A stretch of DNA of 64,000 bases from Comamonadaceae bacterium (lineage in GTDB: Bacteria; Pseudomonadota; Gammaproteobacteria; Burkholderiales; Burkholderiaceae_C), in NCBI GenBank assembly GCA_021299875.1, contig JAJTEW010000002.1, positions 248,001 through 312,000 of the forward strand. The letters are read 5' to 3'. This document shows, one piece after another, positions 1-64,000 of this stretch (position 1 is the first letter of the stretch; the number at the start of each line of letters is the position of its first letter). Under the pieces are notes generated by a model that saw only the letters and a program-made list of their open reading frames with translations, did not search any database and was not told where the DNA came from. The position numbers and the translations under genes were made by a program.

Positions 1-342
1 CGTCTGGCCGGGCTGGCCACCAGTGTGGCGTGTTTTTTCTGCATCGTGCAGTTTGCGCTCTTGCGACCCATCACTGCCGCGCAGGTGCCCGAGCCGGTTT
101 TTTGGCTGTCGCTGCTCAACGCCACCGCTTGCACCGTGCTGCCGGTGCTCTTGGTCATGATGGCCATCGAGCGCATTGGTCCGGGGCTTACGGCGCAAAC
201 CGGCATGATTGGCCCCATGTCCACTTTGCTGATGGGCGTGTGGATTTTGGACGAGCCGTTCAACATGTGGATCATCGCCGGGACCGTGTTGGTCTTGAGC
301 GGTGTGTTTTGGGTCACGCGGCCGGTGGACCGCACCACGTAA
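1..342 (+). CDS. EamA/DMT-family transporter, C-terminal part
   Basis: The reading frame is open from the first base, so the gene begins upstream of the window. The visible 113 residues hold about three hydrophobic segments, a glycine-rich turn and the closing EamA pattern (small residues, then a WILDEPFN-like loop before the last helix). Members export or import metabolites such as amino acids across the inner membrane; the substrate cannot be told. It ends 42 bases before the SDR gene on the same strand and may share its transcript. A second EamA protein lies at 3143-4042 on the other strand. The family is fairly sure from hydrophobicity and the C-terminal pattern; the function stays generic. 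Confidence 0.75.
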   Translation, partial: RLAGLATSVACFFCIVQFALLRPITAAQVPEPVFWLSLLNATACTVLPVLLVMMAIERIGPGLTAQTGMIGPMSTLLMGVWILDEPFNMWIIAGTVLVLSGVFWVTRPVDRTT

Positions 343-384
343 CGCGGCCATTGGGCCGCACAACTTCAACTTCAGGAGATTGAC

Positions 385-1185
385 ATGGACTTGGGCATTG
401 CAGGCAAATGGGCTTTGGTGGGTGGCGCAAGCAAAGGCTTGGGCTGGGGATGCGCACGGGCTTTGGCGCTGGAGGGCGTCAACGTGGTCATGGTGGCACG
501 CGGTGCCGAGGTGTTGAACAAAGCCGTGGACGACTTGCGTGTCGAGACCGGCGGCAAAGTCCAGCTGATCGCTGTCGCGGTGGACATCACCACCGAGGCC
601 GGGCGGGAAGCCATCTGGCACGTAGCTGGTGGCCCCGGCAAAGACTACGACATCGTGGTCACCAACGCCGGTGGCCCGCCCCCTGGCGACTTCCGCGACT
701 GGAACCGCGAGGCTTGGATCAAAGCGATTGATGCCAACATGCTCACCCCGATCGATCTGATCAAAGCCACGGTGGATGGCATGGCGGCGCGTGGTTTTGG
801 CCGCATCGTCAACATCACCTCCAGCTCGGTCAAGTCGCCCATTGACGTGCTGGGCTTGTCCAACGGTGCCCGCAGTGGCCTCACGGGCTTTGTGGCGGGT
901 ACATCGCGCAGCAAAATCGCAGGCCAGGGCGTGACCATCAACAACTTGCTGCCCGGCAAATTCGACACCGACCGCATCCGTTCCACCTTGCCTGCCATGG
1001 CGCAAAAAGCGGGCAAAACGGTGGAAGAGTTGCGCGTGATCCAGCAAGCTCAAATTCCTGCAGGCCGTTACGGCAACCCGCAAGAGTTTGGTGCCATTTG
1101 CGCCTTCTTGTGCAGCCAGCATGCGGCCTACATGACGGGACAGAACGTGTTGGCCGATGGTGGGGCTTATCCGGGGACGTATTAA
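385..1185 (+). CDS. Short-chain dehydrogenase/reductase (SDR), atypical active site
   Basis: A 266-residue Rossmann protein. The N-terminal nucleotide-binding motif GGASKGLGWG (about residues 13-22) and the NAGG segment near residue 93 identify the classical SDR fold. An AGGAGA ribosome site lies 8 bases ahead of the ATG. The catalytic region keeps the serine stretch (ITSSSVKSP, near 145), but where YxxxK is expected it reads LSNGARSG, so the usual Tyr-Lys pair is missing. A divergent group of SDRs with such an LSN-x-xR motif is recalled as common in proteobacteria and is often annotated as 3-oxoacyl-ACP reductase. The true reaction is unknown. The gene may be co-transcribed with the upstream transporter. 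Confidence 0.85.
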   Translation: MDLGIAGKWALVGGASKGLGWGCARALALEGVNVVMVARGAEVLNKAVDDLRVETGGKVQLIAVAVDITTEAGREAIWHVAGGPGKDYDIVVTNAGGPPPGDFRDWNREAWIKAIDANMLTPIDLIKATVDGMAARGFGRIVNITSSSVKSPIDVLGLSNGARSGLTGFVAGTSRSKIAGQGVTINNLLPGKFDTDRIRSTLPAMAQKAGKTVEELRVIQQAQIPAGRYGNPQEFGAICAFLCSQHAAYMTGQNVLADGGAYPGTY

Positions 1186-1260
1186 AAACCGGGGCACTCT
1201 ACCGAAGGGCGTGCACCACGTGCTGGATGGTCAGTGGGGGGAGCGTTGCTGCTCTGGCCC

Positions 1261-2112
1261 TCACTCCAGCAAATCCGCCTCGGTGCGCACCAGGTCGTTC
1301 CAGATGGTCTGGAAGTGCAGCCAACCGATGTATTCGCTGCCGACGTGTTCGCGGCTGTAGCGGGCGCGGTCTGGGGGCACCAGGCGCGGGGTTTGGCCTG
1401 TGGCCATCACGGCCAGTTGTTGCTTGCAGCAGCGCTCGAGCGCGATGAACCAAAAGGCTGCGGCCTCGATGCTGTGGCGGCTGGCGGTGAACAGGCCATG
1501 GTTTTGGTGGATGGCGGCTTTGACGCCCTTGAACCAATCGGCCACTTTCAGGCCTGCTTGGACTTCGACCGCCACTTGACCGGCTTCGTCGCCAATGACC
1601 ACATGGTCTTCAAAGAAAGCCGCCGCGTCTTGCGAGATGGGCAGCAGCGGCTGACCGAGCGAAGCGAAAGCCGTGCCGTACACCGTGTGGGCGTGGCACA
1701 TGGCCAAGATGTCGGGGTGCGCCTCGTGCACGGCGGCATGCAGCACAAACCCCGCGCGGTTGACCGCGTAGTCGCCCTCGATCACCTGGCCTTGGTGGTC
1801 CACCAAGATCAGGTTGGACACCTTGACCTGCGCAAAGTGCACCGCCATCGGGTTGGTCCAGTACAGGTGGGGGCGCTCGGGGTCGCGGATCGTCAGGTGC
1901 CCGGCAAAGCCGTAGTCCAGCCCGGCGCGGGCAAAGGCCCGGCAAGCCCCGGCCAGGCGCTCTTTGAGGTACTGGCGGTGTTGGGCATGGTTGTCAAAAG
2001 TGGGGATGCCCGGGAAAAGCAAACCCGCTTGATCGGGTTGGTAAATCGACACCTTGGGCTCGGTCAGGGGGTCAAAGCGGTGTTCTGAAGGCAAAAAATG
2101 GTTGTTGGTCAT
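1261..2112 (-). CDS. Class II aldolase/adducin family protein
   Basis: A 283-residue protein with the class II aldolase pattern. A central CHAHT segment (about residue 137) supplies two metal-binding histidines, and an HQNHGL segment follows near residue 190. Family members are zinc-dependent aldolases, epimerases or decarboxylases acting on sugar phosphates or hydroxy acids; the substrate cannot be told here. The residues after EALER-like helix 8 match the family's C-terminal part. It is transcribed divergently from the LysR-type regulator at 2252, the usual layout for a regulator and its target, so control by that protein is a reasonable inference. The start ATG at 2112 lacks a strong ribosome site. 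Confidence 0.82.
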   Translation of the reverse strand: MTNNHFLPSEHRFDPLTEPKVSIYQPDQAGLLFPGIPTFDNHAQHRQYLKERLAGACRAFARAGLDYGFAGHLTIRDPERPHLYWTNPMAVHFAQVKVSNLILVDHQGQVIEGDYAVNRAGFVLHAAVHEAHPDILAMCHAHTVYGTAFASLGQPLLPISQDAAAFFEDHVVIGDEAGQVAVEVQAGLKVADWFKGVKAAIHQNHGLFTASRHSIEAAAFWFIALERCCKQQLAVMATGQTPRLVPPDRARYSREHVGSEYIGWLHFQTIWNDLVRTEADLLE

Positions 2113-2193
2113 GGGGGGTCCAAAAAAGCCAAAGTGTTCGAAAAAGCGGGTGTTCGCCCGATATTTGCCCCATATTCGCGCAATGGGGGGAGC

Positions 2194-2227
2194 TTGACAA
2201 ACGGTGAATGCTCATGAAAACATGAGC
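2194..2227 (+). promoter_or_regulatory. Putative promoter/operator of the LysR-type gene
   Basis: A consensus TTGACA hexamer (2194-2199) is followed by a perfect inverted repeat GCTCATG-AAAA-CATGAGC (2210-2227), which ends 24 bases before the chosen start at 2252. The palindrome covers the expected -10 region, so it could be an autoregulatory operator. A second AT-rich dyad (ATATTTGCCCCATAT) lies at about 2161-2175 between the divergent genes. No functional evidence is available beyond position and symmetry. Confidence 0.4.
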
Positions 2228-2251
2228 TCAACTCATCTGAAAATCAATTGC

Positions 2252-3154
2252 ATGAGAAATCTTCCACCTTTGGCCCGTTTGCGCACCTTCGAGGCGGCCG
2301 CCCGGCTGCAGAGTTTTGCCTTGGCCGCTCAAGAGCTGCACCTGACGCCTTCGGCCATCAGCCACCAGATTCGCGACTTGGAAATGTACTTTGGGCGGGC
2401 CCTCTTTGAGCGCCGCCATCGTCAGGTGCAGACCACACGGGAGGGGCAGCGCTTGTTTGAGAGCCTGGACCGTTTGTTTGGCGCGCTCGAAGCGAGCTGC
2501 GCCGAGGTGCAGTTGCCCACGCAGGACCAGGTGCTGGCGGTGCACTGTGCGCCCAGTCTGGCGCTCAAGTGGCTGGGCCCGCGCTTACCCAGCTTCATGG
2601 CCTTGCACCCCACGGTCAACATCCGCCTGACCACGGGGGCAGAGCCGCTGGATTTGGGGGCGCAGCGCGAGGTCGATGTCACGATCTCCTATGGCCCGCC
2701 ACGCCACAGCGCCGGGCTGGATGTTTTCGCTTTGGGCGACGAGCACATCGCGCCTCTGGTGGCCCCGCACCTGCTGCAACACGATGAGCCGCCCGATCAG
2801 TTGCTGGCCCGTTGGCCTTTGATTGACTCGCAGCTCAGCCCCGTGGGCTGGCCACAGTGGTTTGCCTATCATGACCTGATGATGCCAGTGCGTCCCCGGC
2901 CGTCTTTTGACCGTGCGGCCATGGCGATTGCGGCGGCGGTCGATGGCTTGGGGGTGGCGCTGGAGAGCACGCGCCTGGCCGCCCGCGAGATCGAGCGTGG
3001 CGAGCTGGTGGTGTTGGGTGCAGAGCGCTGGCCCGCCTTGGTGCGCCCGGTGCATTTCATGAGCGTGCGCCTTAACGAGCGCTCACGCAGTGCGACAGCG
3101 GCCTTTGTGCAGTGGGTGCAGGCGCAGGCGGGGCTGGTCGACTCAGCGCCGTGA
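2252..3154 (+). CDS. LysR-type transcriptional regulator (GcvA-like)
   Basis: The 300-residue protein starts at MRNLPPLARLRTFEAAARL. Upstream in-frame starts at 2204 and 2222 would add residues not typical of the family. The N-terminal winged helix-turn-helix (AARLQSFALAAQELHLTPSAISHQIRDLE, about residues 13-42) is canonical for GcvA/AmpR-like LTTRs, which activate or repress neighbouring divergent genes with a small-molecule co-inducer bound in the C-terminal domain. The aldolase gene is divergent and is the likely target. The 3' end overlaps the convergent EamA gene by 12 bases. Confidence 0.88.
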   Translation: MRNLPPLARLRTFEAAARLQSFALAAQELHLTPSAISHQIRDLEMYFGRALFERRHRQVQTTREGQRLFESLDRLFGALEASCAEVQLPTQDQVLAVHCAPSLALKWLGPRLPSFMALHPTVNIRLTTGAEPLDLGAQREVDVTISYGPPRHSAGLDVFALGDEHIAPLVAPHLLQHDEPPDQLLARWPLIDSQLSPVGWPQWFAYHDLMMPVRPRPSFDRAAMAIAAAVDGLGVALESTRLAAREIERGELVVLGAERWPALVRPVHFMSVRLNERSRSATAAFVQWVQAQAGLVDSAP

Positions 3155-4042
3155 AGACACCCAAATCCCACCAATGATCAGCGCAAACGCCAGCGCATGA
3201 AACAGCTGCGGCAACTCGCCCAAAAAGGCGGCTGAGAAGATGGCTGCAAAGAGTGGCGTGAGGTTGGCAAAAAAGCCAGCGACTGCCGGGCCGGCCTGCT
3301 GGACGCCCAGACCCCAGCAGCGGTAGGCCAGCACGGCCGGGCCCACGGCCACAAAGGCCAGCGCCGCGATCAGTGGCCAGCCCCAGGTGATGTGCGCATC
3401 GGTCAGGCCCCATTCCATGCCCGCAAACAGCCCCGACCAGGCCAGCCCGAACACCACTTGCGCCAGCAAAAACGCCGCCCAGTCCTTGCGGATGGCTTCA
3501 GGTTCGTCTTTGCGCGTCAGCATCCAGCTGTACCAAGACCAGCAGGCCGTGGCCAACAAGATGAACAGGTCACCCACCACCAAACGCACGGCCATGAGCT
3601 GTGTCCAGTCGCCCCGCGAGAGCACCACCAGCACGCCCACGATCGACAAAATCGCTCCATAGACTTGGGCCCGCCGCACCGGCGCCTGAAAAAACAGCGC
3701 GCCAATGCCCAGCATCCACACCGGACCACTGGCCGCCACCAGGGTCACATTCAGCGGGGTCGAGGTTTGCAGCGCCAGGTATTGCAACGCGTTGTAGCAA
3801 CCCACGCCCAGCAAACTGAGCAAGGCAAAACGCCGCCAGTGGGCCCACAGGCCGCTGCTGCGCCGCAGCACCCAGGCCGCCAAGGGCAGCAAAATCACGA
3901 AGGCCACGGCCCAGCGCAAAAAGTTGAGGGTGATCGGGGGCACCAAGTCGGTGACCAAGCGGCCTACCACGGCATTACCCGCCCACAGCAAAGGGGGCAC
4001 CGTCAGCAGCAAGGCAGTGATCGGAGAGAGTTTTTGAGACAT
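3143..4042 (-). CDS. EamA/DMT-family transporter
   Basis: A 299-residue integral membrane protein with ten predicted hydrophobic helices arranged as two EamA repeats. The first repeat shows the typical PPLLWAGNAVVGRL and LNFLRW segments, and the second shows GLGVQQAGPAVAGFFANLTPLFAAIFSAAFLGE. The start at MSQKLSPITAL (4042) is preferred; the longer frame to 4123 adds a polar stretch not expected before helix 1. This is an inner-membrane drug/metabolite transporter of unknown substrate. It converges with the LysR gene (12-base overlap) and is divergent from the quinone oxidoreductase gene. Confidence 0.85.
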   Translation of the reverse strand: MSQKLSPITALLLTVPPLLWAGNAVVGRLVTDLVPPITLNFLRWAVAFVILLPLAAWVLRRSSGLWAHWRRFALLSLLGVGCYNALQYLALQTSTPLNVTLVAASGPVWMLGIGALFFQAPVRRAQVYGAILSIVGVLVVLSRGDWTQLMAVRLVVGDLFILLATACWSWYSWMLTRKDEPEAIRKDWAAFLLAQVVFGLAWSGLFAGMEWGLTDAHITWGWPLIAALAFVAVGPAVLAYRCWGLGVQQAGPAVAGFFANLTPLFAAIFSAAFLGELPQLFHALAFALIIGGIWVSSRR

Positions 4043-4165
4043 GCGGCACTTTAGCGATATTCGGGTTTTCCCGCTGTCGCCCAGCTGTCCCCACCCCGGA
4101 CTCCGGCATGAGATTCGTGGCAAAGTCTGGCTTCATTTGATTTGACCATTCACAGGAGAAATGCC

Positions 4166-5149
4166 ATGAGCCTTGCAGTCCAGATCGACCAAAACGGTGG
4201 TCCCGAAGTCATGAAGTTGGTCGATGTCACGGTGGGTGAGCCCGGCCCCGGTGAGATCCGCATCCGCCACAAGGCCATTGGCCTGAATTTCATCGACGTG
4301 TACCAGCGCGGTGGTTTGTACCCACTGCCCATGCCTCTGAAGCTGGGCATGGAAGGCTCGGGCGTGGTCGAGGCCGTGGGCGAAGGCGTCACGCACCTGA
4401 AGGTGGGCGACCGCGCAGCCTATGCCAGCCAGCCGCCCGGCAGCTACTGCGAAGTGCGGGTGATGCCTGCCAAGTGCGTGTGCAAGCTGCCCGATGCGAT
4501 TTCGTTCGAGACTGGCGCAGCCATGATGCTCAAGGGCCTGACCGCGCAATACCTGCTCAAGCGCACTTTGCCCCAAGGTGGCTTGAAGGCCGGTGACTTT
4601 GTGTTGTTCCATGCTGCCGCTGGTGGCGTGGGCCTGATCGCTTGCCAGTGGGCCAAGGCCCTGGGCTTGCGCCTGATTGGCACTGCAGGCAGCGATGCCA
4701 AGTGCGCCTTGGCGCTGGCCAATGGCGCGGAGTTTTGTATCAACTACGCCACCGATGATTTCCAGGCCAAGGTCAAAGAGATCACCGGTGGCAAGGGCGT
4801 CAAAGTGGTCTACGACTCGGTGGGCAAAGACACTTGGGACAAGTCGCTCGACTGCCTGGCCCCCTTCGGTCTGATGGCCAGTTTTGGCAATGCCTCAGGC
4901 CCTGTGGCCCCGTTTGCGCCTGGCATCCTTGGACCCAAGGGGTCGATTTACGTGACGCGCCAGACGCTGTTCAGCCACATCACCACCCGCGAAAACACCC
5001 AAGAGATGGCCGATGATTTGTTCGAAGCAGTGACCAGTGGCAAGGTGAAGATCCACATCGAGCAGACCTTCCCCTTGGCAAAAATTCAGGACGCGCACAT
5101 CGCCCTGGAAGCCCGCAAGACCACGGGTTGCACCATCATCACTTTGTGA
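4166..5149 (+). CDS. qor: NAD(P)H:quinone oxidoreductase (zeta-crystallin type)
   Basis: A 327-residue zinc-free medium-chain dehydrogenase. It shows the quinone-reductase signature near residues 50-75 (KLGMEGSGVVEAVGEGV) and the nucleotide-binding AAAGGVGLIACQWAKALG motif near 150. It likely reduces quinones or enones with NADPH in the cytoplasm. The ATG at 4166 has an AGGAG site 7 bases upstream; a TTG at 4142 would only add eight residues. The gene ends in a strong bidirectional terminator shared with the convergent aminotransferase gene. Confidence 0.88.
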   Translation: MSLAVQIDQNGGPEVMKLVDVTVGEPGPGEIRIRHKAIGLNFIDVYQRGGLYPLPMPLKLGMEGSGVVEAVGEGVTHLKVGDRAAYASQPPGSYCEVRVMPAKCVCKLPDAISFETGAAMMLKGLTAQYLLKRTLPQGGLKAGDFVLFHAAAGGVGLIACQWAKALGLRLIGTAGSDAKCALALANGAEFCINYATDDFQAKVKEITGGKGVKVVYDSVGKDTWDKSLDCLAPFGLMASFGNASGPVAPFAPGILGPKGSIYVTRQTLFSHITTRENTQEMADDLFEAVTSGKVKIHIEQTFPLAKIQDAHIALEARKTTGCTIITL

Positions 5150-5196
5150 GGTGTGGGCATCGGTGCATCCGCACCGAATGCTGGGTTCCTTGAATG

Positions 5197-5233
5197 AAAA
5201 AACCGCTGACTTTTGAAGGTCAGCGGTTTTTTT
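5197..5233. terminator. Bidirectional Rho-independent terminator
   Basis: A stem of ACCGCTGAC pairs with GTCAGCGGT around a short TTTTGAAG loop, flanked by an A run on the left and a run of eight T on the right. It serves both the quinone oxidoreductase gene (plus) and the aminotransferase gene (minus). Confidence 0.9.
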
Positions 5234-5248
5234 TGAGCGCATGAAGTG

Positions 5249-6397
5249 TCAAGCGGCCAGCTTGGCCTTGGGCGCAATCGTTTCAAGCGCGCCGCGCAAC
5301 ATCTGCAAGGTGCGCGGAACATCGTGCCATTTGTCCAAACCAAACAAACCCATGCGGAAGGTGCGGAAGTCGGCCGGTTCGTCGCACTGCAGCGGCACAC
5401 CTGCGGCGGTTTGCAGGCCCAACGCCAGGAATTTCTTGCTGCTCTGGATGTCTGGGTCGGTGGTGTAGCTCACCACCACGCCGGGGGCTTCAAAGCCGGG
5501 CGCGGCCACACTGGGGAAACCGTGCTCCAAGAGCAATGAGCGCACTTGGCGGCCCAGTGCCATTTGTTCTTCGCGCACTTTGGCAAAGCCATAGGCTTCG
5601 GTCTCCAGCATGGTCTCTTGCAGGCGCTGCAGCGCGTCAGTGGGCAGGGTGGTGTGGTACATGTGAGCCCCACTCTCGTAGGTTTCCATCACTTGCAGCC
5701 ACTTTTTCAGGTCCATCGCAAAAGTGGTGCTGGTGGTGCTGTCCATCGCTTGGCGGGCGCGTTCGCTCAGCATGACCATGGCGCAGCAAGGCGAGCTGCT
5801 CCAGCCTTTTTGCGGGGCGCTGATCAACACGTCCACGCCCGTGGCTTTCATGTCGACCCACATGGCGCCGGAGGCGATGCAGTCCAACACCAGCAAGCCG
5901 CCCACCGCGTGCACGGCGTCGGCTAAGGCTTTCAGGTAGTCGTCGGGCAAGATCATGCCGGCCGATGTTTCGACATGCGGGGCAAACACCAAAGCGGGTT
6001 TTTCGGCGGCAATGGCGGCGGTCACTTCAGCGATCGGGGCTGGCGCCCAAGCGGCTTGGGCGTGGTCTGTGACGCGGCGGGCCTTGAGCACGCTGTGGCT
6101 TTTGGGGATGCGACCCATGTCAAAAATTTGTGTCCAGCGAAAGCTGAACCAGCCATTGCGAACCACCATGACGTGTTGGTCGGTGGCAAATTGGCGAGCG
6201 ACAGACTCCATGCCAAAGGTGCCGCTGCCGGGCACCAGTGCGACCGAATGGGCGCCGTACACGGTTTTCAGCATGCGCGAGATGTCGGTCATGACGCCAC
6301 CAAAGCGCTTGGACATGTGGTTCAGGGCGCGGTCGGTGTAGACCACCGAAAACTCCAGCAAACCATCGGGGTCGATGTGGGGCAGTAATCCGGGCAT
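5249..6397 (-). CDS. Class V aminotransferase (alanine-glyoxylate / serine-pyruvate type)
   Basis: A 382-residue PLP enzyme of fold type I. Visible landmarks are the substrate-facing PGSGTFGMES segment (residues 56-65), LVLDCIASGAM with the cofactor-binding aspartate (about 169-179), and the Schiff-base lysine K197 in SAPQKGW. A GGAGA ribosome site lies ahead of the ATG at 6397. Relatives transfer amino groups between alanine or serine and glyoxylate/pyruvate; exact specificity cannot be fixed from sequence alone. It stands alone, convergent with the quinone oxidoreductase gene. The 212 bases upstream (6398-6609) show no gene. Confidence 0.87.
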   Translation of the reverse strand: MPGLLPHIDPDGLLEFSVVYTDRALNHMSKRFGGVMTDISRMLKTVYGAHSVALVPGSGTFGMESVARQFATDQHVMVVRNGWFSFRWTQIFDMGRIPKSHSVLKARRVTDHAQAAWAPAPIAEVTAAIAAEKPALVFAPHVETSAGMILPDDYLKALADAVHAVGGLLVLDCIASGAMWVDMKATGVDVLISAPQKGWSSSPCCAMVMLSERARQAMDSTTSTTFAMDLKKWLQVMETYESGAHMYHTTLPTDALQRLQETMLETEAYGFAKVREEQMALGRQVRSLLLEHGFPSVAAPGFEAPGVVVSYTTDPDIQSSKKFLALGLQTAAGVPLQCDEPADFRTFRMGLFGLDKWHDVPRTLQMLRGALETIAPKAKLAA

Positions 6398-6609
6398 GGG
6401 CGTCTCCGTTTATCAAACCATAAAAACGTCAAGCTTACCGCACCTGTGTCCAAGTGTCTGGGTGTTGCCAAGCGCCATCCCTGTGATGGACCGACTCGTA
6501 ATGTCGGGGTCTTTGAGCCTGCGGAGGTGGGGGCTCGCAGGGTCAAAGCGCAAAATTCAAGCTGTCATGGACACCCATCAGGGCTGATTCAGCCGAACAC
6601 CTGTTGGGC

Positions 6610-7128
6610 TCATTGAACCGGGATTTTCAGCATTTCGAGGTGCTGGCTGACGTTTAAAAAATCTGTGACGCCCGACGGCAGTTGTTTGAGCTGCTTGACT
6701 TCTGGGGAGAGTATCCAAAATGAGGGAAAAATCAAAGTCTTGGAGGTGTCGCCCACCAGGGTTTTGAATTGTTGAAACGTCAGGCGTTTGTCGCCGATCT
6801 TCAAATACATGCTGGGGCCACGCAGCCAGGTTCGGATGTCCACGACCACAAATTCTGAGAAGGCGTCTTTGAGCTCAGAGCGATGGGTGGCCAGAAATCT
6901 CTTGTATTGAAGGCAGGGTGGGCAATCCGTCGCGCCGAGGTAGATGAACAGGGGCTTGCCGGTTTTTCTGGAGGACTCAATGGCCGGCATGAGATCAAAC
7001 ACCCTTTCGCGCAGCGAGAAAGGGGCCTCCACCACCACAGGCCCGTAATCGTCGGGAATGGCCGCCTGGGAGGAAAGAACAAAAAATCCAATCAGTACAG
7101 ACAGAAGGTGTCGCATGGTGGCTTGCAT
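6610..7128 (-). CDS. Exported thioredoxin-fold protein (CPPC)
   Basis: About 172 residues. The start was taken at MQATMRHLL; a second ATG lies four codons later, and a TTG at 7149 overlaps the lspA stop. A hydrophobic signal peptide (LLSVLIGFFVLSSQA) precedes a mature domain with the dithiol motif CPPC in GATDCPPCLQYKRF (near residue 70) and the cis-proline region PSFWIL. CPPC is unusual among thioredoxins (CGPC) and DsbA (CPHC), so its redox potential could differ. It is the last gene of the ribF-ileS-lspA run and lies 18 bases beyond lspA. Function is inferred only at fold level: periplasmic thiol redox or folding. Confidence 0.7.
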   Translation of the reverse strand: MQATMRHLLSVLIGFFVLSSQAAIPDDYGPVVVEAPFSLRERVFDLMPAIESSRKTGKPLFIYLGATDCPPCLQYKRFLATHRSELKDAFSEFVVVDIRTWLRGPSMYLKIGDKRLTFQQFKTLVGDTSKTLIFPSFWILSPEVKQLKQLPSGVTDFLNVSQHLEMLKIPVQ

Positions 7129-7145
7129 ATTCAAAACCGATTGAT

Positions 7146-7661
7146 TCAACGCCCGCGCCGCACCCGCAGAATTTCATCAAGTATCAGCAGTGCTGCGCCC
7201 ACGCTGATGCCCGCATCGGCCACGTTGAAGGCAGGGAAATGCCAGGCACCCCAGTAAAAGTCCAGAAAGTCAACCACATAGCCGTGCAGCAGTCGGTCAA
7301 CCACGTTACCAATCGCTCCGCCCAAAATCAGCGAGATGGCCAGACTGAAAAGTTTTTGGCCTGCGTGCGAGCGCAGCATCCAGACCATGAAGATGGCCGC
7401 TGCCACGCCGATGCCCGTGAAAAACCAGCGCTGCCAGCCACCCGCGCCCGCCAGGAAAGAGAACGCCGCACCGTGGTTGTGCACCCGCACCAGGTTAAAA
7501 AACGAGGTGATTGGGGTGCTGTCGCCCAGCTGGAAAGCGCCCAGCACCAACACCTTGGTGAATTGGTCGAGCACCAGCACCAAGAGGGCAATGCCCAGCC
7601 AGAGCACCATGCCTTGGCTTTGGCTGGCGTAGCTTTTACCGATTTTTTTGCTGCTGGCCAT
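7146..7661 (-). CDS. lspA: Lipoprotein signal peptidase (signal peptidase II)
   Basis: A 171-residue membrane aspartic protease that cleaves the signal peptide of diacylated prolipoproteins. Four hydrophobic helices are visible. The conserved blocks are DQFTK near the first helix, [18 protein letters not shown] and [11 protein letters not shown]; the last two carry the catalytic aspartate pair. The start at [11 protein letters not shown] (7661) gives the normal family length; the frame to 7724 overlaps ileS and adds an atypical leader. It follows ileS by 31 bases, the usual arrangement in proteobacteria. Confidence 0.96.
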
Positions 7662-7692
7662 GGGTTTGCCTTGTCTGGGTGGTGCGTGAATG

Positions 7693-10548
7693 TCAGGCCA
7701 CGCGGCGGGTTTCGCCAGCGCCATGCAGGTTGCTCACACAGCGCCCGCAGATGGTGGGGTGATCGGCGTTGTGGCCCACATCGTCGGCGTAATGCCAGCA
7801 ACGCTCGCACTTGGTGGCTTGGCTGGCCGCCACGTGCACGGCGAGTGTGTCGCCTGCTTGCAAAGTCACTTTGGAGGTGATGAACACGAACTTGATGTCT
7901 GCCCCCAGACTCGCCAGCAGGGCGTGGTCTGCGGCTGGCGCATCCAGTGTGATCTCCGCTTGCAAGGAAGCGCCTACTTGGCCAGCGGTACGCAGGTTTT
8001 CGATGTCTTTGTTCACCAGATCGCGGATTTCGCGGATGCGGGCCCACTTGGCGAGCAGCACTGCATCGGACGCGCCGAAGTCGCTGAAGGTTTCCAGAAA
8101 GATGGAATCCGATGAGCCGAAAGTGGCCCAAGCTTCTTCTGCCGTGAACGACAAGAACGGCGCCATCCAGCGCAACATGCCGTGGGTGATGCGCCACAAA
8201 GCGGTTTGCGCGCTGCGGCGCGCCAGCGACTTGGGGGCCGTGGTGTACAGGCGGTCCTTGAGCACGTCCAGATAAAACGCGCCCAGGTCTTCCGAGCAAT
8301 AGATTTGCAGCTTGCTGACGACAGGGTGGAATTCGTACACGTCAAAGTGGGCGCGGATGTCGGCTTGGAGTTGCGCGGCGCGGGCCAGCGCAAAGCGGTC
8401 GATCTCCAGCAGTTGGTCGTCGGGAACGGTGTCTGTTGCTGGGTCGAAGTCGCTCACGTTGGCCAGCAAAAAACGCAGCGTGTTACGGATGCGGCGGTAC
8501 GAGTCCACCACGCGGGCCAAGATTTTGTCGTCGATGTTCAGGTCGCCCGAGTAATCGGTGCTGGCCACCCACAGGCGCACGATTTCAGCGCCCATTTTGG
8601 AGGTGATGGTTTGGGGCTCCACGGTGTTGCCCAGCGACTTGCTCATCTTGCGGCCTTGGCCGTCGGTGGCAAAGCCGTGCGTTAACAGACCGCGATAAGG
8701 GGCGCGGTCATACAGGGCGCAGCCCAGCAGCAGCGAGCTGTGGAACCACCCGCGGTGCTGGTCGTGACCTTCCAGGTAAAGGTCGGCCTCCGGACCTGCG
8801 GCATGGAATGGCGCCACACCATAAGCGTCTTTGTGGCTGGTGCGCAGCACATGCTGGAAGGTGGAGCCGGAGTCGAACCAGACTTCCAGAATGTCGGTGC
8901 TCTTGGTGTAGTGCGGGGCGTCGGCTGCGCCCAAAATCTCTTCCACCGTCACGCGGCTCCAGGCTTCGATACCGCCTTTTTCGACGATCTCAGCGGCCAG
9001 GTCCAGGATGGCCATGGTGTTGGGGTGCAGTTCGCCCGAGTCCTTGTGCAGGAAGAAGGGCACCGGCACCCCCCAGCTGCGCTGGCGCGAGATGCACCAG
9101 TCGGGGCGGTTGGCGATCATGTCGCGCAGGCGGGATTGACCGTTTTCGGGATAAAACTGGGTTTGCTCGATGGCGTCGAGCGCCAGCTGGCGCAGGGTTT
9201 TGGGCGCTTTGTCTTTTGTGAAGACACCTTCGCCCTCGTCCATGCGAACAAACCATTGGGCGGCAGCGCGGTAGATGACGGGTGTTTTGTGACGCCAGCA
9301 GTGCGGGTAGCTGTGGGTGATGGTCACGGTGGACAAGAGGCGGCCCGCATGGCGCAAGGCGTCCAGCACCACGGGAATCGCTTTCCAGATGTGCAAGCCA
9401 CCAAACAGCGGGAAGTCTTCGGCATAGGTGCCGTTGCCTTGCACCGGGTTCAGGATGTCATCGTATTTCAGGCCATTGGCAATGCAGGAGTTGAAGTCGT
9501 CCACGCCGTAGGCGGGCGAGGAGTGCACCAAGCCCGTGCCGTCGCTGTCGCTGACGTATTCAGCCAAGTAAACGGGGGACAGACGCTTGTAGCCCGCGTC
9601 CACGTCGTGCAGAGGGTGACGGAAGTTCAGGCCGCCCAGCGCCGTGCCTTTGGCCGTGGCCAGCACGTTGCCGCTTTGAAGGCCAAATCGCTCCAGGCAT
9701 TTGTCGATCAGCGATTCGGCCAACACCAGGCAGCCCTTGTCGGTGTGCACCAAGGCGTAGGTCAGCTCGGGGTGGGCGTTCAGGGCTTGGTTGGCGGGGA
9801 TGGTCCAGGCGGTGGTGGTCCAGATCACGGCAAAGCCGCTTTGCCCCGCAGGCAGAGACGCAAGTCCAAAGGCCGCAGCCAGTTGGGCTGCGTCATCTGT
9901 TTCAAAGGCCACGTCCAGCGTCTCGCTTTGCTTGTCTTGGTATTCGATCTCGAACTCGGCCAGCGACGATCCGCAGTCAAAGCACCAGTAGACGGGCTTG
10001 AGACCCCGGTACACAAAGCCGCGCTCAATCACGCGCTTGAAGGCGCGGATTTCACCGGCTTCGTTGGCCGGGTCCATGGTGCGGTAAGGGCGTTCCCAGT
10101 CGCCGAGCACACCCAAGCGCTTGAAGTCTTCGCGCTGTTGGCCGATTTGCTCGGTGGCGAAGGCGCGGCTCTTGGCCTGCATGTCGTCGCGGCTGAGCTT
10201 GCGGCCGTGCAGTTTTTCAATCGCGTTTTCGATCGGCAGGCCGTGGCAGTCCCAGCCGGGGATGTATTGCGCATCAAAGCCCGCTAATTGTTTGGACTTG
10301 ACGATCATGTCTTTGAGGACTTTGTTGAGCGCATGACCGATGTGCAGCTTGCCGTTGGCGTAGGGCGGGCCGTCGTGCAACACGAACAGCGGGGCGCCCT
10401 GACGGGCAGCGCGCAGTTTTTTGTAGAGACCGCCTTCGTTCCAGTCGCTCACCCAGCCCGGCTCGCGCTTGGGCAGGTCGCCGCGCATCGGAAAAGGGGT
10501 GTCCATCATGTTGATGCGGGTGTCGGGGATCTGGGTTTTGTCGGTCAT
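7693..10548 (-). CDS. ileS: Isoleucyl-tRNA synthetase
   Basis: A 951-residue class Ia synthetase that charges tRNA-Ile. The HIGH motif lies at residues 69-72 ([11 protein letters not shown]), and the KMSKS loop (RKMSKSLGN) at about 633-637. The C-terminal zinc finger has CERC ... CGRC spacing typical of the bacterial type with a zinc ribbon. The CP1 editing domain ([13 protein letters not shown]) is present. The gene sits between ribF and lspA on the minus strand. This window also carries the intron-interrupted tRNA-Ile(CAU), a substrate of this enzyme after splicing and lysidine modification. Confidence 0.97.
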
Positions 10549-10568
10549 GGTGCGTCAAGTCGCGAGGG

Positions 10569-10657
10569 CTTCGACAAGCTCAGCCCGAGCGGCGGGCCGT
10601 TCGGAGAGATCAAGAGAGGGTGGGCCGTTGAGGTCGTTCGCCCTGAGCCTGTCGAAG
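10569..10657. repeat. REP-like palindromic repeat between ribF and ileS
   Basis: Two oppositely oriented copies of a 23-base unit face each other. The left copy starts CTTCGACAAGCTCAGCCC (10569) and the right copy (10635-10657) is the reverse complement of CTTCGACAGGCTCAGGGC. They match at 19 of 23 positions with a 43-base spacer. Units of this TTCGACA-G-CTCAG type are recalled as dispersed repeats in many proteobacterial genomes. It fills the gap between ribF and ileS on the minus strand. Confidence 0.8.
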
Positions 10658-10680
10658 GGCAGCAAACGAGGGCCAGGGCG

Positions 10681-11718
10681 TCAAATTCGGTCGCGGGTGG
10701 TCTGGCGGCTGGTTTCACCATGGCGGGAAGCAAACCACGCCTGTGCGTCGTCACAGTCTTTGGCAATGCCCTTTGTCAGGGCGTCCAGACCGTCGTATTT
10801 GAGCTCGTCGTGTAATTTATGCAGCAAGTCCACCCGAATGATTTTACCGTAGCCCCCCTCCGCTCCCAGGGTCGCAGGCCAGTCGAAGGCATGTGTCTCC
10901 AGCAGCACGCGACCGCCATTGGCGTCATTCGGGTCCAAAGAGGGGCGGATGCCCAGATTGGCCACACCCTTCAAGGGCCGATCGGTCAGGCCATGCACCT
11001 CAACCACAAAGATGCCGCTGGCCGCGGGCTTCCAGTGCGAAAAACGCAAATTCAGAGTGCGAAAGCCGTCGCCAGCGCCTTGCGCGGTGGCGGCCAATTC
11101 GCGGCCCAGCTTGCGCCCGTGCACCACATGGCCACTGATGCTGTAGGGGCGCCCCAGCAGGGCGCGCACCGCAGGCAGGTCGCCTTGGGCCAGCGCATCG
11201 CGCACGGCCGAGCTGGACACGCGCAGGCCGCGCACCTCGTAGCTGTTCATCCGCGCCACGTCAAAGCCCAGGTTTTGTCCGGCAGCGTCGAGCATGGTGT
11301 AGTCGCCCGCGCGTTGGACGCCAAAGCGGAAATCATCCCCCACCAGCACATAGCGAACGCCCAGACCGCGCACCAAGACCTGCTGGATGAAGTCGTCCGG
11401 CGATTGGCTGGCCAGCCTGGCGTCAAAGGGCAACACCACCACTTGGTCCACGCCGCAGCGCTCCAATTCCTGCAGTTTGTCGCGCAAGGTGGCGATGCGG
11501 GCCGGGGCCAGATCGGGCTTGTTCAGGGTCTTGGCAAAGTAGTCGCGTGGGTGCGGCTCGAACGTCATGACGCAGCTGGGCACGCGGCGGTGCGCCGCTT
11601 CGCTGCGCAAAAGCGCCAGCATGGCCTGGTGGCCCCGGTGCACGCCGTCGAAATTGCCAATGGTCACCGCGCAGTCGGGGGCCAGATGGGGGTGGTGGAA
11701 ACCGCGAAAAACCTTCAT
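10681..11718 (-). CDS. ribF: Bifunctional riboflavin kinase / FAD synthetase
   Basis: A 345-residue enzyme making FMN and then FAD. The N-terminal nucleotidyltransferase domain carries the GNFDGVHRGHQ motif (about residues 22-32) and the DDFRFG motif. The C-terminal flavokinase domain is seen in RPYSISGHVVHGRKLGRELAA and the GIRPSLDP and ETHAFD segments. The start at MKVFRGFHHP is chosen because the longer frame to 11766 is unlike the family. It heads the minus-strand group ribF-ileS-lspA. No FMN riboswitch pattern was recognised in the 167 bases before it. Confidence 0.95.
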   Translation of the reverse strand: MKVFRGFHHPHLAPDCAVTIGNFDGVHRGHQAMLALLRSEAAHRRVPSCVMTFEPHPRDYFAKTLNKPDLAPARIATLRDKLQELERCGVDQVVVLPFDARLASQSPDDFIQQVLVRGLGVRYVLVGDDFRFGVQRAGDYTMLDAAGQNLGFDVARMNSYEVRGLRVSSSAVRDALAQGDLPAVRALLGRPYSISGHVVHGRKLGRELAATAQGAGDGFRTLNLRFSHWKPAASGIFVVEVHGLTDRPLKGVANLGIRPSLDPNDANGGRVLLETHAFDWPATLGAEGGYGKIIRVDLLHKLHDELKYDGLDALTKGIAKDCDDAQAWFASRHGETSRQTTRDRI

Positions 11719-11885
11719 GTTGCTTGTGGTGCCCAGCCGCAGTTCTGGCCTCTCGCCAGCTTTCACGGTTTAGTCAATGTAAGAGGGTATATTGTGACTG
11801 AGCTCGATCACCGCAGCCTGTCACCTCAGGGGTGTGGACCGATGGGGACGGGACTTTTCGTGTCAGTGGTTTTTTAAACTGTTGG

Positions 11886-12455
11886 ATGGAGGCGTCTGTG
11901 AAGGTTTTGAAACTCTCGGCCCAAGGCTTGCCGCAATCGTGGATCACGCTGGAGCAAGCGGTCACCCATTACGCTGCCGACGAGGTGCGTTGGGAAGCGG
12001 GCCAGCAAGTGGCCGTGTTCCACGGGGGACACAACGCGCTCACCGGCCAGCAATCCATCATCACCGTCAACAGCATCATCGGCACCCAAGGCATCCCACG
12101 CATCAACCCATTTGACATGCGTTCGGGTTTAACCAACCCCAAGTTGTTTGTGCGCGATCGCAATGTCTGCGCTTATTGTGGTGGGCATTTCCACGAATCG
12201 GTGCTCACCCGTGAGCACATCGTCCCAGTCAGCCAAAAAGGCCCTGACCACTGGATGAATGTAGTCACCGCTTGCCGATCTTGCAATCACCGCAAAAGCA
12301 GCCGCACCCCCGAGCAGGCCAAGATGCCCCTGCTGTATGCGCCCTATGTGCCCAGCTTGTGGGAAGACTTCATCCTGCGCAACCGCCGCATTTTGAGTGA
12401 CCAGATGGAGTTCCTGATGGCGCATGTGCCCAAGGGCTCGCGTTTGATGGCCTGA
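11886..12455 (+). CDS. HNH endonuclease family protein
   Basis: A 189-residue protein; a GTG twelve bases further in is an alternative start. The central part holds a beta-beta-alpha metal nuclease motif. VCAYCGGHFHESVLTREHIVPVSQKG (about residues 95-120) provides a CxxC pair and the HIVP histidine, and CRSCNHRKSSRTPEQA supplies a second CxxC and the asparagine-histidine. Such stand-alone HNH proteins are widely conserved in Burkholderiales; a role in DNA repair or restriction is guesswork. It is divergent from ribF and precedes the DNA ligase gene in the same direction. Confidence 0.82.
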   Translation: MEASVKVLKLSAQGLPQSWITLEQAVTHYAADEVRWEAGQQVAVFHGGHNALTGQQSIITVNSIIGTQGIPRINPFDMRSGLTNPKLFVRDRNVCAYCGGHFHESVLTREHIVPVSQKGPDHWMNVVTACRSCNHRKSSRTPEQAKMPLLYAPYVPSLWEDFILRNRRILSDQMEFLMAHVPKGSRLMA

Positions 12456-12525
12456 GCACAGTGACCAAGCGATGCGGGTTGCACTGACAAGCAAAGCACC
12501 GCATCATCACTTCCTGAAAACAAAA

Positions 12526-12572
12526 GACCCCACCCCAATGTGCTGCCAAGGCACCTTTGGGGCGTTGGGGTC
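12526..12572. terminator. Hairpin between the HNH and ligase genes
   Basis: GACCCCACCCCAA can pair with TTGGGGCGTTGGGGTC across a loop that itself contains GTGC/GCAC. There is no T run on the plus-strand side, but the minus strand continues into TTTTGTTTT, so the hairpin looks like a terminator for leftward transcription. It may instead be a leader structure of the ligase mRNA, whose start lies 17 bases downstream. Confidence 0.4.
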
Positions 12573-12588
12573 CTCAGGGAGACCCAGC

Positions 12589-13485
12589 ATGCGACAGCCT
12601 TTGAAGTTCATCCCCAACCCCCGCCGACGCGCCAGTTTGTCGGCCTTGCTTATATCGCCATGGCTGATGCGCAGCGTTTGGGCCCAGGCCTTGGGGCCGG
12701 TGCCGTCTGGGGCCGCGAGCGGCGTTCAGTTGGCCATGCCCTGGCCGCCCGGGCGATCGCCGCAAGACTTTGGGGTGAGTGAAAAATTCGACGGTGTGCG
12801 GGCTGTTTGGGATGGGCAGGTCTTGCGCTTTCGCAGTGGACGGGTGATTGCAGCCCCCGGTGGGTTCTTGTCAGCACTGCCCCGGGTGGCGCTTGACGGC
12901 GAGTTGTGGATGGGGCGCGGGACGTTTGACCGGCTCTCGGGGGTGGTGCGCCAGGCTGAGCCCGACGACCAGGCCTGGCGGGCAGTGAAATACCTGGTGT
13001 TCGACGTGCCTGGCCATGCGGGCCCTTTTGCAGAGCGTGTCGCTGTTGTGCAATCCACGCTGGCGCAGGCGCAGCAGCCCTGGCTGGTCCCGGTGGCGCA
13101 GCGCGAAGTGAAAGACGCTCGCGCTTTGCAAGCGCTCCTGCAGGACACCGTGCGCCAAGGCGGCGAGGGCTTGATGCTGCACCGCTTCGATGCCCTGTGG
13201 CAATCCGGCCGAACCGATGCGCTGTTCAAGCTCAAGCCAGAGCAAGACGAAGAGGGCTTGGTGGTGGGCCACCAGCCGGGCCAGGGGCGTTTGGTGGGCA
13301 TGACCGGGGCTTTGCTGGTGCAAATGGCTTCGGGCCAGCGCTTTGCCTTGGGCTCGGGTCTGAGCGATGCTCTGCGCCGCGACCCGCCGCCTGTCGGGTC
13401 TTGGGTCACTTATCGGTTTCCTGAGCGCACACCTTCAGGTTTGCCGCGATTTGCTTCATTTGTGCGGGTGCGCGAGGCGGAGTGA
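12589..13485 (+). CDS. Exported ATP-dependent DNA ligase (LigE-like)
   Basis: A 298-residue minimal ligase. The adenylation lysine lies in SEKFDGVRA (the KxDG motif, about residue 65). ALDGELW, LVFDVPG, EGLMLH and LFKLKPEQDEEGLVVGH follow as nucleotidyltransferase motifs III, IIIa, IV and V, with a small OB-fold tail and no DNA-binding or zinc domains. The N-terminus (MRQPLKFIPNPRRRASLSALLI, ending near WAQA) is a signal peptide with a twin-arginine-like stretch, so the enzyme is probably periplasmic. LigE proteins are known as accessory ATP ligases of proteobacteria, some exported and linked to DNA uptake. The start has a GGGAGA site. A terminator follows directly. Confidence 0.85.
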   Translation: MRQPLKFIPNPRRRASLSALLISPWLMRSVWAQALGPVPSGAASGVQLAMPWPPGRSPQDFGVSEKFDGVRAVWDGQVLRFRSGRVIAAPGGFLSALPRVALDGELWMGRGTFDRLSGVVRQAEPDDQAWRAVKYLVFDVPGHAGPFAERVAVVQSTLAQAQQPWLVPVAQREVKDARALQALLQDTVRQGGEGLMLHRFDALWQSGRTDALFKLKPEQDEEGLVVGHQPGQGRLVGMTGALLVQMASGQRFALGSGLSDALRRDPPPVGSWVTYRFPERTPSGLPRFASFVRVREAE

Positions 13486-13487
13486 AA

Positions 13488-13517
13488 ATAAAAAAAGGCC
13501 CCTCTCGGGGCCTTTTG
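13488..13517. terminator. Rho-independent terminator after the ligase gene
   Basis: A-rich flank, then AAGGCCCC paired with GGGGCCTT around CTCTC, followed by TTTT. It terminates the ligase gene. Confidence 0.85.
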
Positions 13518-13561
13518 AAGGGCTGCTCATTCAGACGATGCTGGTGAGAGCCGCAAGGCAG

Positions 13562-13627
13562 GAGGGCGGCGCGTTTCGGGCTCAGAGGCGCTTCGCTTTG
13601 CCACATCGCCCGACCCGCGCCGCCCTC
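13562..13627. repeat. Palindromic element with conserved 26-nt centre, copy 1
   Basis: Arms of 20 bases (13562-13581 and 13608-13627) are inverted with two mismatches. The centre 13582-13607 is the exact reverse complement of the centre of the element at 20365-20440 (core beginning GATGTGGCAAAGCGAAGCG on that strand), yet the arms of the two copies are unrelated. The element lies between the convergent ligase and acyl-CoA dehydrogenase genes, downstream of the ligase terminator. Confidence 0.8.
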
Positions 13628-13654
13628 TCGCTTTGCTCGGGTTCCTGGTTCTCT

Positions 13655-14770
13655 TCAGGCGAACACGCCCGCCGTCTCTTGCATGCGGGCTGACACTTCA
13701 CCCAGTTGGTGCAGGCTGTCACCAAAGGTCATGTCCAGCTGCGTCAATTTCTTGAAGTAGTGGCTCACGATGTACTCGTCGGTGACGGCGATGCCACCAT
13801 GGAGTTGCACGGCTTGTTGGCCGATGAAGCGCATGGACACGCCCAGCTGGTACTTGGCGCGTGCCAAGGCGCGGCGGCGCTCGTCGGCAGGGGCGTGCAG
13901 TTTCAGGCTGGCGTAGTAGCTCATGGAGCGGCCCAACTCCAGCTGCATCTTCATGTCGGCCACGCGGTGGCGCAGGGCCTGGAAGCTGGCGATGTTCACG
14001 CCAAATTGCTTGCGGGTGTTCATGTAGTCCACGGTGATGGCCAAGGTTTTGTCCATCACGCCTACAGCCTCGGCGCAGGTGCAGGCGATGCCGATGTCCA
14101 CCGCTTCTTCCAGTGCGCTCAGGCCATTGAGCGTGATCAGCTGCGCGGCCGCCTTGTTCAAGACCACTTCGGCAGCGCGCGAGCCGTCTTGTGTGCCATA
14201 GGCTTGGGTGCTGACGCTGTTGGCGTTGCGCTCGACCAAAAACAAAGCGATTTGGCCATTCACGGTGGCGGGCACCACAAAAGCGTCGGCTTGGTCGCCA
14301 ATGGCCACCACGCTCTTGGTGCCGCTCACGGTCCATGTGCCGCCCGATTCGCTGGCCACAGCAGCGCAGCGGTCCAGTTGGTAACGGGCACCGCGCTCTT
14401 GCTGCGCCAGCACCACGATGGCTTCACCTGCCGCCATGCGCGGCAGCCACGCCGCTTGCAGGGCTGCAGGGGCGTGGGTTTGCAGTGTGGCGCTGCAGAT
14501 CAGGGTTTGGCTCAGCGGTTCGAGCACGATGCCGCGGCCGAGTTCTTCCATGGTGACCATGGCCTCTGTGGGGCCCATGCCCATACCGCCGTGGTCTTCG
14601 CTCACATACAGGCCTGTCAAGCCCAGCTCGGCCATTTCGCCATAGGCGGCGCGGTCAAAACCGCCCGCAGCGACGATGGCGCGGCGGCGGTCAAAGTCGT
14701 AGCCCTTGTCCACCCATTTGCGCACCGCGTCACGCAGTTGTTCTTGGTCGTCAGAAAAATCGAAATCCAT
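13655..14770 (-). CDS. Acyl-CoA dehydrogenase, second of a pair
   Basis: A 371-residue flavoprotein beginning MDFDFSDDQEQLRDAV. Later blocks include a conserved helical region with AEAVGVMDKTL and the C-terminal QLHGGIAVTDEY segment typical of the family. It oxidises acyl-CoA thioesters to enoyl-CoA and passes electrons to ETF. The upstream ATG frame to 14956 overlaps the partner gene and is not homologous. It follows the other dehydrogenase by 10 bases. Such adjacent unequal pairs often form heteromeric enzymes for steroid, branched or aromatic acyl-CoA; the substrate is unknown. Confidence 0.88.
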   Translation of the reverse strand: MDFDFSDDQEQLRDAVRKWVDKGYDFDRRRAIVAAGGFDRAAYGEMAELGLTGLYVSEDHGGMGMGPTEAMVTMEELGRGIVLEPLSQTLICSATLQTHAPAALQAAWLPRMAAGEAIVVLAQQERGARYQLDRCAAVASESGGTWTVSGTKSVVAIGDQADAFVVPATVNGQIALFLVERNANSVSTQAYGTQDGSRAAEVVLNKAAAQLITLNGLSALEEAVDIGIACTCAEAVGVMDKTLAITVDYMNTRKQFGVNIASFQALRHRVADMKMQLELGRSMSYYASLKLHAPADERRRALARAKYQLGVSMRFIGQQAVQLHGGIAVTDEYIVSHYFKKLTQLDMTFGDSLHQLGEVSARMQETAGVFA

Positions 14771-14780
14771 GTGTGTCTCC

Positions 14781-15962
14781 TTAACCCAGAACTGTCTGAG
14801 CGACGATGTTGCGTTGCACTTCGTTGCTGCCGCCATAAATGGTGGTCTTGCGCATGTTGAAGTAGTTGGCCGCCAATGGCGCGTTGGCCACCACGCCGCC
14901 CGGGAAGTTGCCTTGCCAACCTGCGTCCATGGCTTCAAAGATGAAGGGCAGGGCAAAGGGACCTGCGGCTTGCATCATCAGCTCGGTGTAGCGCTGCTGA
15001 ATTTCGCTGCCCTTGATCTTGAGCAGGCCCGCAATGTCGAGTGAGTTTTTGCCCGACTTTTCGGCGGACAGGACACGCAGCACCAGCATTTCGAGGGCCA
15101 CGATGTCCACTTCGAGCTTGGCGATTTCGTCACGGAAGCGCATGTCGTCGTACACGCCTTCGGCTTTGGCGATGCGCTTCAAGCGCTCCAATTCGCGTTT
15201 GGCGCGGTTCACATCGGCGATGTTGGTGCGCTCGTGGGCCAGCAAGTGCTTGGCGTAGTTCCAGCCCTTGTTTTCTTCGCCCACCAGGTTCTCGGCGGGT
15301 ACTTCGACGTTGTCAAACCAGACCTCGTTGACCTCGCATTCACCGTCCAGCAGCTTGATGGGGCGCACGGTGATGCCGGGCGACTTCATGTCGATCAGCA
15401 AGAACGAGATGCCGGTTTGGGGCTTGCCTTCGGTGCTGGTGCGCACCAAACAGAAGATCCACTCGCCGTATTGGCCCAGGGTGGTCCAAGTTTTTTGGCC
15501 ATTGACGATGTATTTGTCGCCCACGCGTTCGGCGCGGGTCTTCAGGGACGCCAAGTCCGAGCCGGAGCCCGGTTCGCTGTAGCCCTGGCTCCACCAGACA
15601 TCGCCGCTGGCGATGCCGGGCAAAAAGCGCTGCTGCTGCTCGGCATTGCCAAAGGCCATGATCACGGGGGCCACCATCACGGGGCCAAAAGGCACAACGC
15701 GGGGCGCGCCAGCCAAGGCGCATTCTTCTTCGAACAAATGCTTTTGCACGGCGGTCCATCCGGGGCCACCAAACTGCGTAGGCCAACCCCAGCCGAGCCA
15801 ACCTTTTTTGCCCAAAATTTTGGCCCAGCGCTGCATGTCCTCGCGGGTCAGGCGCATGGCGCTGTGCACTTTTTGTGCGATGTCTGCGGGCAAGTTGTGC
15901 TTGACCCAGGTGCGGATCTCGTCGCGGAACGCGAGTTCGTCGGGGGTGAATGCCAAATCCAT
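14781..15962 (-). CDS. Acyl-CoA dehydrogenase, first of a pair
   Basis: A 393-residue acyl-CoA dehydrogenase starting MDLAFTPDELAFRDEIRTW. Family blocks seen are GYSEPGSGSDLASLKTRAERVGDKYIVNGQKTWTT (about residues 128-165), an ANER-like region, and the C-terminal IYGGSNEVQRNIVA segment near the end that binds FAD. This full FAD-binding set suggests it is the main catalytic partner, with the downstream gene as the second subunit. It is divergent from purN. No CoA ligase or hydratase gene is nearby to suggest the substrate. Confidence 0.9.
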   Translation of the reverse strand: MDLAFTPDELAFRDEIRTWVKHNLPADIAQKVHSAMRLTREDMQRWAKILGKKGWLGWGWPTQFGGPGWTAVQKHLFEEECALAGAPRVVPFGPVMVAPVIMAFGNAEQQQRFLPGIASGDVWWSQGYSEPGSGSDLASLKTRAERVGDKYIVNGQKTWTTLGQYGEWIFCLVRTSTEGKPQTGISFLLIDMKSPGITVRPIKLLDGECEVNEVWFDNVEVPAENLVGEENKGWNYAKHLLAHERTNIADVNRAKRELERLKRIAKAEGVYDDMRFRDEIAKLEVDIVALEMLVLRVLSAEKSGKNSLDIAGLLKIKGSEIQQRYTELMMQAAGPFALPFIFEAMDAGWQGNFPGGVVANAPLAANYFNMRKTTIYGGSNEVQRNIVAQTVLG

Positions 15963-16080
15963 GGGGTGTTCTCTCAAAATCAAACGGTCGTGCTTTTTAT
16001 CATGCGCCAGCCATTTGGACTTGTCCTAGGTGCGACAAATGCTGGTATGCACAAGGTCAGCGGGGATAATTCAGCCCTTC

Positions 16081-16656
16081 ATGAGAAACATCGTCATTCT
16101 GATTTCAGGCTCAGGCTCCAACATGGCCGCCATCGTGCGTGCGGCACAGCAGGGCCGCTGGACCGAGCGCCTGAACGCCCAAGTGGCCGCCGTGCTGAGC
16201 AACCGGGCCGAAGCCGAAGGTTTGGCCTTTGCCAAGGACCACGGCATACCGACGCAGGTGCTGGACCACAAGACCTTTGCCAGTCGCGAGGATTTTGATG
16301 CCGCCTTGATGGCGGAAATCGACCGGCATGCGCCCGATTTGGTGGTGCTGGCGGGCTTCATGCGCATCCTGACCCCCGGTTTTGTGGCCCACTACGCTGG
16401 GCGCTTGCTCAACGTGCACCCGTCTTTGTTGCCGGCTTTTCCCGGGCTGAACACCCACCAGCGGGCCATCGATGCCGGTTGTCGTTTTGCCGGTGCCACG
16501 GTGCACCAGGTCACGGTCGACCTGGACCACGGTCCCATCTTGGCGCAGGCAGTGGTGCCCGTGCTACCGGGCGACACCGCTGACATTTTGGCGGCCCGGG
16601 TGCTTACCCAAGAACACCTGATCTTTCCCCACGCGGTCGCTCAATTTTTGGCTTAA
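16081..16656 (+). CDS. purN: Phosphoribosylglycinamide formyltransferase
   Basis: A 191-residue folate-dependent enzyme of purine synthesis (GAR to FGAR). The N-terminal ILISGSGSNMAAI loop binds GAR. The catalytic region LAGFMRILTPGFVAHYAGRLLNVHPSLLPAFPG (about residues 85-118) holds the Asn-His pair, and GATVHQVTVDLDHGPI (about 140-155) carries the catalytic aspartate. The start at MRNIVILISG is chosen over the longer frame to 16030. The stop overlaps the last four bases of the convergent DUF1653 gene. Confidence 0.95.
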   Translation: MRNIVILISGSGSNMAAIVRAAQQGRWTERLNAQVAAVLSNRAEAEGLAFAKDHGIPTQVLDHKTFASREDFDAALMAEIDRHAPDLVVLAGFMRILTPGFVAHYAGRLLNVHPSLLPAFPGLNTHQRAIDAGCRFAGATVHQVTVDLDHGPILAQAVVPVLPGDTADILAARVLTQEHLIFPHAVAQFLA

Positions 16657-16889
16657 TCCCCGATGCGTTCAAAGCGCGGTTGAAATTTTCCATTGAACTC
16701 GGCCACATCGGCAAACATGGCTGCTGGCCTGACCCACAAACCTTGATCGCCATAGAGCGCTTGGTACAGCGTCATGGGCTGCAGGTCTTCGCTGTGGCGT
16801 ACGGTACCCAGCACGCGGTATTGGCCGCCTTTGTAATGCCGGTAAAGGCCTTGGGGTGTTTCGATCATCGGTGGCAGTGGTTCTGACAT
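16653..16889 (-). CDS. DUF1653 domain protein
   Basis: A 78-residue protein built almost entirely of the DUF1653 fold: GLYRHYKGGQYRVLGTVRHSEDLQPMTLYQALYG, then WVRPAAMFADVAEFNGKFQPRFERI. The family is small, cytoplasmic and common in proteobacteria, and its function is unknown. The start MSEPLPPMIETP fits the family length. It converges with purN (4-base overlap) and is divergent from the rRNA methyltransferase gene. Confidence 0.85.
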   Translation of the reverse strand: MSEPLPPMIETPQGLYRHYKGGQYRVLGTVRHSEDLQPMTLYQALYGDQGLWVRPAAMFADVAEFNGKFQPRFERIGD

Positions 16890-16943
16890 GTCTTTCCTGT
16901 GGTGTGTGTCTGTCAAAGGTCGGGAATGGGACAATGCACGCCT

Positions 16944-18242
16944 ATGCATCCAAAAGCCCTGTTAGATGCCTGCGCCGATTTGGTCAGGCTGGTCCTCCAA
17001 TTTGAACATCCTGCCGACGCCGTTGTGTCGCGCTATTTCCGCGAACACCGCTCTTTGGGTCCCCGCGAACGCGCCACCTTGGCCGAAACCGCTTTTGCGG
17101 TATTGCGTAAAAAACTGCTGTTTGAGCAGCTGGCCCGCTCGGGCTCTGGCCCCAAAGAGCGCAAGCTGGCCATTTTGGGCTTTTTCGGCCCGCGCGATTT
17201 TTTAGCCTCCGCCCTCAACGACACCGAGAAAAAATGGCTGGCCACCTGCGACGACATTCCGGCCGACGCCCTGATGGCCCCGCACCGCCACAACCTGCCC
17301 GATTGGATGGCGCAAGCCCTGCAAGCGCAATTGGGGGAGGATTTCTGGGCCTTGGCCGAGCACTTGCAGCAGCCCGGCACGCTGGACCTGCGCGTGAACA
17401 TGCTCAACGCCAAGCGCAGCGACATCCAAAAAGAGTTGGCGCAAGCGGGCATCGCGTCTGAGGTCACGCCTTATTCGCCTTGGGGCTTGCGCTTGCAAGG
17501 CAAACCCGCTTTGCAAAAAACCGAGGCCTTCACCCGGGGTGCCATTGAAGTGCAAGACGAAGGCTCGCAACTGCTCGCCTTGCTGGTGGATGCGCACAGG
17601 GGTGAGATGGTGGTGGACTTTTGCGCGGGTGCGGGTGGCAAAACGCTGGCACTGGGCGCATCCATGCGCAGCACCGGCCGTTTGTATGCGTTTGACGTGT
17701 CGGGCCACCGCCTCGATGCCCTCAAACCCCGCATGGCCCGCAGTGGCCTGTCCAACGTGCATCCGGCGGCCATTGCCCACGAGCGCGATGACCGCGTCAA
17801 GCGCTTGGCGGGCAAGATCGACCGCGTGCTGGTCGATGCCCCCTGTTCAGGTCTGGGCACTTTGCGGCGCAACCCCGACTTGAAATGGCGTCAAAAGCCC
17901 CAAGCTGTTCAAGAGTTGACCGAAAAGCAGTTGGCCATCTTGCAAAGCGCCTCGCGCATGGTCAAGTCGGGTGGCCGTTTGGTTTATGCCACTTGCAGTG
18001 TGCTGCCCGAAGAAAACGAGTTGATCGCGCAAGCCTTCAGCGCCGCCAACCCGGACTTTGTCCCCTTGAATGTGGCTAAAGAGCTCGACAGGCTCAAAGT
18101 TCCCCACGCAGCCAGTCTGTGCTCACCGGCCCCATCGGGCGATGCCCACCCCGATGCCCCGCCAGCCGGCACATTCCTGAGGCTGTGGCCCCATCGCCAT
18201 GCCACGGATGGTTTTTTTGCCGCAGCCTGGGTAAAAAAGTAA
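16944..18242 (+). CDS. RsmB-family 16S rRNA m5C methyltransferase
   Basis: A 432-residue SAM-dependent RNA cytosine-5 methylase of the RsmB/NOP2/Sun family. After an N-terminal helical region the SAM-binding motif VVDFCAGAGGKTLAL appears near residue 228. VLVDAPCSGLGTLRRNPDLKW (about 295-315) and YATCSVLPEEN (about 347) supply the two conserved cysteines. It probably methylates C967 of 16S rRNA, although the N-terminal NusB-like domain is less clear than in E. coli RsmB, so another RsmB-like target is possible. The start ATG at 16944 avoids a non-homologous extension. Confidence 0.87.
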   Translation: MHPKALLDACADLVRLVLQFEHPADAVVSRYFREHRSLGPRERATLAETAFAVLRKKLLFEQLARSGSGPKERKLAILGFFGPRDFLASALNDTEKKWLATCDDIPADALMAPHRHNLPDWMAQALQAQLGEDFWALAEHLQQPGTLDLRVNMLNAKRSDIQKELAQAGIASEVTPYSPWGLRLQGKPALQKTEAFTRGAIEVQDEGSQLLALLVDAHRGEMVVDFCAGAGGKTLALGASMRSTGRLYAFDVSGHRLDALKPRMARSGLSNVHPAAIAHERDDRVKRLAGKIDRVLVDAPCSGLGTLRRNPDLKWRQKPQAVQELTEKQLAILQSASRMVKSGGRLVYATCSVLPEENELIAQAFSAANPDFVPLNVAKELDRLKVPHAASLCSPAPSGDAHPDAPPAGTFLRLWPHRHATDGFFAAAWVKK

Positions 18243-18257
18243 TACTTTAAAACCCTT

Positions 18258-18333
18258 GTCGGTCGAAGTCGGTCGAAAACGCTGTCCTTTTTGGGGCAGC
18301 AAACTTAAAATCGTCGGATTGCCTGAATTCAGG
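18258..18333 (+). promoter_or_regulatory. Putative operator sites ahead of the desaturase gene
   Basis: Two motifs lie in the gap before the desaturase start: a head-to-tail duplication of GTCGGTCGAA (18258-18277), and a perfect 12-base palindrome CCTGAATTCAGG (18322-18333) that ends 21 bases before the ATG. An AT-rich CTTAAAATC stretch lies between them. The palindrome's place near the start of the message suggests a repressor site, but no regulator can be assigned. Confidence 0.35.
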
Positions 18334-18354
18334 TGCCAGTAGAAAGACAGACTC

Positions 18355-19566
18355 ATGTTGTTGCCTGATTGGGCTTTTTTGGATGCCGTGATTCACTGGA
18401 TGGGCCACGGCCTGTTCGACTTGGCTTGGTGGCAAATGGTGTTGATCACTTTGGCCCTGACCCACGTCACCATCGCCAGCGTCACCATTTTTCTGCACCG
18501 TCACCAGGCACACCGTGCTTTGGACCTGCATGCCATTCCTGCGCACTTTTTCCGTTTCTGGCTGTGGTTGACCACTGGCCAAGTGACCAAGGAGTGGGCC
18601 GCCATCCACCGCAAGCACCACGCCAAGTGCGAGCAAGCCGAAGACCCGCACAGCCCGCATGTGCATGGCATCAAAACCGTGTTGTTCACCGGTGCAGAGT
18701 TGTACCGCAAAGAATCTAAAAATCTGGACACCCTCAAGCGCTTTGGCCACGGCACCCCCGATGACTGGATTGAGCGCAACCTGTACACCCGTTTTTCTTG
18801 GCAAGGCGTTGCCCTGATGTTGATCATCGACGTGGCCTTGTTCGGCTTCATCGGTTTGACGGTCTGGGCGGTGCAAATGGCCTGGATTCCGATCACGGCC
18901 GCTGGCATCATCAACGGCGCAGCGCACTACTGGGGATACCGCAATTTTGAGGCGCATGACGCCAGCACCAACATCTCGCCTTGGGGCATCCTGATCGGTG
19001 GCGAAGAGTTGCACAACAACCACCACACCTACCCCACATCGGCCAAGTTGTCGGTCAAGCCCTACGAGTTCGACATAGGCTGGTTGTACATCCGCATGCT
19101 TGAAAACCTCGGTCTGGCCACTGTCAAAAAGACCCCGCCGCGCTTGGCTTATGGCGATATCCGCCCTGTGGCCGATGAAAAGACCCTGGAAGCCCTGATC
19201 GCCAACCGTTATGAAGTCATGGCCGGTTACGCCCGCAATGTCCGCAAAGTCATGCAGCAAGAGGCCGACAAGCTCAAACTCGACGCCAGCGTGGTGCAGG
19301 CGGCCCAGCGGTGGTTGCACCGCGATGCCGCCAAAGTGCCCGCTGCCGCCCAAGCCCATCTGCAGCAAGCCCGTGCGGCCAGCCCTGTGCTCGACAAAAT
19401 GGTGCAAATGCGCGAAGAGTTGAGCCAGATTTGGCTCAACACCTCCCATTCCCGCGAGCAATTGGCCGCCGACCTGCAAGCCTGGTGCCGTCGGGCCGAA
19501 GAAAGCGGCATTGCGGCGCTGCGTGATTTTTCGGTCAAGCTGCGTGCGGTGCGCCAAACGGCCTGA
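18355..19566 (+). CDS. Acyl-CoA / fatty acid delta-9 desaturase
   Basis: A 403-residue membrane di-iron enzyme. All three histidine boxes are present: HRHQAHR (about residues 44-50), HRKHHAK (about 84-90) and ELHNNHHTYP (about 218-227), the pattern of OLE1/DesC-type desaturases. Four hydrophobic helices surround them. It introduces a double bond into saturated acyl chains, raising membrane fluidity, for example in the cold. A C-terminal extension of about 130 residues is helical and charged, without a cytochrome b5 motif. Two terminators follow in tandem. Confidence 0.9.
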   Translation: MLLPDWAFLDAVIHWMGHGLFDLAWWQMVLITLALTHVTIASVTIFLHRHQAHRALDLHAIPAHFFRFWLWLTTGQVTKEWAAIHRKHHAKCEQAEDPHSPHVHGIKTVLFTGAELYRKESKNLDTLKRFGHGTPDDWIERNLYTRFSWQGVALMLIIDVALFGFIGLTVWAVQMAWIPITAAGIINGAAHYWGYRNFEAHDASTNISPWGILIGGEELHNNHHTYPTSAKLSVKPYEFDIGWLYIRMLENLGLATVKKTPPRLAYGDIRPVADEKTLEALIANRYEVMAGYARNVRKVMQQEADKLKLDASVVQAAQRWLHRDAAKVPAAAQAHLQQARAASPVLDKMVQMREELSQIWLNTSHSREQLAADLQAWCRRAEESGIAALRDFSVKLRAVRQTA

Positions 19567-19586
19567 TCTGCATCCGAGTACATTGC

Positions 19587-19671
19587 AACAGGGCCTTCGT
19601 GCCCTGTTTGTTTGAGGTCGATGGATGGCGCTGAGACAACAAAAAACCCGCTAAAGGCGGGTTTTTTGTTG
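19587..19671. terminator. Tandem terminators between desaturase and rpmG
   Basis: The first hairpin is AACAGGGC-CTTCGT-GCCCTGTT followed by TGTTTG (19587-19612). The second is a longer symmetric stem, AAAAAACCCGC paired with GCGGGTTTTTT (about 19641-19667), flanked by CAAC/GTTG and able to work in both directions. They separate the convergent desaturase and rpmG genes. Confidence 0.88.
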
Positions 19672-19687
19672 CAAGGCTCAGGCCGAA

Positions 19688-19858
19688 TCACTTCAGCTTG
19701 ATTTCCTTGTATTCAACGTGCTTGCGAGCTTTGGGGTCGAACTTCATGATCGACATTTTCTCGGGCATGGTTTTCTTGTTTTTGCTGGTCGTGTAGAAGT
19801 GACCCGTGCCCGCTGTGGATTCCAGCTTGATTTTTTCGCGTCCGCCTTTGGTTGCCAT
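19688..19858 (-). CDS. rpmG: 50S ribosomal protein L33
   Basis: A 56-residue basic protein translated from ATG at 19858: it begins [20 protein letters not shown] and ends YKEIKLK, the typical proteobacterial L33 without zinc-binding cysteines. It lies 26 bases after rpmB in the usual rpmB-rpmG pair and ends beside the strong bidirectional terminator. Confidence 0.97.
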
Positions 19859-19884
19859 GGTGTATGACTCCTAATGTTCTGGGT

Positions 19885-20118
19885 TTAGGCTTGACCGCGT
19901 GCGCGCAGGTCTGCGAGCACGGCATCGATGCCGTTTTTGTCGATCAGGCGCAGAGCAGCGCTGGAGACGCGCAGGCGCACCCAACGGTTTTCTGTTTCAA
20001 CCCAGAAACGACGGTATTGCAGGTTCGGCAGGAACCGGCGCTTGGTTTTGTTGTTGGCGTGGGAAACGTTGTTCCCGGTCATTGGGCCTTTGCCCGTTAC
20101 TTCGCAAACGCGTGCCAT
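19885..20118 (-). CDS. rpmB: 50S ribosomal protein L28
   Basis: A 77-residue ribosomal protein of normal length, beginning [29 protein letters not shown] and containing the [16 protein letters not shown] segment. It is the first gene of the rpmB-rpmG operon. A perfect TATAAT lies about 165 bases upstream on the minus strand, implying a long leader. Confidence 0.97.
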
Positions 20119-20283
20119 GTGGACACTCCGATACTTTGAAAACAGCCGGTGCCGATGGGTCTCATGCAGAGTTGCATGGGGCCTGGCGCTCCAGCCTCAC
20201 CTCGCCAAGATGGGTGGCGGTATCCCAGATCGCTGACCCTGTGATCCCGAATGGTTTTACGGGCAGATTCAGCAAAGCCTTGG

Positions 20284-20289
20284 ATTATA
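20284..20289 (-). promoter_or_regulatory. Probable -10 element of the rpmB-rpmG operon
   Basis: The minus strand reads GAGGCTATAATCC. No good -35 was found 16-18 bases away. If used, the transcript would start near 20277 and carry a leader of roughly 160 bases that includes a GCATG-aactct-GCATG direct repeat. Confidence 0.45.
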
Positions 20290-20336
20290 GCCTCAAAGCG
20301 ATGGCTTTGGTCGTTGCCTAAGAAGGTCCAATGCAT

Positions 20337-20357
20337 AAAGGGCGGTGTTTGCCCTTT
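20337..20357. terminator. Small hairpin beyond trxB
   Basis: AAAGGGC pairs with GCCCTTT around a GGTGTTT loop. Together with the large palindrome next to it, this could end trxB transcription, although there is no long T run. Confidence 0.4.
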
Positions 20358-20364
20358 GTGGGTT

Positions 20365-20440
20365 GGGAGATGGGGGTGCCTGCCGGGGTGATGTGGCAAA
20401 GCGAAGCGCCTCTGAACCCCGGCAGGCACCCCCATCTCCC
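20365..20440. repeat. Palindromic element with conserved 26-nt centre, copy 2
   Basis: A perfect 25-base inverted repeat (20365-20389 with 20416-20440, arm starting GGGAGATGGGGGTGCC) encloses 26 bases (20390-20415, starting GATGTGGCAAAGCGAAGCG). That centre is the exact reverse complement of the centre of the element at 13562-13627, while the arms differ completely. It lies beyond the trxB stop codon. The remaining gap from 20119 to 20510 contains no credible gene. Confidence 0.85.
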
Positions 20441-20510
20441 ATGAACGGTTCGCGGAAACTTTCAACACTGGCGTGCTGATGTTCCCGTTACTGTCGAAGA
20501 AGCGGGAGCG

Positions 20511-24028
<3,518 letters not shown>

Positions 24029-24032
<4 letters not shown>

Positions 24033-24724
24033 TGCCGATGAAAAGTGTATGGAAGTCGCGCCGCAGCGCTTTGGTTTTGGTGCTCTACAGTGGGTGGCTA
24101 TGGGGCGTGTTGTCGCTCGCCTTGCCTGTGCGGGCCGATGGCGTTGACTTGCTGACCCAGTTTGTTAAACAAGCACGCAGTGGTCGTGCAGACTTCACCC
24201 AGGTGGTGACATCGCCGAGTCGCGCGGGCCAAGCGCCTCGCAGCAAGACTTCGAGCGGCAGCTTTGAATTCCAAAGACCCGGCAAGTTTCGTTTTGATTA
24301 CCGCAAGCCCTTTGTGCAAACCCTGTTGGCCGACGGCCAAACTTTGTGGTTGCACGATGTGGATTTGAACCAGGTCACGGCCCGCAAGCAGCAGCAAGTT
24401 TTGGGCTCTACCCCGGTGGCTTTGTTGACCACATCCGCTGATCTGCAATCGCTCAAGACGGATTTCCAGTTCAGCCCAGAGCCCACCCGTGATGGTTTGG
24501 AGTGGGTGCGTGCGACGCCTTTGGCGGCGGAAGGGCAGATCCGTGCGGTGTTGGTGGGTTTGCGTGCCACGCCCATGGGCGCGGAGTTGGCCGTGCTCGA
24601 TGTGCAAGACAGTCTGGGGCAGCGCTCGGTGTTGACCTTTACAGGTTTTCAGCTGAACGTGGCCTTGCCCGCCACTCAATTTGTGTTCAAGTCCCCAGCG
24701 GGCGCTGACATCATTCGCCCTTGA
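24029..24724 (+). CDS. lolA: Outer-membrane lipoprotein carrier protein LolA
   Basis: About 230 residues with a signal peptide ([26 protein letters not shown], cut after VRA). The mature part follows the LolA pattern: an [16 protein letters not shown] strand, [20 protein letters not shown], and [19 protein letters not shown]. It ferries lipoproteins through the periplasm from LolCDE to LolB; a lolB gene lies at 50836-51324 in this window. ATGA overlap with ftsK and a 16-base gap to rarA suggest an ftsK-lolA-rarA transcript, a conserved order in proteobacteria. Confidence 0.93.
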
Positions 24725-24740
24725 TGCCGTCCGGGTGTCC

Positions 24741-26039
24741 ATGAAAGCCCCCACGCTGCCACCCCATGCCCCTTTGGCTGAGCGCCTGCGGCCACGCCAC
24801 TTGGGTGAGGTGATCGGGCAGCAACATTTGCTGGGCGAGGGGATGGCTTTGCGCTTGGCGTTTGAGTCGGGTCAACCCCACAGTTGCATTTTGTGGGGGC
24901 CACCGGGCGTGGGCAAAACCACCATTGCCCGTTTGATGGCCGATGCGTTTGAGGCGCAGTTTCTCAGCATCAGCGCAGTTCTGGGGGGCATCAAGGACAT
25001 TCGCGAAGCGGTCGACCAAGCCGAAGCCGCCCGCACTGGCCTGCACCCGCAGCGCACCATCATGTTTGTAGACGAGGTGCACCGCTTCAACAAAAGCCAG
25101 CAAGATGCATTTTTGCCGCACGTCGAAAGCGGCTTGTTCACCTTCATCGGTGCCACCACCGAAAACCCATCTTTTGAGGTGAACTCGGCCCTGCTGTCTC
25201 GTGCGGCGGTGTATGTCTTGCAACCCTTGGCGGAAGAAGATCTGGGCCACATCGTGACGCGGGCGCAAGCCATCCAGGCGATTCCCACCATCGAACCCGA
25301 AGCGTTGAGCCGTTTGTTGGCCTATGCCGATGGGGACGCACGGCGTTTGCTCAATACGCTGGAGACTTTGGCCATGGCGGCCAAACAAGAGGCCATTGAC
25401 CCGGTGACCGACACCTGGCTGATGCGGGTCCTGGGCGAGCGGATGCGCCGCTATGACAAGGGCGGTGAGCAGTTTTACGACACCATCAGTGCGCTGCACA
25501 AATCGGTGCGTGGTTCTGACCCTGATGCCGCCCTGTATTGGTTCGTGCGCATGCTCGATGGTGGTGCAGACCCGCGCTACATGGCCCGGCGTTTGATCCG
25601 CATGGCCAGCGAAGACATTGGTTTGGCCGATCCACGAGCCCTGCGCATGGCCCTTGACGCAGCCGACGTGTATGAGCGATTGGGCAGCCCCGAAGGCGAA
25701 TTGACGCTGGCGCAGTGCGTGATTTACCTGGCCATGGCGCCCAAGTCCAATGCGGTCTACAAAGCATTCAAAGAGGCCAAGGCGTGGGTGAAAAAAGATG
25801 GCACCCGCCCAGTGCCCATGCACCTGCGCAATGCGCCGACCCAGCTCATGAAGCAGCTGGACTACGGGAAAGGTTACCGTTATGCCCATGACGAGGACGA
25901 TGGCTTTGCGGCGGGCGAGCGTTATTTGCCCGATGGCATGCCTGAGCCTGGCTTTTACAGACCCGTTCGGCGGGGCCTAGAGATCAAAATTGCGGACAAA
26001 CTGGAAGAACTGCGAAAGAAAAATTCAGCCACAGGGTAA
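24741..26039 (+). CDS. rarA: Replication-associated recombination protein A (AAA+ ATPase)
   Basis: A 432-residue RarA/MgsA/WRNIP1-type clamp-loader-like ATPase acting at stalled forks. It starts MKAPTLPPHAPLAERLRP, the usual N-terminus. Walker A is GPPGVGKTT near residue 55, Walker B FVDEVHRF near 110, and sensor 1 is GATTENPSFEVNSALLSR. The C-terminal tetramerisation domain includes RRLIRMASEDIGLADPRAL. The frame upstream to 24681 overlaps lolA and is not homologous. Confidence 0.95.
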   Translation: MKAPTLPPHAPLAERLRPRHLGEVIGQQHLLGEGMALRLAFESGQPHSCILWGPPGVGKTTIARLMADAFEAQFLSISAVLGGIKDIREAVDQAEAARTGLHPQRTIMFVDEVHRFNKSQQDAFLPHVESGLFTFIGATTENPSFEVNSALLSRAAVYVLQPLAEEDLGHIVTRAQAIQAIPTIEPEALSRLLAYADGDARRLLNTLETLAMAAKQEAIDPVTDTWLMRVLGERMRRYDKGGEQFYDTISALHKSVRGSDPDAALYWFVRMLDGGADPRYMARRLIRMASEDIGLADPRALRMALDAADVYERLGSPEGELTLAQCVIYLAMAPKSNAVYKAFKEAKAWVKKDGTRPVPMHLRNAPTQLMKQLDYGKGYRYAHDEDDGFAAGERYLPDGMPEPGFYRPVRRGLEIKIADKLEELRKKNSATG

Positions 26040-26080
26040 GTCCCGACCGATTGGCATTCGGAAGGCCTCTGGTCTTTCAC

Positions 26081-26128
26081 TACAATCCCGCCACCTCGCC
26101 AGATACAACCAAGATCTGGCGGGTTTTT
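26081..26128 (+). promoter_or_regulatory. TACAAT box followed by terminator-like hairpin ahead of livH
   Basis: A TACAAT hexamer (26081-26086) is followed ten bases later by a perfect stem CGCCAGAT / ATCTGGCG (26097-26104, 26114-26121) and then GG and six T. The hairpin may simply terminate rarA. Because it lies downstream of a -10-like box it could also be a 5' attenuator or the end of a very short RNA in the liv leader. No convincing -35 is present. Confidence 0.5.
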
Positions 26129-26225
26129 TGCTACTGCTAAGGCTCATCCAAAAGGTGCAGTCTGAACCCAAACAACCACCGACGAAGTGGGCTGCTGAGC
26201 GCAGCGCAACACACGGAGAAAATCA

Positions 26226-27155
26226 ATGGACGTCTTTTTGCAGCAGGTCATCAATGGCCTGGTCATGGGCAGCATGTACGCCTTGGTGGCTTTGGGCTAC
26301 ACCATGGTGTACGGCATCATCAACCTGATCAACTTTGCGCACGGCGAAGTGCTGATGGTGGGCGCTCTGACCAGCTGGTCTGCCATCGGCATGATGCAAG
26401 ACGCCATGCCCGGCTCGCCGGGTTGGGTCATTTTGATTTTGGCCACCTTGATTGCCTGCGTGGTGGCTGCGGTGCTGAACTTCACCATTGAAAAAGTGGC
26501 CTATCGCCCTCTGCGCAACAGCCCCAAGTTGGCGCCTCTGATCACGGCCATTGGCATGAGCATTTTGTTGCAAACACTGGCCATGATCATCTGGAAGCCC
26601 AACTACAAGGCTTACCCCACGCTGCTGTCCAGCACGCCCATCAACATGGGTGGCGTGGTGATCACGCCCACCCAAATCATGATTTTGGGCGTCACGGCCG
26701 TCTCGTTGGCGGTGCTGATGTGGCTGGTCAACTACACCCGTTTGGGTCGGGCCATGCGGGCCACGTCTGAAAACCCGCGCGTGGCCGCCTTGATGGGCGT
26801 CAAGCCCGACATGGTGATCTCGGCCACCTTTGTCATTGGGGCTGTTTTGGCCGCCATTGCCGGCGTCATGTACGCCTCCAACTACGGCACGGCGCAGCAC
26901 GCGATGGGCTTTTTGCCGGGCCTCAAAGCCTTCACCGCTGCGGTGTTTGGCGGCATCGGTAACCTGGCAGGCGCCGTCATTGGCGGCATCTTGCTGGGCC
27001 TGATCGAGGCCATTGGCTCGGGCTATATTGGCTATCTGACCGGTGGCGTATTGGGCAGCCACTACACCGATATTTTTGCGTTCATCGTGCTCATCATCGT
27101 GCTGACTCTGCGCCCTTCGGGTCTGATGGGTGAGCGTGTGGCCGATCGCGCTTGA
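26226..27155 (+). CDS. livH: Branched-chain amino acid ABC transporter permease LivH
   Basis: A 309-residue inner-membrane permease with about eight helices. It opens QQVINGLVMGSMYALVALGYTMVYGIINLINFAHGEVLMVGA, the LivH signature. The cytoplasmic coupling loop YTRLGRAMRATSENPRVAALMGV (about residues 170-192) contacts the ATPases. A GGAGAA ribosome site precedes the ATG. It is the first gene of livHMGF. No periplasmic LivK-type binding protein accompanies the operon, so the receptor must be encoded elsewhere. Confidence 0.93.
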   Translation: MDVFLQQVINGLVMGSMYALVALGYTMVYGIINLINFAHGEVLMVGALTSWSAIGMMQDAMPGSPGWVILILATLIACVVAAVLNFTIEKVAYRPLRNSPKLAPLITAIGMSILLQTLAMIIWKPNYKAYPTLLSSTPINMGGVVITPTQIMILGVTAVSLAVLMWLVNYTRLGRAMRATSENPRVAALMGVKPDMVISATFVIGAVLAAIAGVMYASNYGTAQHAMGFLPGLKAFTAAVFGGIGNLAGAVIGGILLGLIEAIGSGYIGYLTGGVLGSHYTDIFAFIVLIIVLTLRPSGLMGERVADRA

Positions 27156-28249
27156 TGGGGATGAACATGAACTTGAACCTCAACAAAACCGTTCAATACA
27201 TCCTGATCGGCGTGGGCTTGCTGCTCTTGCCACTCATCCTCCAAAGTTTTGGCAATGCCTGGGTGCGCATTGCCGACATGGCGCTGCTCTACATCTTGTT
27301 GGCGATTGGCCTGAACATCGTCGTGGGCTACGCCGGCTTGCTTGACTTGGGCTATGTGGCCTTTTTTGCAGTGGGCGCCTACATGTATGGCTTGCTGTCT
27401 TCGCCGCACCTGATCAACACCTTCACCACCATGGCCAGCACGTTTCCCGGTGGCTTGCACATGTCCATCTGGCTGATCTTGCCTTTGGCTGCCGCTTTGG
27501 CGGGCTTGTTTGGCATGTTGCTCGGGGCGCCCACGCTCAAGTTGCGGGGCGACTATCTGGCCATCGTGACTTTGGGGTTTGGCGAGATCATTCGGGTGTT
27601 CCTCAACAACTTGGACCACCCCGTCAACATCACCAACGGCCCCAAGGGGCTGGACCAGATCGACCCCATCTCTATTTTTGGCGTCAATTTGGGCAAAAAA
27701 CTGATGGTGGGCGATTTTGAAATCGCCTCTGTCACTTTGTACTACTACCTGTTTCTGAGTTTGGTGCTGGTGACGATTTTGATCTCGCACAGGTTGGAAG
27801 TGTCGCGCATTGGCCGCGCCTGGATGGCCATTCGCGAAGACGAAATTGCCGCCAAGGCCATGGGCCTGAACACCCGCAACCTCAAGCTCTTGGCCTTTGG
27901 CATGGGCGCCACTTTTGGGGGCGTCTCGGGTGCCATGTTTGCGGGCTTTCAAGGCTTCATTTCGCCCGAATCCTTCAGCCTGATGGAGTCGGTGATGATC
28001 GTGGCCATGGTGGTGCTGGGGGGGCTGGGCTATTTGCCGGGCGTGATTTTGGGCGCGATTTTGTTGTCGGCCTTGCCCGAAGTTTTGCGCTACGTGGCAG
28101 GCCCTTTGCAAGAGATGACCGGTGGCCGACTCGATGCCGCCATCTTGCGCCAGTTGCTGGTGGCTTTGGCCATGATCGTGATCATGCTGATGCGTCCTCG
28201 CGGCTTGTGGCCTTCGCCTGAGCATGGCAAATCCCTCACTTCGAAATGA
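27155..28249 (+). CDS. livM: Branched-chain amino acid ABC transporter permease LivM
   Basis: About 364 residues, with starts possible at 27155 (sharing a base with the livH stop), 27161 or 27167. It carries the LivM landmarks VGYAGLLDLGYVAFFAVGAYMYGLL and GAPTLKLRGDYLAIVTLGFGEIIRV, and the coupling loop RIGRAWMAIREDEIAAKAMGLNTRNLKLLAFGMGA. It forms the second transmembrane half of the importer. The coupled arrangement with livH and livG fixes its role. Confidence 0.93.
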   Translation: MGMNMNLNLNKTVQYILIGVGLLLLPLILQSFGNAWVRIADMALLYILLAIGLNIVVGYAGLLDLGYVAFFAVGAYMYGLLSSPHLINTFTTMASTFPGGLHMSIWLILPLAAALAGLFGMLLGAPTLKLRGDYLAIVTLGFGEIIRVFLNNLDHPVNITNGPKGLDQIDPISIFGVNLGKKLMVGDFEIASVTLYYYLFLSLVLVTILISHRLEVSRIGRAWMAIREDEIAAKAMGLNTRNLKLLAFGMGATFGGVSGAMFAGFQGFISPESFSLMESVMIVAMVVLGGLGYLPGVILGAILLSALPEVLRYVAGPLQEMTGGRLDAAILRQLLVALAMIVIMLMRPRGLWPSPEHGKSLTSK

Positions 28250-28260
28250 AGGGGCAGACC

Positions 28261-29046
28261 ATGAACCCAACAGCCGACACCAACACGGTCTTGCACGTTT
28301 CGGGCATCTCCAAGCGCTTTGGGGGTTTGCAAGCCCTCTCGGATGTGGGCATGACCATCCAGCGCGGTCAGGTCTATGGCCTGATCGGCCCCAATGGCGC
28401 GGGCAAGACCACGTTTTTCAACGTCATCACGGGTCTTTATACGCCGGATGGCGGCACTTTTGAGTTGGCAGGCAAGCCTTACCAGCCTACGGCGGTGCAC
28501 GAAGTGGCCAAGGCAGGCATTGCCCGCACGTTCCAGAATATCCGTTTGTTTGCCGAGATGACCGCGCTCGAAAACGTGATGGTGGGCCGCCATGTGCGCA
28601 CCCACTCGGGCTTGCTGGGTGCGATCTTCCGCACCCCCGGCTTCAAAGCCGAAGAGGCTGCCATTGCCCAGCGGGCGCAAGAGTTGCTCGACTATGTGGG
28701 CATTGGCAAATACGCCGACTACAAAGCGCGCACCTTGTCTTATGGCGACCAGCGTCGCTTGGAAATTGCCCGCGCTTTGGCCACCGACCCGCAGCTGATT
28801 GCGCTGGACGAGCCCGCTGCGGGCATGAACGCGACCGAAAAAGTCCAGTTGCGTGAGCTCATTGACCAGATCCGCAAAGACAACCGCACCATCTTGCTGA
28901 TCGAGCACGATGTGAAGCTGGTCATGGGCCTCTGTGACCGCGTCACTGTGCTCGACTACGGCAAACAAATTGCCGAAGGTACGCCGGCCGATGTGCAGAA
29001 AAATGAAAAAGTGATTGAAGCCTATCTGGGCACGGGAGGGCACTGA
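28261..29046 (+). CDS. livG: Branched-chain amino acid ABC transporter ATPase LivG
   Basis: About 261 residues from MNPTADTNTVLH, chosen because AAGGGG lies 7 bases upstream; an ATG at 28246 overlaps the livM stop and would add five residues. Walker A is GPNGAGKTTFFNV, the signature is LSYGDQRRLEIARAL and Walker B is LIALDEPAAGMN. The long FQNIRLFAEMTALENVMVGRH stretch and the C-terminal tail are those of LivG rather than LivF. It is a cytoplasmic ATPase partner of LivHM. Confidence 0.93.
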   Translation: MNPTADTNTVLHVSGISKRFGGLQALSDVGMTIQRGQVYGLIGPNGAGKTTFFNVITGLYTPDGGTFELAGKPYQPTAVHEVAKAGIARTFQNIRLFAEMTALENVMVGRHVRTHSGLLGAIFRTPGFKAEEAAIAQRAQELLDYVGIGKYADYKARTLSYGDQRRLEIARALATDPQLIALDEPAAGMNATEKVQLRELIDQIRKDNRTILLIEHDVKLVMGLCDRVTVLDYGKQIAEGTPADVQKNEKVIEAYLGTGGH

Positions 29047-29047
29047 G

Positions 29048-29764
29048 ATGGCCAAGGTTCTTTTGAAAGTCAAAGACTTGCAGGTGGGCTACGGCGGCAT
29101 CCAGGCCGTCAAGGGCGTGAGCCTGGACGTGCGAGAGGGTGAACTCGTCTCCCTGATCGGCTCCAACGGTGCTGGCAAAACGACCACCATGAAAGCCATC
29201 ACCGGCACTTTGCCATTGCAGGCCGGTGACATTGAGTACATGGGCAAAAGCATTCAGGGTCAAGGCCCTTGGGACTTGGTCAAGCAAGGTTTGGCCATGG
29301 TGCCAGAAGGGCGTGGCGTGTTCACCCGCATGAGCATCACCGAAAACCTGCAAATGGGCGCTTACATTCGCTCGGACAATCTAGGCATTGCAGACGACAT
29401 CGAGAAGATGTTCACCATCTTCCCGCGCTTGCGCGAGCGTAAGGACCAATTGGCGGGCACCCTGTCCGGTGGCGAGCAGCAAATGCTGGCCATGGGCCGT
29501 GCGCTGATGAGTCGCCCCAAGGTCTTGCTGCTCGATGAGCCGTCTATGGGTTTGTCGCCCATCATGGTCGACAAAATCTTTGAAGTGGTGCGCGACGTTT
29601 ACGCCCAGGGCGTGACGGTTCTTTTGGTGGAGCAAAACGCCAGCCGCGCGCTGGCCGTTGCCGATCGCGCTTACGTGATGGACTCGGGCCTCATCACTAT
29701 GACCGGTGTGGGCAAAGACATGCTCGCAGACCCCCAAGTACGCGCAGCGTATTTGGGCGAGTAG
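29048..29764 (+). CDS. livF: Branched-chain amino acid ABC transporter ATPase LivF
   Basis: A 238-residue ATPase beginning MAKVLLKVKDLQVGYGGIQAVKGVSLDV. Walker A is GSNGAGKTTTMKAI, the Q-loop region ends in VPEGRGVFTRMSITENLQMGAY, the signature is LSGGEQQMLAMGRAL and Walker B is VLLLDEPSMGLSP. It pairs with LivG. Its ATG follows the livG stop by one base. It ends the operon and meets the Bug-type gene on the opposite strand within three bases. Confidence 0.93.
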   Translation: MAKVLLKVKDLQVGYGGIQAVKGVSLDVREGELVSLIGSNGAGKTTTMKAITGTLPLQAGDIEYMGKSIQGQGPWDLVKQGLAMVPEGRGVFTRMSITENLQMGAYIRSDNLGIADDIEKMFTIFPRLRERKDQLAGTLSGGEQQMLAMGRALMSRPKVLLLDEPSMGLSPIMVDKIFEVVRDVYAQGVTVLLVEQNASRALAVADRAYVMDSGLITMTGVGKDMLADPQVRAAYLGE

Positions 29765-29766
29765 TT

Positions 29767-30729
29767 TCAGTCCACTTTTGCGCCACTGGCCTTGACCACG
29801 GTTTCGTAACGCGCCAGTTCTTGCTTCATGAACGCCCCAAACTGCTCGGGTGTGTTGCCCACGGGCTCGGCCAACAGTTGGCCAAAGCGCGTTTTGGTTT
29901 CCGGCGCTTGCAGCGCCGCCACAAAAGCCTTGTTGAGGCGCTCCACCACATCGCGCGGCGTGGCGGCCGGAGCGACCAGACCCCACCAAGTGTCGATCGC
30001 AAAGTCTTTCAGGGTTTCGCTCATGGCTGGGATGTCGGGCAGGGCGTTGCTGCGCTGGGCGGTGGTCACAGCCAGTGCCTTGAGCCTGCCCGCTTTGATG
30101 TTGGCAGCTGCCGTGGCCAGGTTGTCAAAGTTGAAGTCCACCTGCCCCGACAGCAAGGCCAGCTGCGCCGGGTTGCCACCGTTGTAGGGAATGTGCACCG
30201 CAAAAATGCCTGCAGCGCGCTTGAACATTTCACCGGCCAGGTGACCTGCGCTGCCATTGCCACCGGAGCCAAAGTTGAGCTTGGCGGGGTTGACTTTGGC
30301 ATACGCCACCAAATCCGCCAGGGTGTTGATCTTCAGGCGCTGCGCGGTCTCGGCGTTCATCACCAGCACATTGGGCACGCGCAGCATCTGCGTGATCGGC
30401 GCAAAGTCACGGTTGGCGTCGTAAGGCATCTTGGCAAACAACCAGGGGTTGATGGCATGGGTGGCCGTGGCCGCGATGCCGATCGTCAGACCGTCAGGGG
30501 CTGCTTTGGCCACCACGTCAGCGCCCAGATTGCCACCTGCGCCGGGGCGGTTTTCAATGATCACCGTGCCCAGACTGTCTTTCACACGCTCGGCCAAGGC
30601 CCGCGCTGTGACATCGATCGGGCCGCCGGCTGCGTAAGGCACGATGATGCGGATCGTTTTGCCTTGAGCCCACACAGGGGCGGTCAAGCTGGTGGCCAAG
30701 GCGCTCAAACAAAAATCACGGCGTTGCAT
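29767..30729 (-). CDS. Bug-type tripartite tricarboxylate transporter binding protein
   Basis: A 320-residue exported solute-binding protein. The signal peptide MQRRDFCLSALATSLTAPVWAQG has a twin-arginine-like RRDFCL motif. The mature part shows the Bug family blocks: IRIIVPYAAGGPIDVTAR, IIENRPGAGGNLGADVVAKAAPDGLTI, GNGSAGHLAGEMF and HIPYNGGNPAQLALLSGQVD. Bug proteins bind carboxylates or aromatic acids and are greatly expanded in Burkholderiales, often without adjacent TctAB genes, as here. Its ligand is unknown. A second Bug protein is at 62782-63741. Confidence 0.9.
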   Translation of the reverse strand: MQRRDFCLSALATSLTAPVWAQGKTIRIIVPYAAGGPIDVTARALAERVKDSLGTVIIENRPGAGGNLGADVVAKAAPDGLTIGIAATATHAINPWLFAKMPYDANRDFAPITQMLRVPNVLVMNAETAQRLKINTLADLVAYAKVNPAKLNFGSGGNGSAGHLAGEMFKRAAGIFAVHIPYNGGNPAQLALLSGQVDFNFDNLATAAANIKAGRLKALAVTTAQRSNALPDIPAMSETLKDFAIDTWWGLVAPAATPRDVVERLNKAFVAALQAPETKTRFGQLLAEPVGNTPEQFGAFMKQELARYETVVKASGAKVD

Positions 30730-30774
30730 GGTGTGTCCTTTTGGGTTGTAGATCAGAGCAGCCAATCCAAGCGA

Positions 30775-31815
30775 TCAGGCCTTGGCCTTGTCCGCCTCAG
30801 ACGTGAACGAGTCGGCATAAAACTCTTCCTCAGGCAAACCGCCCTGCGCCACATAGTCGCGCTTGGCCGAGTCCACCACGATGGGCGCGCCGCAGGCATA
30901 GACCTGGTGACCCGACAAATCCGGAAAGTCCTGCAAGACCGCTTGGTGCACAAAACCGGTACGACCGGTCCACTGGTCTTGCACTTCGGCGTTCGAGATC
31001 ACGGGCACATAGCGCAAGTTGGGCATCTCGGTCAAGCGGGCTTGGATCCATTCGGCCATGTACAGGTCAGCAGGTCGCCGGCCACCCCAGTAAAGCGTGG
31101 CGGGGCGGGTGATGCCGCGGTGCTGCATGTGCTCGATCAACGCCTTGATGGGCGCAAAGCCCGTGCCCGAAGCCAGCAGCACCATGGGCTTGTCACTGCC
31201 CTCGCGCAGGTAAAAACTGCCGTACGGGCCTTCGGCGCGCAGGATGTCTTTTTCCTTCATGGTGCTGAACACCGGGTCGGTGAATTTGCCGCCGGGCATG
31301 TGGCGGATGTGCAGTTCCACCGTGGGGGGTGCCACTTCAAGGGTGTGCGGCGCATTGGCCATGCTGTAGCTGCGACGTGAGCCGTCGCGCAGCAAAAATT
31401 CGATGTACTGACCGGCGTGGAACTTCATCACGTCGTTGGCAGGCAGTTGCAGTTTCATCACGATCACGTCGTGTGATTTTTTATCCAGACTGACCACGCG
31501 CACCGGCATCTTTTTCACGGGTAAGCCACCTTCGGCGGTCACTTGCTTGGATTCCAGCACCACATCGCTTTGGGCGGTGGCGCAGCAGGTCAAAACCAAG
31601 CCTTGCGCTTCTTCCTCGTCGCTCAGGGCTTTGGGCTGGTGGGGGCCATGGACGACGGTGCCAGAAATCTTTTTGCATTTGCAAGAACCGCAAGCGCCGT
31701 CTTTGCAGCCATAGGGCAAGCCGATGCCTTGGCGGATGCCAGCGGCCAGCAGGGTTTCGGTGGCGTCGGCGGTAAAGCTGCGGCCACTGGGCTGCACAGA
31801 AATTTGAAAGCTCAT
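30775..31815 (-). CDS. Ferredoxin-NAD(P)H reductase-type protein (2Fe-2S plus FAD)
   Basis: A 346-residue fused electron-transfer protein, often annotated as CDP-6-deoxy-delta-3,4-glucoseen reductase. The N-terminal plant-type ferredoxin domain has CKDGACGSCKCKK (Cys at about 37, 42, 45) and the later Cys near TCCATAQ. The FAD-binding part has RRSYSMAN, and the NAD-binding part LLASGTGFAPIKALIEHM and VYACGAPIVVD. In beta-proteobacteria it usually stands alone, and its electron acceptor, possibly an oxygenase or a Fe-S protein, is unknown. It is divergent from the epimerase-like gene. Confidence 0.88.
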   Translation of the reverse strand: MSFQISVQPSGRSFTADATETLLAAGIRQGIGLPYGCKDGACGSCKCKKISGTVVHGPHQPKALSDEEEAQGLVLTCCATAQSDVVLESKQVTAEGGLPVKKMPVRVVSLDKKSHDVIVMKLQLPANDVMKFHAGQYIEFLLRDGSRRSYSMANAPHTLEVAPPTVELHIRHMPGGKFTDPVFSTMKEKDILRAEGPYGSFYLREGSDKPMVLLASGTGFAPIKALIEHMQHRGITRPATLYWGGRRPADLYMAEWIQARLTEMPNLRYVPVISNAEVQDQWTGRTGFVHQAVLQDFPDLSGHQVYACGAPIVVDSAKRDYVAQGGLPEEEFYADSFTSEADKAKA

Positions 31816-31862
31816 CTTTTGGGTATCCTAGAGGGCGTGAATGTGACCCGGAACCCCTGATT

Positions 31863-32825
31863 TTGCCCTCAAACCAAACCCCCTTGGGCGCGTTGCCCGC
31901 CCGCTTTCGCCGCCAGCGCGTCTTGATCGTGGGCTGTGGTGATGTGGGTTTGCGTACCGCCGGCCAGTTGGGCGCGCCGCAAAGTCAACGTGTGCGCCTC
32001 ATGGCGCTGACTTCTTCGCCCGAACGTGTGCGTTTGCTGCGTGCCTGTGGCATCACCCCTTTGCAAGGCAATTTGGACGACCCGGCCAGTTTGAAACGCT
32101 TGGGCGGCATGGCACACCGGGTGATCCATTTGGCCCCGCCCCCCACCGACCGCCAAGGGGCCTCCGATCGCGACCCGCGCAGCTTGGCTTTGCTGCGTGC
32201 TTTGCGTTTGCGCTCGGCCCCACACGCCCTGGTCTATGGTTCGACCACGGGGGTTTACGGCAATTGCGGCGGTCAGCGTGTGGATGAAACGCGCACTGTG
32301 AACCCCCATACGCCCCGTGCCCAGCGCCGGGTGGATGCCGAAAACCTGATGCGTTTTTTGGGACGCAGTGGCGTTCGGGTGAGCATTTTGCGCATCCCCG
32401 GTATCTATGCACCAGACCGCGAAAGCGGCACGCCCCGCGAGCGCCTGCAAAGGGGCACGCCCGTGTTGGTGGCCAAAGAAGACGTTTACACCAACCACAT
32501 CCACGCCAACGATTTGGCACGCGCCTGTGCGGCGGCGTTGTGGCGCGGCAAGCCCCAGCGTGTGGTCAATGTCACCGACGATACCGATCTGAAAATGGGC
32601 GACTACTTTGATCTGGCCGCCAGCCTTTATGGCTTGCCCAAACCGCCCCGTATTTCTCGCGATGATGCCAACACCGCGCTGCCGCTGATGCTGCTGAGCT
32701 TCATGAGCGAGTCTCGGCGGCTGGACAACACGCGCATGAAGCAGGAGCTGCGACTGCAGTTGCGTTACCCGCATGTGCGTGACGGCTTGAGCCCCCAGGG
32801 CGCTTTGTTTTCGGGGGCGGGATGA
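31863..32825 (+). CDS. NAD-dependent epimerase/dehydratase-like protein
   Basis: About 320 residues with a TTG start at 31863; no in-frame ATG occurs before residue 48, and the TTG position matches the expected N-terminus before VLIVGCGDVGLRTAGQL. That motif is a Rossmann GxGxxG-like nucleotide-binding loop. Later segments VYGSTTGVYGNCGGQRVDE and RIPGIYAPDRESG resemble extended SDR/epimerases related to YeeZ. The active-site tyrosine pattern is not obvious. Function unknown. The stop overlaps the hslR start (ATGA), indicating translational coupling. Confidence 0.75.
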   Translation: MPSNQTPLGALPARFRRQRVLIVGCGDVGLRTAGQLGAPQSQRVRLMALTSSPERVRLLRACGITPLQGNLDDPASLKRLGGMAHRVIHLAPPPTDRQGASDRDPRSLALLRALRLRSAPHALVYGSTTGVYGNCGGQRVDETRTVNPHTPRAQRRVDAENLMRFLGRSGVRVSILRIPGIYAPDRESGTPRERLQRGTPVLVAKEDVYTNHIHANDLARACAAALWRGKPQRVVNVTDDTDLKMGDYFDLAASLYGLPKPPRISRDDANTALPLMLLSFMSESRRLDNTRMKQELRLQLRYPHVRDGLSPQGALFSGAG

Positions 32826-33223
32826 CTTCCTTGCGCATCGACAAATGGCTGTGGGCGGCACGTTTTTACAAAACCCGCAGTCTGGCCAGCGAGGAGATCG
32901 GCAAAAACCGTGTGCAGGTCAATGGCCAAGACGCCAAGCCGTCCAAAGAAGTCAAACCCGGCGACACCCTCTGTTTGCGCCAAGGCGCGGTGGTGCGCAC
33001 GGTGGTCGTGCAGGCCTTGAGCGGCGTGCGTGGCCCGGCCTGCGTGGCGCAGCTGCTTTACACAGAAACGCCAGAGAGCATCCAAGCCCGCCAAAAGGCT
33101 GCCGAGCAAAACCGCTTGGCCCGTGAACCAGCGCTCAGCATCGAACAAGGCCGCCCCACCAAACGCGACCGCAGGCAAATTGAGCGCAATTGGAACGACC
33201 GGTGGAGTGCGGGGATTGATTGA
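32822..33223 (+). CDS. hslR: S4-domain RNA-binding heat shock protein Hsp15
   Basis: A 133-residue protein. The N-terminal S4 domain (LRIDKWLWAARFYKTRSLASEEIGKNRVQVNGQDAKPSKEVKPGDTL) is that of Hsp15, which binds 50S subunits carrying nascent chains after failed translation. The tail (QRKAAEQNRLAREP... RPTKRDRRQIERNW) is basic and matches the family. It overlaps the preceding gene by four bases. Confidence 0.9.
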   Translation: MTSLRIDKWLWAARFYKTRSLASEEIGKNRVQVNGQDAKPSKEVKPGDTLCLRQGAVVRTVVVQALSGVRGPACVAQLLYTETPESIQARQKAAEQNRLAREPALSIEQGRPTKRDRRQIERNWNDRWSAGID

Positions 33224-33248
33224 CCCCTGGCTGCATAAAAATAGACAA

Positions 33249-33282
33249 GAAAAAAGCCGCAAATTCATTGAACTTGCGGCTT
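33249..33282 (-). terminator. Terminator of tRNA-Leu
   Basis: On the minus strand GCCGCAA pairs with TTGCGGC around a GTTCAATGAA-like loop, followed by six T. It lies 5 bases beyond the tRNA 3' end. Confidence 0.85.
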
Positions 33283-33287
33283 GGGTC

Positions 33288-33372
33288 TGGTGCCCGGGGC
33301 CGGACTCGAACCGGCACGCCTTGCGGCGGGGGATTTTGAGTCCCCTGAGTCTACCAATTTCACCACCCGGGC
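33288..33372 (-). tRNA. tRNA-Leu (anticodon CAA)
   Basis: The 85-nt minus-strand sequence begins GCCCGGGTGGTGAAATTGG and ends GGTTCGAGTCCGGCCCCGGGCACCA. The anticodon stem GGGGA-CTCAAAA-TCCCC places CAA at positions 34-36. A long variable arm (CCGCCGCAAGGCG) marks a class II tRNA, and CCA is encoded. Confidence 0.97.
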
Positions 33373-33460
33373 GGTATTTGTGAAGACGCAGATTATGGCA
33401 TATTTTTGAGGTGGATTTTGCTGGCTGGGTCGGTGGTCGTGGAAAGATTTTGACGCGGCC

Positions 33461-34684
33461 TCACGGCTGCTGCCGTTGGCCGGAGACCTCCACTTCGACA
33501 CGCCGATCCGCGCGCAGGCAAGTGATCAGCGCCCGTGAGGCTTGGGTGCCTTGGCATTCGCTGGACAAAGTCTCGGGCCTCATGGCCCCCATGCCCGAGG
33601 TGTTGATTTTGGGCGCAGAAATTCCACCCGTTTGTACCAAGTAACTTTTCACCGCTTCGGCGCGACGCAGAGAGAGTTTGTCGTTGTAAGCCTTGCGACC
33701 CAAACGGTCGGTGTGACCGATCACGTGAATCGCTTCAATGTCAACCCCTTGAAGCGACAAGATCAGTTGGTCTAGCGCTTTTTTGCCGTCGGCCTGAAGG
33801 CTGTCTTGGTCAAAACCGAACAGCGAATCGGCCTCGAGTTTGACTTTGACCGAAGGTGCTGGTGTTGGTGCAGGTGCTGGGATGGGGGGAGCCAGCACGA
33901 CTGGCTCGGGCGCGGGAGGTGGCAGTGGCGCAGGTGCCGGTGCCGGAGATTGGACTTGTGCTTGGGCAATGGGTTCTGTAGGCGAAACATAAGGGGTGTA
34001 AGCCACAGATTGGGCGGGTGCTGCGGGGCCACCAAATCGGTAAATCAAACCCAAGGTGAGCAAGTCCACATCCCCGCGTTGGCCGACTGCGTCGTTCACC
34101 CGGTAACGCTCAGCCTCCAGCCGCAAGCTCAGTGTGGAGGTGAAGGCGTACTGCGTACCGAAGCCATACTTGTAATTGGTTTCCCGTTTGCCGGGTGATG
34201 GGTCGGTCACAGCCACGGCACCGCTGCCGCTGAAACGGTCTTGGGTTTGCGCATAAGCCGCACCCACGCGCCCCATCAAGGACCAGCGATCGGTGACGGG
34301 CAAAAACCCGACCAAGTCCAAGTTCAGTCCGCGAATCCGGGCGGAGCCGGTCAGGCCCCCGGCGGGCGTGGTGGTGACATCAAATCCAAATCGACCTAAA
34401 TCAAAGTAACCGGCCTCCACAGCCCAGTTGGGGTGAATGGGAATGCCCACATAGGCCTTGTAGCCGGTGTCACGGCCATCTTCCGTCAAAGTGCTGGTGT
34501 TCAAGCCTTCACTGAGCAAGCCTTGTCGGATGCGTTCGCTGTCGATGCGTGTTTTGGATTCACCTGCGCCAAGGCCCAAGTAAATGCCACTTTGGGTGCT
34601 GAGGCCTTGTGCAAAAAGAACGGGACTGACCGAGAAGGCCAGCGGCCATAAAAAGATTCGGGTGAGGGCTGACATGGGGCTCAT
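33461..34684 (-). CDS. OmpA-family outer-membrane protein
   Basis: A 407-residue protein. The start at MSPMSALTRIF has a clear AGGAG site (34690-34694); an in-frame ATG at 34711 is less likely. Signal peptide to about FAQG, then an eight-strand OmpA-like beta-barrel (about residues 25-215; IYLGLGAGESKTRI ... LLTLGLIYRFG). A proline/alanine-rich linker (about 235-280) follows, then a peptidoglycan-binding OmpA domain (SLFGFDQDSLQADGKKAL ... HVIGHTDRLGRKAYNDKLSLRRAEAVKSYL). It links the outer membrane to the wall. It follows the ice-binding-like gene by 47 bases, so the two may be co-transcribed surface proteins. Confidence 0.9.
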   Translation of the reverse strand: MSPMSALTRIFLWPLAFSVSPVLFAQGLSTQSGIYLGLGAGESKTRIDSERIRQGLLSEGLNTSTLTEDGRDTGYKAYVGIPIHPNWAVEAGYFDLGRFGFDVTTTPAGGLTGSARIRGLNLDLVGFLPVTDRWSLMGRVGAAYAQTQDRFSGSGAVAVTDPSPGKRETNYKYGFGTQYAFTSTLSLRLEAERYRVNDAVGQRGDVDLLTLGLIYRFGGPAAPAQSVAYTPYVSPTEPIAQAQVQSPAPAPAPLPPPAPEPVVLAPPIPAPAPTPAPSVKVKLEADSLFGFDQDSLQADGKKALDQLILSLQGVDIEAIHVIGHTDRLGRKAYNDKLSLRRAEAVKSYLVQTGGISAPKINTSGMGAMRPETLSSECQGTQASRALITCLRADRRVEVEVSGQRQQP

Positions 34685-34731
34685 TTTTTTCTCCTGATGG
34701 ACGTGATTCATGGGGTGGAATGTCGTGCGGC

Positions 34732-36558
34732 TCAAGGACTGGGCACCGTGATCGTGCAGGCATCGCAGGTGATGGCCGCTGCGGCTGCACCTTGGTTCAG
34801 TGCCCGACCTTCCAGTTGGGCGCCGGTTTGAAGGGTGATGGCTGTGCTGGCCAGCAAAGAGCCTTTCATGACCGAGTTGACCCCCAGGGTGATGGCGCTT
34901 CCGGCCGACCAAAAAACGTTGCTGGCTTTGGCTCCACCACTCAGCACCACTTGGCTGGTCGATAAAGCGTTGATCGTCGTGGCGCTGCGGATTACAAACA
35001 CGGCGTTCGGATCACCCTGCGCGTCCAGCGTCAAGATGCCGCCCGCCGACAAATCGATGGTCGTCAGCGATTCGTACAAGCCGGGATAAAAGGTGAGGCC
35101 TTCCAGGTTGGTGCTGATGGATGTGGGTGTGCCGCGAGCAGTGCCCGTGGCGTTGGTGAAGGCCGCCAATGCATCGGTTTTGGCATTGCTCAGCAGCAGG
35201 GCGTCTACCAGCGCACAGGTGGGTCCAGAGCTGTTGACTGCATAAATACGGCCCACCACTTCAGGGCAAGTCAGGGGGTCGCTGAAACCGGTGATGTTGG
35301 CCCCCGTGTCGGGTGTCAGGCCGACATCGCCTGTGATGAGTGAGGTGGGGATGTTGGTGATGGCTGCAGATGCCAAGATGGCGAAATTGGTCGCAGAGCC
35401 CAAGGCCACTGGGGTTTGGCATTCACCCACGCCGGTCGTGAAGCGCCACACTTTGTCGGCCTGCAGGGCGTTGCCCGCCAGGTCTTTGGCGCCTTGAGCA
35501 CCGCCCAACACCGTGGCGGTGTAAGCCGTTGACGTGGTCAAGTTGGTGCTGGGATTGATCGAGGCGATGCGGGTCTGTGCATCGTAGGTGATGACCGCCG
35601 TGACGGGCGTGTTCAAGCTGCTGGAGGGGGCCAAAGTCAGTGTGTTGATGGTCAAACTCGATGGCGCCATGAATTCACTGAAGGTGGCATTCACGGTTTT
35701 GTTGATGCACACCCCCGAGATGTTGTTGTCTGGGTTGACCAAGCTGACCGTGGGTGGGGTGGTGTCGAGCGATAGGGCGGTGCTGAATGTCCAGACTTTT
35801 GGGGCCAGCATGGCGTTGCCTGCCAAATCGGTCGCTGCTGTACTGACGGTGGCGGTGAACGAGGTGTTGATGGGCAAAGGGGCCGGATTGGTGGGTACGA
35901 AGGTGGCAGTGCGTGCGCCCACGGCGTAGCTGACAGTGCCTTGGATCGGGGTGTTGTCTGTGGTGGTTTTGAGGGTAAAGCTCAGGGCGTTGAGGCTTGA
36001 AGGTGTCATTTCTTCGCTGAAGGTCGCGCTCAGCTGGGTGTTGGTGGCTGCAACGGCGCCTTGCGCAGGTACTTGCTGTGTCACCGTGGGGCGTGTGATG
36101 TCGCTGCTGGAGCCCGTCACAAAAGCCCATGTGAAGTTGGCCGGTAGCGCGATGCCGTTGGCGTCTTGGGCGCCTGTGGTCACCGTGGCGGTGCATCTTG
36201 TCCCTGCAGGCAAATTGGCCGCTGGCGTCAATGTGGCCACGCGGCTGGCGACGTCGTAGCCAACGCTGCTGCCGATATTGACACCCGCTGGACATTGCAG
36301 GGTCAAGGTGTTGGTGTTGAGGCTGGTGGGACTCATGGGTTTGTTGAATGTGGCCGTGATGCGGGTGTTGGTGGCTACCCCGGTCACCACCGGGTTCCTC
36401 GCCAAAGGCGCCGTGGCCGTGACGCTGGGGGCGAGTCTCACCAATTGGCCCACGCCCAAGATCGGGTCTTTGTTGCCGCCGCAAGCTGCAATGACCAGAG
36501 ATGATCAAAGAGCCAGCCACCATGGGAGGGTGCGGGTGCTGAATGTAGAAGTGCGCAT
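34732..36558 (-). pseudogene. Ice-binding-like (DUF3494) lipoprotein gene with in-frame TGA
   Basis: Read from ATG at 36558, behind an AGGAG site, the frame gives MRTSTFSTRTLPWWLAL, then TGA (36505-36507), then SSLVIAACGGNKDP. These are the two halves of a lipoprotein signal peptide with lipobox VIAAC. The frame then runs open to 34732 for 608 codons in all. The mature part has three bacterial Ig-like (Big_5) repeats (motifs ITATFNKPMSPTSL, LSATFSEEMTPSSL, VNATFSEFMAPSSL), then a DUF3494 ice-binding domain (LGSATNFAILASAAITN ... GDVGLTPDTG ... VFVIRSATTINALS ... NVFWSAGSAITLG). Without readthrough, only a TTG at 36459 is available, giving no export signal. It is a recent pseudogene, a recoded gene or a sequence error; the coding body looks intact. 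Confidence 0.75.
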
Positions 36559-36942
36559 AAAAGGAGCTCCTGTCTCGATGCTCTGCAATGTCAGAGGTGG
36601 TGGGTCGGTGTTGAGATCTGTGCGTCGGGCTGCGCCCACTCATGGGGTTGAAACGTGGCGCATTGCCCATTCGTCGATCGCTCAGTCTGTGTGAATGCCC
36701 AACTCATTTCAGTGCGCTGAGACACAATGGGACGACCTTCAGACCCATTCGTGATCCATCTGGGGTCAATGCGGGGACCTCAGGGGCCCTCAAGAGGGCC
36801 TTGTGGTGGATCTCTAGACGAAGCTGGAGGTCAGCTGGTCGTTGAACGCGCCCGGGCAATGGGGTTTGGAATCGGGTTTCTACGGTCGTTTCAGACGGAC
36901 TCACCGCCATCAAGGGCGTTCAAGTTATGGCAAAGTACGCCC
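36559..36942. other. Intergenic region between the ice-binding-like gene and cysM
   Basis: This 384-base divergent gap holds no convincing gene. The cysM frame is open back to 36727, but those residues look non-protein-like and lack family similarity. The AGGAG site of the ice-binding-like gene is near 36563-36567. A GGGCCCTCAAGAGGGCC hairpin (about 36786-36802) lies in the possible cysM leader. No clear promoter was found. Confidence 0.6.
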
Positions 36943-37845
36943 ATGAAGTATCCAACCATTGAAGATGCGATCGGCAAAACGCCATTGGTGGCTTTGCAGC
37001 GCTTAGGGGCTACCGATTCGGCAGCGCGTGGCAATGTGATTTTGGGCAAGCTGGAGGGCAACAACCCGGCTGGTTCCGTGAAGGACAGGCCAGCTTTGTC
37101 AATGATCCGCCGGGCCGAGGAGCGTGGCGAGATCAAGCCAGGCGACACCTTGATCGAGGCCACCTCGGGCAACACCGGCATTGCGCTGGCCATGGCCGCA
37201 GCCATCAAGGGCTACCGCATGATTTTGATCATGCCCGAAGACTTGTCGATCGAACGCGCCCAAACCATGAAGGCATTTGGAGCTGAGCTGATCCTGACCC
37301 CAAAGAGCGGTGGCATGGAGTACGCCCGGGACTTGGCCGACAACATGGCAGCGCAGGGCAAAGGTCGCATCCTTGATCAGTTTGCCAACCCCGATAACCC
37401 GCGCATCCATTACGAAACCACCGGCCCCGAGATCTGGGAGCAGACGGGCGGCAAGGTCACCCACTTTGTCAGCGCCATGGGCACCACCGGCACCATCACG
37501 GGTGTGTCGCGCTTTTTGAAAGAAAAGAACCCGGCCATTCGCATCATCGGTGCCCAGCCCAGCGAGGGCTCGCGCATTCCGGGCATCCGCAAGTGGCCTC
37601 AAGAGTACTTGCCCAAAATTTACGACCCCAGCCATGTGGATGATCTGGTGTATGTCAGCCAAAACGATGCCGAAGAGTCTTGCCGTCAAATGGCGCGCAG
37701 CGAAGGCATTTTTGCGGGCATCTCTGCAGCGGGGGCTTGCTGGGTGGCTCAGCAAGTGGCCAAGACTGCGCAAAATGCCACCATCGTCTTCATCGTCTGC
37801 GACCGCGGTGACCGCTATTTGTCCACGGGCGTTTTTCCCGCCTGA
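36943..37845 (+). CDS. cysM: Cysteine synthase B
   Basis: A 300-residue PLP enzyme making cysteine from O-acetylserine and sulfide or thiosulfate. It starts MKYPTIEDAIGKTPLVALQRL. The PLP lysine is in NNPAGSVKDRPALSMI (about residue 45). The phosphate-binding TSGNTGIALAMAAAIKGYR and the SAMGTTGTITGVSRFLKEKNP loop are standard, and the IPGIRKWPQEYLPKI segment favours CysM over CysK. The Nudix gene follows after 14 bases, and a TusA-like sulfur carrier follows that, so the transcript may group sulfur functions. Confidence 0.94.
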   Translation: MKYPTIEDAIGKTPLVALQRLGATDSAARGNVILGKLEGNNPAGSVKDRPALSMIRRAEERGEIKPGDTLIEATSGNTGIALAMAAAIKGYRMILIMPEDLSIERAQTMKAFGAELILTPKSGGMEYARDLADNMAAQGKGRILDQFANPDNPRIHYETTGPEIWEQTGGKVTHFVSAMGTTGTITGVSRFLKEKNPAIRIIGAQPSEGSRIPGIRKWPQEYLPKIYDPSHVDDLVYVSQNDAEESCRQMARSEGIFAGISAAGACWVAQQVAKTAQNATIVFIVCDRGDRYLSTGVFPA

Positions 37846-37859
37846 TCGGAGTTCTTTTC

Positions 37860-38417
37860 ATGGCTGAATACCGTTTTTGTCCGATGTGTGCCAACCCTCT
37901 GGCCTGGCTTTCGCAAATGGAAGACGGGGGCGAGACGATGCGCCTGCGTTGCACCGCCTGCGACTTCACCCACTGGAACAACCCCACGCCGGTGCTGGCG
38001 GGCATCGTGCAAGTGGGTGACCAGATTTTGCTGGCCCGCAATGCGGCTTGGCCTGGGCGGCGCTTTGCGCTGATCACCGGCTTCATGGAGGCGGGCGAAA
38101 CGCCCGAAGAAGGCATCACGCGCGAGATTGCCGAAGAAACCAGCCTGAGGGTGTCAGCCCTCAAGCTGATCGGCGTGTACGACTTTCAGCGCATGAACCA
38201 GGTGATCATTGCCTACCATGCGGTGGCCGAAGGCGAGGTGCGTTTGTCGCCCGAGTTGGCCGAGTACAAGCTGTTCGATTTTCAGGATTTGATCTGCTGG
38301 CCCGCAGGCACCGGTTATGCCTTGGGCGACTGGCTGCGCACCATCGGCATTGAGCCGAAGTTCATGACATGGGAAGAGCGTGCCGCGCAAAGCCAAGAAC
38401 AAAACCAGGGCACATGA
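37860..38417 (+). CDS. Nudix hydrolase with zinc ribbon (NADH pyrophosphatase-like)
   Basis: A 185-residue hydrolase. The N-terminal zinc ribbon CPMCANPL ... LRCTACDF is the arrangement of NudC-type enzymes. The Nudix box is GFMEAGETPEEGITREIAEETS (about residues 79-100), differing from consensus only at the last glycine. Substrate may be NADH, ADP-ribose or a related nucleotide; the short length and lack of the NudC N-terminal domain leave this open. Its stop overlaps the TusA-like start by four bases. Confidence 0.88.
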   Translation: MAEYRFCPMCANPLAWLSQMEDGGETMRLRCTACDFTHWNNPTPVLAGIVQVGDQILLARNAAWPGRRFALITGFMEAGETPEEGITREIAEETSLRVSALKLIGVYDFQRMNQVIIAYHAVAEGEVRLSPELAEYKLFDFQDLICWPAGTGYALGDWLRTIGIEPKFMTWEERAAQSQEQNQGT

Positions 38418-38644
38418 TGCACATCGACAAAGAAATAGACACCAGCGGCTTGAACTGCCCTTTACCCATTTTGAAGGCCAAAAAGGCCCTGAACGAGATG
38501 AGCAGCGGTCAGGTGCTCAAAGTGACCGCCACCGACCCCGGGGCTTGGCGCGACTTTGAAGCGTTTGCCCGGCAAACCGGCAACGATTTGCTCATGCAGG
38601 AAAAAACCGATACGGCGTTTGTGTTTGCCCTCAAACGCCGCTAA
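38414..38644 (+). CDS. TusA/SirA-like sulfur carrier protein
   Basis: A 76-residue small alpha-beta protein. The single catalytic cysteine sits in the family motif GLNCPLPILKAKKAL (about residues 12-26), followed by the SGQVLKVTATDPGAWRDFEAFARQTGNDL strand-helix unit. TusA relays persulfide sulfur to tRNA thiolation or cofactor pathways. Start is the ATGA overlap with the Nudix gene; the longer frame to 38369 lies inside that gene. Placement after cysM fits sulfur metabolism. It converges with galU. Confidence 0.9.
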   Translation: MMHIDKEIDTSGLNCPLPILKAKKALNEMSSGQVLKVTATDPGAWRDFEAFARQTGNDLLMQEKTDTAFVFALKRR

Positions 38645-38650
38645 CAGCCA

Positions 38651-39529
38651 TCAGAGGCTCAGAGCTTTGAGGTATTCGCGAAATGATGCACCCACTTGCG
38701 GATGCTGCAAAGCCAGCTCGACTGTGGCTTGCAGAAAGCCTTCCTTGCTGCCACAGTCGTAGCGCTTGCCTTCGTACTGGAAGGCATAGACCGCCTCGCG
38801 TTGCAACAGTCGTGCGATGGCATCGGTGAGCTGGATTTCGCCGCCCACGCCGGTGGGCTGGTTGCGGATCTCGTCAAAAATGCCGGGCGTCAAAATGTAC
38901 CGGCCAGCCACACCCATGCGCGATGGGGCTTTGTCGGGGCTGGGTTTTTCCACAATTTGTTCGACACGGATGAGTTGTTTGCCTGCCGACTCACCGGCCA
39001 CGATGCCGTAGCGCTTGACCTGGTCGAGTGGGACTTCTTGCACGGCCAAAACAGAGCGGCCTTGCTTGGTGTAGGCGTCGACCATCTGGGTCAGGATGGA
39101 GGGGCCTTGGTTGACCATCAGGTCATCGGCCAGCAGCACGGCAAAAGGCTCATTGCCCACCAGTGGTTCAGCGCACAGCACCGCGTGGCCCAGGCCCAGC
39201 ATGCGGTTTTGGCGCACGTAGGCGCACACCATGTCATCGGGTTGCACCGAGCGCACCAAGGCCAGCAACTCGTCTTTGTGTGCGGTTTCGAGTTCGTTTT
39301 CAAGCTCGTAAGCGGTGTCGAAGTGGTCTTCGATGGCCCGCTTGCTTCGGCCTGTGACAAAGATCATGTGGCGCACACCGGCCGCATAGGCTTCTTCTAC
39401 TGCGTATTGGATCAGTGGTTTGTCCACCACGGGCAGCATCTCTTTGGGCGCGGCTTTGGTGGCGGGCAAAAAGCGGGTGCCGAGGCCCGCAACGGGGAAC
39501 ACGGCTTTGCGGATGACGTTGTGGCTCAT
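38651..39529 (-). CDS. galU: UTP-glucose-1-phosphate uridylyltransferase
   Basis: A 292-residue nucleotidyltransferase making UDP-glucose for surface polysaccharides. It starts [34 protein letters not shown] with the nucleotide-binding loop. Other family blocks are [44 protein letters not shown] and [13 protein letters not shown]. An AGGAA site precedes the ATG. It lies 26 bases after valS on the same strand and could be read from the same transcript. Confidence 0.95.
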
Positions 39530-39555
39530 GGTCGATTCCTTGTTCACGCAGAGCT

Positions 39556-42500
39556 TCAGCCCAGACGCTGTAGTTGCTGGCGGATTTTGTGGAGCGTGGC
39601 ACCGAAGTCGGCCACGCGTTTTTTGGTTTCGTCGAGCACGGCTTGCGGGGCTTTGGCCACAAAGGCTTCGTTGCCGAGCTTGGCGTTGGCCTTGGTGATT
39701 TCGCCCTCCAAGCGAGCCGCTTCCTTGGTCAGGCGAATTTTTTCTGCGGCTGCATCGACTTCAATGAACAGGCACAAACGCGCTTCACCCACCACGGCCA
39801 CGGGTGCGGCTTGTGCGGAAGCGATCCACTCGGCTTCGGTTTCAAAGACTTTGACTTCACTGAGCTTGGCCAGAGATTGCAGCACCGGTGCCACGCTGCG
39901 CATGAAGGCTGTATCGCCCAGCACGTACATGGGCATGCGGGTGGCGGGCGAGACGTTCATCTCGCCACGCAGGTTGCGGCAGGCGTCCACCAGCGTCTTG
40001 AGTTTGGCCACGTGGGCCTCGGCCGCTTCGTCGATGCGATCTGGTTGGCTCACGGGGTAGGCCGCGATGCTGACGGATTCACCCGGAAGACCCGCGACCA
40101 CCGACACTTTTTGCCAAAGCTCTTCGGTGATGAACGGGATGATGGGGTGCGCCAGGCGCATGATGGTTTCGAGTGTGCGTATCAGGGTGCGGCGGGTGGC
40201 GCGCTGCTGGGCTTCGTTGCCGGTGTTGATTTGTACCTTAGCGATTTCCAGGTACCAGTCACAGAATTCATTCCACACAAAGTCGTAGATCGTGTTGGCC
40301 ACGTTGTCCAGACGGTATTCGGCAAAGCCTTTGGCCACGTCGGCTTCGACGCGCTGAATTTGCGAGCTGATCCAGCGGTCGGCCTGGCTGAAGTCCATGT
40401 AGCCGTGGGCAGGACCGCCGGGTTGGCATTCGGCTTTGGTGTGCTTTTTCAAACCGCAGTCTTGGGCCTCGCAGTTCATCAGCACAAAGCGGGTGGCGTT
40501 CCACAGTTTGTTGCAGAAGTTGCGGTAACCCTCGCAGCGCTTGGAGTCAAAGTTGATGCTGCGGCCCAAGGACGCAAGCGCCGCAAAGGTGAAGCGCAGG
40601 GCGTCTGCACCATAGGCGGGAATGCCTTCGGGGAATTCTTTTTCGGTTTGCTTGCGGACCTTGGGGGCGGTCTCGGGTTTGCGCAAGCCTTGGGTGCGCT
40701 TATCGAGCAAAGGTTCCAATGTGATGCCGTCGATCAGGTCCACCGGGTCAAGCACGTTGCCTTCGGACTTGCTCATCTTCTTGCCTTGGGCGTCGAGGAC
40801 CAGGCCGTGGATGTAGACGTGTTTGAACGGAACGCGTCCAGTGAAGTGGGTGGTCATCATGATCATCCGGGCGACCCAGAAGAAGATGATGTCGTAGCCG
40901 GTCACCAGGACGCTGCTGGGGAGGTAGAGGTCGTAGTCGCTGGTGTTGCCTTCGGTTTCGCTGGCGAGCGTGCCGGAACCGGTCTTGCTCCTACTCGCTT
41001 CGCTCGCCATGTCGCTGCGCCCGTTTACGGCACGCTCGCCAGCTGCGTTGTCGGCAAGTTTCTCGTTGTGGGGCCAGCCCATGGTGCTGAAGGGCACCAG
41101 AGCGCTGGAGTACCAGGTGTCGAGCACGTCTTCGTCGCGCTTGAGGGTTTTGCCTGGCGAGACCTTGTCCGCTTGTGCTTGCGCCTCGGCTTCGTTGCGG
41201 GCCACATAGACCTTGCCGTCTTCGTCGTACCAAGCGGGAATCTGATGGCCCCACCACAGCTGGCGACTGATGCACCAGTCTTGGATGTTGTTCATCCACT
41301 GGTTGTAGGTGTTGACCCAGTTCTCGGGCACAAAGCTGACTTGGCCGGATTGCACCGCGTCGATGGCTTTTTGGGCGATGCTCTTGCCGGTGGCGTCGTC
41401 TTGGCCCACTTGGTTCATCGCCACAAACCACTGGTCGGTCAGCATGGGCTCAATGACTTGGCCGGTGCGGGCGCAGCGGGGCACCATGAGTTTGTGCTTC
41501 TTCACCTCGACCAAAGCGCCTGTGGCTTCCAGGTCATCCACCACGGCCTTGCGGGCCACAAAGCGGTCCAGGCCACGGTACTTTTCAGGGGCGTTGTGGT
41601 TGATGGTCGCGTCCAGATTCAGCACGCAGATCATCTCCAGTTTGTGGCGCTGGCCCACTTGGTAGTCGTTGGTGTCGTGGGCAGGCGTGACCTTCACCAC
41701 ACCCGTGCCAAAGTCCTTGTCCACGTAGTCGTCCGCAATCACGGGGATGGTGCGGTTGCACAAGGGTAAATTCACTTGCTTGCCGATGAGGTGTTTGTAG
41801 CGCTCGTCTTCGGGGTGCACCATCACGGCCACGTCGCCCAGCAGGGTTTCGGGGCGGGTGGTGGCGACCGTCAAGCTGCCAGAACCCTCAGCCAAGTCAT
41901 AGCGGATGTACCACATCGACCCGTCTTCTTCGGCGCTTTCCACTTCCAGGTCAGAGACGGCGCTTTGCAGCACCGGGTCCCAGTTCACCAAGCGCTTGCC
42001 TCGGTAGATCAGGCCCTGCTCGTACAACTGCACAAAGGTTTCGGTCACGGTTTTGGACAGCTTGGGGTCCATCGTGAAGTATTCGCGACTCCAGTCCACG
42101 CTGTCGCCCATGCGGCGCATTTGGCTGGTGATGGTGCTGCCGGACTCTTCTTTCCACTCCCAGACCTTGCTCACAAAGTTCTTGCGCGCCTCGGCAGGCG
42201 TGGGGCCCATGTCATGACGGCTGATGCCTTTGGCTTGCAGTTGGCGCTCCACCACGATTTGCGTGGCGATGCCGGCGTGGTCAGTGCCCGGAATCCAGGC
42301 CGTGTTGTGGCCCAGCATGCGGTGATAACGCGTCAACGAGTCCATGATGGTCTGGTTGAAGGCGTGTCCCATGTGCAGGGTGCCGGTCACATTGGGTGGG
42401 GGCAGCTGGATGGCGAAGGCGGGTGCGTCGGATGCGGGAGCGCCAGTGCCGCGGAAACCAGCCACGCCATAGCCACGTTTTTCCCATTCGGGGCCCCAAT

Positions 42501-42585
42501 GGGCTTCCAGGGCTGCAGGTTCGAACGATTTGGACAGGCTGTTCAAGCCGGTTTGTTCGATGGGGGTGGCGTGGGCGTTGCTCAT
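39556..42585 (-). CDS. valS: Valyl-tRNA synthetase (with 26-residue palindromic insertion)
   Basis: A 1009-residue class Ia synthetase from [13 protein letters not shown] (42585). The HIGH motif is in [17 protein letters not shown] (about residue 65) and the KMSKS loop KKMSKSEGN near 600. A C-terminal coiled coil ([24 protein letters not shown] ...) is typical of ValRS. The oddity is a low-complexity stretch between [11 protein letters not shown] and [15 protein letters not shown]: residues about 516-541 are encoded by a 78-nt palindromic element (40963-41040) in frame. This region is normally a short surface loop before the catalytic core resumes, so the enzyme probably tolerates it. Confidence 0.96.
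40963..41040 (-). repeat. In-frame palindromic element inside valS
   Basis: Arms of 22 bases (40963-40984 and 41019-41040; 19 of 22 matching, outer GGCGAGCGTGCCG perfect) enclose a 34-base centre whose coding strand contains GACATGGCGAGCGAAGCGAG. Total length is exactly 78 nt and starts on a codon boundary (residue 516), adding 26 residues: [20 protein letters not shown], then GSGTLA. The centre resembles that of the intergenic palindromes at 13562 and 20365 (shared TGGC-R-AGCGAAGCG). Confidence 0.8.
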
Positions 42586-42758
42586 GGCGGACTTTTCAAA
42601 AAGAAAACGGCAGCTCAGCAGATGCCGCGTAGGACCTTGTGTGGCCCAAAGAACTGATTTTACCCAGCCATTCACGTCATCTTCTGTGCCCGTCGGCCCC
42701 GTTTTCGGGTTTGTCGTCAGTGGGCGCCCTCCCACAAAGACAGGGCATGGTGAATTAG

Positions 42759-42772
42759 TTGATGTTTATCAA
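42759..42772 (+). promoter_or_regulatory. FNR/ANR box upstream of rubrerythrin
   Basis: TTGATGTTTATCAA is a perfect match to the TTGAT-N4-ATCAA operator of FNR-family regulators. It lies in an AT-rich stretch of the 324-base gap between valS and the rubrerythrin gene, 137 bases before the rubrerythrin start. A class II site would put transcription start near 42807. The rest of the gap holds no gene. Confidence 0.7.
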
Positions 42773-42909
42773 TAACGAGGTTCAATAGCATCAACCAATC
42801 AATGCCATTGCATCAATCTATTGGGCAGACTGGACGGTACAGGGTTAACCTACGCCGTCTCTGGCGATCCTGCCAGGGCAATCTACTCAAAACCCACAAG
42901 GAGATATCC

Positions 42910-43332
42910 ATGGCAGCACTCAAAGGCTCGCGCACGGAACAATGCCTGAAAGACGCCTTCGCAGGCGAATCGCAGGCCAACCGTCGCTATTTGTATTTCG
43001 CGAACAAAGCCGACGTTGAAGGTCAGAACGACGTGGCAGCCCTGTTCCGTTCCACCGCCGAAGGTGAAACAGGCCACGCCCACGGTCACCTGGAGTTCCT
43101 GGAGCAATCCGGCGACCCAGCCACCGGTCTGCCGATTGGTTCCACCCGCCAAAACCTGGCTTCGGCTGTGGCTGGCGAAACCCACGAGTACACCGACATG
43201 TACCCTGGCATGGCCAAGACCGCCCGCGAAGAAGGTTTCGATGAAGTCGCTGACTGGTTCGAGACTCTGGCCAAAGCTGAGCGTTCACACGCCAACCGTT
43301 ACCAGAAAGCTTTGAACGAACTGGTGGATTGA
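42910..43332 (+). CDS. Rubrerythrin-type di-iron protein (no rubredoxin domain)
   Basis: A 140-residue ferritin-like four-helix protein. Iron ligands appear in [12 protein letters not shown] (helix 1), [13 protein letters not shown] (ExxH), [14 protein letters not shown] and [10 protein letters not shown] (ExxH). The C-terminal rubredoxin domain of classical rubrerythrins is missing, so electrons must come from another protein; the Fe-S protein next door is an obvious candidate. Family members reduce peroxide in low-oxygen cells. A near-perfect AAGGAG site precedes the ATG. The upstream FNR box suggests induction at low oxygen. A partial terminator lies between it and the next gene. Confidence 0.92.
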
Positions 43333-43350
43333 TTCCCCCTGTTGCGTCAG

Positions 43351-43384
43351 CCCGCTGCGCCGCAAGGTGCAGCGGGTTTTTCTC
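43351..43384 (+). terminator. Terminator after rubrerythrin
   Basis: CCCGCTGCG pairs with TGCAGCGGG around CCGCAAGG, followed by TTTTT. The next genes of the cassette follow in the same direction, so it probably lowers rather than abolishes their expression. Confidence 0.75.
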
Positions 43385-43442
43385 AGGGCTTTGGCCCCAA
43401 AGTCCTCAGAAAAACCCCAAATAAATTCCGAAGGAGCACCAC

Positions 43443-44792
43443 ATGGCCAAAGAAGGCAACCTCGAAGCCCCCACCCGGCACGCGCTGGGCTGGGAGAGCC
43501 CTGACTTCTACAACGAAGAAAAGTGCTTTGATGAGTTGGAGCGCATTTTTGACATCTGCCATGGTTGTCGCCGATGTGTGAGCCTGTGCAATTCTTTCCC
43601 CACCTTGTTTGACCTGGTGGACGAGAGCAGCACCATGGAAGTCGATGGCGTGGACAAGAAGGATTACTGGAAAGTGGTGGACCAGTGCTTCATGTGCGAC
43701 CTGTGCTACATGACCAAGTGCCCCTACACGCCGCCCCACGAGTGGAACCTGGACTTTCCGCACACCATGCTGCGGGCCAAGGCCATCAAGTTCAAAAAAG
43801 GCGAAGTGGGCGCGGCTGAAAAGTTCCTCGCTTCGACCGACACGCACGGCTCGTTTGCAGGCATACCGATCGTGGTCCAGGCGGTCAACGCCATCAACAA
43901 GACCGAAGCGGCACGCAGCATCATGGAAAGCGTGGCGGGCGTGGACAAAAACGCCTGGCTGCCTTCATTGGCCACGAAAAAATTCCGATCTAGCGCCCCG
44001 GATGCCCAGTCGGTGAAAGTGGTCGATGGCGAGAAAACACCCGGCAAAGTGGCGATCTATTCCACTTGCTACATCAACTACAACGAACCCGGCATCGGCC
44101 ACGACTTGCTCAAAATTCTGGACCACAACGCCATTCCTTATGTGCTGGTCGAGAAAGAAAAGTGCTGCGGCATGCCCAAGCTGGAACTGGGCGATCTGGA
44201 CTCGGTCAAGGCATCGAAGGAAGCCAACATCCCGGTGCTGGCCAAGTACGCCAAAGACGGCTACGCCATCATGGCGGCGGTGCCCAGTTGCGCACTGATG
44301 TTCAAGCAAGAGATTCCGCTGATGTTCCCCGATTGCGCCGACACCCAGTGGGTGAAAGACGCGATGTGGGACCCGTTTGAGTACTTCATGGCCCGCAAGC
44401 GCGATGGTTTGCTGAAGACCGAGTTCCCGCAAAAACTGGGCAATGTGAGCTACCAAATTCCTTGCCACGGTCGGGTGCAGAACATCGGCAAGAAGACCGA
44501 AGAAATGCTCAAGATGATCCCGGACACCGAGATCAACACCATCGAGCGCTGCTCGGGCCACGCCGGCACTTACGGTGTCAAAAAAGGCTCGCACGAGATG
44601 GCCATGAAGATCGGCAAACCGGTCTTCAAGGCCATGGCCACCATGAAAGACGGCTCCAAGCCCGACTTCATCAGCTCCGACTGTCCGCTGGGTGGTCACC
44701 ACATTGCCCAAGGCTTTGAGGTCAACGGCCTGGGCGCTCCAGAATTGAATCACCCCTTGACCCTGGTGCGCAAAGCCTACGGTCTGAAATAA
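43443..44792 (+). CDS. Heterodisulfide reductase-like Fe-S protein
   Basis: A 449-residue protein. Two cubane cluster motifs come first: CHGCRRCVSLC (about residues 40-50) and CFMCDLCYMTKCP (about 82-94). Cysteine-rich CCG-type elements follow (EKCCGMP, IPCHGRVQN, ERCSGHAGTYG, SDCPLGGHH), as in the HdrD/GlpC family. Such proteins move electrons between soluble carriers and disulfides or quinones. The trio rubrerythrin, this protein and DUF3501 is recalled as a conserved neighbourhood in proteobacteria, which suggests a peroxide-reducing chain. A GAAGGAG site precedes the ATG, and the DUF3501 gene starts 11 bases after the stop. Confidence 0.88.
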   Translation: MAKEGNLEAPTRHALGWESPDFYNEEKCFDELERIFDICHGCRRCVSLCNSFPTLFDLVDESSTMEVDGVDKKDYWKVVDQCFMCDLCYMTKCPYTPPHEWNLDFPHTMLRAKAIKFKKGEVGAAEKFLASTDTHGSFAGIPIVVQAVNAINKTEAARSIMESVAGVDKNAWLPSLATKKFRSSAPDAQSVKVVDGEKTPGKVAIYSTCYINYNEPGIGHDLLKILDHNAIPYVLVEKEKCCGMPKLELGDLDSVKASKEANIPVLAKYAKDGYAIMAAVPSCALMFKQEIPLMFPDCADTQWVKDAMWDPFEYFMARKRDGLLKTEFPQKLGNVSYQIPCHGRVQNIGKKTEEMLKMIPDTEINTIERCSGHAGTYGVKKGSHEMAMKIGKPVFKAMATMKDGSKPDFISSDCPLGGHHIAQGFEVNGLGAPELNHPLTLVRKAYGLK

Positions 44793-44803
44793 GGAAAACT
44801 GCC

Positions 44804-45394
44804 ATGCAATTGACCGGAAAAATCACGCCCGAGACCCTGATGTCTTTGGAGGCCTACACCAAGTGGCGCAAGGTCCACAAACCCGAAGTGATCGCCCATC
44901 GCAAGCTGCGCAGCGTGCAACTGGGTGATCACATCAATGTGCAGTTCGAGAGCGAAACCACGATCCGCTACCAAATTCAGGAGATGCTGCGCATTGAAAA
45001 AGTCTTCGAGGAAGAGGGCATCCTGCAAGAGATTGAGGCCTATGCCCCGCTGGTGCCGGACGGCAGCAACTGGAAGGCCACCATGATGATCGAGTACACC
45101 GACGTCAACGAGCGCAAACGCGAGTTGGCCAAGTTGATCGGCGTGGAAGACCGCATGTTTGTCGAGGTCGAAGGCCATGGCCGCGTGTATGCGATTGCCG
45201 ATGAAGACCTGGACCGTGAGACCGACGAAAAAACCTCGGCGGTGCATTTTGTACGCTTTGAACTGACGGCGGTCATGTCTGCAGCGGTCAAGGCCGGCGC
45301 TGGCGTCAAGATGGGTTGCGACCACACCCACTACCCCTCTCACATCGACATGTCCCCAGACACCTTGGCCAGCTTGGCGGGGGATTTAAAGTAA
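44804..45394 (+). CDS. DUF3501 family protein
   Basis: A 196-residue protein of unknown function. It lacks signal peptide, membrane segments and clustered cysteines. Recognisable segments are YTKWRKVHKPEVIAHRKLRSVQLGDHINVQFESETTIRYQIQEMLRIEKVFEE and MMIEYTDVNERKRELAKLIGVEDR. The C-terminal part has GCDHTHYPSHI, with histidines that could bind metal. It is the third gene of the probably FNR-controlled cassette. Its constant company with a rubrerythrin and an Fe-S protein suggests a part in that redox system; no reaction is known to me. Confidence 0.85.
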   Translation: MQLTGKITPETLMSLEAYTKWRKVHKPEVIAHRKLRSVQLGDHINVQFESETTIRYQIQEMLRIEKVFEEEGILQEIEAYAPLVPDGSNWKATMMIEYTDVNERKRELAKLIGVEDRMFVEVEGHGRVYAIADEDLDRETDEKTSAVHFVRFELTAVMSAAVKAGAGVKMGCDHTHYPSHIDMSPDTLASLAGDLK

Positions 45395-45406
45395 GGCCTT
45401 GGGTTT

Positions 45407-46030
45407 TTACAGGCCCAGCAGCGCCGGGTCGCCACGACCACGGCGCAGCACTTCGGGCTCGCTGCCACTCATGTCGATCACGGTGGTGGGCTCGAGTGAG
45501 CATGCACCCGCATCGATGACCGCGCCCACTTGGTGCTCGAGTCGTACACGAATCTCATCGGGGTCATTCAGCGGCATGTCTTGCCCGGGCAGGATCAGGG
45601 TGGTGGCCAGCAAAGGTGCCCCGTGCAAGCTCAGCAACTCTTGCAGCACCTTGTGCTCTGGCACGCGCAGGCCAATGGTTTTGCGCTGCGGGTGGCTGAC
45701 ACGCCTTGGCACTTCTTTGGTGGCTTCCAAAATGAAGGTAAACGGCCCGGGCGTGGCCTGTTTGAGTGCGCGGTATTGGGGGTTGTCGACACGCGCGTAG
45801 TTGGCCAACTCACTCAGGTCGCGGCACAGCAGTGTCAAGTGGTGTTTGTCGTCGATGGTTCGAATGCGGCGCAGTTGGTCTGCCGCACTTTTGTCGTCCA
45901 GATGGCACACCAGCGCGTAACTGGAGTCGGTGGGCACCGCCAAGACGCGGCCCTGTTGGAGCAACTGCACCGCCTGCTTGAGCAGTCGGGTTTGCGGGTT
46001 GTCTGGGTGAACCGTGAAAAATTGGGCCAT
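45407..46030 (-). CDS. YciO/YrdC/Sua5-family protein
   Basis: A 207-residue protein with the YrdC fold: VQLLQQGRVLAVPTDSSYALVCHLDDKSAADQLRRIRTIDDKHHLTLLCRDLSELANYARVD. The KRxR-like start pocket and PGPFTFILEATKEVPRRVSHPQRKTIGLRVPEH match the YciO branch more than TsaC. TsaC makes threonylcarbamoyl-AMP for tRNA t6A; the YciO branch has weak or unknown activity. It converges with DUF3501 and is divergent from nothing nearby; the PHP gene lies upstream on the same strand. Confidence 0.85.
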   Translation of the reverse strand: MAQFFTVHPDNPQTRLLKQAVQLLQQGRVLAVPTDSSYALVCHLDDKSAADQLRRIRTIDDKHHLTLLCRDLSELANYARVDNPQYRALKQATPGPFTFILEATKEVPRRVSHPQRKTIGLRVPEHKVLQELLSLHGAPLLATTLILPGQDMPLNDPDEIRVRLEHQVGAVIDAGACSLEPTTVIDMSGSEPEVLRRGRGDPALLGL

Positions 46031-46085
46031 GGCTTGCGGAACTCAGATCATTGCAAGCAGGGTCTCAAGCCTGTGACCTTGAGTC

Positions 46086-46940
46086 TCACTGAATGCGGTC
46101 GGTCAGCAATTCCCAAACCGGTGTCAATTGGCCCGGCAAAAAGGGCAAGGTGCCCAAGTCGATCCGGCTTTCGTCTGGGCTGTGAAAGTCGCTGCCGCGT
46201 GAGGCTGCCAAGTCGAACTCTAAAGCGGTTTCGGCATAACGCACCGCCTCGGGTGAAGAGTGGCTGCCAGTGATGACCTCGACACCGCGACCACCGTGGG
46301 CTTTGAATTCGCTAAACAGCGCGTATTCCTCGTTGGGGGTGAAACCGTAGCGTGCCGGGTGGGCAATGACCGCAATGCCACCAGCGTCACTGATCCATTG
46401 CACAGCTTCTTGCAAGCGTGCCCAGCGGTGTGGCACATAACCGGGTTTGCCTTCGGTGAGGAATTTTCGGAACACTTCGGACGTGTCGCTGCACACCCCG
46501 GTCTCCACCAAGTGCCGAGCAAAGTGCGTGCGGGAAATCAGTTCGGGGTTGCCCACATACTGCAAGGCGCCCTCGTAGGCATTTCGAATCCCGACCTTGG
46601 CCAAGCCGTCTGACATTTCTTGCGCCCGTTCACTGCGGCCACCACGGGTACGGCGCAAGCCTGCCACCAAAGCAGTGTTGTGGGCGTCGAAACCCAAACC
46701 CACAATGTGCACCGTTTGATGGGCAAAGGTGACTGAAATTTCAGTACCAGTCAGGTAGGGCAAGCCCAGAGCTTTGGCTGCGGCCATGGCCCGGTCCTGT
46801 CCTGCGACTTCGTCGTGGTCGGTCAAGGCCCAGAGCTCCACGCCATTGGTTTTGGCCCGCTCGGCCAAGGCCTCGGGTGAGAGGGTGCCGTCGGACATGA
46901 CGGAGTGGCAGTGCAGGTCGGCGTTCATCATGGTGTTCAT
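46086..46940 (-). CDS. PHP-domain phosphoesterase (RNase AM/YciV-like)
   Basis: About 284 residues from MNTMMNADLHCHS. The PHP metal motifs are visible: DLHCHSVMSDG, ALTDHDEVAG, GTEISV, HIVGLG, VIAHPARYG and SRGSDFH. YciV (RNase AM) degrades 5' ends of RNA and 3',5'-bisphosphonucleotides, and this protein is similar in length and motifs. The frame to 47006 adds unlikely residues. It is followed on the same strand by the YciO-like gene, the order often seen in proteobacteria. Confidence 0.88.
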   Translation of the reverse strand: MNTMMNADLHCHSVMSDGTLSPEALAERAKTNGVELWALTDHDEVAGQDRAMAAAKALGLPYLTGTEISVTFAHQTVHIVGLGFDAHNTALVAGLRRTRGGRSERAQEMSDGLAKVGIRNAYEGALQYVGNPELISRTHFARHLVETGVCSDTSEVFRKFLTEGKPGYVPHRWARLQEAVQWISDAGGIAVIAHPARYGFTPNEEYALFSEFKAHGGRGVEVITGSHSSPEAVRYAETALEFDLAASRGSDFHSPDESRIDLGTLPFLPGQLTPVWELLTDRIQ

Positions 46941-47046
46941 TTTAGGCGCAGGCTGTGGTTCAAGAGCGGATTGTGGGGTCTTGTGATCCCCAGCCATGAC
47001 GGCCAACAGCCCTGCAATTGGTCAGGCTGAAGCCTGTGGCCGATAA

Positions 47047-47337
<291 letters not shown>

Positions 47338-47347
47338 GGCGCAAGGC

Positions 47348-47992
47348 TCAGCCCTGAGCGTCGGGTTCATTCGTGGGGCTCGGCGCCGCTTTGGGCGGCT
47401 TGGGTGGTTTGGGCCTGGGCGGTTTGCTGGTGTGGATTTTGACCATGGCTTTTTCCATGTCACCCGCCAGCAAAAGCGGCAGGGCCACAAGCGCACGGTG
47501 GATGCTGTCGTCGATGGCTTTGCGGTGTTCCAGCATGGGCTTCTTCAAGACCCAGCTGACGACCTCGGCTTTGTCGCCGGGGTGGCCTACGCCAAGACGC
47601 AGTCGCCAATAGCCGGCCGTTCCCAGCTGGGCATGGATGTCGCGCAGTCCGTTGTGCCCGGCATGGCTGCCGCCGAGTTTGAGCTTGGCTTCGCCGGGCG
47701 GGAGGTCGAGTTCGTCGTGCGCCACCAAAATCTCTTGCGGCTGAATTTTGAAAAACCTCGCCAGCGCGCTGACCGACTTGCCCGACACGTTCATGTAAGT
47801 CTGGGGCTCGAGCAACCAGAGGGTTTGGCCGTTGACGGTGCTGCGGGCCGCCAGGCCGTGGTAGCTGCGCTCGGGCAGCAGCGACACTTTGAGCTCGCGG
47901 GCCACTGCGTCGATCCACCAGAATCCGGCGTTGTGGCGGGTGTCCTCGTATTCGTTGCCCGGGTTGCCCAGGCCGACTAGCAGTTTGATCAT
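47348..47992 (-). CDS. pth: Peptidyl-tRNA hydrolase
   Basis: A 214-residue enzyme that recycles peptidyl-tRNA. It opens [30 protein letters not shown] with the catalytic histidine in RHNAGF. The conserved [15 protein letters not shown] and [30 protein letters not shown] blocks follow. The C-terminus (about 20 residues) is proline/lysine-rich and beyond the usual length. It ends the minus-strand run prs-rplY-pth. Confidence 0.95.
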
Positions 47993-48048
47993 GGTGGGAG
48001 ATTATCCTTGCTGCCGAATGGGCCGCTACAAAGCATGGACGCCAAGCA

Positions 48049-48075
48049 AAAGGCCCGCTTGCGCGGGCCTTGAAA
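48049..48075. terminator. Terminator after rplY
   Basis: AAGGCCCGC pairs with GCGGGCCTT around TTGC; on the minus strand the stem is followed by TTTGC. It lies between rplY and pth. Confidence 0.65.
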
Positions 48076-48105
48076 GAGCAGGGTTTGACAACCCCAATGA
48101 GCAGA

Positions 48106-48732
48106 TTACTTCTTGCCTTTGCCCTTGCCTTTGGCGTCTACAGGAGCGGCCACAGGGGCTGCCACCACTTCTTCGACCGGCGCCACCACGGACACGAGGA
48201 CCGGGTTTTTCTTGCCGTGCGTGATGGCTTTGCAACCAGCAGGCAAAGTGATGTCGTTCAGGTGCAAGGAGTTGCCCTTGGTCAGGCCCTTCAGGTCCAC
48301 CGCGATGAATTCGGGCAGGTTGGCGGGCAGGCATGCCACTTCGATTTCAGTGGCCACGTGGGTGATCGTGCACTTGTCGGTCTTGACGGCTTCGGACTCT
48401 TCTTCGCCACTGAAGTGCAATGGCACTTTCATGTGCAAAGTGGTATTGGCATCGACACGCTGAAAGTCGATGTGTTGCACCAACTGCTTGTAGGGGTGCA
48501 TCTGGTAGTCACGCAGCAAGACTTTGCTGGACTGACCATTCAATTCCATGTCCAGGATCGAAGCGTGGAAGGTTTCCTTTTTCAGGGCATGCCACAAAGC
48601 ATTGTGGTCCAGCTCGATCAGTTGGGGGGCCGATGTGGAACCGTAAACGATGCCCGGTGTGCGACCGGAATTGCGGAGACGGCGGCTCGCACCCGTGCCC
48701 TGCTTGGCGCGCTCAAAAGCGACAAATTTCAT
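48106..48732 (-). CDS. rplY: 50S ribosomal protein L25 (general stress protein Ctc type)
   Basis: A 208-residue long-form L25 that binds 5S rRNA. The N-terminal L25 domain ([49 protein letters not shown]) is followed by the TL5/Ctc C-terminal beta domain ([48 protein letters not shown]). A low-complexity lysine/glycine tail (KGKGKGKK) ends the protein. It lies between prs and pth. Confidence 0.95.
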
Positions 48733-48777
48733 ACATTTCTCCTTCTAGGGTCCACCGCGACCAGTGCGACCCTGACT

Positions 48778-48812
48778 CAAAAAAGCCAGCCAGTCCATCA
48801 GGACGGCTGGCC
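48778..48812 (-). terminator. Terminator of prs
   Basis: On the minus strand GCCAGCCGTCC pairs with GGACTGGCTGGC (one bulged T) around TGAT, followed by six T. Confidence 0.88.
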
Positions 48813-48831
48813 GCTAAAGGCCTCTTCTCGA

Positions 48832-49803
48832 TCAGGTTTGATCAGAAAACAGGCTCATCACCGACTCACCGTGCGCAATCCGATGGATCGTTTCTGCGAT
48901 CAGCGGAGCCACGGAGAGTTGGCGAATCTTGGAACACGCTGCGGCTTCGGCCGTCAGCGGGATGGTGTTGGTGACCACAACTTCGTCAAGGGCTTCGCCC
49001 TTGGCAATGCGCTCGATGGCCGGACCCGAAAAGATCGGGTGTGTGCAATAAGCGTAAACTTTTTTGGCGCCGCGTTCTTTGAGCACTTCGGCCGCTTTGA
49101 CCAAGGTGCCTGCAGTGTCGATCATGTCGTCCATGATCACGCAGTTGCGGCCTTCGATCTCACCAATCACGTGCATCACCTCGCTCACGTTGGCTTTGGG
49201 CCGGCGCTTGTCGATGATGGCCAGATCGCAGCCCAATTGTTTGGCCAAGGCGCGTGCGCGCACTACACCGCCGACGTCGGGTGACACCACAATCAGGTCG
49301 TCGTAGTTTTGCTGGCGAAGGTCACCCAACAAGACAGGCGAGGCATAAATGTTGTCGACTGGAATGTCGAAGAAGCCCTGAATTTGGTCGGCGTGCAAGT
49401 CCATGGTCAAAACGCGGTCCACGCCCACAGCCTGCAGCATGTTGGCCACCACTTTGGCCGAAATGGGCACGCGGGTCGAGCGGGGGCGGCGGTCTTGGCG
49501 GGCGTAACCAAAATAGGGGATGACGGCGCTGATGCGGCCAGCTGATGCGCGTTTGAGCGCGTCGACCATGATCAGCAGTTCCATCAGATTTTCGTTGGTG
49601 GGGGCGCAAGTGGACTGCACCACAAACACCTCACGGGCACGGACGTTTTGCTTGAGTTCGACAGTGACTTCACCGTCAGAGAAACGGCCCACATCAACAG
49701 CACCCAGTTGAGTGCCGAGACAACGCGCAATTTCGGCCGCCAAAACGGGGTTGGCGTTGCCGGTGAATAGCATGAATTCGGGGGGGAGTGAAGCAGGCTG
49801 CAT
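48832..49803 (-). CDS. prs: Ribose-phosphate pyrophosphokinase
   Basis: A 323-residue enzyme making PRPP from ribose-5-phosphate. It starts [26 protein letters not shown]. The ATG six bases upstream is possible, but a GGA site is better spaced for 49803. Conserved parts are [36 protein letters not shown] (ATP loop), [19 protein letters not shown] and [21 protein letters not shown] (PRPP-binding loop). It lies directly behind tRNA-Gln and ispE, the conserved betaproteobacterial order. Confidence 0.96.
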
Positions 49804-49850
49804 GTGCATTCCAGCGATCAGAAAAAAGGGCCTGTACGAATGAACGTATT

Positions 49851-49927
49851 TGGCAGGGGAAGAAGGACTCGAACCTTCGAATGCCGGAATCAAAATCCGG
49901 TGCCTTAACCAACTTGGCGACTCCCCT
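49851..49927 (-). tRNA. tRNA-Gln (anticodon TTG)
   Basis: A 77-nt minus-strand tRNA starting AGGGGAGTCGCCAAG and ending with an encoded CCA. The anticodon stem CCGGA-TTTTGAT-TCCGG gives TTG at positions 34-36. It sits between ispE and prs. Confidence 0.96.
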
Positions 49928-49959
49928 ACACGGGTTGACTGCCAAAGGCAGCCGACCGA

Positions 49960-50805
49960 TCAACTTTCGCTGGATACCCAACCCCTCAAGGGATGAGATT
50001 CCATGTTGCTGCAGCGCCGTGCCAGAAATCCATCGGGAACCGATATTTCAGGGGTATTTGCGTCGCAAGGGGCAAATACAGCACTGCCAGAGCCCGTCAT
50101 CCTGGCATTCAAACCGGCGTTACCAAGCACTTGGAGTGCCTGCGTGACGCCTGTGCAAAGAGCCTGAGCAACAGGCTGCAAGTCATTGTGACCAAAGTCA
50201 TATAGGTCTGCAGCAAAGACCGACATTGTAGCAGCGTTTGTGTCGCGTTTCAGGTCCATATGCGCAAAAATTTCAGATGTGTGGATGCCTTGTGGCGGTT
50301 TCACGACCCAAAATTGGGCTGGGGGTAGATCGATGGGGGTGATTTTTTCACCCACACCCTCGACCCAAGCATTGCGTCCGCGCAAGAAAAAAGGGACATC
50401 GGCACCCAGTTCAAGGCCCATTTTTTCCAAAGTCGCAAGGTCCAAGTTCAGGTTCCAAAGGCGGTTCAGAGCCAGTAAACAGGTGGCTGCATCGGATGAG
50501 CCACCGCCCATGCCTGCCTGGGTCGGAATATGTTTGTCCACCGCGATGTGTGCGCCCAAGGTGCAGCCGGTGTGTCTTTGCAACAAGCTAGCCGCTCGGG
50601 TGATCAAGTCTTGGGCGGGCAGTGCCACGCTCAAGTCTTCCCGGCTGATGACGCCGTCCGAACGTTTTTCGAAATGCAGGGTGTCGCACCAGTCAATCAG
50701 CATGAATACCGACTGGAGCAGGTGGTAACCATCGGGTCGTCGCCCAGTGATGTGTAAAAACAAATTCAGCTTGGCCGGAGCCGGCACATCGTGCAGCGTT
50801 TTCAT
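49960..50805 (-). CDS. ispE: 4-diphosphocytidyl-2-C-methyl-D-erythritol kinase
   Basis: A 281-residue GHMP kinase of the MEP isoprenoid pathway. It begins MKTLHDVPAPAKLNLFLHITGRRPDGYHLLQSVF. The ATP-binding motif PTQAGMGGGSSDAATCLLALN (about residues 91-111) is clear, and GLNARMTGSGSAVFAP supplies the C-terminal glycine-rich motif. It follows lolB by 30 bases and precedes tRNA-Gln. Confidence 0.95.
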   Translation of the reverse strand: MKTLHDVPAPAKLNLFLHITGRRPDGYHLLQSVFMLIDWCDTLHFEKRSDGVISREDLSVALPAQDLITRAASLLQRHTGCTLGAHIAVDKHIPTQAGMGGGSSDAATCLLALNRLWNLNLDLATLEKMGLELGADVPFFLRGRNAWVEGVGEKITPIDLPPAQFWVVKPPQGIHTSEIFAHMDLKRDTNAATMSVFAADLYDFGHNDLQPVAQALCTGVTQALQVLGNAGLNARMTGSGSAVFAPCDANTPEISVPDGFLARRCSNMESHPLRGWVSSES

Positions 50806-50835
50806 AGAACGGGTGATCTCTGTTTTTTGAACTGG

Positions 50836-51324
50836 TCAGCGGTCCAATGCAATGCGCAACACCGTGGCAGGCGTTGGCAAACGCCGCTCTGCGGTGATGC
50901 GGCCTTGGGCGTGCTGCGACAGGTCAACTTGCCAACCGGCAGCAGTTGCGGCGCGGCCTGCCAACCATTCAAACAAGGCCAGGATGGGCAGCTCGGTGCC
51001 CGTGAGCTGAGTGGCCAGTTGCTGCAGGCTGGAGCTGTCGATTTGCTGCTGGCCTTGCTCAAGGCGTGCAAACTCGGGTTGCCATTGCAGGCGTGCCAAG
51101 GTGGTGCCAATGGGGCTGAGCAAAAGCATCTGACCAGACTGGGCCGAACCTTGCAATTCAAAGCTGGCACTCAGGGACTCGGGCGGGTCTTTGAGCACCT
51201 GAATGGCCAATCGGCCGGAAAAGTCGGCGCCGGGGGCCGACATTGGGGCTTGTGGGGTGGCACAAGCCGTCAACAGCACAAGCCATGGCCCAAGGCTCCA
51301 TCGCCATAAAACGCGCAAATTCAT
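50836..51324 (-). CDS. lolB: Outer-membrane lipoprotein receptor LolB
   Basis: A 162-residue lipoprotein with signal peptide and lipobox LLTAC (Cys about 21). The mature FSGRLAIQV ... LLSPIGTTLARLQW segments match LolB, which takes lipoproteins from LolA and inserts them in the outer membrane. lolA is at 24029-24724. It lies between the TPR protein gene and ispE, the common betaproteobacterial order. Confidence 0.88.
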   Translation of the reverse strand: MNLRVLWRWSLGPWLVLLTACATPQAPMSAPGADFSGRLAIQVLKDPPESLSASFELQGSAQSGQMLLLSPIGTTLARLQWQPEFARLEQGQQQIDSSSLQQLATQLTGTELPILALFEWLAGRAATAAGWQVDLSQHAQGRITAERRLPTPATVLRIALDR

Positions 51325-51364
51325 GTTGCAACAAACTCGCCATCGATGCTGGGGGTGTTCTCAC

Positions 51365-53098
51365 TCATGGTTTGAACTGAAAACGTTTGAGCGTCTCGGT
51401 CAGGGTTTCGTTGTCGGCCTTGAGCAGCAGACCTTCGCGCCAGACAATAGCCGCTGCATCGCGCTGCCCCATGACCCACAGCACCTCGCCCAAATGCGCG
51501 GCGATCTCCGCATCTGGCTTGGCTTTGTAGGCGGTTTGTAAAAGCTGCAGGGCTTCAGCCATATTGCCCTGCCTGAAGGCGACCCAACCCAAACTGTCTT
51601 GGATGTAAGCATCATTCGGCGCCAATTGGAGGGCGCGGGTGATCAATTCACGGGCTTCGGGCAGTCGGATGTTGCGATCGGCCAGCGAGTAACCCAAGGC
51701 ATTGAAGGCATGGGGGTCATCGGGTTTTCCCTTCATGAGTTCGCGAAGCAATGACTCCATCTCGTCATAGCGTTTGAGCTTTTCACTGACCATGGCCAGC
51801 TCGGACATCAGCTCTGTGTTTTGAGGGTGCTGGGCCAAGGTTTGCTTGACCAAGGCATGAGCATTGGCAGCTTGTTTGTTGTCGCGCAGCCATTGCGACT
51901 GCACCAAGGCTTTCCGGATGGCCAGCTCCGGGGTGTTCGCCCTGATCCGTTCCAGTGTCAGACGCGCCTCATCCAGCCTGCCCTGCTGCGACAGCAAATC
52001 GGCTTGACGGCTGGCCAGTTTGATGGGGTCGGCATCGGCAGGCACTTGGGCCAACCATTGTTGAGCTTGGGTCCATTGGCCTTTGCGTTGGGCAATTTGA
52101 GCCAAGGCCATCAATGATTCGGTCAGTCCCGCAGGAGTGCCTTTGCCTTGCAGAGCGGTGGCCAAGCCGACGTGCTTGAGCAGTTTTTGCTCGGCCAATT
52201 GCCACTGCCCTGTTTCCATCAAAAGCAGGCCATGCACCCACCACGCATCGGCAAAATTGGGCTCATCGGTGTTGATTTTTTGAAGCTGCTCCAAAGCCTG
52301 GGGGTATGAAAGCTGACCAATGAGCAAGCGGGCATAGCCCAAGCGCAACTCGGACGGAACCGGCCCCCGCATGGCTTGGTGAATCAAAGGCCACAGCTCA
52401 GTCGGTGCAGCGCTGACCAAGCTCAGGGCCAACACCAGGGGACCGGAGGCGGTGGCATCGGCCAGCAAGGCCTGGCGGGTGGCTTCAACCGCCTGAGCCA
52501 ATTGGCCTGCCTCTCGCCTCATCCTGCCGACCGTGGTCCATGCCGAGGCGGAGGTAGGGGCTTGCTGCAAAGCGGGTTGGAGTGCTTTTTCGACCGTGTC
52601 GGCAGCCAGCTTTTTGTCTTGTACGCGAGCAAAAACTCTGGGAACCGAGGCGATGGCGGTCGCCTTTTCATCGGCAGGCAATTCGCGGATCGACACGGAC
52701 AAGGCTTGACCTGCCTCCTCCAAGCGGTTCAAAGCCAGCAAAATCTGCAGCAGGTAACGGTTGGCTTCGGTGGATTCGGGGATTGCGCTTTTCCAAGCCT
52801 GTGCAGCTTGGAGTGCAGCATCACCCGAGCGCGATTGCAGTGCTACGTCCACGGCTCTTTGAAAAACCAGAGGGTCTTTGGTTTTGCGAGCGGCGTCCAA
52901 AATGATGGAAAAACCACTGCCCGGAGCGCCGCCGCGGACGTTCATTTCACCCAACAACAGTTGGTAAAAAAGCATGGCGTCTAAAGCGGACTTTTGCGCC
53001 GCAGGCCGGTCTTTGGGGGCGGCAGGTGGCGTGACGGCTTGCGCCCATGCGCTTTGAACGCACAGGAACAGCAACGCGGCTCGGAACCAGGATTTCAT
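51365..53098 (-). CDS. Exported tetratricopeptide-repeat protein
   Basis: A 577-residue protein from MKSWFRAALLFLCVQSAWAQA, a signal peptide cut near AQA. The rest is alpha-helical with many TPR-like repeats, clearest at the C-terminus: DDPHAFNALGYSLADRNIRLPEARELITRALQLAPNDAYIQDSLGWVAFRQGNMAEALQLLQTAYKAKPDAEIAAHLGEVLW. It probably acts as a periplasmic scaffold. Its place before lolB-ispE is conserved in betaproteobacteria and suggests an envelope-assembly role, but no partner is known. The frame to 53251 overlaps mutM. Confidence 0.88.
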   Translation of the reverse strand: MKSWFRAALLFLCVQSAWAQAVTPPAAPKDRPAAQKSALDAMLFYQLLLGEMNVRGGAPGSGFSIILDAARKTKDPLVFQRAVDVALQSRSGDAALQAAQAWKSAIPESTEANRYLLQILLALNRLEEAGQALSVSIRELPADEKATAIASVPRVFARVQDKKLAADTVEKALQPALQQAPTSASAWTTVGRMRREAGQLAQAVEATRQALLADATASGPLVLALSLVSAAPTELWPLIHQAMRGPVPSELRLGYARLLIGQLSYPQALEQLQKINTDEPNFADAWWVHGLLLMETGQWQLAEQKLLKHVGLATALQGKGTPAGLTESLMALAQIAQRKGQWTQAQQWLAQVPADADPIKLASRQADLLSQQGRLDEARLTLERIRANTPELAIRKALVQSQWLRDNKQAANAHALVKQTLAQHPQNTELMSELAMVSEKLKRYDEMESLLRELMKGKPDDPHAFNALGYSLADRNIRLPEARELITRALQLAPNDAYIQDSLGWVAFRQGNMAEALQLLQTAYKAKPDAEIAAHLGEVLWVMGQRDAAAIVWREGLLLKADNETLTETLKRFQFKP

Positions 53099-53168
53099 GG
53101 CTTCATCATAATCCACGCATTCTTTGGCCCGTACTTTTCGGCCGATGTCCCTTTTTGTGTGAGAGCCC

Positions 53169-53984
53169 ATGCCCGAACTCCCCGAAGTTGAAGTCACCCG
53201 CCGCAGTTTTGCCGATCGCATTGCCTCGGCGCACATTTTGGCGCTGCACATGGGTAAGCCTTTGCGGTGGCCCTTGGGTGTCCCCGTCGCCCACGTGGTC
53301 GGGCGTCAGATTTGGGGCGTTCGGCGACGCGGCAAATACCTGCTGCTGGACTTGGACCAAGGCTTGCTTTTGGTGCACCTGGGCATGTCGGGCAGCCTGA
53401 ACTTTGCCCCCTCACAACCCGAAGCCGGCCCACATGACCACATGGACCTGGTGACCGACCGGGGCGTGCTGCGTCTGCACGACCCGCGTCGCTTTGGGGC
53501 GGTGGTGTGGGCACCGGGTGAAGACTCACCGCAAGCGCAAAAGCTTTTGGGTCGGCTGGGTGTGGAGCCCCTGAGTGCTCAGTTTGATGCGATGGCGTTT
53601 GCCCTGGCCCTGAAAAAACGCCAATCGGCCATCAAGCAGGTTTTGCTGGCGGGGGATGAGGTGGTGGGCGTGGGCAATATTTACGCCTCAGAGGCCTTGT
53701 TCATGGCGGGCATTCGTCCCACGACCCAGGCTTCGCGTTTGTCCAAACCGCGGGTGGCTCGGCTGCATGCCGCCATCGTGCAGGTGCTGACCCGTGCGGT
53801 AGAGCAGGGGGGCAGTTCACTGAAAGATTTTGTGAACGCCGAAGGCCGCACGGGCTATTTTCAACTCGAAGCCGCGGTGTATGGCCGTGCAGGCGAGCCC
53901 TGTCGGGTGTGTGCCAAGCCCATCAAGTCCATGCTGCAAGGCCAGCGCACGACCTTTTATTGCCGCACATGCCAGAAGCCTTGA
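53169..53984 (+). CDS. mutM: Formamidopyrimidine-DNA glycosylase
   Basis: A 271-residue repair enzyme removing 8-oxoguanine. It begins [14 protein letters not shown], with the catalytic proline after the initiator methionine and glutamate 3. The helix-two-turn-helix [20 protein letters not shown] and the C-terminal zinc finger ([25 protein letters not shown]) are complete. mutY follows with a one-base overlap, so the two GO-system enzymes are co-transcribed. It is divergent from the TPR gene. Confidence 0.96.
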
Positions 53985-55009
53985 TGAATTTGCCCGAGGG
54001 TTTTGCCCGCCGCATGGTGGACTGGCAGCGCCTGCACGGTCGCCAAAGTCTTCCCTGGCAAAACACCCAGGACCCATACCGTGTGTGGCTGTCCGAGATC
54101 ATGCTGCAGCAAACACAGGTGCGCACGGTGCTGGATTACTTCCCCCGTTTTTTGCAGCGTTTTCCGGATGTGGCGGCGTTGGCGGCAGCGCCGCAAGACG
54201 ATGTGCTGGCCTTGTGGAGTGGTCTGGGTTATTACAGCCGGGCCCGCAACCTGCACAAGTGCGCCCAAGAGGTGATGGCGCGTTTTGGCGGAGCCTTTCC
54301 GCGCCGCGCCGAAGACCTGCAAACCCTGCCCGGCATTGGCCGATCGACGGCCGCGGCCATAGCGGCCTTTTGCTTTGGCGAGCGTGCCGCCATTCTGGAC
54401 GGCAACGTCAAGCGCGTGCTGACCCGGGTGCTGGGTTATGGCGCAGATTTGGCCATGGCCAAAAATGAAAAAGCCCTTTGGGCGCTGGCGCTGGACCTGT
54501 TGCCCGCGCCAGCGGCCGACATGCCGCGCTACACCCAGGCCCTGATGGACCTGGGGGCCACCGTGTGCTTGCCGCGCAAAGCGCAGTGCGAAGCGTGCCC
54601 CGTCAGCACCGTGTGCCAGGCCCAAGCGCAGGGCGAGCCGCTGGCCTATCCCGTCAAAACCCGCAAGCTCAAGCGCAGCAGCGCCACGCTGTGGCTGCTG
54701 TGGGCGGTCAATGCGCAGGGCCAAGTGTGGCTGCAAAAACGGCCGGATACCGGCATCTGGGCGGGCTTGTTCAGCTTGCCTGTGTTCGATTCAGAGGCGC
54801 AACTGCTCGAAGCTTGGCCACAAGGCACGCAGCCGCACTACATTGAGCCTTGGAAGCATGTGTTGACGCACCGCGATTTGCATTTGCACCCAGTGCGTAT
54901 GCTCGGGGCCGGTCAAAGCGCCCCGGCTTGTGATGGTCGGTGGACAGACGCAGACGCTTGGCCTGCGATGGGTTTGCCAGCCCCGATTCGGACCTTGTTG
55001 CAGACCTGA
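53984..55009 (+). CDS. mutY: A/G-specific adenine glycosylase
   Basis: A 341-residue enzyme that removes adenine opposite 8-oxoguanine. The catalytic glutamate is in SEIMLQQTQVRTV, and the helix-hairpin-helix is LPGIGRSTAAAIAAFCFGERAAILDGNVKRV with the conserved aspartate. The 4Fe-4S ligands are CLPRKAQCEACPVSTVC (spacing 6-2-5). The C-terminal Nudix-like domain (from about residue 220) reads 8-oxoG. The ATG overlaps the mutM stop (TGATG). Confidence 0.95.
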   Translation: MNLPEGFARRMVDWQRLHGRQSLPWQNTQDPYRVWLSEIMLQQTQVRTVLDYFPRFLQRFPDVAALAAAPQDDVLALWSGLGYYSRARNLHKCAQEVMARFGGAFPRRAEDLQTLPGIGRSTAAAIAAFCFGERAAILDGNVKRVLTRVLGYGADLAMAKNEKALWALALDLLPAPAADMPRYTQALMDLGATVCLPRKAQCEACPVSTVCQAQAQGEPLAYPVKTRKLKRSSATLWLLWAVNAQGQVWLQKRPDTGIWAGLFSLPVFDSEAQLLEAWPQGTQPHYIEPWKHVLTHRDLHLHPVRMLGAGQSAPACDGRWTDADAWPAMGLPAPIRTLLQT

Positions 55010-55016
55010 CCCACAC

Positions 55017-55874
55017 TCAACGTGCGTCCAGCTCCCGGTGCCTTTTCAGCGTGAGCCAGCGTGTGCCAAAGCTTTGCGCCAGCTGCTCAACCATGAACAC
55101 CGATCGGTGCTGACCGCCGGTGCAGCCGATGGCCACCGTGACGTAACTGCGGTGGTCGCGTTCGATGGCTGGAATCCAGTGTTTTAAAAACCCCTCAATC
55201 TGCAGCTGCATCTGCACAAACTCTTCGGACTGACGCAGGTAGGCCTGCACCGGTTCATCGCGGCCTGTGAGGGGTTTCAGGGCGCTTTCGTAGTGCGGGT
55301 TAGGCAGCATGCGCACGTCAAACACGTAGTCGGCATCGGTGGGTACGCCGCGTTTGAAGCCAAAAGATTCGAACACCAAGGTCAACTGGGCCCGCGGGGC
55401 GCTGACCAGGGTCTTGATGTAAGTTTGCAATTGTGCTGACCGCAGCAAACTGGTGTCGATGACGTGGGCGCGTTCGCGCAATTCGGCCAGTAATTCACGC
55501 TCGAACTGGATGGTCTCCAAGAGCGCTTTGTCGCTTTGTGGCTTGTTGCCCCCAGACAAAGGGTGCTTGCGCCTTGATTCCGAGTAGCGGCGTTGCAAGG
55601 TGTCGGCATTGGCATCCAAAAAGACCGACTTCACCGTCATGCCCATGTCGCGCAGCAAATTCATTTGCTCGGGCATCAGGTGCAGCGAGTTGGCACTGCG
55701 CACGTCAATCGCAATGGCCAAGCGTTGTTCTTTGTGTTGTTCTTCGAGCTTGACAAAGGGGATCAACAGTTCAGGTGGCAAGTTGTCCACACTGAAATAA
55801 CCCGCGTCTTCGAGCGCGTGAAGCGCGACCGATTTGCCAGAGCCGGACATGCCGGTGATGAGGATGATGTCCAT
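55017..55874 (-). CDS. rapZ: RNase adapter protein RapZ
   Basis: A 285-residue protein with N-terminal P-loop GMSGSGKS (about residues 8-15) and Walker B-like [10 protein letters not shown]. The C-terminal domain ([29 protein letters not shown] ... [19 protein letters not shown]) is the RapZ hallmark. In enterobacteria RapZ guides RNase E to GlmZ; in betaproteobacteria its target is uncertain. It ends the nadK-recN-rapZ group. Confidence 0.94.
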
Positions 55875-55876
55875 GC

Positions 55877-57568
55877 TCAGCTTGATGCCGCTTGGCGGGC
55901 GGGGGGGTGTGAAGGGGTTTGCAGCATTTCGCGGGCATGGGCTAAGGTGGTGGCCGACAGCTTTTCACCGCCCAACATGCGGGCGATTTCGCTCACGCGC
56001 TCTTCGCCCTGAACACCGCGAACCTGGCTGCTGACTTGGCCATTGTTCGCGGCTTTGCTGACCAGCAGGTGCTGGTCGGCGCAAGCAGCCACCTGGGGCA
56101 GGTGGGTCACAGCCAGCACTTGGCGGTGTTGGCCCAGTTGCCTCATCAGGCGGCCCACGGTTTCGGCCACAGCCCCGCCCACACCGGAATCGACTTCATC
56201 AAAGATCAAGGTGCCCGCTTCGCCCAGTTCGCTGGTGGTCACGGCAATGGCCAGCGCGATGCGAGAGAGTTCGCCACCCGAGGCCACTTTGCCCACCGGG
56301 CGAGGTGTGCTGCCTTCGTGCCCGGCGACCAAAAAGCTGACTTCTTCGAGGCCGTGCTGCGCAGGTGTATCCAGCGTTTGCAACTGCACTTCAAAGCGGC
56401 CGCCTTGCATGCCCAGTTGCTGCATGGCACTGCTGACGGCTTGGGCCAATGGTTTGACCGCCTTTTGCCGCTGCAGCGAAACGGCTTTGGCCGCTTGCAG
56501 GCAGGCTTTGTGAGCGACCTGTTCGGCTTTTTGAAGGCTGTCCAGGTCGGCTGCGGCATCCAGTTGCGCCAGTTCTTGTCGCCAGGTTTGCAAGCTTTGA
56601 GGCAGTTCGTCCGGGGTTTTTTTGTAGCGGCGGGCCAGTGAGAGCCAAAGGCCCATGCGCTCGTCGAGCACGGCCAGTTGGGCAGGGTCCAGATCGGTTT
56701 TCCGCAGATAAGCGTGCAGGCTGTAAGCCACGTCTTCGGTTTGGGCCTGGGCTGAAGAAAGGACCTCTGCCAAGGCGGTGAATTCGGGCTCAAACTGTCC
56801 CAGCGATTGCAGGGTCTGGATCGCGCGTGACAGCTGGCGCAACGCACCGCCTTCGGCGTCGCTGTCCCCGCCTTCGAGCAGGGCGCTGCTCAGGTTGGCC
56901 CCATCGATCAAGGCCTGCGCGTTGGCCAGGCGGCTGTGCTGGCTGCTCAGCTCTTGCCATTCGTCCACCTGCGGGTTCAGCTTTTCCAGCTCAGCAATTT
57001 GCCAGGCCAGGCGCTCGCGCTCATTGGCCCATGTGCTTTGGGCTTGGAGCGCGTCGGCCAAGATTTGCTGCGCTTGTCGCCATGTTTGCCAAGTGGTCTT
57101 CAAGGGGCGGTGATCGATGCCCGCGTAGGCGTCCAGCAAGCCGCGTACCGCGTCGGGACGGGTCAGACTTTGCCAAGCATGCTGGCCGTGGATGTCCAAA
57201 AGCTGTTCACCCAGCTCACGCAGTTGCGTGGCGGTGGCCGGGCTGCCGTTGATCCAAGCGCGGCTTTTCCCAGCAATGTCCACGGTGCGGCGCAGCAGCA
57301 AAGATGCGTTGACCTCAAAGCCTGCCTCTTCAAGCCAAGTTTGAATGGCGGGCGTGGCGTCAAACTCGGCGCAGACCTCGCAGCGGCTGGCGCCTTCTCG
57401 CACCACACTCGACTCGGCTCGGGCGCCTAGGGCCAGTTGCAGCGCATCAATCAATATGGATTTTCCGGCGCCCGTTTCGCCCGTCAGGACACTGAAACCT
57501 GGGGCCAAATCCAGATCCAAGCTTCGCACGATCACAAAGTCGCGCAAGGTGATGTGCGTCAGTGCCAC
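55877..57568 (-). CDS. recN: DNA repair protein RecN
   Basis: A 563-residue SMC-like ATPase for double-strand break repair. The N-terminal Walker A is [21 protein letters not shown] (about residue 28), followed by a long coiled-coil (about 170-360). The signature [15 protein letters not shown] and Walker [13 protein letters not shown] lie near 430-470. It sits between nadK and rapZ with only a few bases of spacing. Confidence 0.95.
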
Positions 57569-57571
57569 AGC

Positions 57572-58465
57572 TCAAGCGCCCTCATTCCAGTGCATTTTTT
57601 TGCGCAGGGTGTCAAAGTAGTTCCAGCCCGCGGGGTGCAAAAACCGCACGGTGTGCTCCGAGCGCTTGACCACAATCCGGTCACCCAAGATCAGGTCGGC
57701 CAGCGATTGCATGTCGAAGTTGGCGCTGACATAGCGCCCAGCCACGATCTCGATGCTGATCTCGGACGACTCGGGCAACACGATAGGACGGTTAGACAGT
57801 GTGTGCGGTGCAATCGGGGCCATGACCCAGCCCCCAATGGCAGGGTGCATCAAAGGCCCCCCCACCGACAACGAATAGGCGGTGGAACCTGTGGGCGTGG
57901 CGATGATCAGACCGTCTGCACGTTGGTTGGACACAAAACGGCCATCGACCTCGACCCGCAGCTCAACCATCCCCGAGGTGCCGCCGCGGTTGACCACCAC
58001 ATCGTTCATGGCCAGAGCGCTGAACACGCTGCGCTGGTCGCGCATGACATGGGCTTGCAGCAAGCTGCGGTCTTCTGTTTGGTGGTGACCCTGCAGCATG
58101 GGCAGCAGCGCATCTTGGTAGCTTTGCAGGGGAATGTCGGTGATGAAACCCAGTCGACCTTGGTTGATGCCCATCAGGGGCAAATTGAAACGGGCCATTT
58201 GGCGGCCAATGCCCAACATGGTGCCGTCGCCGCCAATGACCAAGCCCAAATCACACTGTTGGCCAATCTCGGTCATTCCCAGCACGGGGTATTGGTTCAG
58301 ACCGGTGTGAGAGGCCGTTTCTTGGTCCAGCACCACCTCGCAGCCTTGTCGCGTCAGGAACTGAGCCACGTCGTCCAACGCGCGCCGCGAACTCTCCAGC
58401 GCCCCACCGTGGGCCGTGGTGTGGTATTTGCCAAAAAGTGCAACGTGACGGAACTTGGATCTCAT
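57572..58465 (-). CDS. nadK: NAD kinase
   Basis: A 297-residue enzyme phosphorylating [14 protein letters not shown] (about residue 75) is the NAD kinase motif; [17 protein letters not shown] and [17 protein letters not shown] follow. The ATG at 58465 ([14 protein letters not shown]) is preferred over a TTG two codons upstream. It is the first gene of nadK-recN-rapZ and is divergent from hrcA, 28 bases away, so their promoters overlap. Confidence 0.95.
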
Positions 58466-58493
58466 TCGCAAATTACATCATTAAAATGACCAG

Positions 58494-59498
58494 ATGCTAG
58501 ATGATCGTGCCAAGTTATTGCTCAAAGCGCTGGTGGAACGCTATATCGCGGACGGCCAACCTGTGGGCTCTCGCACGCTCTCCAAAGCCTCCGGCCTGGA
58601 TTTGTCGCCCGCCACCATCCGCAACGTGATGTCCGACCTGGAAGAGCTGGGCCTGATCGCCAGCCCCCACACCTCGGCCGGGCGCATTCCCACCAGCCGG
58701 GGCTACCGTTTGTTTGTCGACACCATGCTCACGGTGCAGCGTGGTGGCCTGGAAACGCCCGCCTTGGTCCCCGATCAGCCGCAAAAGGTGATCGCCAGCG
58801 CGGCCAACCTGCTGTCCAGCCTGTCGCATTTTGTGGGTGTGGTCATGACGCCACGCCGGCCCTCGGTCTTTCGGCACATCGAGTTTTTGCGCCTTTCCGA
58901 GCGGCGTTTGTTGGTCATCATTGTCTCGCCCGAAGGCGATGTGCAAAACCGCATCTTGTTCACCGAGACCGATTATTCGCAAAGCCAGCTGATCGAAACC
59001 TCCAACTTTCTCAACACCCACTACGCCGGCATGGCCATCGAGCAGGTGCGCAGCCGGGTGCAGCAAGAGCTGGTCAGCCTGCAAAGCGAAATCGCCACGC
59101 TCATGCAAGCGGCAGTGCAAGTCAGCACCGAAGCCCTGGCCGAGGACCAAAACGAAGTGGTCATTGCCGGGGAGCGCAACCTGTTGTCTGTGAGCGACTT
59201 TTCCAGTGACATGAGCCACTTGCGCCGGGCGTTTGAATTGTTTGAGCAAAAAACCCAGCTCATGCGCTTGCTCGATGTGTCCAGCCAGGCAGAAGGCGTG
59301 CGCATTTACATCGGCGGCGAAAGCCAGATCGTGCCCATGCAAGAGTTGTCGGTGGTCAGTTCGCCTTATGAGGTGGACGGCCAGATTGTCGGCACCTTGG
59401 GCGTCATTGGCCCCACCCGCATGCCCTACGACCGGATGATCCAGATTGTCAACATCACCTCGCGCTTGGTCAGCAACGCGCTCAGCCAGTCCAAGTAA
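58494..59498 (+). CDS. hrcA: Heat-inducible transcription repressor HrcA
   Basis: A 334-residue repressor of groE/dnaK heat-shock operons through CIRCE operators. It begins [75 protein letters not shown] with the winged helix. The C-terminal GAF-like domain has [46 protein letters not shown]. No CIRCE sequence was seen in its short promoter. It is followed by the tRNA region. Confidence 0.95.
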
Positions 59499-59513
59499 GC
59501 CCCTATGGCCCAC

Positions 59514-59519
59514 TACAAT
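59514..59519 (+). promoter_or_regulatory. -10 element of the tRNA remnant
   Basis: TACAAT lies 12 bases before the tRNA-like 5' fragment, a normal spacing for a stable-RNA promoter. It suggests that an intact tRNA gene once followed. Confidence 0.5.
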
Positions 59520-59531
59520 CACAGCTTCGAT

Positions 59532-59551
59532 GGGGGTGTTAGCTCAGTTGG
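59532..59551 (+). pseudogene. Truncated tRNA 5' fragment (tRNA-Lys-like)
   Basis: GGGGGTGTTAGCTCAGTTGG matches the acceptor 5' strand and D-arm of a tRNA; the GTTAGCTCAGTTGG part is most like tRNA-Lys. The D-loop, anticodon and T arms do not follow. The next 80 bases contain an A/T-rich stretch and a GGGGGCCAAAAAGGGGC segment. It looks like a tRNA gene broken by deletion or by an integration event. Confidence 0.6.
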
Positions 59552-59593
59552 CAAATATGGCTTCCACACTTTGCTGAAAATTTAAGCAGTATT

Positions 59594-59622
59594 TTGGGGG
59601 CCAAAAAGGGGCAAAGTACAAT
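59594..59622 (+). promoter_or_regulatory. Promoter of the intron-containing tRNA-Ile
   Basis: TTGGGG (59594-59599) and TACAAT (59617-59622) are spaced by 17 bases, and the tRNA begins 9 bases after the -10. The -10 is strong and the -35 weak. Confidence 0.55.
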
Positions 59623-59631
59623 CAGATATTC

Positions 59632-59914
59632 GGGCCTATAGCTCAGTTGGTTAGAGCAGAGGACTCATATTTTTCAAATGTGCCTTACGCGTGGAAACTG
59701 CGTAAGGGATGGTGTCAAAGTCGGCGAAAGCTAAGTGCAGCGATGCATATGCCAACGCCGAGCCAAGCTGGGTGAGCAATCACCTTGAAGGTGTAGAGAC
59801 TTGACGGCACCCACCTACGGCGCAAGCTACGGTGAAGGCAAAGTCCAGGGAGTAGTGAAAGCTACACAAACCGGAATCCTTTGGTCCCAGGTTCAAGTCC
59901 TGGTGGGCCCACCA
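59632..59914 (+). tRNA. tRNA-Ile (anticodon CAT) interrupted by a group I intron
   Basis: The exons 59632-59668 (37 nt, GGGCCTATAGCTCAGTTGG ... GACTCAT) and 59875-59914 (40 nt, AATCCTTTGGTCCC ... GGGCCCACCA) join into a 77-nt tRNA. All arms pair: acceptor GGGCCTA/TGGGCCC, anticodon stem GAGGA/TCCTT with loop CTCATAA, T arm CCAGG/CCTGG. CAT with these identity features is the Ile2 tRNA whose C34 becomes lysidine to read AUA; elongator Met is the alternative. The intron lies directly after the anticodon. A terminator follows. Confidence 0.93.
59669..59874 (+). ncRNA. Group I self-splicing intron (IC3-like) in tRNA-Ile(CAU)
   Basis: A 206-nt intron without an ORF. P1 forms between exon CAT plus ATTT (59666-59672) and AAATGTG (59676-59682), with the U-G wobble at the 5' splice site. 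P2 is CCTTACGC/GCGTAAGG (59683-59690, 59700-59707). P5 is CGGCG/CGCCG (59722-59726, 59756-59760). A GGTGA-GCAA-TCACC hairpin (59771-59784) fits P6a. P7 is GACTT/AAGTC (59798-59802, 59841-59845). P9 is GTAGT-GAAA-GCTAC (59852-59865). The intron ends in a terminal G. Segments such as GGGATGGTGTCAAA and GACGGCACCCACC match the Azoarcus tRNA-Ile intron as I recall it, which has the same host tRNA and nearly the same length. Confidence 0.94.
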
Positions 59915-59920
59915 CTTGAT

Positions 59921-59957
59921 AAACCCCCGTCAGAAATGTCGGGGGTTTTCATTTTTC
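59921..59957 (+). terminator. Terminator after tRNA-Ile
   Basis: AACCCCCG pairs with CGGGGGTT around TCAGAAATGT, followed by TTCATTTTT. Confidence 0.88.
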
Positions 59958-60139
59958 AACCGTTGCACAAAGCGGCATCAGACCCGTGAAGATCAACGCC
60001 GATTGCAGTCAAGCCTGAAGATGGTTGGCAAGTTGTCCAAGCTACCCACGAAGCCGCCGTGGCCGCCGACCTCCAAGTGTTCCAGGAAACCCCCGCAAAC
60101 CGCCCATGGCGATCTGGTACACCACCAAGCTGAGGCGGC

Positions 60140-60958
60140 TCAAGGCGCATGACGCGCCCATTGATGACTGCGCAGTGCCTTTTCTATGGTGCTGGTGGCT
60201 TGTTCCAGTCCACTGAGCAGCAGCGCGATGCGTGCTGGCGTCATCCGACTGTTCAAACCTGCAACGGTCACGGCACCGAAAACCTGCCCCAGGCTGTCCT
60301 TGAAAGATTTTCCGAAGGCCGTGACACCTGGTGTGATGCGGTTTTTGATCACCGCATAGCCTTGCTGCTGGGCTTGCGCCATGGATTCTCGCAACTCGGC
60401 CAGTGGAAATCGCCATTCGGTTTCGATCGACGGCATCACCACCTTCAGAATTTCTTCAATTTCGTCGGCATGCATTCCAGCCAAGATGGCCAATCCTCCC
60501 GCCCCCAGACCCAAGGGTCTGCGGCTGCCCATTTGCAGTGTCACCACGCGCAATGTTCCAGGGCCTTGCTGAAAATCAATGCAAACCGCTTCATGTCCGC
60601 TGCGTTGAACGAGGTAAACGGTTTCGGCTGAACTCACAGCCAACCTCTGCATGGCCGGCTTGCACAATTCTCGGACGTCAAACTGCTGCGCCGCCACCAA
60701 ACCCAACTCGTAAGACAAGGGCCCAAGAACGTAGGCTTGGCGATCATCCAACTGCATGACAAAGCGCAACTTGATCATTTGTGCAAGCAGACGGTGAACG
60801 GTGCTGTTGGGCAAGCCAGTTCGCTGGGCCAAGGAGGTCAATGGCGCACCACGCCGTCCCGCAGTGGCCAGCAAACGAAGCAAGGCCACACCTCTGGGCA
60901 AGGGACCTTGATGTGTGAGATCGACTGAGGAGGAGAGCAAAGAAGCTTCTATTTTCAT
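60140..60958 (-). CDS. IclR-family transcriptional regulator
   Basis: A 272-residue regulator. The N-terminal winged helix (GVALLRLLATAGRRGAPLTSLAQRTGLPNSTVHRLLAQMIKLRFVMQLDDRQAYVLGPLSYELG) and the C-terminal effector domain (VYLVQRSGHEAVCIDFQQGPGTLRV, RPLGLGAGGLAILAGM, NRITPGVTAFGKSFKDSLGQVFGAVTVAGL) are typical of IclR. It is divergent from the FAD monooxygenase gene and probably controls the catabolic genes to its right in response to an aromatic or carboxylate ligand. The gap 59958-60139 on its 3' side shows nothing recognisable. Confidence 0.92.
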   Translation of the reverse strand: MKIEASLLSSSVDLTHQGPLPRGVALLRLLATAGRRGAPLTSLAQRTGLPNSTVHRLLAQMIKLRFVMQLDDRQAYVLGPLSYELGLVAAQQFDVRELCKPAMQRLAVSSAETVYLVQRSGHEAVCIDFQQGPGTLRVVTLQMGSRRPLGLGAGGLAILAGMHADEIEEILKVVMPSIETEWRFPLAELRESMAQAQQQGYAVIKNRITPGVTAFGKSFKDSLGQVFGAVTVAGLNSRMTPARIALLLSGLEQATSTIEKALRSHQWARHAP

Positions 60959-61069
60959 TGAGTGGAAATTATGTCACTCCGCCCAATTGTCCTGCCAACA
61001 ATCATTGGCGTTCAGTCCGATGGCCGCCATGGCCACCTGAATCAGCCCCATCACCCACTGACCAACGAT

Positions 61070-62722
61070 ATGCAGACCCAAAACACAAGATTGAATGATG
61101 TGGATGTCCTGATTTCAGGCTATGGTCCGACGGGCGCGACACTGGCTAATTTGATGGGCAAGAGAGGCTACCGCGTGCTGGTCATCGATCAAGAGTCCGC
61201 CATTTACGACAAGCCTCGGGCCATCACCGCTGACCAAGAGGTTTTGCGAGTCTTGCAAGAATTTGGCGTTGCAGACGAAGTGGCCGCGGCCAGCACACCC
61301 CATCCCGGCACAGACTATGTGGGCTTGCAGGGCCAAGTCATCAAGCGCTTTTACCCTGCCCCACCGCCCAATGCACTCGGTTGGGAGCCCAGCTGGATGT
61401 TTGTTCAACCCGACTTGGAAGCCGTGCTGCGCAAGGCGGTTGACCGACAGCCCCATGTGCGCAGCCTCTTGGCCCATCGGTTGATCGGATTTGAGCAAGA
61501 CCCACACACCGTCACGGCCCAGATCCAGCGCTTGTCAGATGGCGCACCACTGACTGTGCGAGCACGTTATGCGATTGCCGCAGATGGCGCCAGCAGCATC
61601 GTGCGCAAACAACTGGCGGCCCCGGTGGAGGACTTGGCCTTCGATGAATGGTGGTTGGTGGTGGACGCATGGATCAGTGGTCCGATCCAATTACCAGAGC
61701 GCTGCGTGCAATACTGCCGCCCCTCACGCCCTGGGACATACATCGTGGGGCCGGGAACGCTGCGCCGTTGGGAAATCAAGTTGCTGCCCCACGAAGACCC
61801 CGCTCATTTCCGCGACAGCCATGAGGCCGTGTGGCGCATATTGGGTGAGTTCACGGACACCCGTTCTCTGACGCACTGCCGCACTGCGGTTTACCGTTTC
61901 CATGCCTTGGTTGTCCATGATTGGCGCCATGGGCGGGTCTTTCTGGCTGGCGATGCGGCGCACCAGATGCCTCCTTTTTTGGGGCAAGGTCTTTGCGCGG
62001 GCATCCGGGACGCCAGCAACTTGGCTTGGAAACTGGACGCTGTGATGCGCGGCCTATCGGGCGATCATTTGCTCGACTCGTACACGGTTGAGCGGAAAAA
62101 ACATGTCCGCACTGTTGTGGGGCACGCCAAATCGTTTGGGCTGATCATCGGTGAATTGGACGTGAACAAAGCCCGCGAACGCGACCGCATCTTGGAACAG
62201 GATCTGAGGCTAGGCCGAGCGGAGACGATTCGGCAACGGTTTATCCCAGGACTGGAATCAGGTTTGTTGGCCCACAAGTCCAATGGCGAATTACAAACCG
62301 GAGCGGGTGAATTGTTCATCCAGCCCTGGGTTCGGCAGGGGCAAGGCGATTGGCAACGGTTGGATGACTTGACCGGTCCGCGCTTTGTGGTCTTGGCCTC
62401 ATCTCTAGACACATTGAGCGCATTGGATCCAGAATCACTGGGCATCATTCAGGCGATCGATGGCCGGTGTGTACTTGTGCAAGCTGGCACAGCTTCCGGC
62501 CACGAATCACGAGACGCACACGCTACGCCCATCTTTGAAGAGCGCGACGGCCTGCTTACGCACTGGTTAGCGGCTTACCATGCGGTGGCAGTGATTGCAC
62601 GCCCCGACAAATATGTCTATGGCATCGCACAAAATGCGCATCATTTGCGGCAATTGCTCCTAGAGCTCCGGGCCGCCTTGATCGAACCGGCGGTGCAGGG
62701 CGATCGGGATGAACACGGATGA
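61070..62722 (+). CDS. FAD-dependent aromatic monooxygenase (MhpA-like)
   Basis: About 550 residues from MQTQNTRLNDVDVLISGYGPTG. ATG 60971 and GTG 60962 would add a non-homologous leader. The GxGxxG motif ISGYGPTGATLANLMGKRGYRVLVIDQE binds the FAD ADP moiety; DG-type motif YAIAADGASSIVRKQL and the GDAAHQMPPFLGQGLCAGIRDASNLAWKL motif complete the class A flavin hydroxylase set. MhpA-type relatives hydroxylate 3-(3-hydroxyphenyl)propionate and related phenols. The C-terminal thioredoxin-like domain of larger homologues is reduced. It is controlled probably by the divergent IclR regulator. Confidence 0.87.
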   Translation: MQTQNTRLNDVDVLISGYGPTGATLANLMGKRGYRVLVIDQESAIYDKPRAITADQEVLRVLQEFGVADEVAAASTPHPGTDYVGLQGQVIKRFYPAPPPNALGWEPSWMFVQPDLEAVLRKAVDRQPHVRSLLAHRLIGFEQDPHTVTAQIQRLSDGAPLTVRARYAIAADGASSIVRKQLAAPVEDLAFDEWWLVVDAWISGPIQLPERCVQYCRPSRPGTYIVGPGTLRRWEIKLLPHEDPAHFRDSHEAVWRILGEFTDTRSLTHCRTAVYRFHALVVHDWRHGRVFLAGDAAHQMPPFLGQGLCAGIRDASNLAWKLDAVMRGLSGDHLLDSYTVERKKHVRTVVGHAKSFGLIIGELDVNKARERDRILEQDLRLGRAETIRQRFIPGLESGLLAHKSNGELQTGAGELFIQPWVRQGQGDWQRLDDLTGPRFVVLASSLDTLSALDPESLGIIQAIDGRCVLVQAGTASGHESRDAHATPIFEERDGLLTHWLAAYHAVAVIARPDKYVYGIAQNAHHLRQLLLELRAALIEPAVQGDRDEHG

Positions 62723-62781
62723 TCAGGTCAAGCCCGAGAGCGCGGCCGCACTGCCGGCGATCAACACCATGAAGAGGGGCT

Positions 62782-63741
62782 TCACTGTTGCGGAATATTG
62801 GCTTCCTGCACAACTTTTTTCCATTTGCCAATTTGCGTTTGCACATATTGCTTCATCTCCAAGCCACTGGCGGATGGGCTGGCCAGGCCACCTGTCCCTT
62901 CGAGCTGCTTGACGACGGCAGGATCTGCCAAGACTTTGAGCGTGGCGGCATGGATCTTTTGTGCCACTGGGGCGGGCAAGCCTTTGGGACCCGCAAGCGC
63001 TGTCCAAGAGTTGACATCAAAGTCCTTGACCGTTTCACGCAAGGGAACAACGCCAGGCAAAAATGGAGAGGGATCCACCGAGGTGACCCCTAAAGCGCGC
63101 AGTTTTCCGCTGTCGATCTGCCCTTTGGTCACGGTCACGGAATCGAACATGAGGTCAACCCTGCGAGTGAGCACATCTTGCAGCGGTGCGGCACCCCCTC
63201 GGTATGGAATGTGGTTCATTTGAACGCCCGCCAGCGACTGAAACAGCTCACCCGACAAGTGCTGGGTGGAGCCAACACCTACAGAGCTGTAACTCACGGT
63301 CCCCGGCTGGGATTTGGCAACGCGCACCACATCGCCAACGGTCTTGAACGGACTGTCGCTGGCAGTTGCGAGAACAAAGGGGAAGCGCGTCACCATCGAC
63401 AACCAATCAAAATCTTCCACGGGGTCAAAGCTTTGTGATTTGTACATGGCGGCCGATACCGCATGCCCTCCTGTGAGCAAAATCAAGGTGTAGCCATCTG
63501 GACGAGCTCGCGCAACGGCCGCACTGGCCAAGTTGCCGCCAGCCCCAGTCCTGGCCTCGACAACCACCGGCTGTCCCAATTCACGGGACAAACCCTGGGC
63601 CATGATGCGTGCAATCGTGTCGGCATTTCCCCCTGCGGCAAAGCCTTGTACGAGGGTGATGGGTTTGTCGGGAAAAGCTTGCGCCACAGCCAGTGGCATG
63701 CCGATCAGGGTCGAGAAACAAAAAAGGGCCGTGCGAATCAT
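62782..63741 (-). CDS. Bug-type tripartite tricarboxylate transporter binding protein
   Basis: A 319-residue exported binding protein. Signal peptide TALFCFSTLIGMPLAVAQA is followed by the family blocks ITLVQGFAAGGNADTIARIMAQGL, VVVEARTGAGGNLASAAVARARPDGYTLIL, YSSVGVGSTQHLSGELF and HIPYRGGAAPLQDVLTRRVD. It likely captures an aromatic or carboxylic substrate for the adjacent catabolic genes. It shares the minus strand with the VOC gene upstream, 35 bases away, so the two are probably co-transcribed. It converges with the monooxygenase gene. Confidence 0.9.
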   Translation of the reverse strand: MIRTALFCFSTLIGMPLAVAQAFPDKPITLVQGFAAGGNADTIARIMAQGLSRELGQPVVVEARTGAGGNLASAAVARARPDGYTLILLTGGHAVSAAMYKSQSFDPVEDFDWLSMVTRFPFVLATASDSPFKTVGDVVRVAKSQPGTVSYSSVGVGSTQHLSGELFQSLAGVQMNHIPYRGGAAPLQDVLTRRVDLMFDSVTVTKGQIDSGKLRALGVTSVDPSPFLPGVVPLRETVKDFDVNSWTALAGPKGLPAPVAQKIHAATLKVLADPAVVKQLEGTGGLASPSASGLEMKQYVQTQIGKWKKVVQEANIPQQ

Positions 63742-63776
63742 GTGTATCTCCTGGCTTGTTTTAGATGACTGCAGCT

Positions 63777-64000
63777 TTAGGCTTGAGGCCGCTCATAGCC
63801 TGAAGCTGCTCCGAAAACGGTATGACGCTGTGACCAGTCGTGGGTCTTATCCCAAAGCGCCAACACCTCTGGCGCCTCATCCACAAACTGCTGCAGTCTG
63901 ACCGTATCGTGGCAAGTGCGTGCGGTCAGTTCCAATCGGTGTCCCGATGGATCGAAGAAATAAATGGAGGTGATGAAGTCGTCATGGTTGGTGGGACCCA
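63777..64000 (-). CDS. VOC-superfamily (glyoxalase/dioxygenase-like) protein, C-terminal part
   Basis: The minus frame is open from the window edge to a TAA at 63777-63779, about 74 residues; the start lies outside. GPTNHDDFITSIYFFDPSGHRLELTA carries the closing VOC pattern, in which the glutamate of RLELTA would bind metal. The tail runs to HTVFGAASGYERPQA. Relatives include glyoxalase I-like proteins and extradiol ring-cleavage dioxygenases. Beside an aromatic hydroxylase, a ring-cleavage or lactone-related role is plausible, but the fragment is too short to decide. Confidence 0.7.
   Translation of the reverse strand, partial: GPTNHDDFITSIYFFDPSGHRLELTARTCHDTVRLQQFVDEAPEVLALWDKTHDWSQRHTVFGAASGYERPQA

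Follow-up and report, generated by a model that had tools for sequence, protein, structure and literature searches.

The tRNA-Ile(CAU) gene at positions 59632-59914 of the 64,000-nucleotide stretch analyzed here (the window; contig C9, 248001-312000) is interrupted after its anticodon by a 206-nt group I intron. With a probability of roughly 70%, we read this gene as the replacement tRNA of an integrative element and its intron as a device that hides the spare from the element's own integrase. The intron, the layout of spare and relic, the integration core, the element ends, the empty sites, the integrase of relatives and the near-universal disguise of the spares can all be read from the DNA of this freshwater bacterium and its relatives, and hiding from the element's own integrase would be the reason why the intron is retained.

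The intron-bearing gene and its group I intron

The window belongs to a 3.13-Mb genome assembled in 22 contigs (99.94% complete). The joined exons form a 77-nt tRNA with anticodon CAT, and ARAGORN, with introns permitted, called tRNA(cat) i(38,206) at the locus; the gene was absent from default ARAGORN scans and from Rfam scans at gathering thresholds. The original prediction, of two exons that join into an intact tRNA split by 206 nt directly after CAT, was confirmed in its coordinates, length and splice sites (Table 1).

Table 1. Features at and around the intron-bearing tRNA-Ile(CAU) gene in window coordinates, with the loci of a second intron class found in relatives.
Feature	Position	Strand	Basis
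hrcA, host gene preceding the native tRNA-Ile(CAU) in relatives	58494..59498	+	PF01628, E 4.8e-65; same order in relatives
TACAAT, -10-like box of the broken native tRNA gene	59514..59519	+	sequence
Relic, first 20 nt of the native tRNA-Ile	59532..59551	+	position of the intact tRNA-Ile start in relatives
Left-end element leader (arm-like repeat and promoter), truncated on the left	59560..59631	+	similarity to element leaders
TACAAT, -10-like box of the spare tRNA	59617..59622	+	sequence
Spare tRNA-Ile(CAU), exon 1, 3' end CAU	59632..59668	+	ARAGORN with introns, sequence
Group I intron, 206 nt, between U36 and A37, ends in G	59669..59874	+	RF00028, ARAGORN, pairing, alignment
P7 5' strand region (GAGACTTGACGG)	59796..59807	+	pairing, sequence
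P7 3' strand region (AAAGTCCAGG)	59840..59849	+	pairing, sequence
P9 stem with GAAA loop	59852..59865	+	pairing, sequence
Spare tRNA-Ile(CAU), exon 2, CCA included	59875..59914	+	ARAGORN with introns, sequence
Terminator-like hairpin and T run	59922..59949	+	sequence
IclR-type regulator between the native tRNA halves, probable cargo	60140..60958	-	PF01614, E 1.6e-19
FAD-binding monooxygenase-like protein, probable cargo	60962..62722	+	PF01494, E 2.7e-62
TctC-type solute receptor, probable cargo	62782..63741	-	PF03401, E 1.9e-67
Group I introns between U33 and C34 in relatives (locus coordinates)	L137:1600-1851; L140, L141, L143, L144, L145, L147, L087 and others		

DNA searches of the genome for tRNA-Ile(CAU) returned the window locus and its 3' remnant. 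Besides the matches listed, one search gave two further ones, each weaker than E 1.5e-8; as a yardstick, relatives with an intronless tRNA-Ile(CAU) reach about 5e-9 in that search. A second tRNA-Ile(CAU) was not found in the genome by these searches or by reading tRNA anticodons, which were read in 30 loci covering 37 tRNA hits, with seven hits lacking a locus and measuring 82-90 nt. Two other tRNAs of the genome carry a CAT anticodon (L002 and L026), and by their sequence we take them to be an elongator and an initiator Met tRNA. What had been proposed as the only copy in the window is thereby the only one found genome-wide. Since the copy is the sole one found, AUA decoding should depend on splicing, as had also been suggested, and we infer that the intron is spliced in vivo and that the gene is essential.

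The covariance model RF00028 matched positions 59657-59867 over model positions 1-253 with E 5.3e-9 and a score of 40.9 bits that falls short of the curated cutoff (50), and at E 0.001 this was its single match in the whole genome. The model thus picks out the group I core that had been predicted. More specifically, P1, P2-P9 and the GAAA loop are pairable on the window sequence, and the U-G pair of P1 at the 5' splice site (read from sequence), the P3-P9 core and the 3' terminal G are all present; the earlier pairing by hand of P1 with its U-G wobble, P2, P5, P7, P9 with the GAAA loop and the terminal G is in agreement with this. Matches to the Rfam families RT-6, Plastid-ycf2 and mascRNA were weak, fell below their own cutoffs and overlapped the tRNA or the intron, and were set aside.

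To assess covariation, we compared 32 aligned introns of relatives with the window structure, and 93.8% of 1642 cells were paired. Changes on both sides occurred in 23 of the 54 pairs. Double changes filled 225 cells against 77 in shuffles, a value that none of 500 shuffles reached, while the count of changed pairs was equalled in 47 of 500 shuffles and that of further pair types in 324 of 500. P8a pairs in 58% of cells only. At the final pair of P7, 19 rows have A-U and 13 have U-A, which is the switch behind the compensatory P7 change named in the original prediction.

The Azoarcus group I intron sits in tRNA-Ile(CAU). Like it, the window intron is a small group I intron in tRNA-Ile; on the window side, and for the window gene alone, the gene that hosts it is apparently an element-borne replacement. 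The suspected close relation to the Azoarcus ribozyme is borne out by 149 identical bases among 188 aligned (79.3%), relative to the sequence printed in PMC8890501 and with the seven randomised positions of that ribozyme skipped.

The broken native gene and its flanks

In hrcA-linked relatives, the native tRNA-Ile lies directly 3' of hrcA. The corresponding stretch of the window, 59470-59552, resembles the native hrcA-tRNA spacers of all 12 relatives tested (71-89% identical) and ends in a 5' relic of the native gene, which starts 100 nt upstream of the intron-bearing gene. The native 3' half, likewise a decayed remnant with part of an intron still attached, lies at approximately C9 313809-313916, 6.2 kb downstream and 1.8 kb past the window end. 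The sequence that follows this 3' relic aligns in register with the flank of an intact tRNA-Ile in two relatives, at 84.9% over 1185 nt in G335 and 82.8% over 528 nt in G331, with the alignment starting at the first base given, which is the second base after the tRNA.

The leader between the 5' relic and the intron-bearing gene is 92-97% identical over 66-72 nt to the element left ends of G315, G327, G334, G372, G377 and G347. Its arm part (59560-59589) had no match upstream of tRNA-Ile in any of the 50 genomes tested out of 51 that lack a relic. Five genomes without a relic (L159, L160, L141, L144 and L147) share 14-22 nt of the leader's promoter, so this promoter piece alone is not element-specific; the sharing suggests a gene of this kind as the source of both the spare and its promoter. 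Between the native halves, further genes for glyoxalase-family, NIPSNAP and FAH-family proteins accompany the probable cargo of Table 1, and the set has a catabolic look. The element of the window genome is decayed, as is its junction in the window, and no match to the integrase of the element family was found in this genome at E 1e-20.

Intron-bearing genes directly after hrcA do occur in relatives, which would speak for an ordinary native tRNA-Ile with an Azoarcus-like intron, preceded by a tRNA-like fragment by chance. We consider this highly improbable, as the gene has an element-type leader and an acceptor stem that differs from those of the hrcA-linked native genes, and is enclosed by 5' and 3' native relics with matching flanks. 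The flanks as assembled and the leader contradict a native intron-bearing tRNA. Judged from this context, the window gene is an element-borne replacement and not the native tRNA-Ile. The original prediction was right about the Azoarcus-like group I intron, the P7 change and the sole copy, and had overlooked the replacement origin.

Integrative elements and a second intron class in relatives

In relatives, the left junction reads AGAGGA, CTCATAA and element sequence, and the right junction reads element sequence, CTCATAA and TCCTTTGG. The stretch that the junctions have in common with the intact tRNA extends for 7 to 13 nt from CTCATAA on and spans the 7-nt anticodon loop. Inward of the left end, at a distance of 187-212 nt for elements of the genus and 185-485 nt elsewhere, lies a whole tRNA-Ile(CAU) with its own promoter-like box, and in the better preserved elements a tyrosine integrase follows this spare. 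Complete elements measure 17,745, 17,717, 10,114 and 5,709 bp, and joining their flanks yields 77-nt tRNA-Ile(CAU) genes.

The integrases beside the spares are 452-477 aa long. PF00589 was detected above its cutoff in two of them (L068 and L226) and PHROG 216 matches that of L067; the integrase of L150, the same locus as L098, has no Pfam match and is 94% identical to that of L067 over 251 aa. Relatives of the integrase were found in 11 of 399 family genomes (E 1e-20), in 13 of 399 order genomes (E 1e-30) and at 11 loci in the named genome collection, and several elements of the genus have no integrase within 4.5 kb after the spare. Several other members of the integrase family lie beside a single intronless tRNA-Lys, -Phe or -Met, with no relic seen. 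A second, short tyrosine recombinase of 190-207 aa also occurs within elements (L226:5863-6486, L068:17111-17683 and L150:8236-8811).

Between G305 and G306, whose elements occupy different tRNA alleles, the leftmost 3,544 nt of the element show 94.2% identity. Among the cargo, G305 has a type III restriction system and G260 a fragment resembling type IIG. In G189, two elements stand in tandem with a relic-type junction between them, and neither of the two intron-bearing spares is disrupted.

The elements of relatives combine a short core in a tRNA gene, a target gene left unrestored, a whole tRNA of the same isotype and a tyrosine integrase, as in tRNA-dependent integration. An attP that restores the tRNA was not seen, in that the left junctions soon enter element sequence after CTCATAA. 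This combination resembles the tRNA-dependent lysogeny of actinophages (Guerrero-Bustamante and Hatfull 2024, PMC10865867), in which the element carries a whole spare tRNA of the same isotype, a tyrosine integrase uses a short core in a tRNA gene, the tRNA stays unrestored, and tRNA-Ile2(CAT) is among the targets (Table 2 of that paper). In contrast to the actinophages, the carriers here are, as far as seen, integrative elements of Burkholderiales and not phages, the core lies in the anticodon loop, and the spare stands beside the left end, in most cases with its attachment site interrupted by a group I intron. Islander islands (PMC4383910) likewise use a tyrosine integrase and a tRNA target, with the anticodon loop as one class of crossover site, but their classical attP bears a tRNA fragment that rebuilds the gene. 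Since Islander, as described there, rejects candidates below 2 kb, a relic separated from its spare by 190 nt would not be scored as an island.

The genus also has elements that seem to be of the classical tRNA-restoring type. Arrays of tRNA-Ile 3' halves spaced by about 1-9 kb (L159, L160, L161 and L215) represent tandem classical elements at the same anticodon-loop site. At L163 (G367, 2156-4440), an intron-bearing tRNA-Ile without a relic accompanies an integrase-like stretch (65% over 60 aa), with an intronless right junction 2 kb further on; here a classical element may have delivered the intron together with the 3' half.

A second class of group I introns in tRNA-Ile(CAU) lies between U33 and C34. 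The nine that were read are 245-307 nt long and end in G, and once each is removed, a tRNA-Ile(CAU) of 77 or 79 nt remains. The only one run on Rfam, that of L137, matched RF00028 with E 5.4e-6 and 31 bits, below the cutoff. ARAGORN labels these genes tRNA-Leu(taa), -Ser, -Val or others; the tRNA-Leu(taa) identity was rejected, as splicing before the anticodon restores tRNA-Ile(CAU) in nine of nine. Introns of 226-232 nt in tRNA-Leu(taa) calls of other genera of the family (L048, L051, L052, L057, L059 and L060) are probably true tRNA-Leu(UAA) group I introns. The 33/34 class, like the 36/37 lineage, evidently travels with integrative elements. One leader type is found ahead of either intron class, and several left-end types exist. 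In some 33/34 spares (L184, L087, L232 and L259), the tRNA body is CTAGCTCATGCTTGG, as in the Oxalobacteraceae tRNA-Ile of L088, which points to capture of these bodies from another family. Furthermore, 33/34 introns occur in the tRNA-Ile of other Burkholderiales families, mostly with no relic visible in the flanks examined.

Disguised spares and the proposed mask

In the mechanism that we propose, a tyrosine integrase would insert the element into the anticodon loop of the host tRNA-Ile(CAU) via a CTCATAA-containing core and thereby destroy the gene, and the cell would survive through the whole spare tRNA-Ile(CAU) that the element brings next to its left end, under a promoter of its own. A whole copy of the target gene would itself be an attachment site for the element's own integrase, near attP when the element is free and near attL in the chromosome. 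The group I intron would split this site in the DNA and splice out of the RNA, leaving a normal tRNA and a hidden spare. Where spares have divergent anticodon stems, as four do, the site could be masked by other means.

We tallied relics and spares across the genus. Of its 90 genomes, 16 show both a clear relic and a resolved spare, 4 have a relic at a contig end, 3 have decayed relics and 51 have none; the remaining 16, including G338 and G346, gave fragments only or no match and were excluded. Among the clear-relic spares, all 16 carry an intron, ten at 36/37 and six at 33/34, with G372, G377 and G347 scored as intron-bearing though their contigs end inside the intron. The decayed relics accompany an intron in the window genome and in G373, whose relic is weak (leader match over 58 nt, arm part missing), and an intronless gene in G352. 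Genomes without a relic have an intron in 13 cases and none in 38, and re-examination of 50 of these 51 revealed no decayed relic or arm repeat upstream (G343, whose tRNA is cut by the contig start, was left out). With decayed relics included, an intron accompanies a relic in 18 of 19 genomes versus 13 of 51 without one (Fisher p 1.3e-7, genomes treated as independent of kinship).

Outside the genus, 14 more spares have an intron, four are intronless with a divergent anticodon stem (L091, G427, G662 and G721; relic and spare compared at five stem bases) and one is undisguised (G841), a part of the count that is not an even sample, as its loci came mostly from intron or integrase queries. Altogether, the 35 resolved relic-plus-spare loci comprise 30 with an intron at one of the two anticodon-loop positions, four with a divergent stem and one without disguise. 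In this count, G271, with a small deletion in its relic, was added by hand, and G609 and G841 were added as well. The undisguised case (L274, reverse strand 1489-1760) shows a relic and leader, following an rpoD-like gene as judged by eye, and then an intronless tRNA-Ile(CAU); no exon-2 copy was found within 15 kb downstream, and no printed ORF looked integrase-like by eye.

In a tree of the 36/37 introns, the window intron falls in a clade of 12 rows labelled as spares, with support of 100/100. The labels in this clade rest on decayed relics for the window and G373, on the integrase for L085, whose contig begins too close to show a relic, and on the tandem junction for G189b. The spare label needs at least four changes on the starred branches of the tree. 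Together with the leader type common to both intron classes, these changes indicate that disguised spares probably arose more than once.

The introns might instead home or reverse-splice into any tRNA-Ile(CAU) and have been captured by elements from their hosts, with no benefit to the element. The 13 genomes of the genus with an intron and no relic are in line with such hitch-hiking, as are the 33/34 introns of other families in flanks mostly lacking a visible relic. We nevertheless regard it as unlikely: clear-relic spares of the genus are intron-bearing without exception while most tRNAs without a relic (38 of 51) are intronless, two intron positions and the independently divergent stems of four spares reach the same end, and the repeated label changes on the intron tree also speak against it.

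The intron does not act as an absolute shield. At L157 (G352, approximately 1712 and 3500-3780), a classical element sits inside an intron-bearing spare, the working gene is now intronless and the intron is stranded at the right junction, which rules out absolute protection. Intron sequence is also present at the right junctions of G184 and of the window genome, which makes it probable that the genes targeted there were intron-bearing too. In G524, the 5' half into which a second element inserted resembles the spare of the first element, and this may be a further case of spare entry.

These entries bear on the idea of Randau and Soll, summarised for archaea in PMC3293823, PMC4390854 and PMC4090602, that an intron is retained to guard the host tRNA gene from integrating elements generally. 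Right junctions with a CTCAT core lead into an intronless exon 2 in 26 cases and into an intron in three, as general protection would have it, among loci that were chosen for their exon-2 copy. Yet an intron-bearing spare was entered in G352 and probably also in G184 and the window genome, which leaves general host protection unsupported as an absolute rule, and the 38 intronless genes among the 51 without a relic point the same way. We therefore hold general host protection to be quite improbable, and immunity of the element against its own integrase seems the better reading of the sequences.

An archaeal case comes close to this self-immunity: Sugahara et al. 2012 (PMC3293823) proposed that a tRNA intron arrives with an integrating element, with a possible benefit to the element. 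There the intron lies in the rebuilt tRNA, whereas here a group I intron lies in a separate whole spare; direct evidence tying disrupted tRNA genes to integration was, according to that paper, lacking. Group I introns of bacterial tRNAs are described in PMC3984707 and PMC4033280, in whose accessible sections a link to element-borne spares does not appear, and the accessible text of PMC10865867 does not discuss how a phage tRNA escapes the integrase. Among the open-access matches listed, with subscription literature mostly outside the scope, we recognized no group I intron joined to an element-borne spare tRNA. The principle of a whole spare is thus known from actinophages, and we found no spare with its attachment site interrupted by a self-splicing intron among those matches.

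As a whole, we lean toward the broader view that group I introns are working parts of these elements, a reversible mask that gives immunity to the element's own integrase and that was recruited repeatedly at two positions, and that a large part of the distribution of tRNA-Ile introns across Burkholderiales may follow from this. If true, bacterial tRNA introns would have a selectable function at the level of DNA, and their location in the anticodon loop would be explained as the site of integrase action. The finding points to tRNA-dependent integration beyond actinophages and shows a route by which a bacterium can come to rely on the tRNA of a mobile element. Furthermore, the idea of a link between disrupted tRNA genes and integration can now be assayed with one integrase and two types of spare, intron-bearing and intronless.
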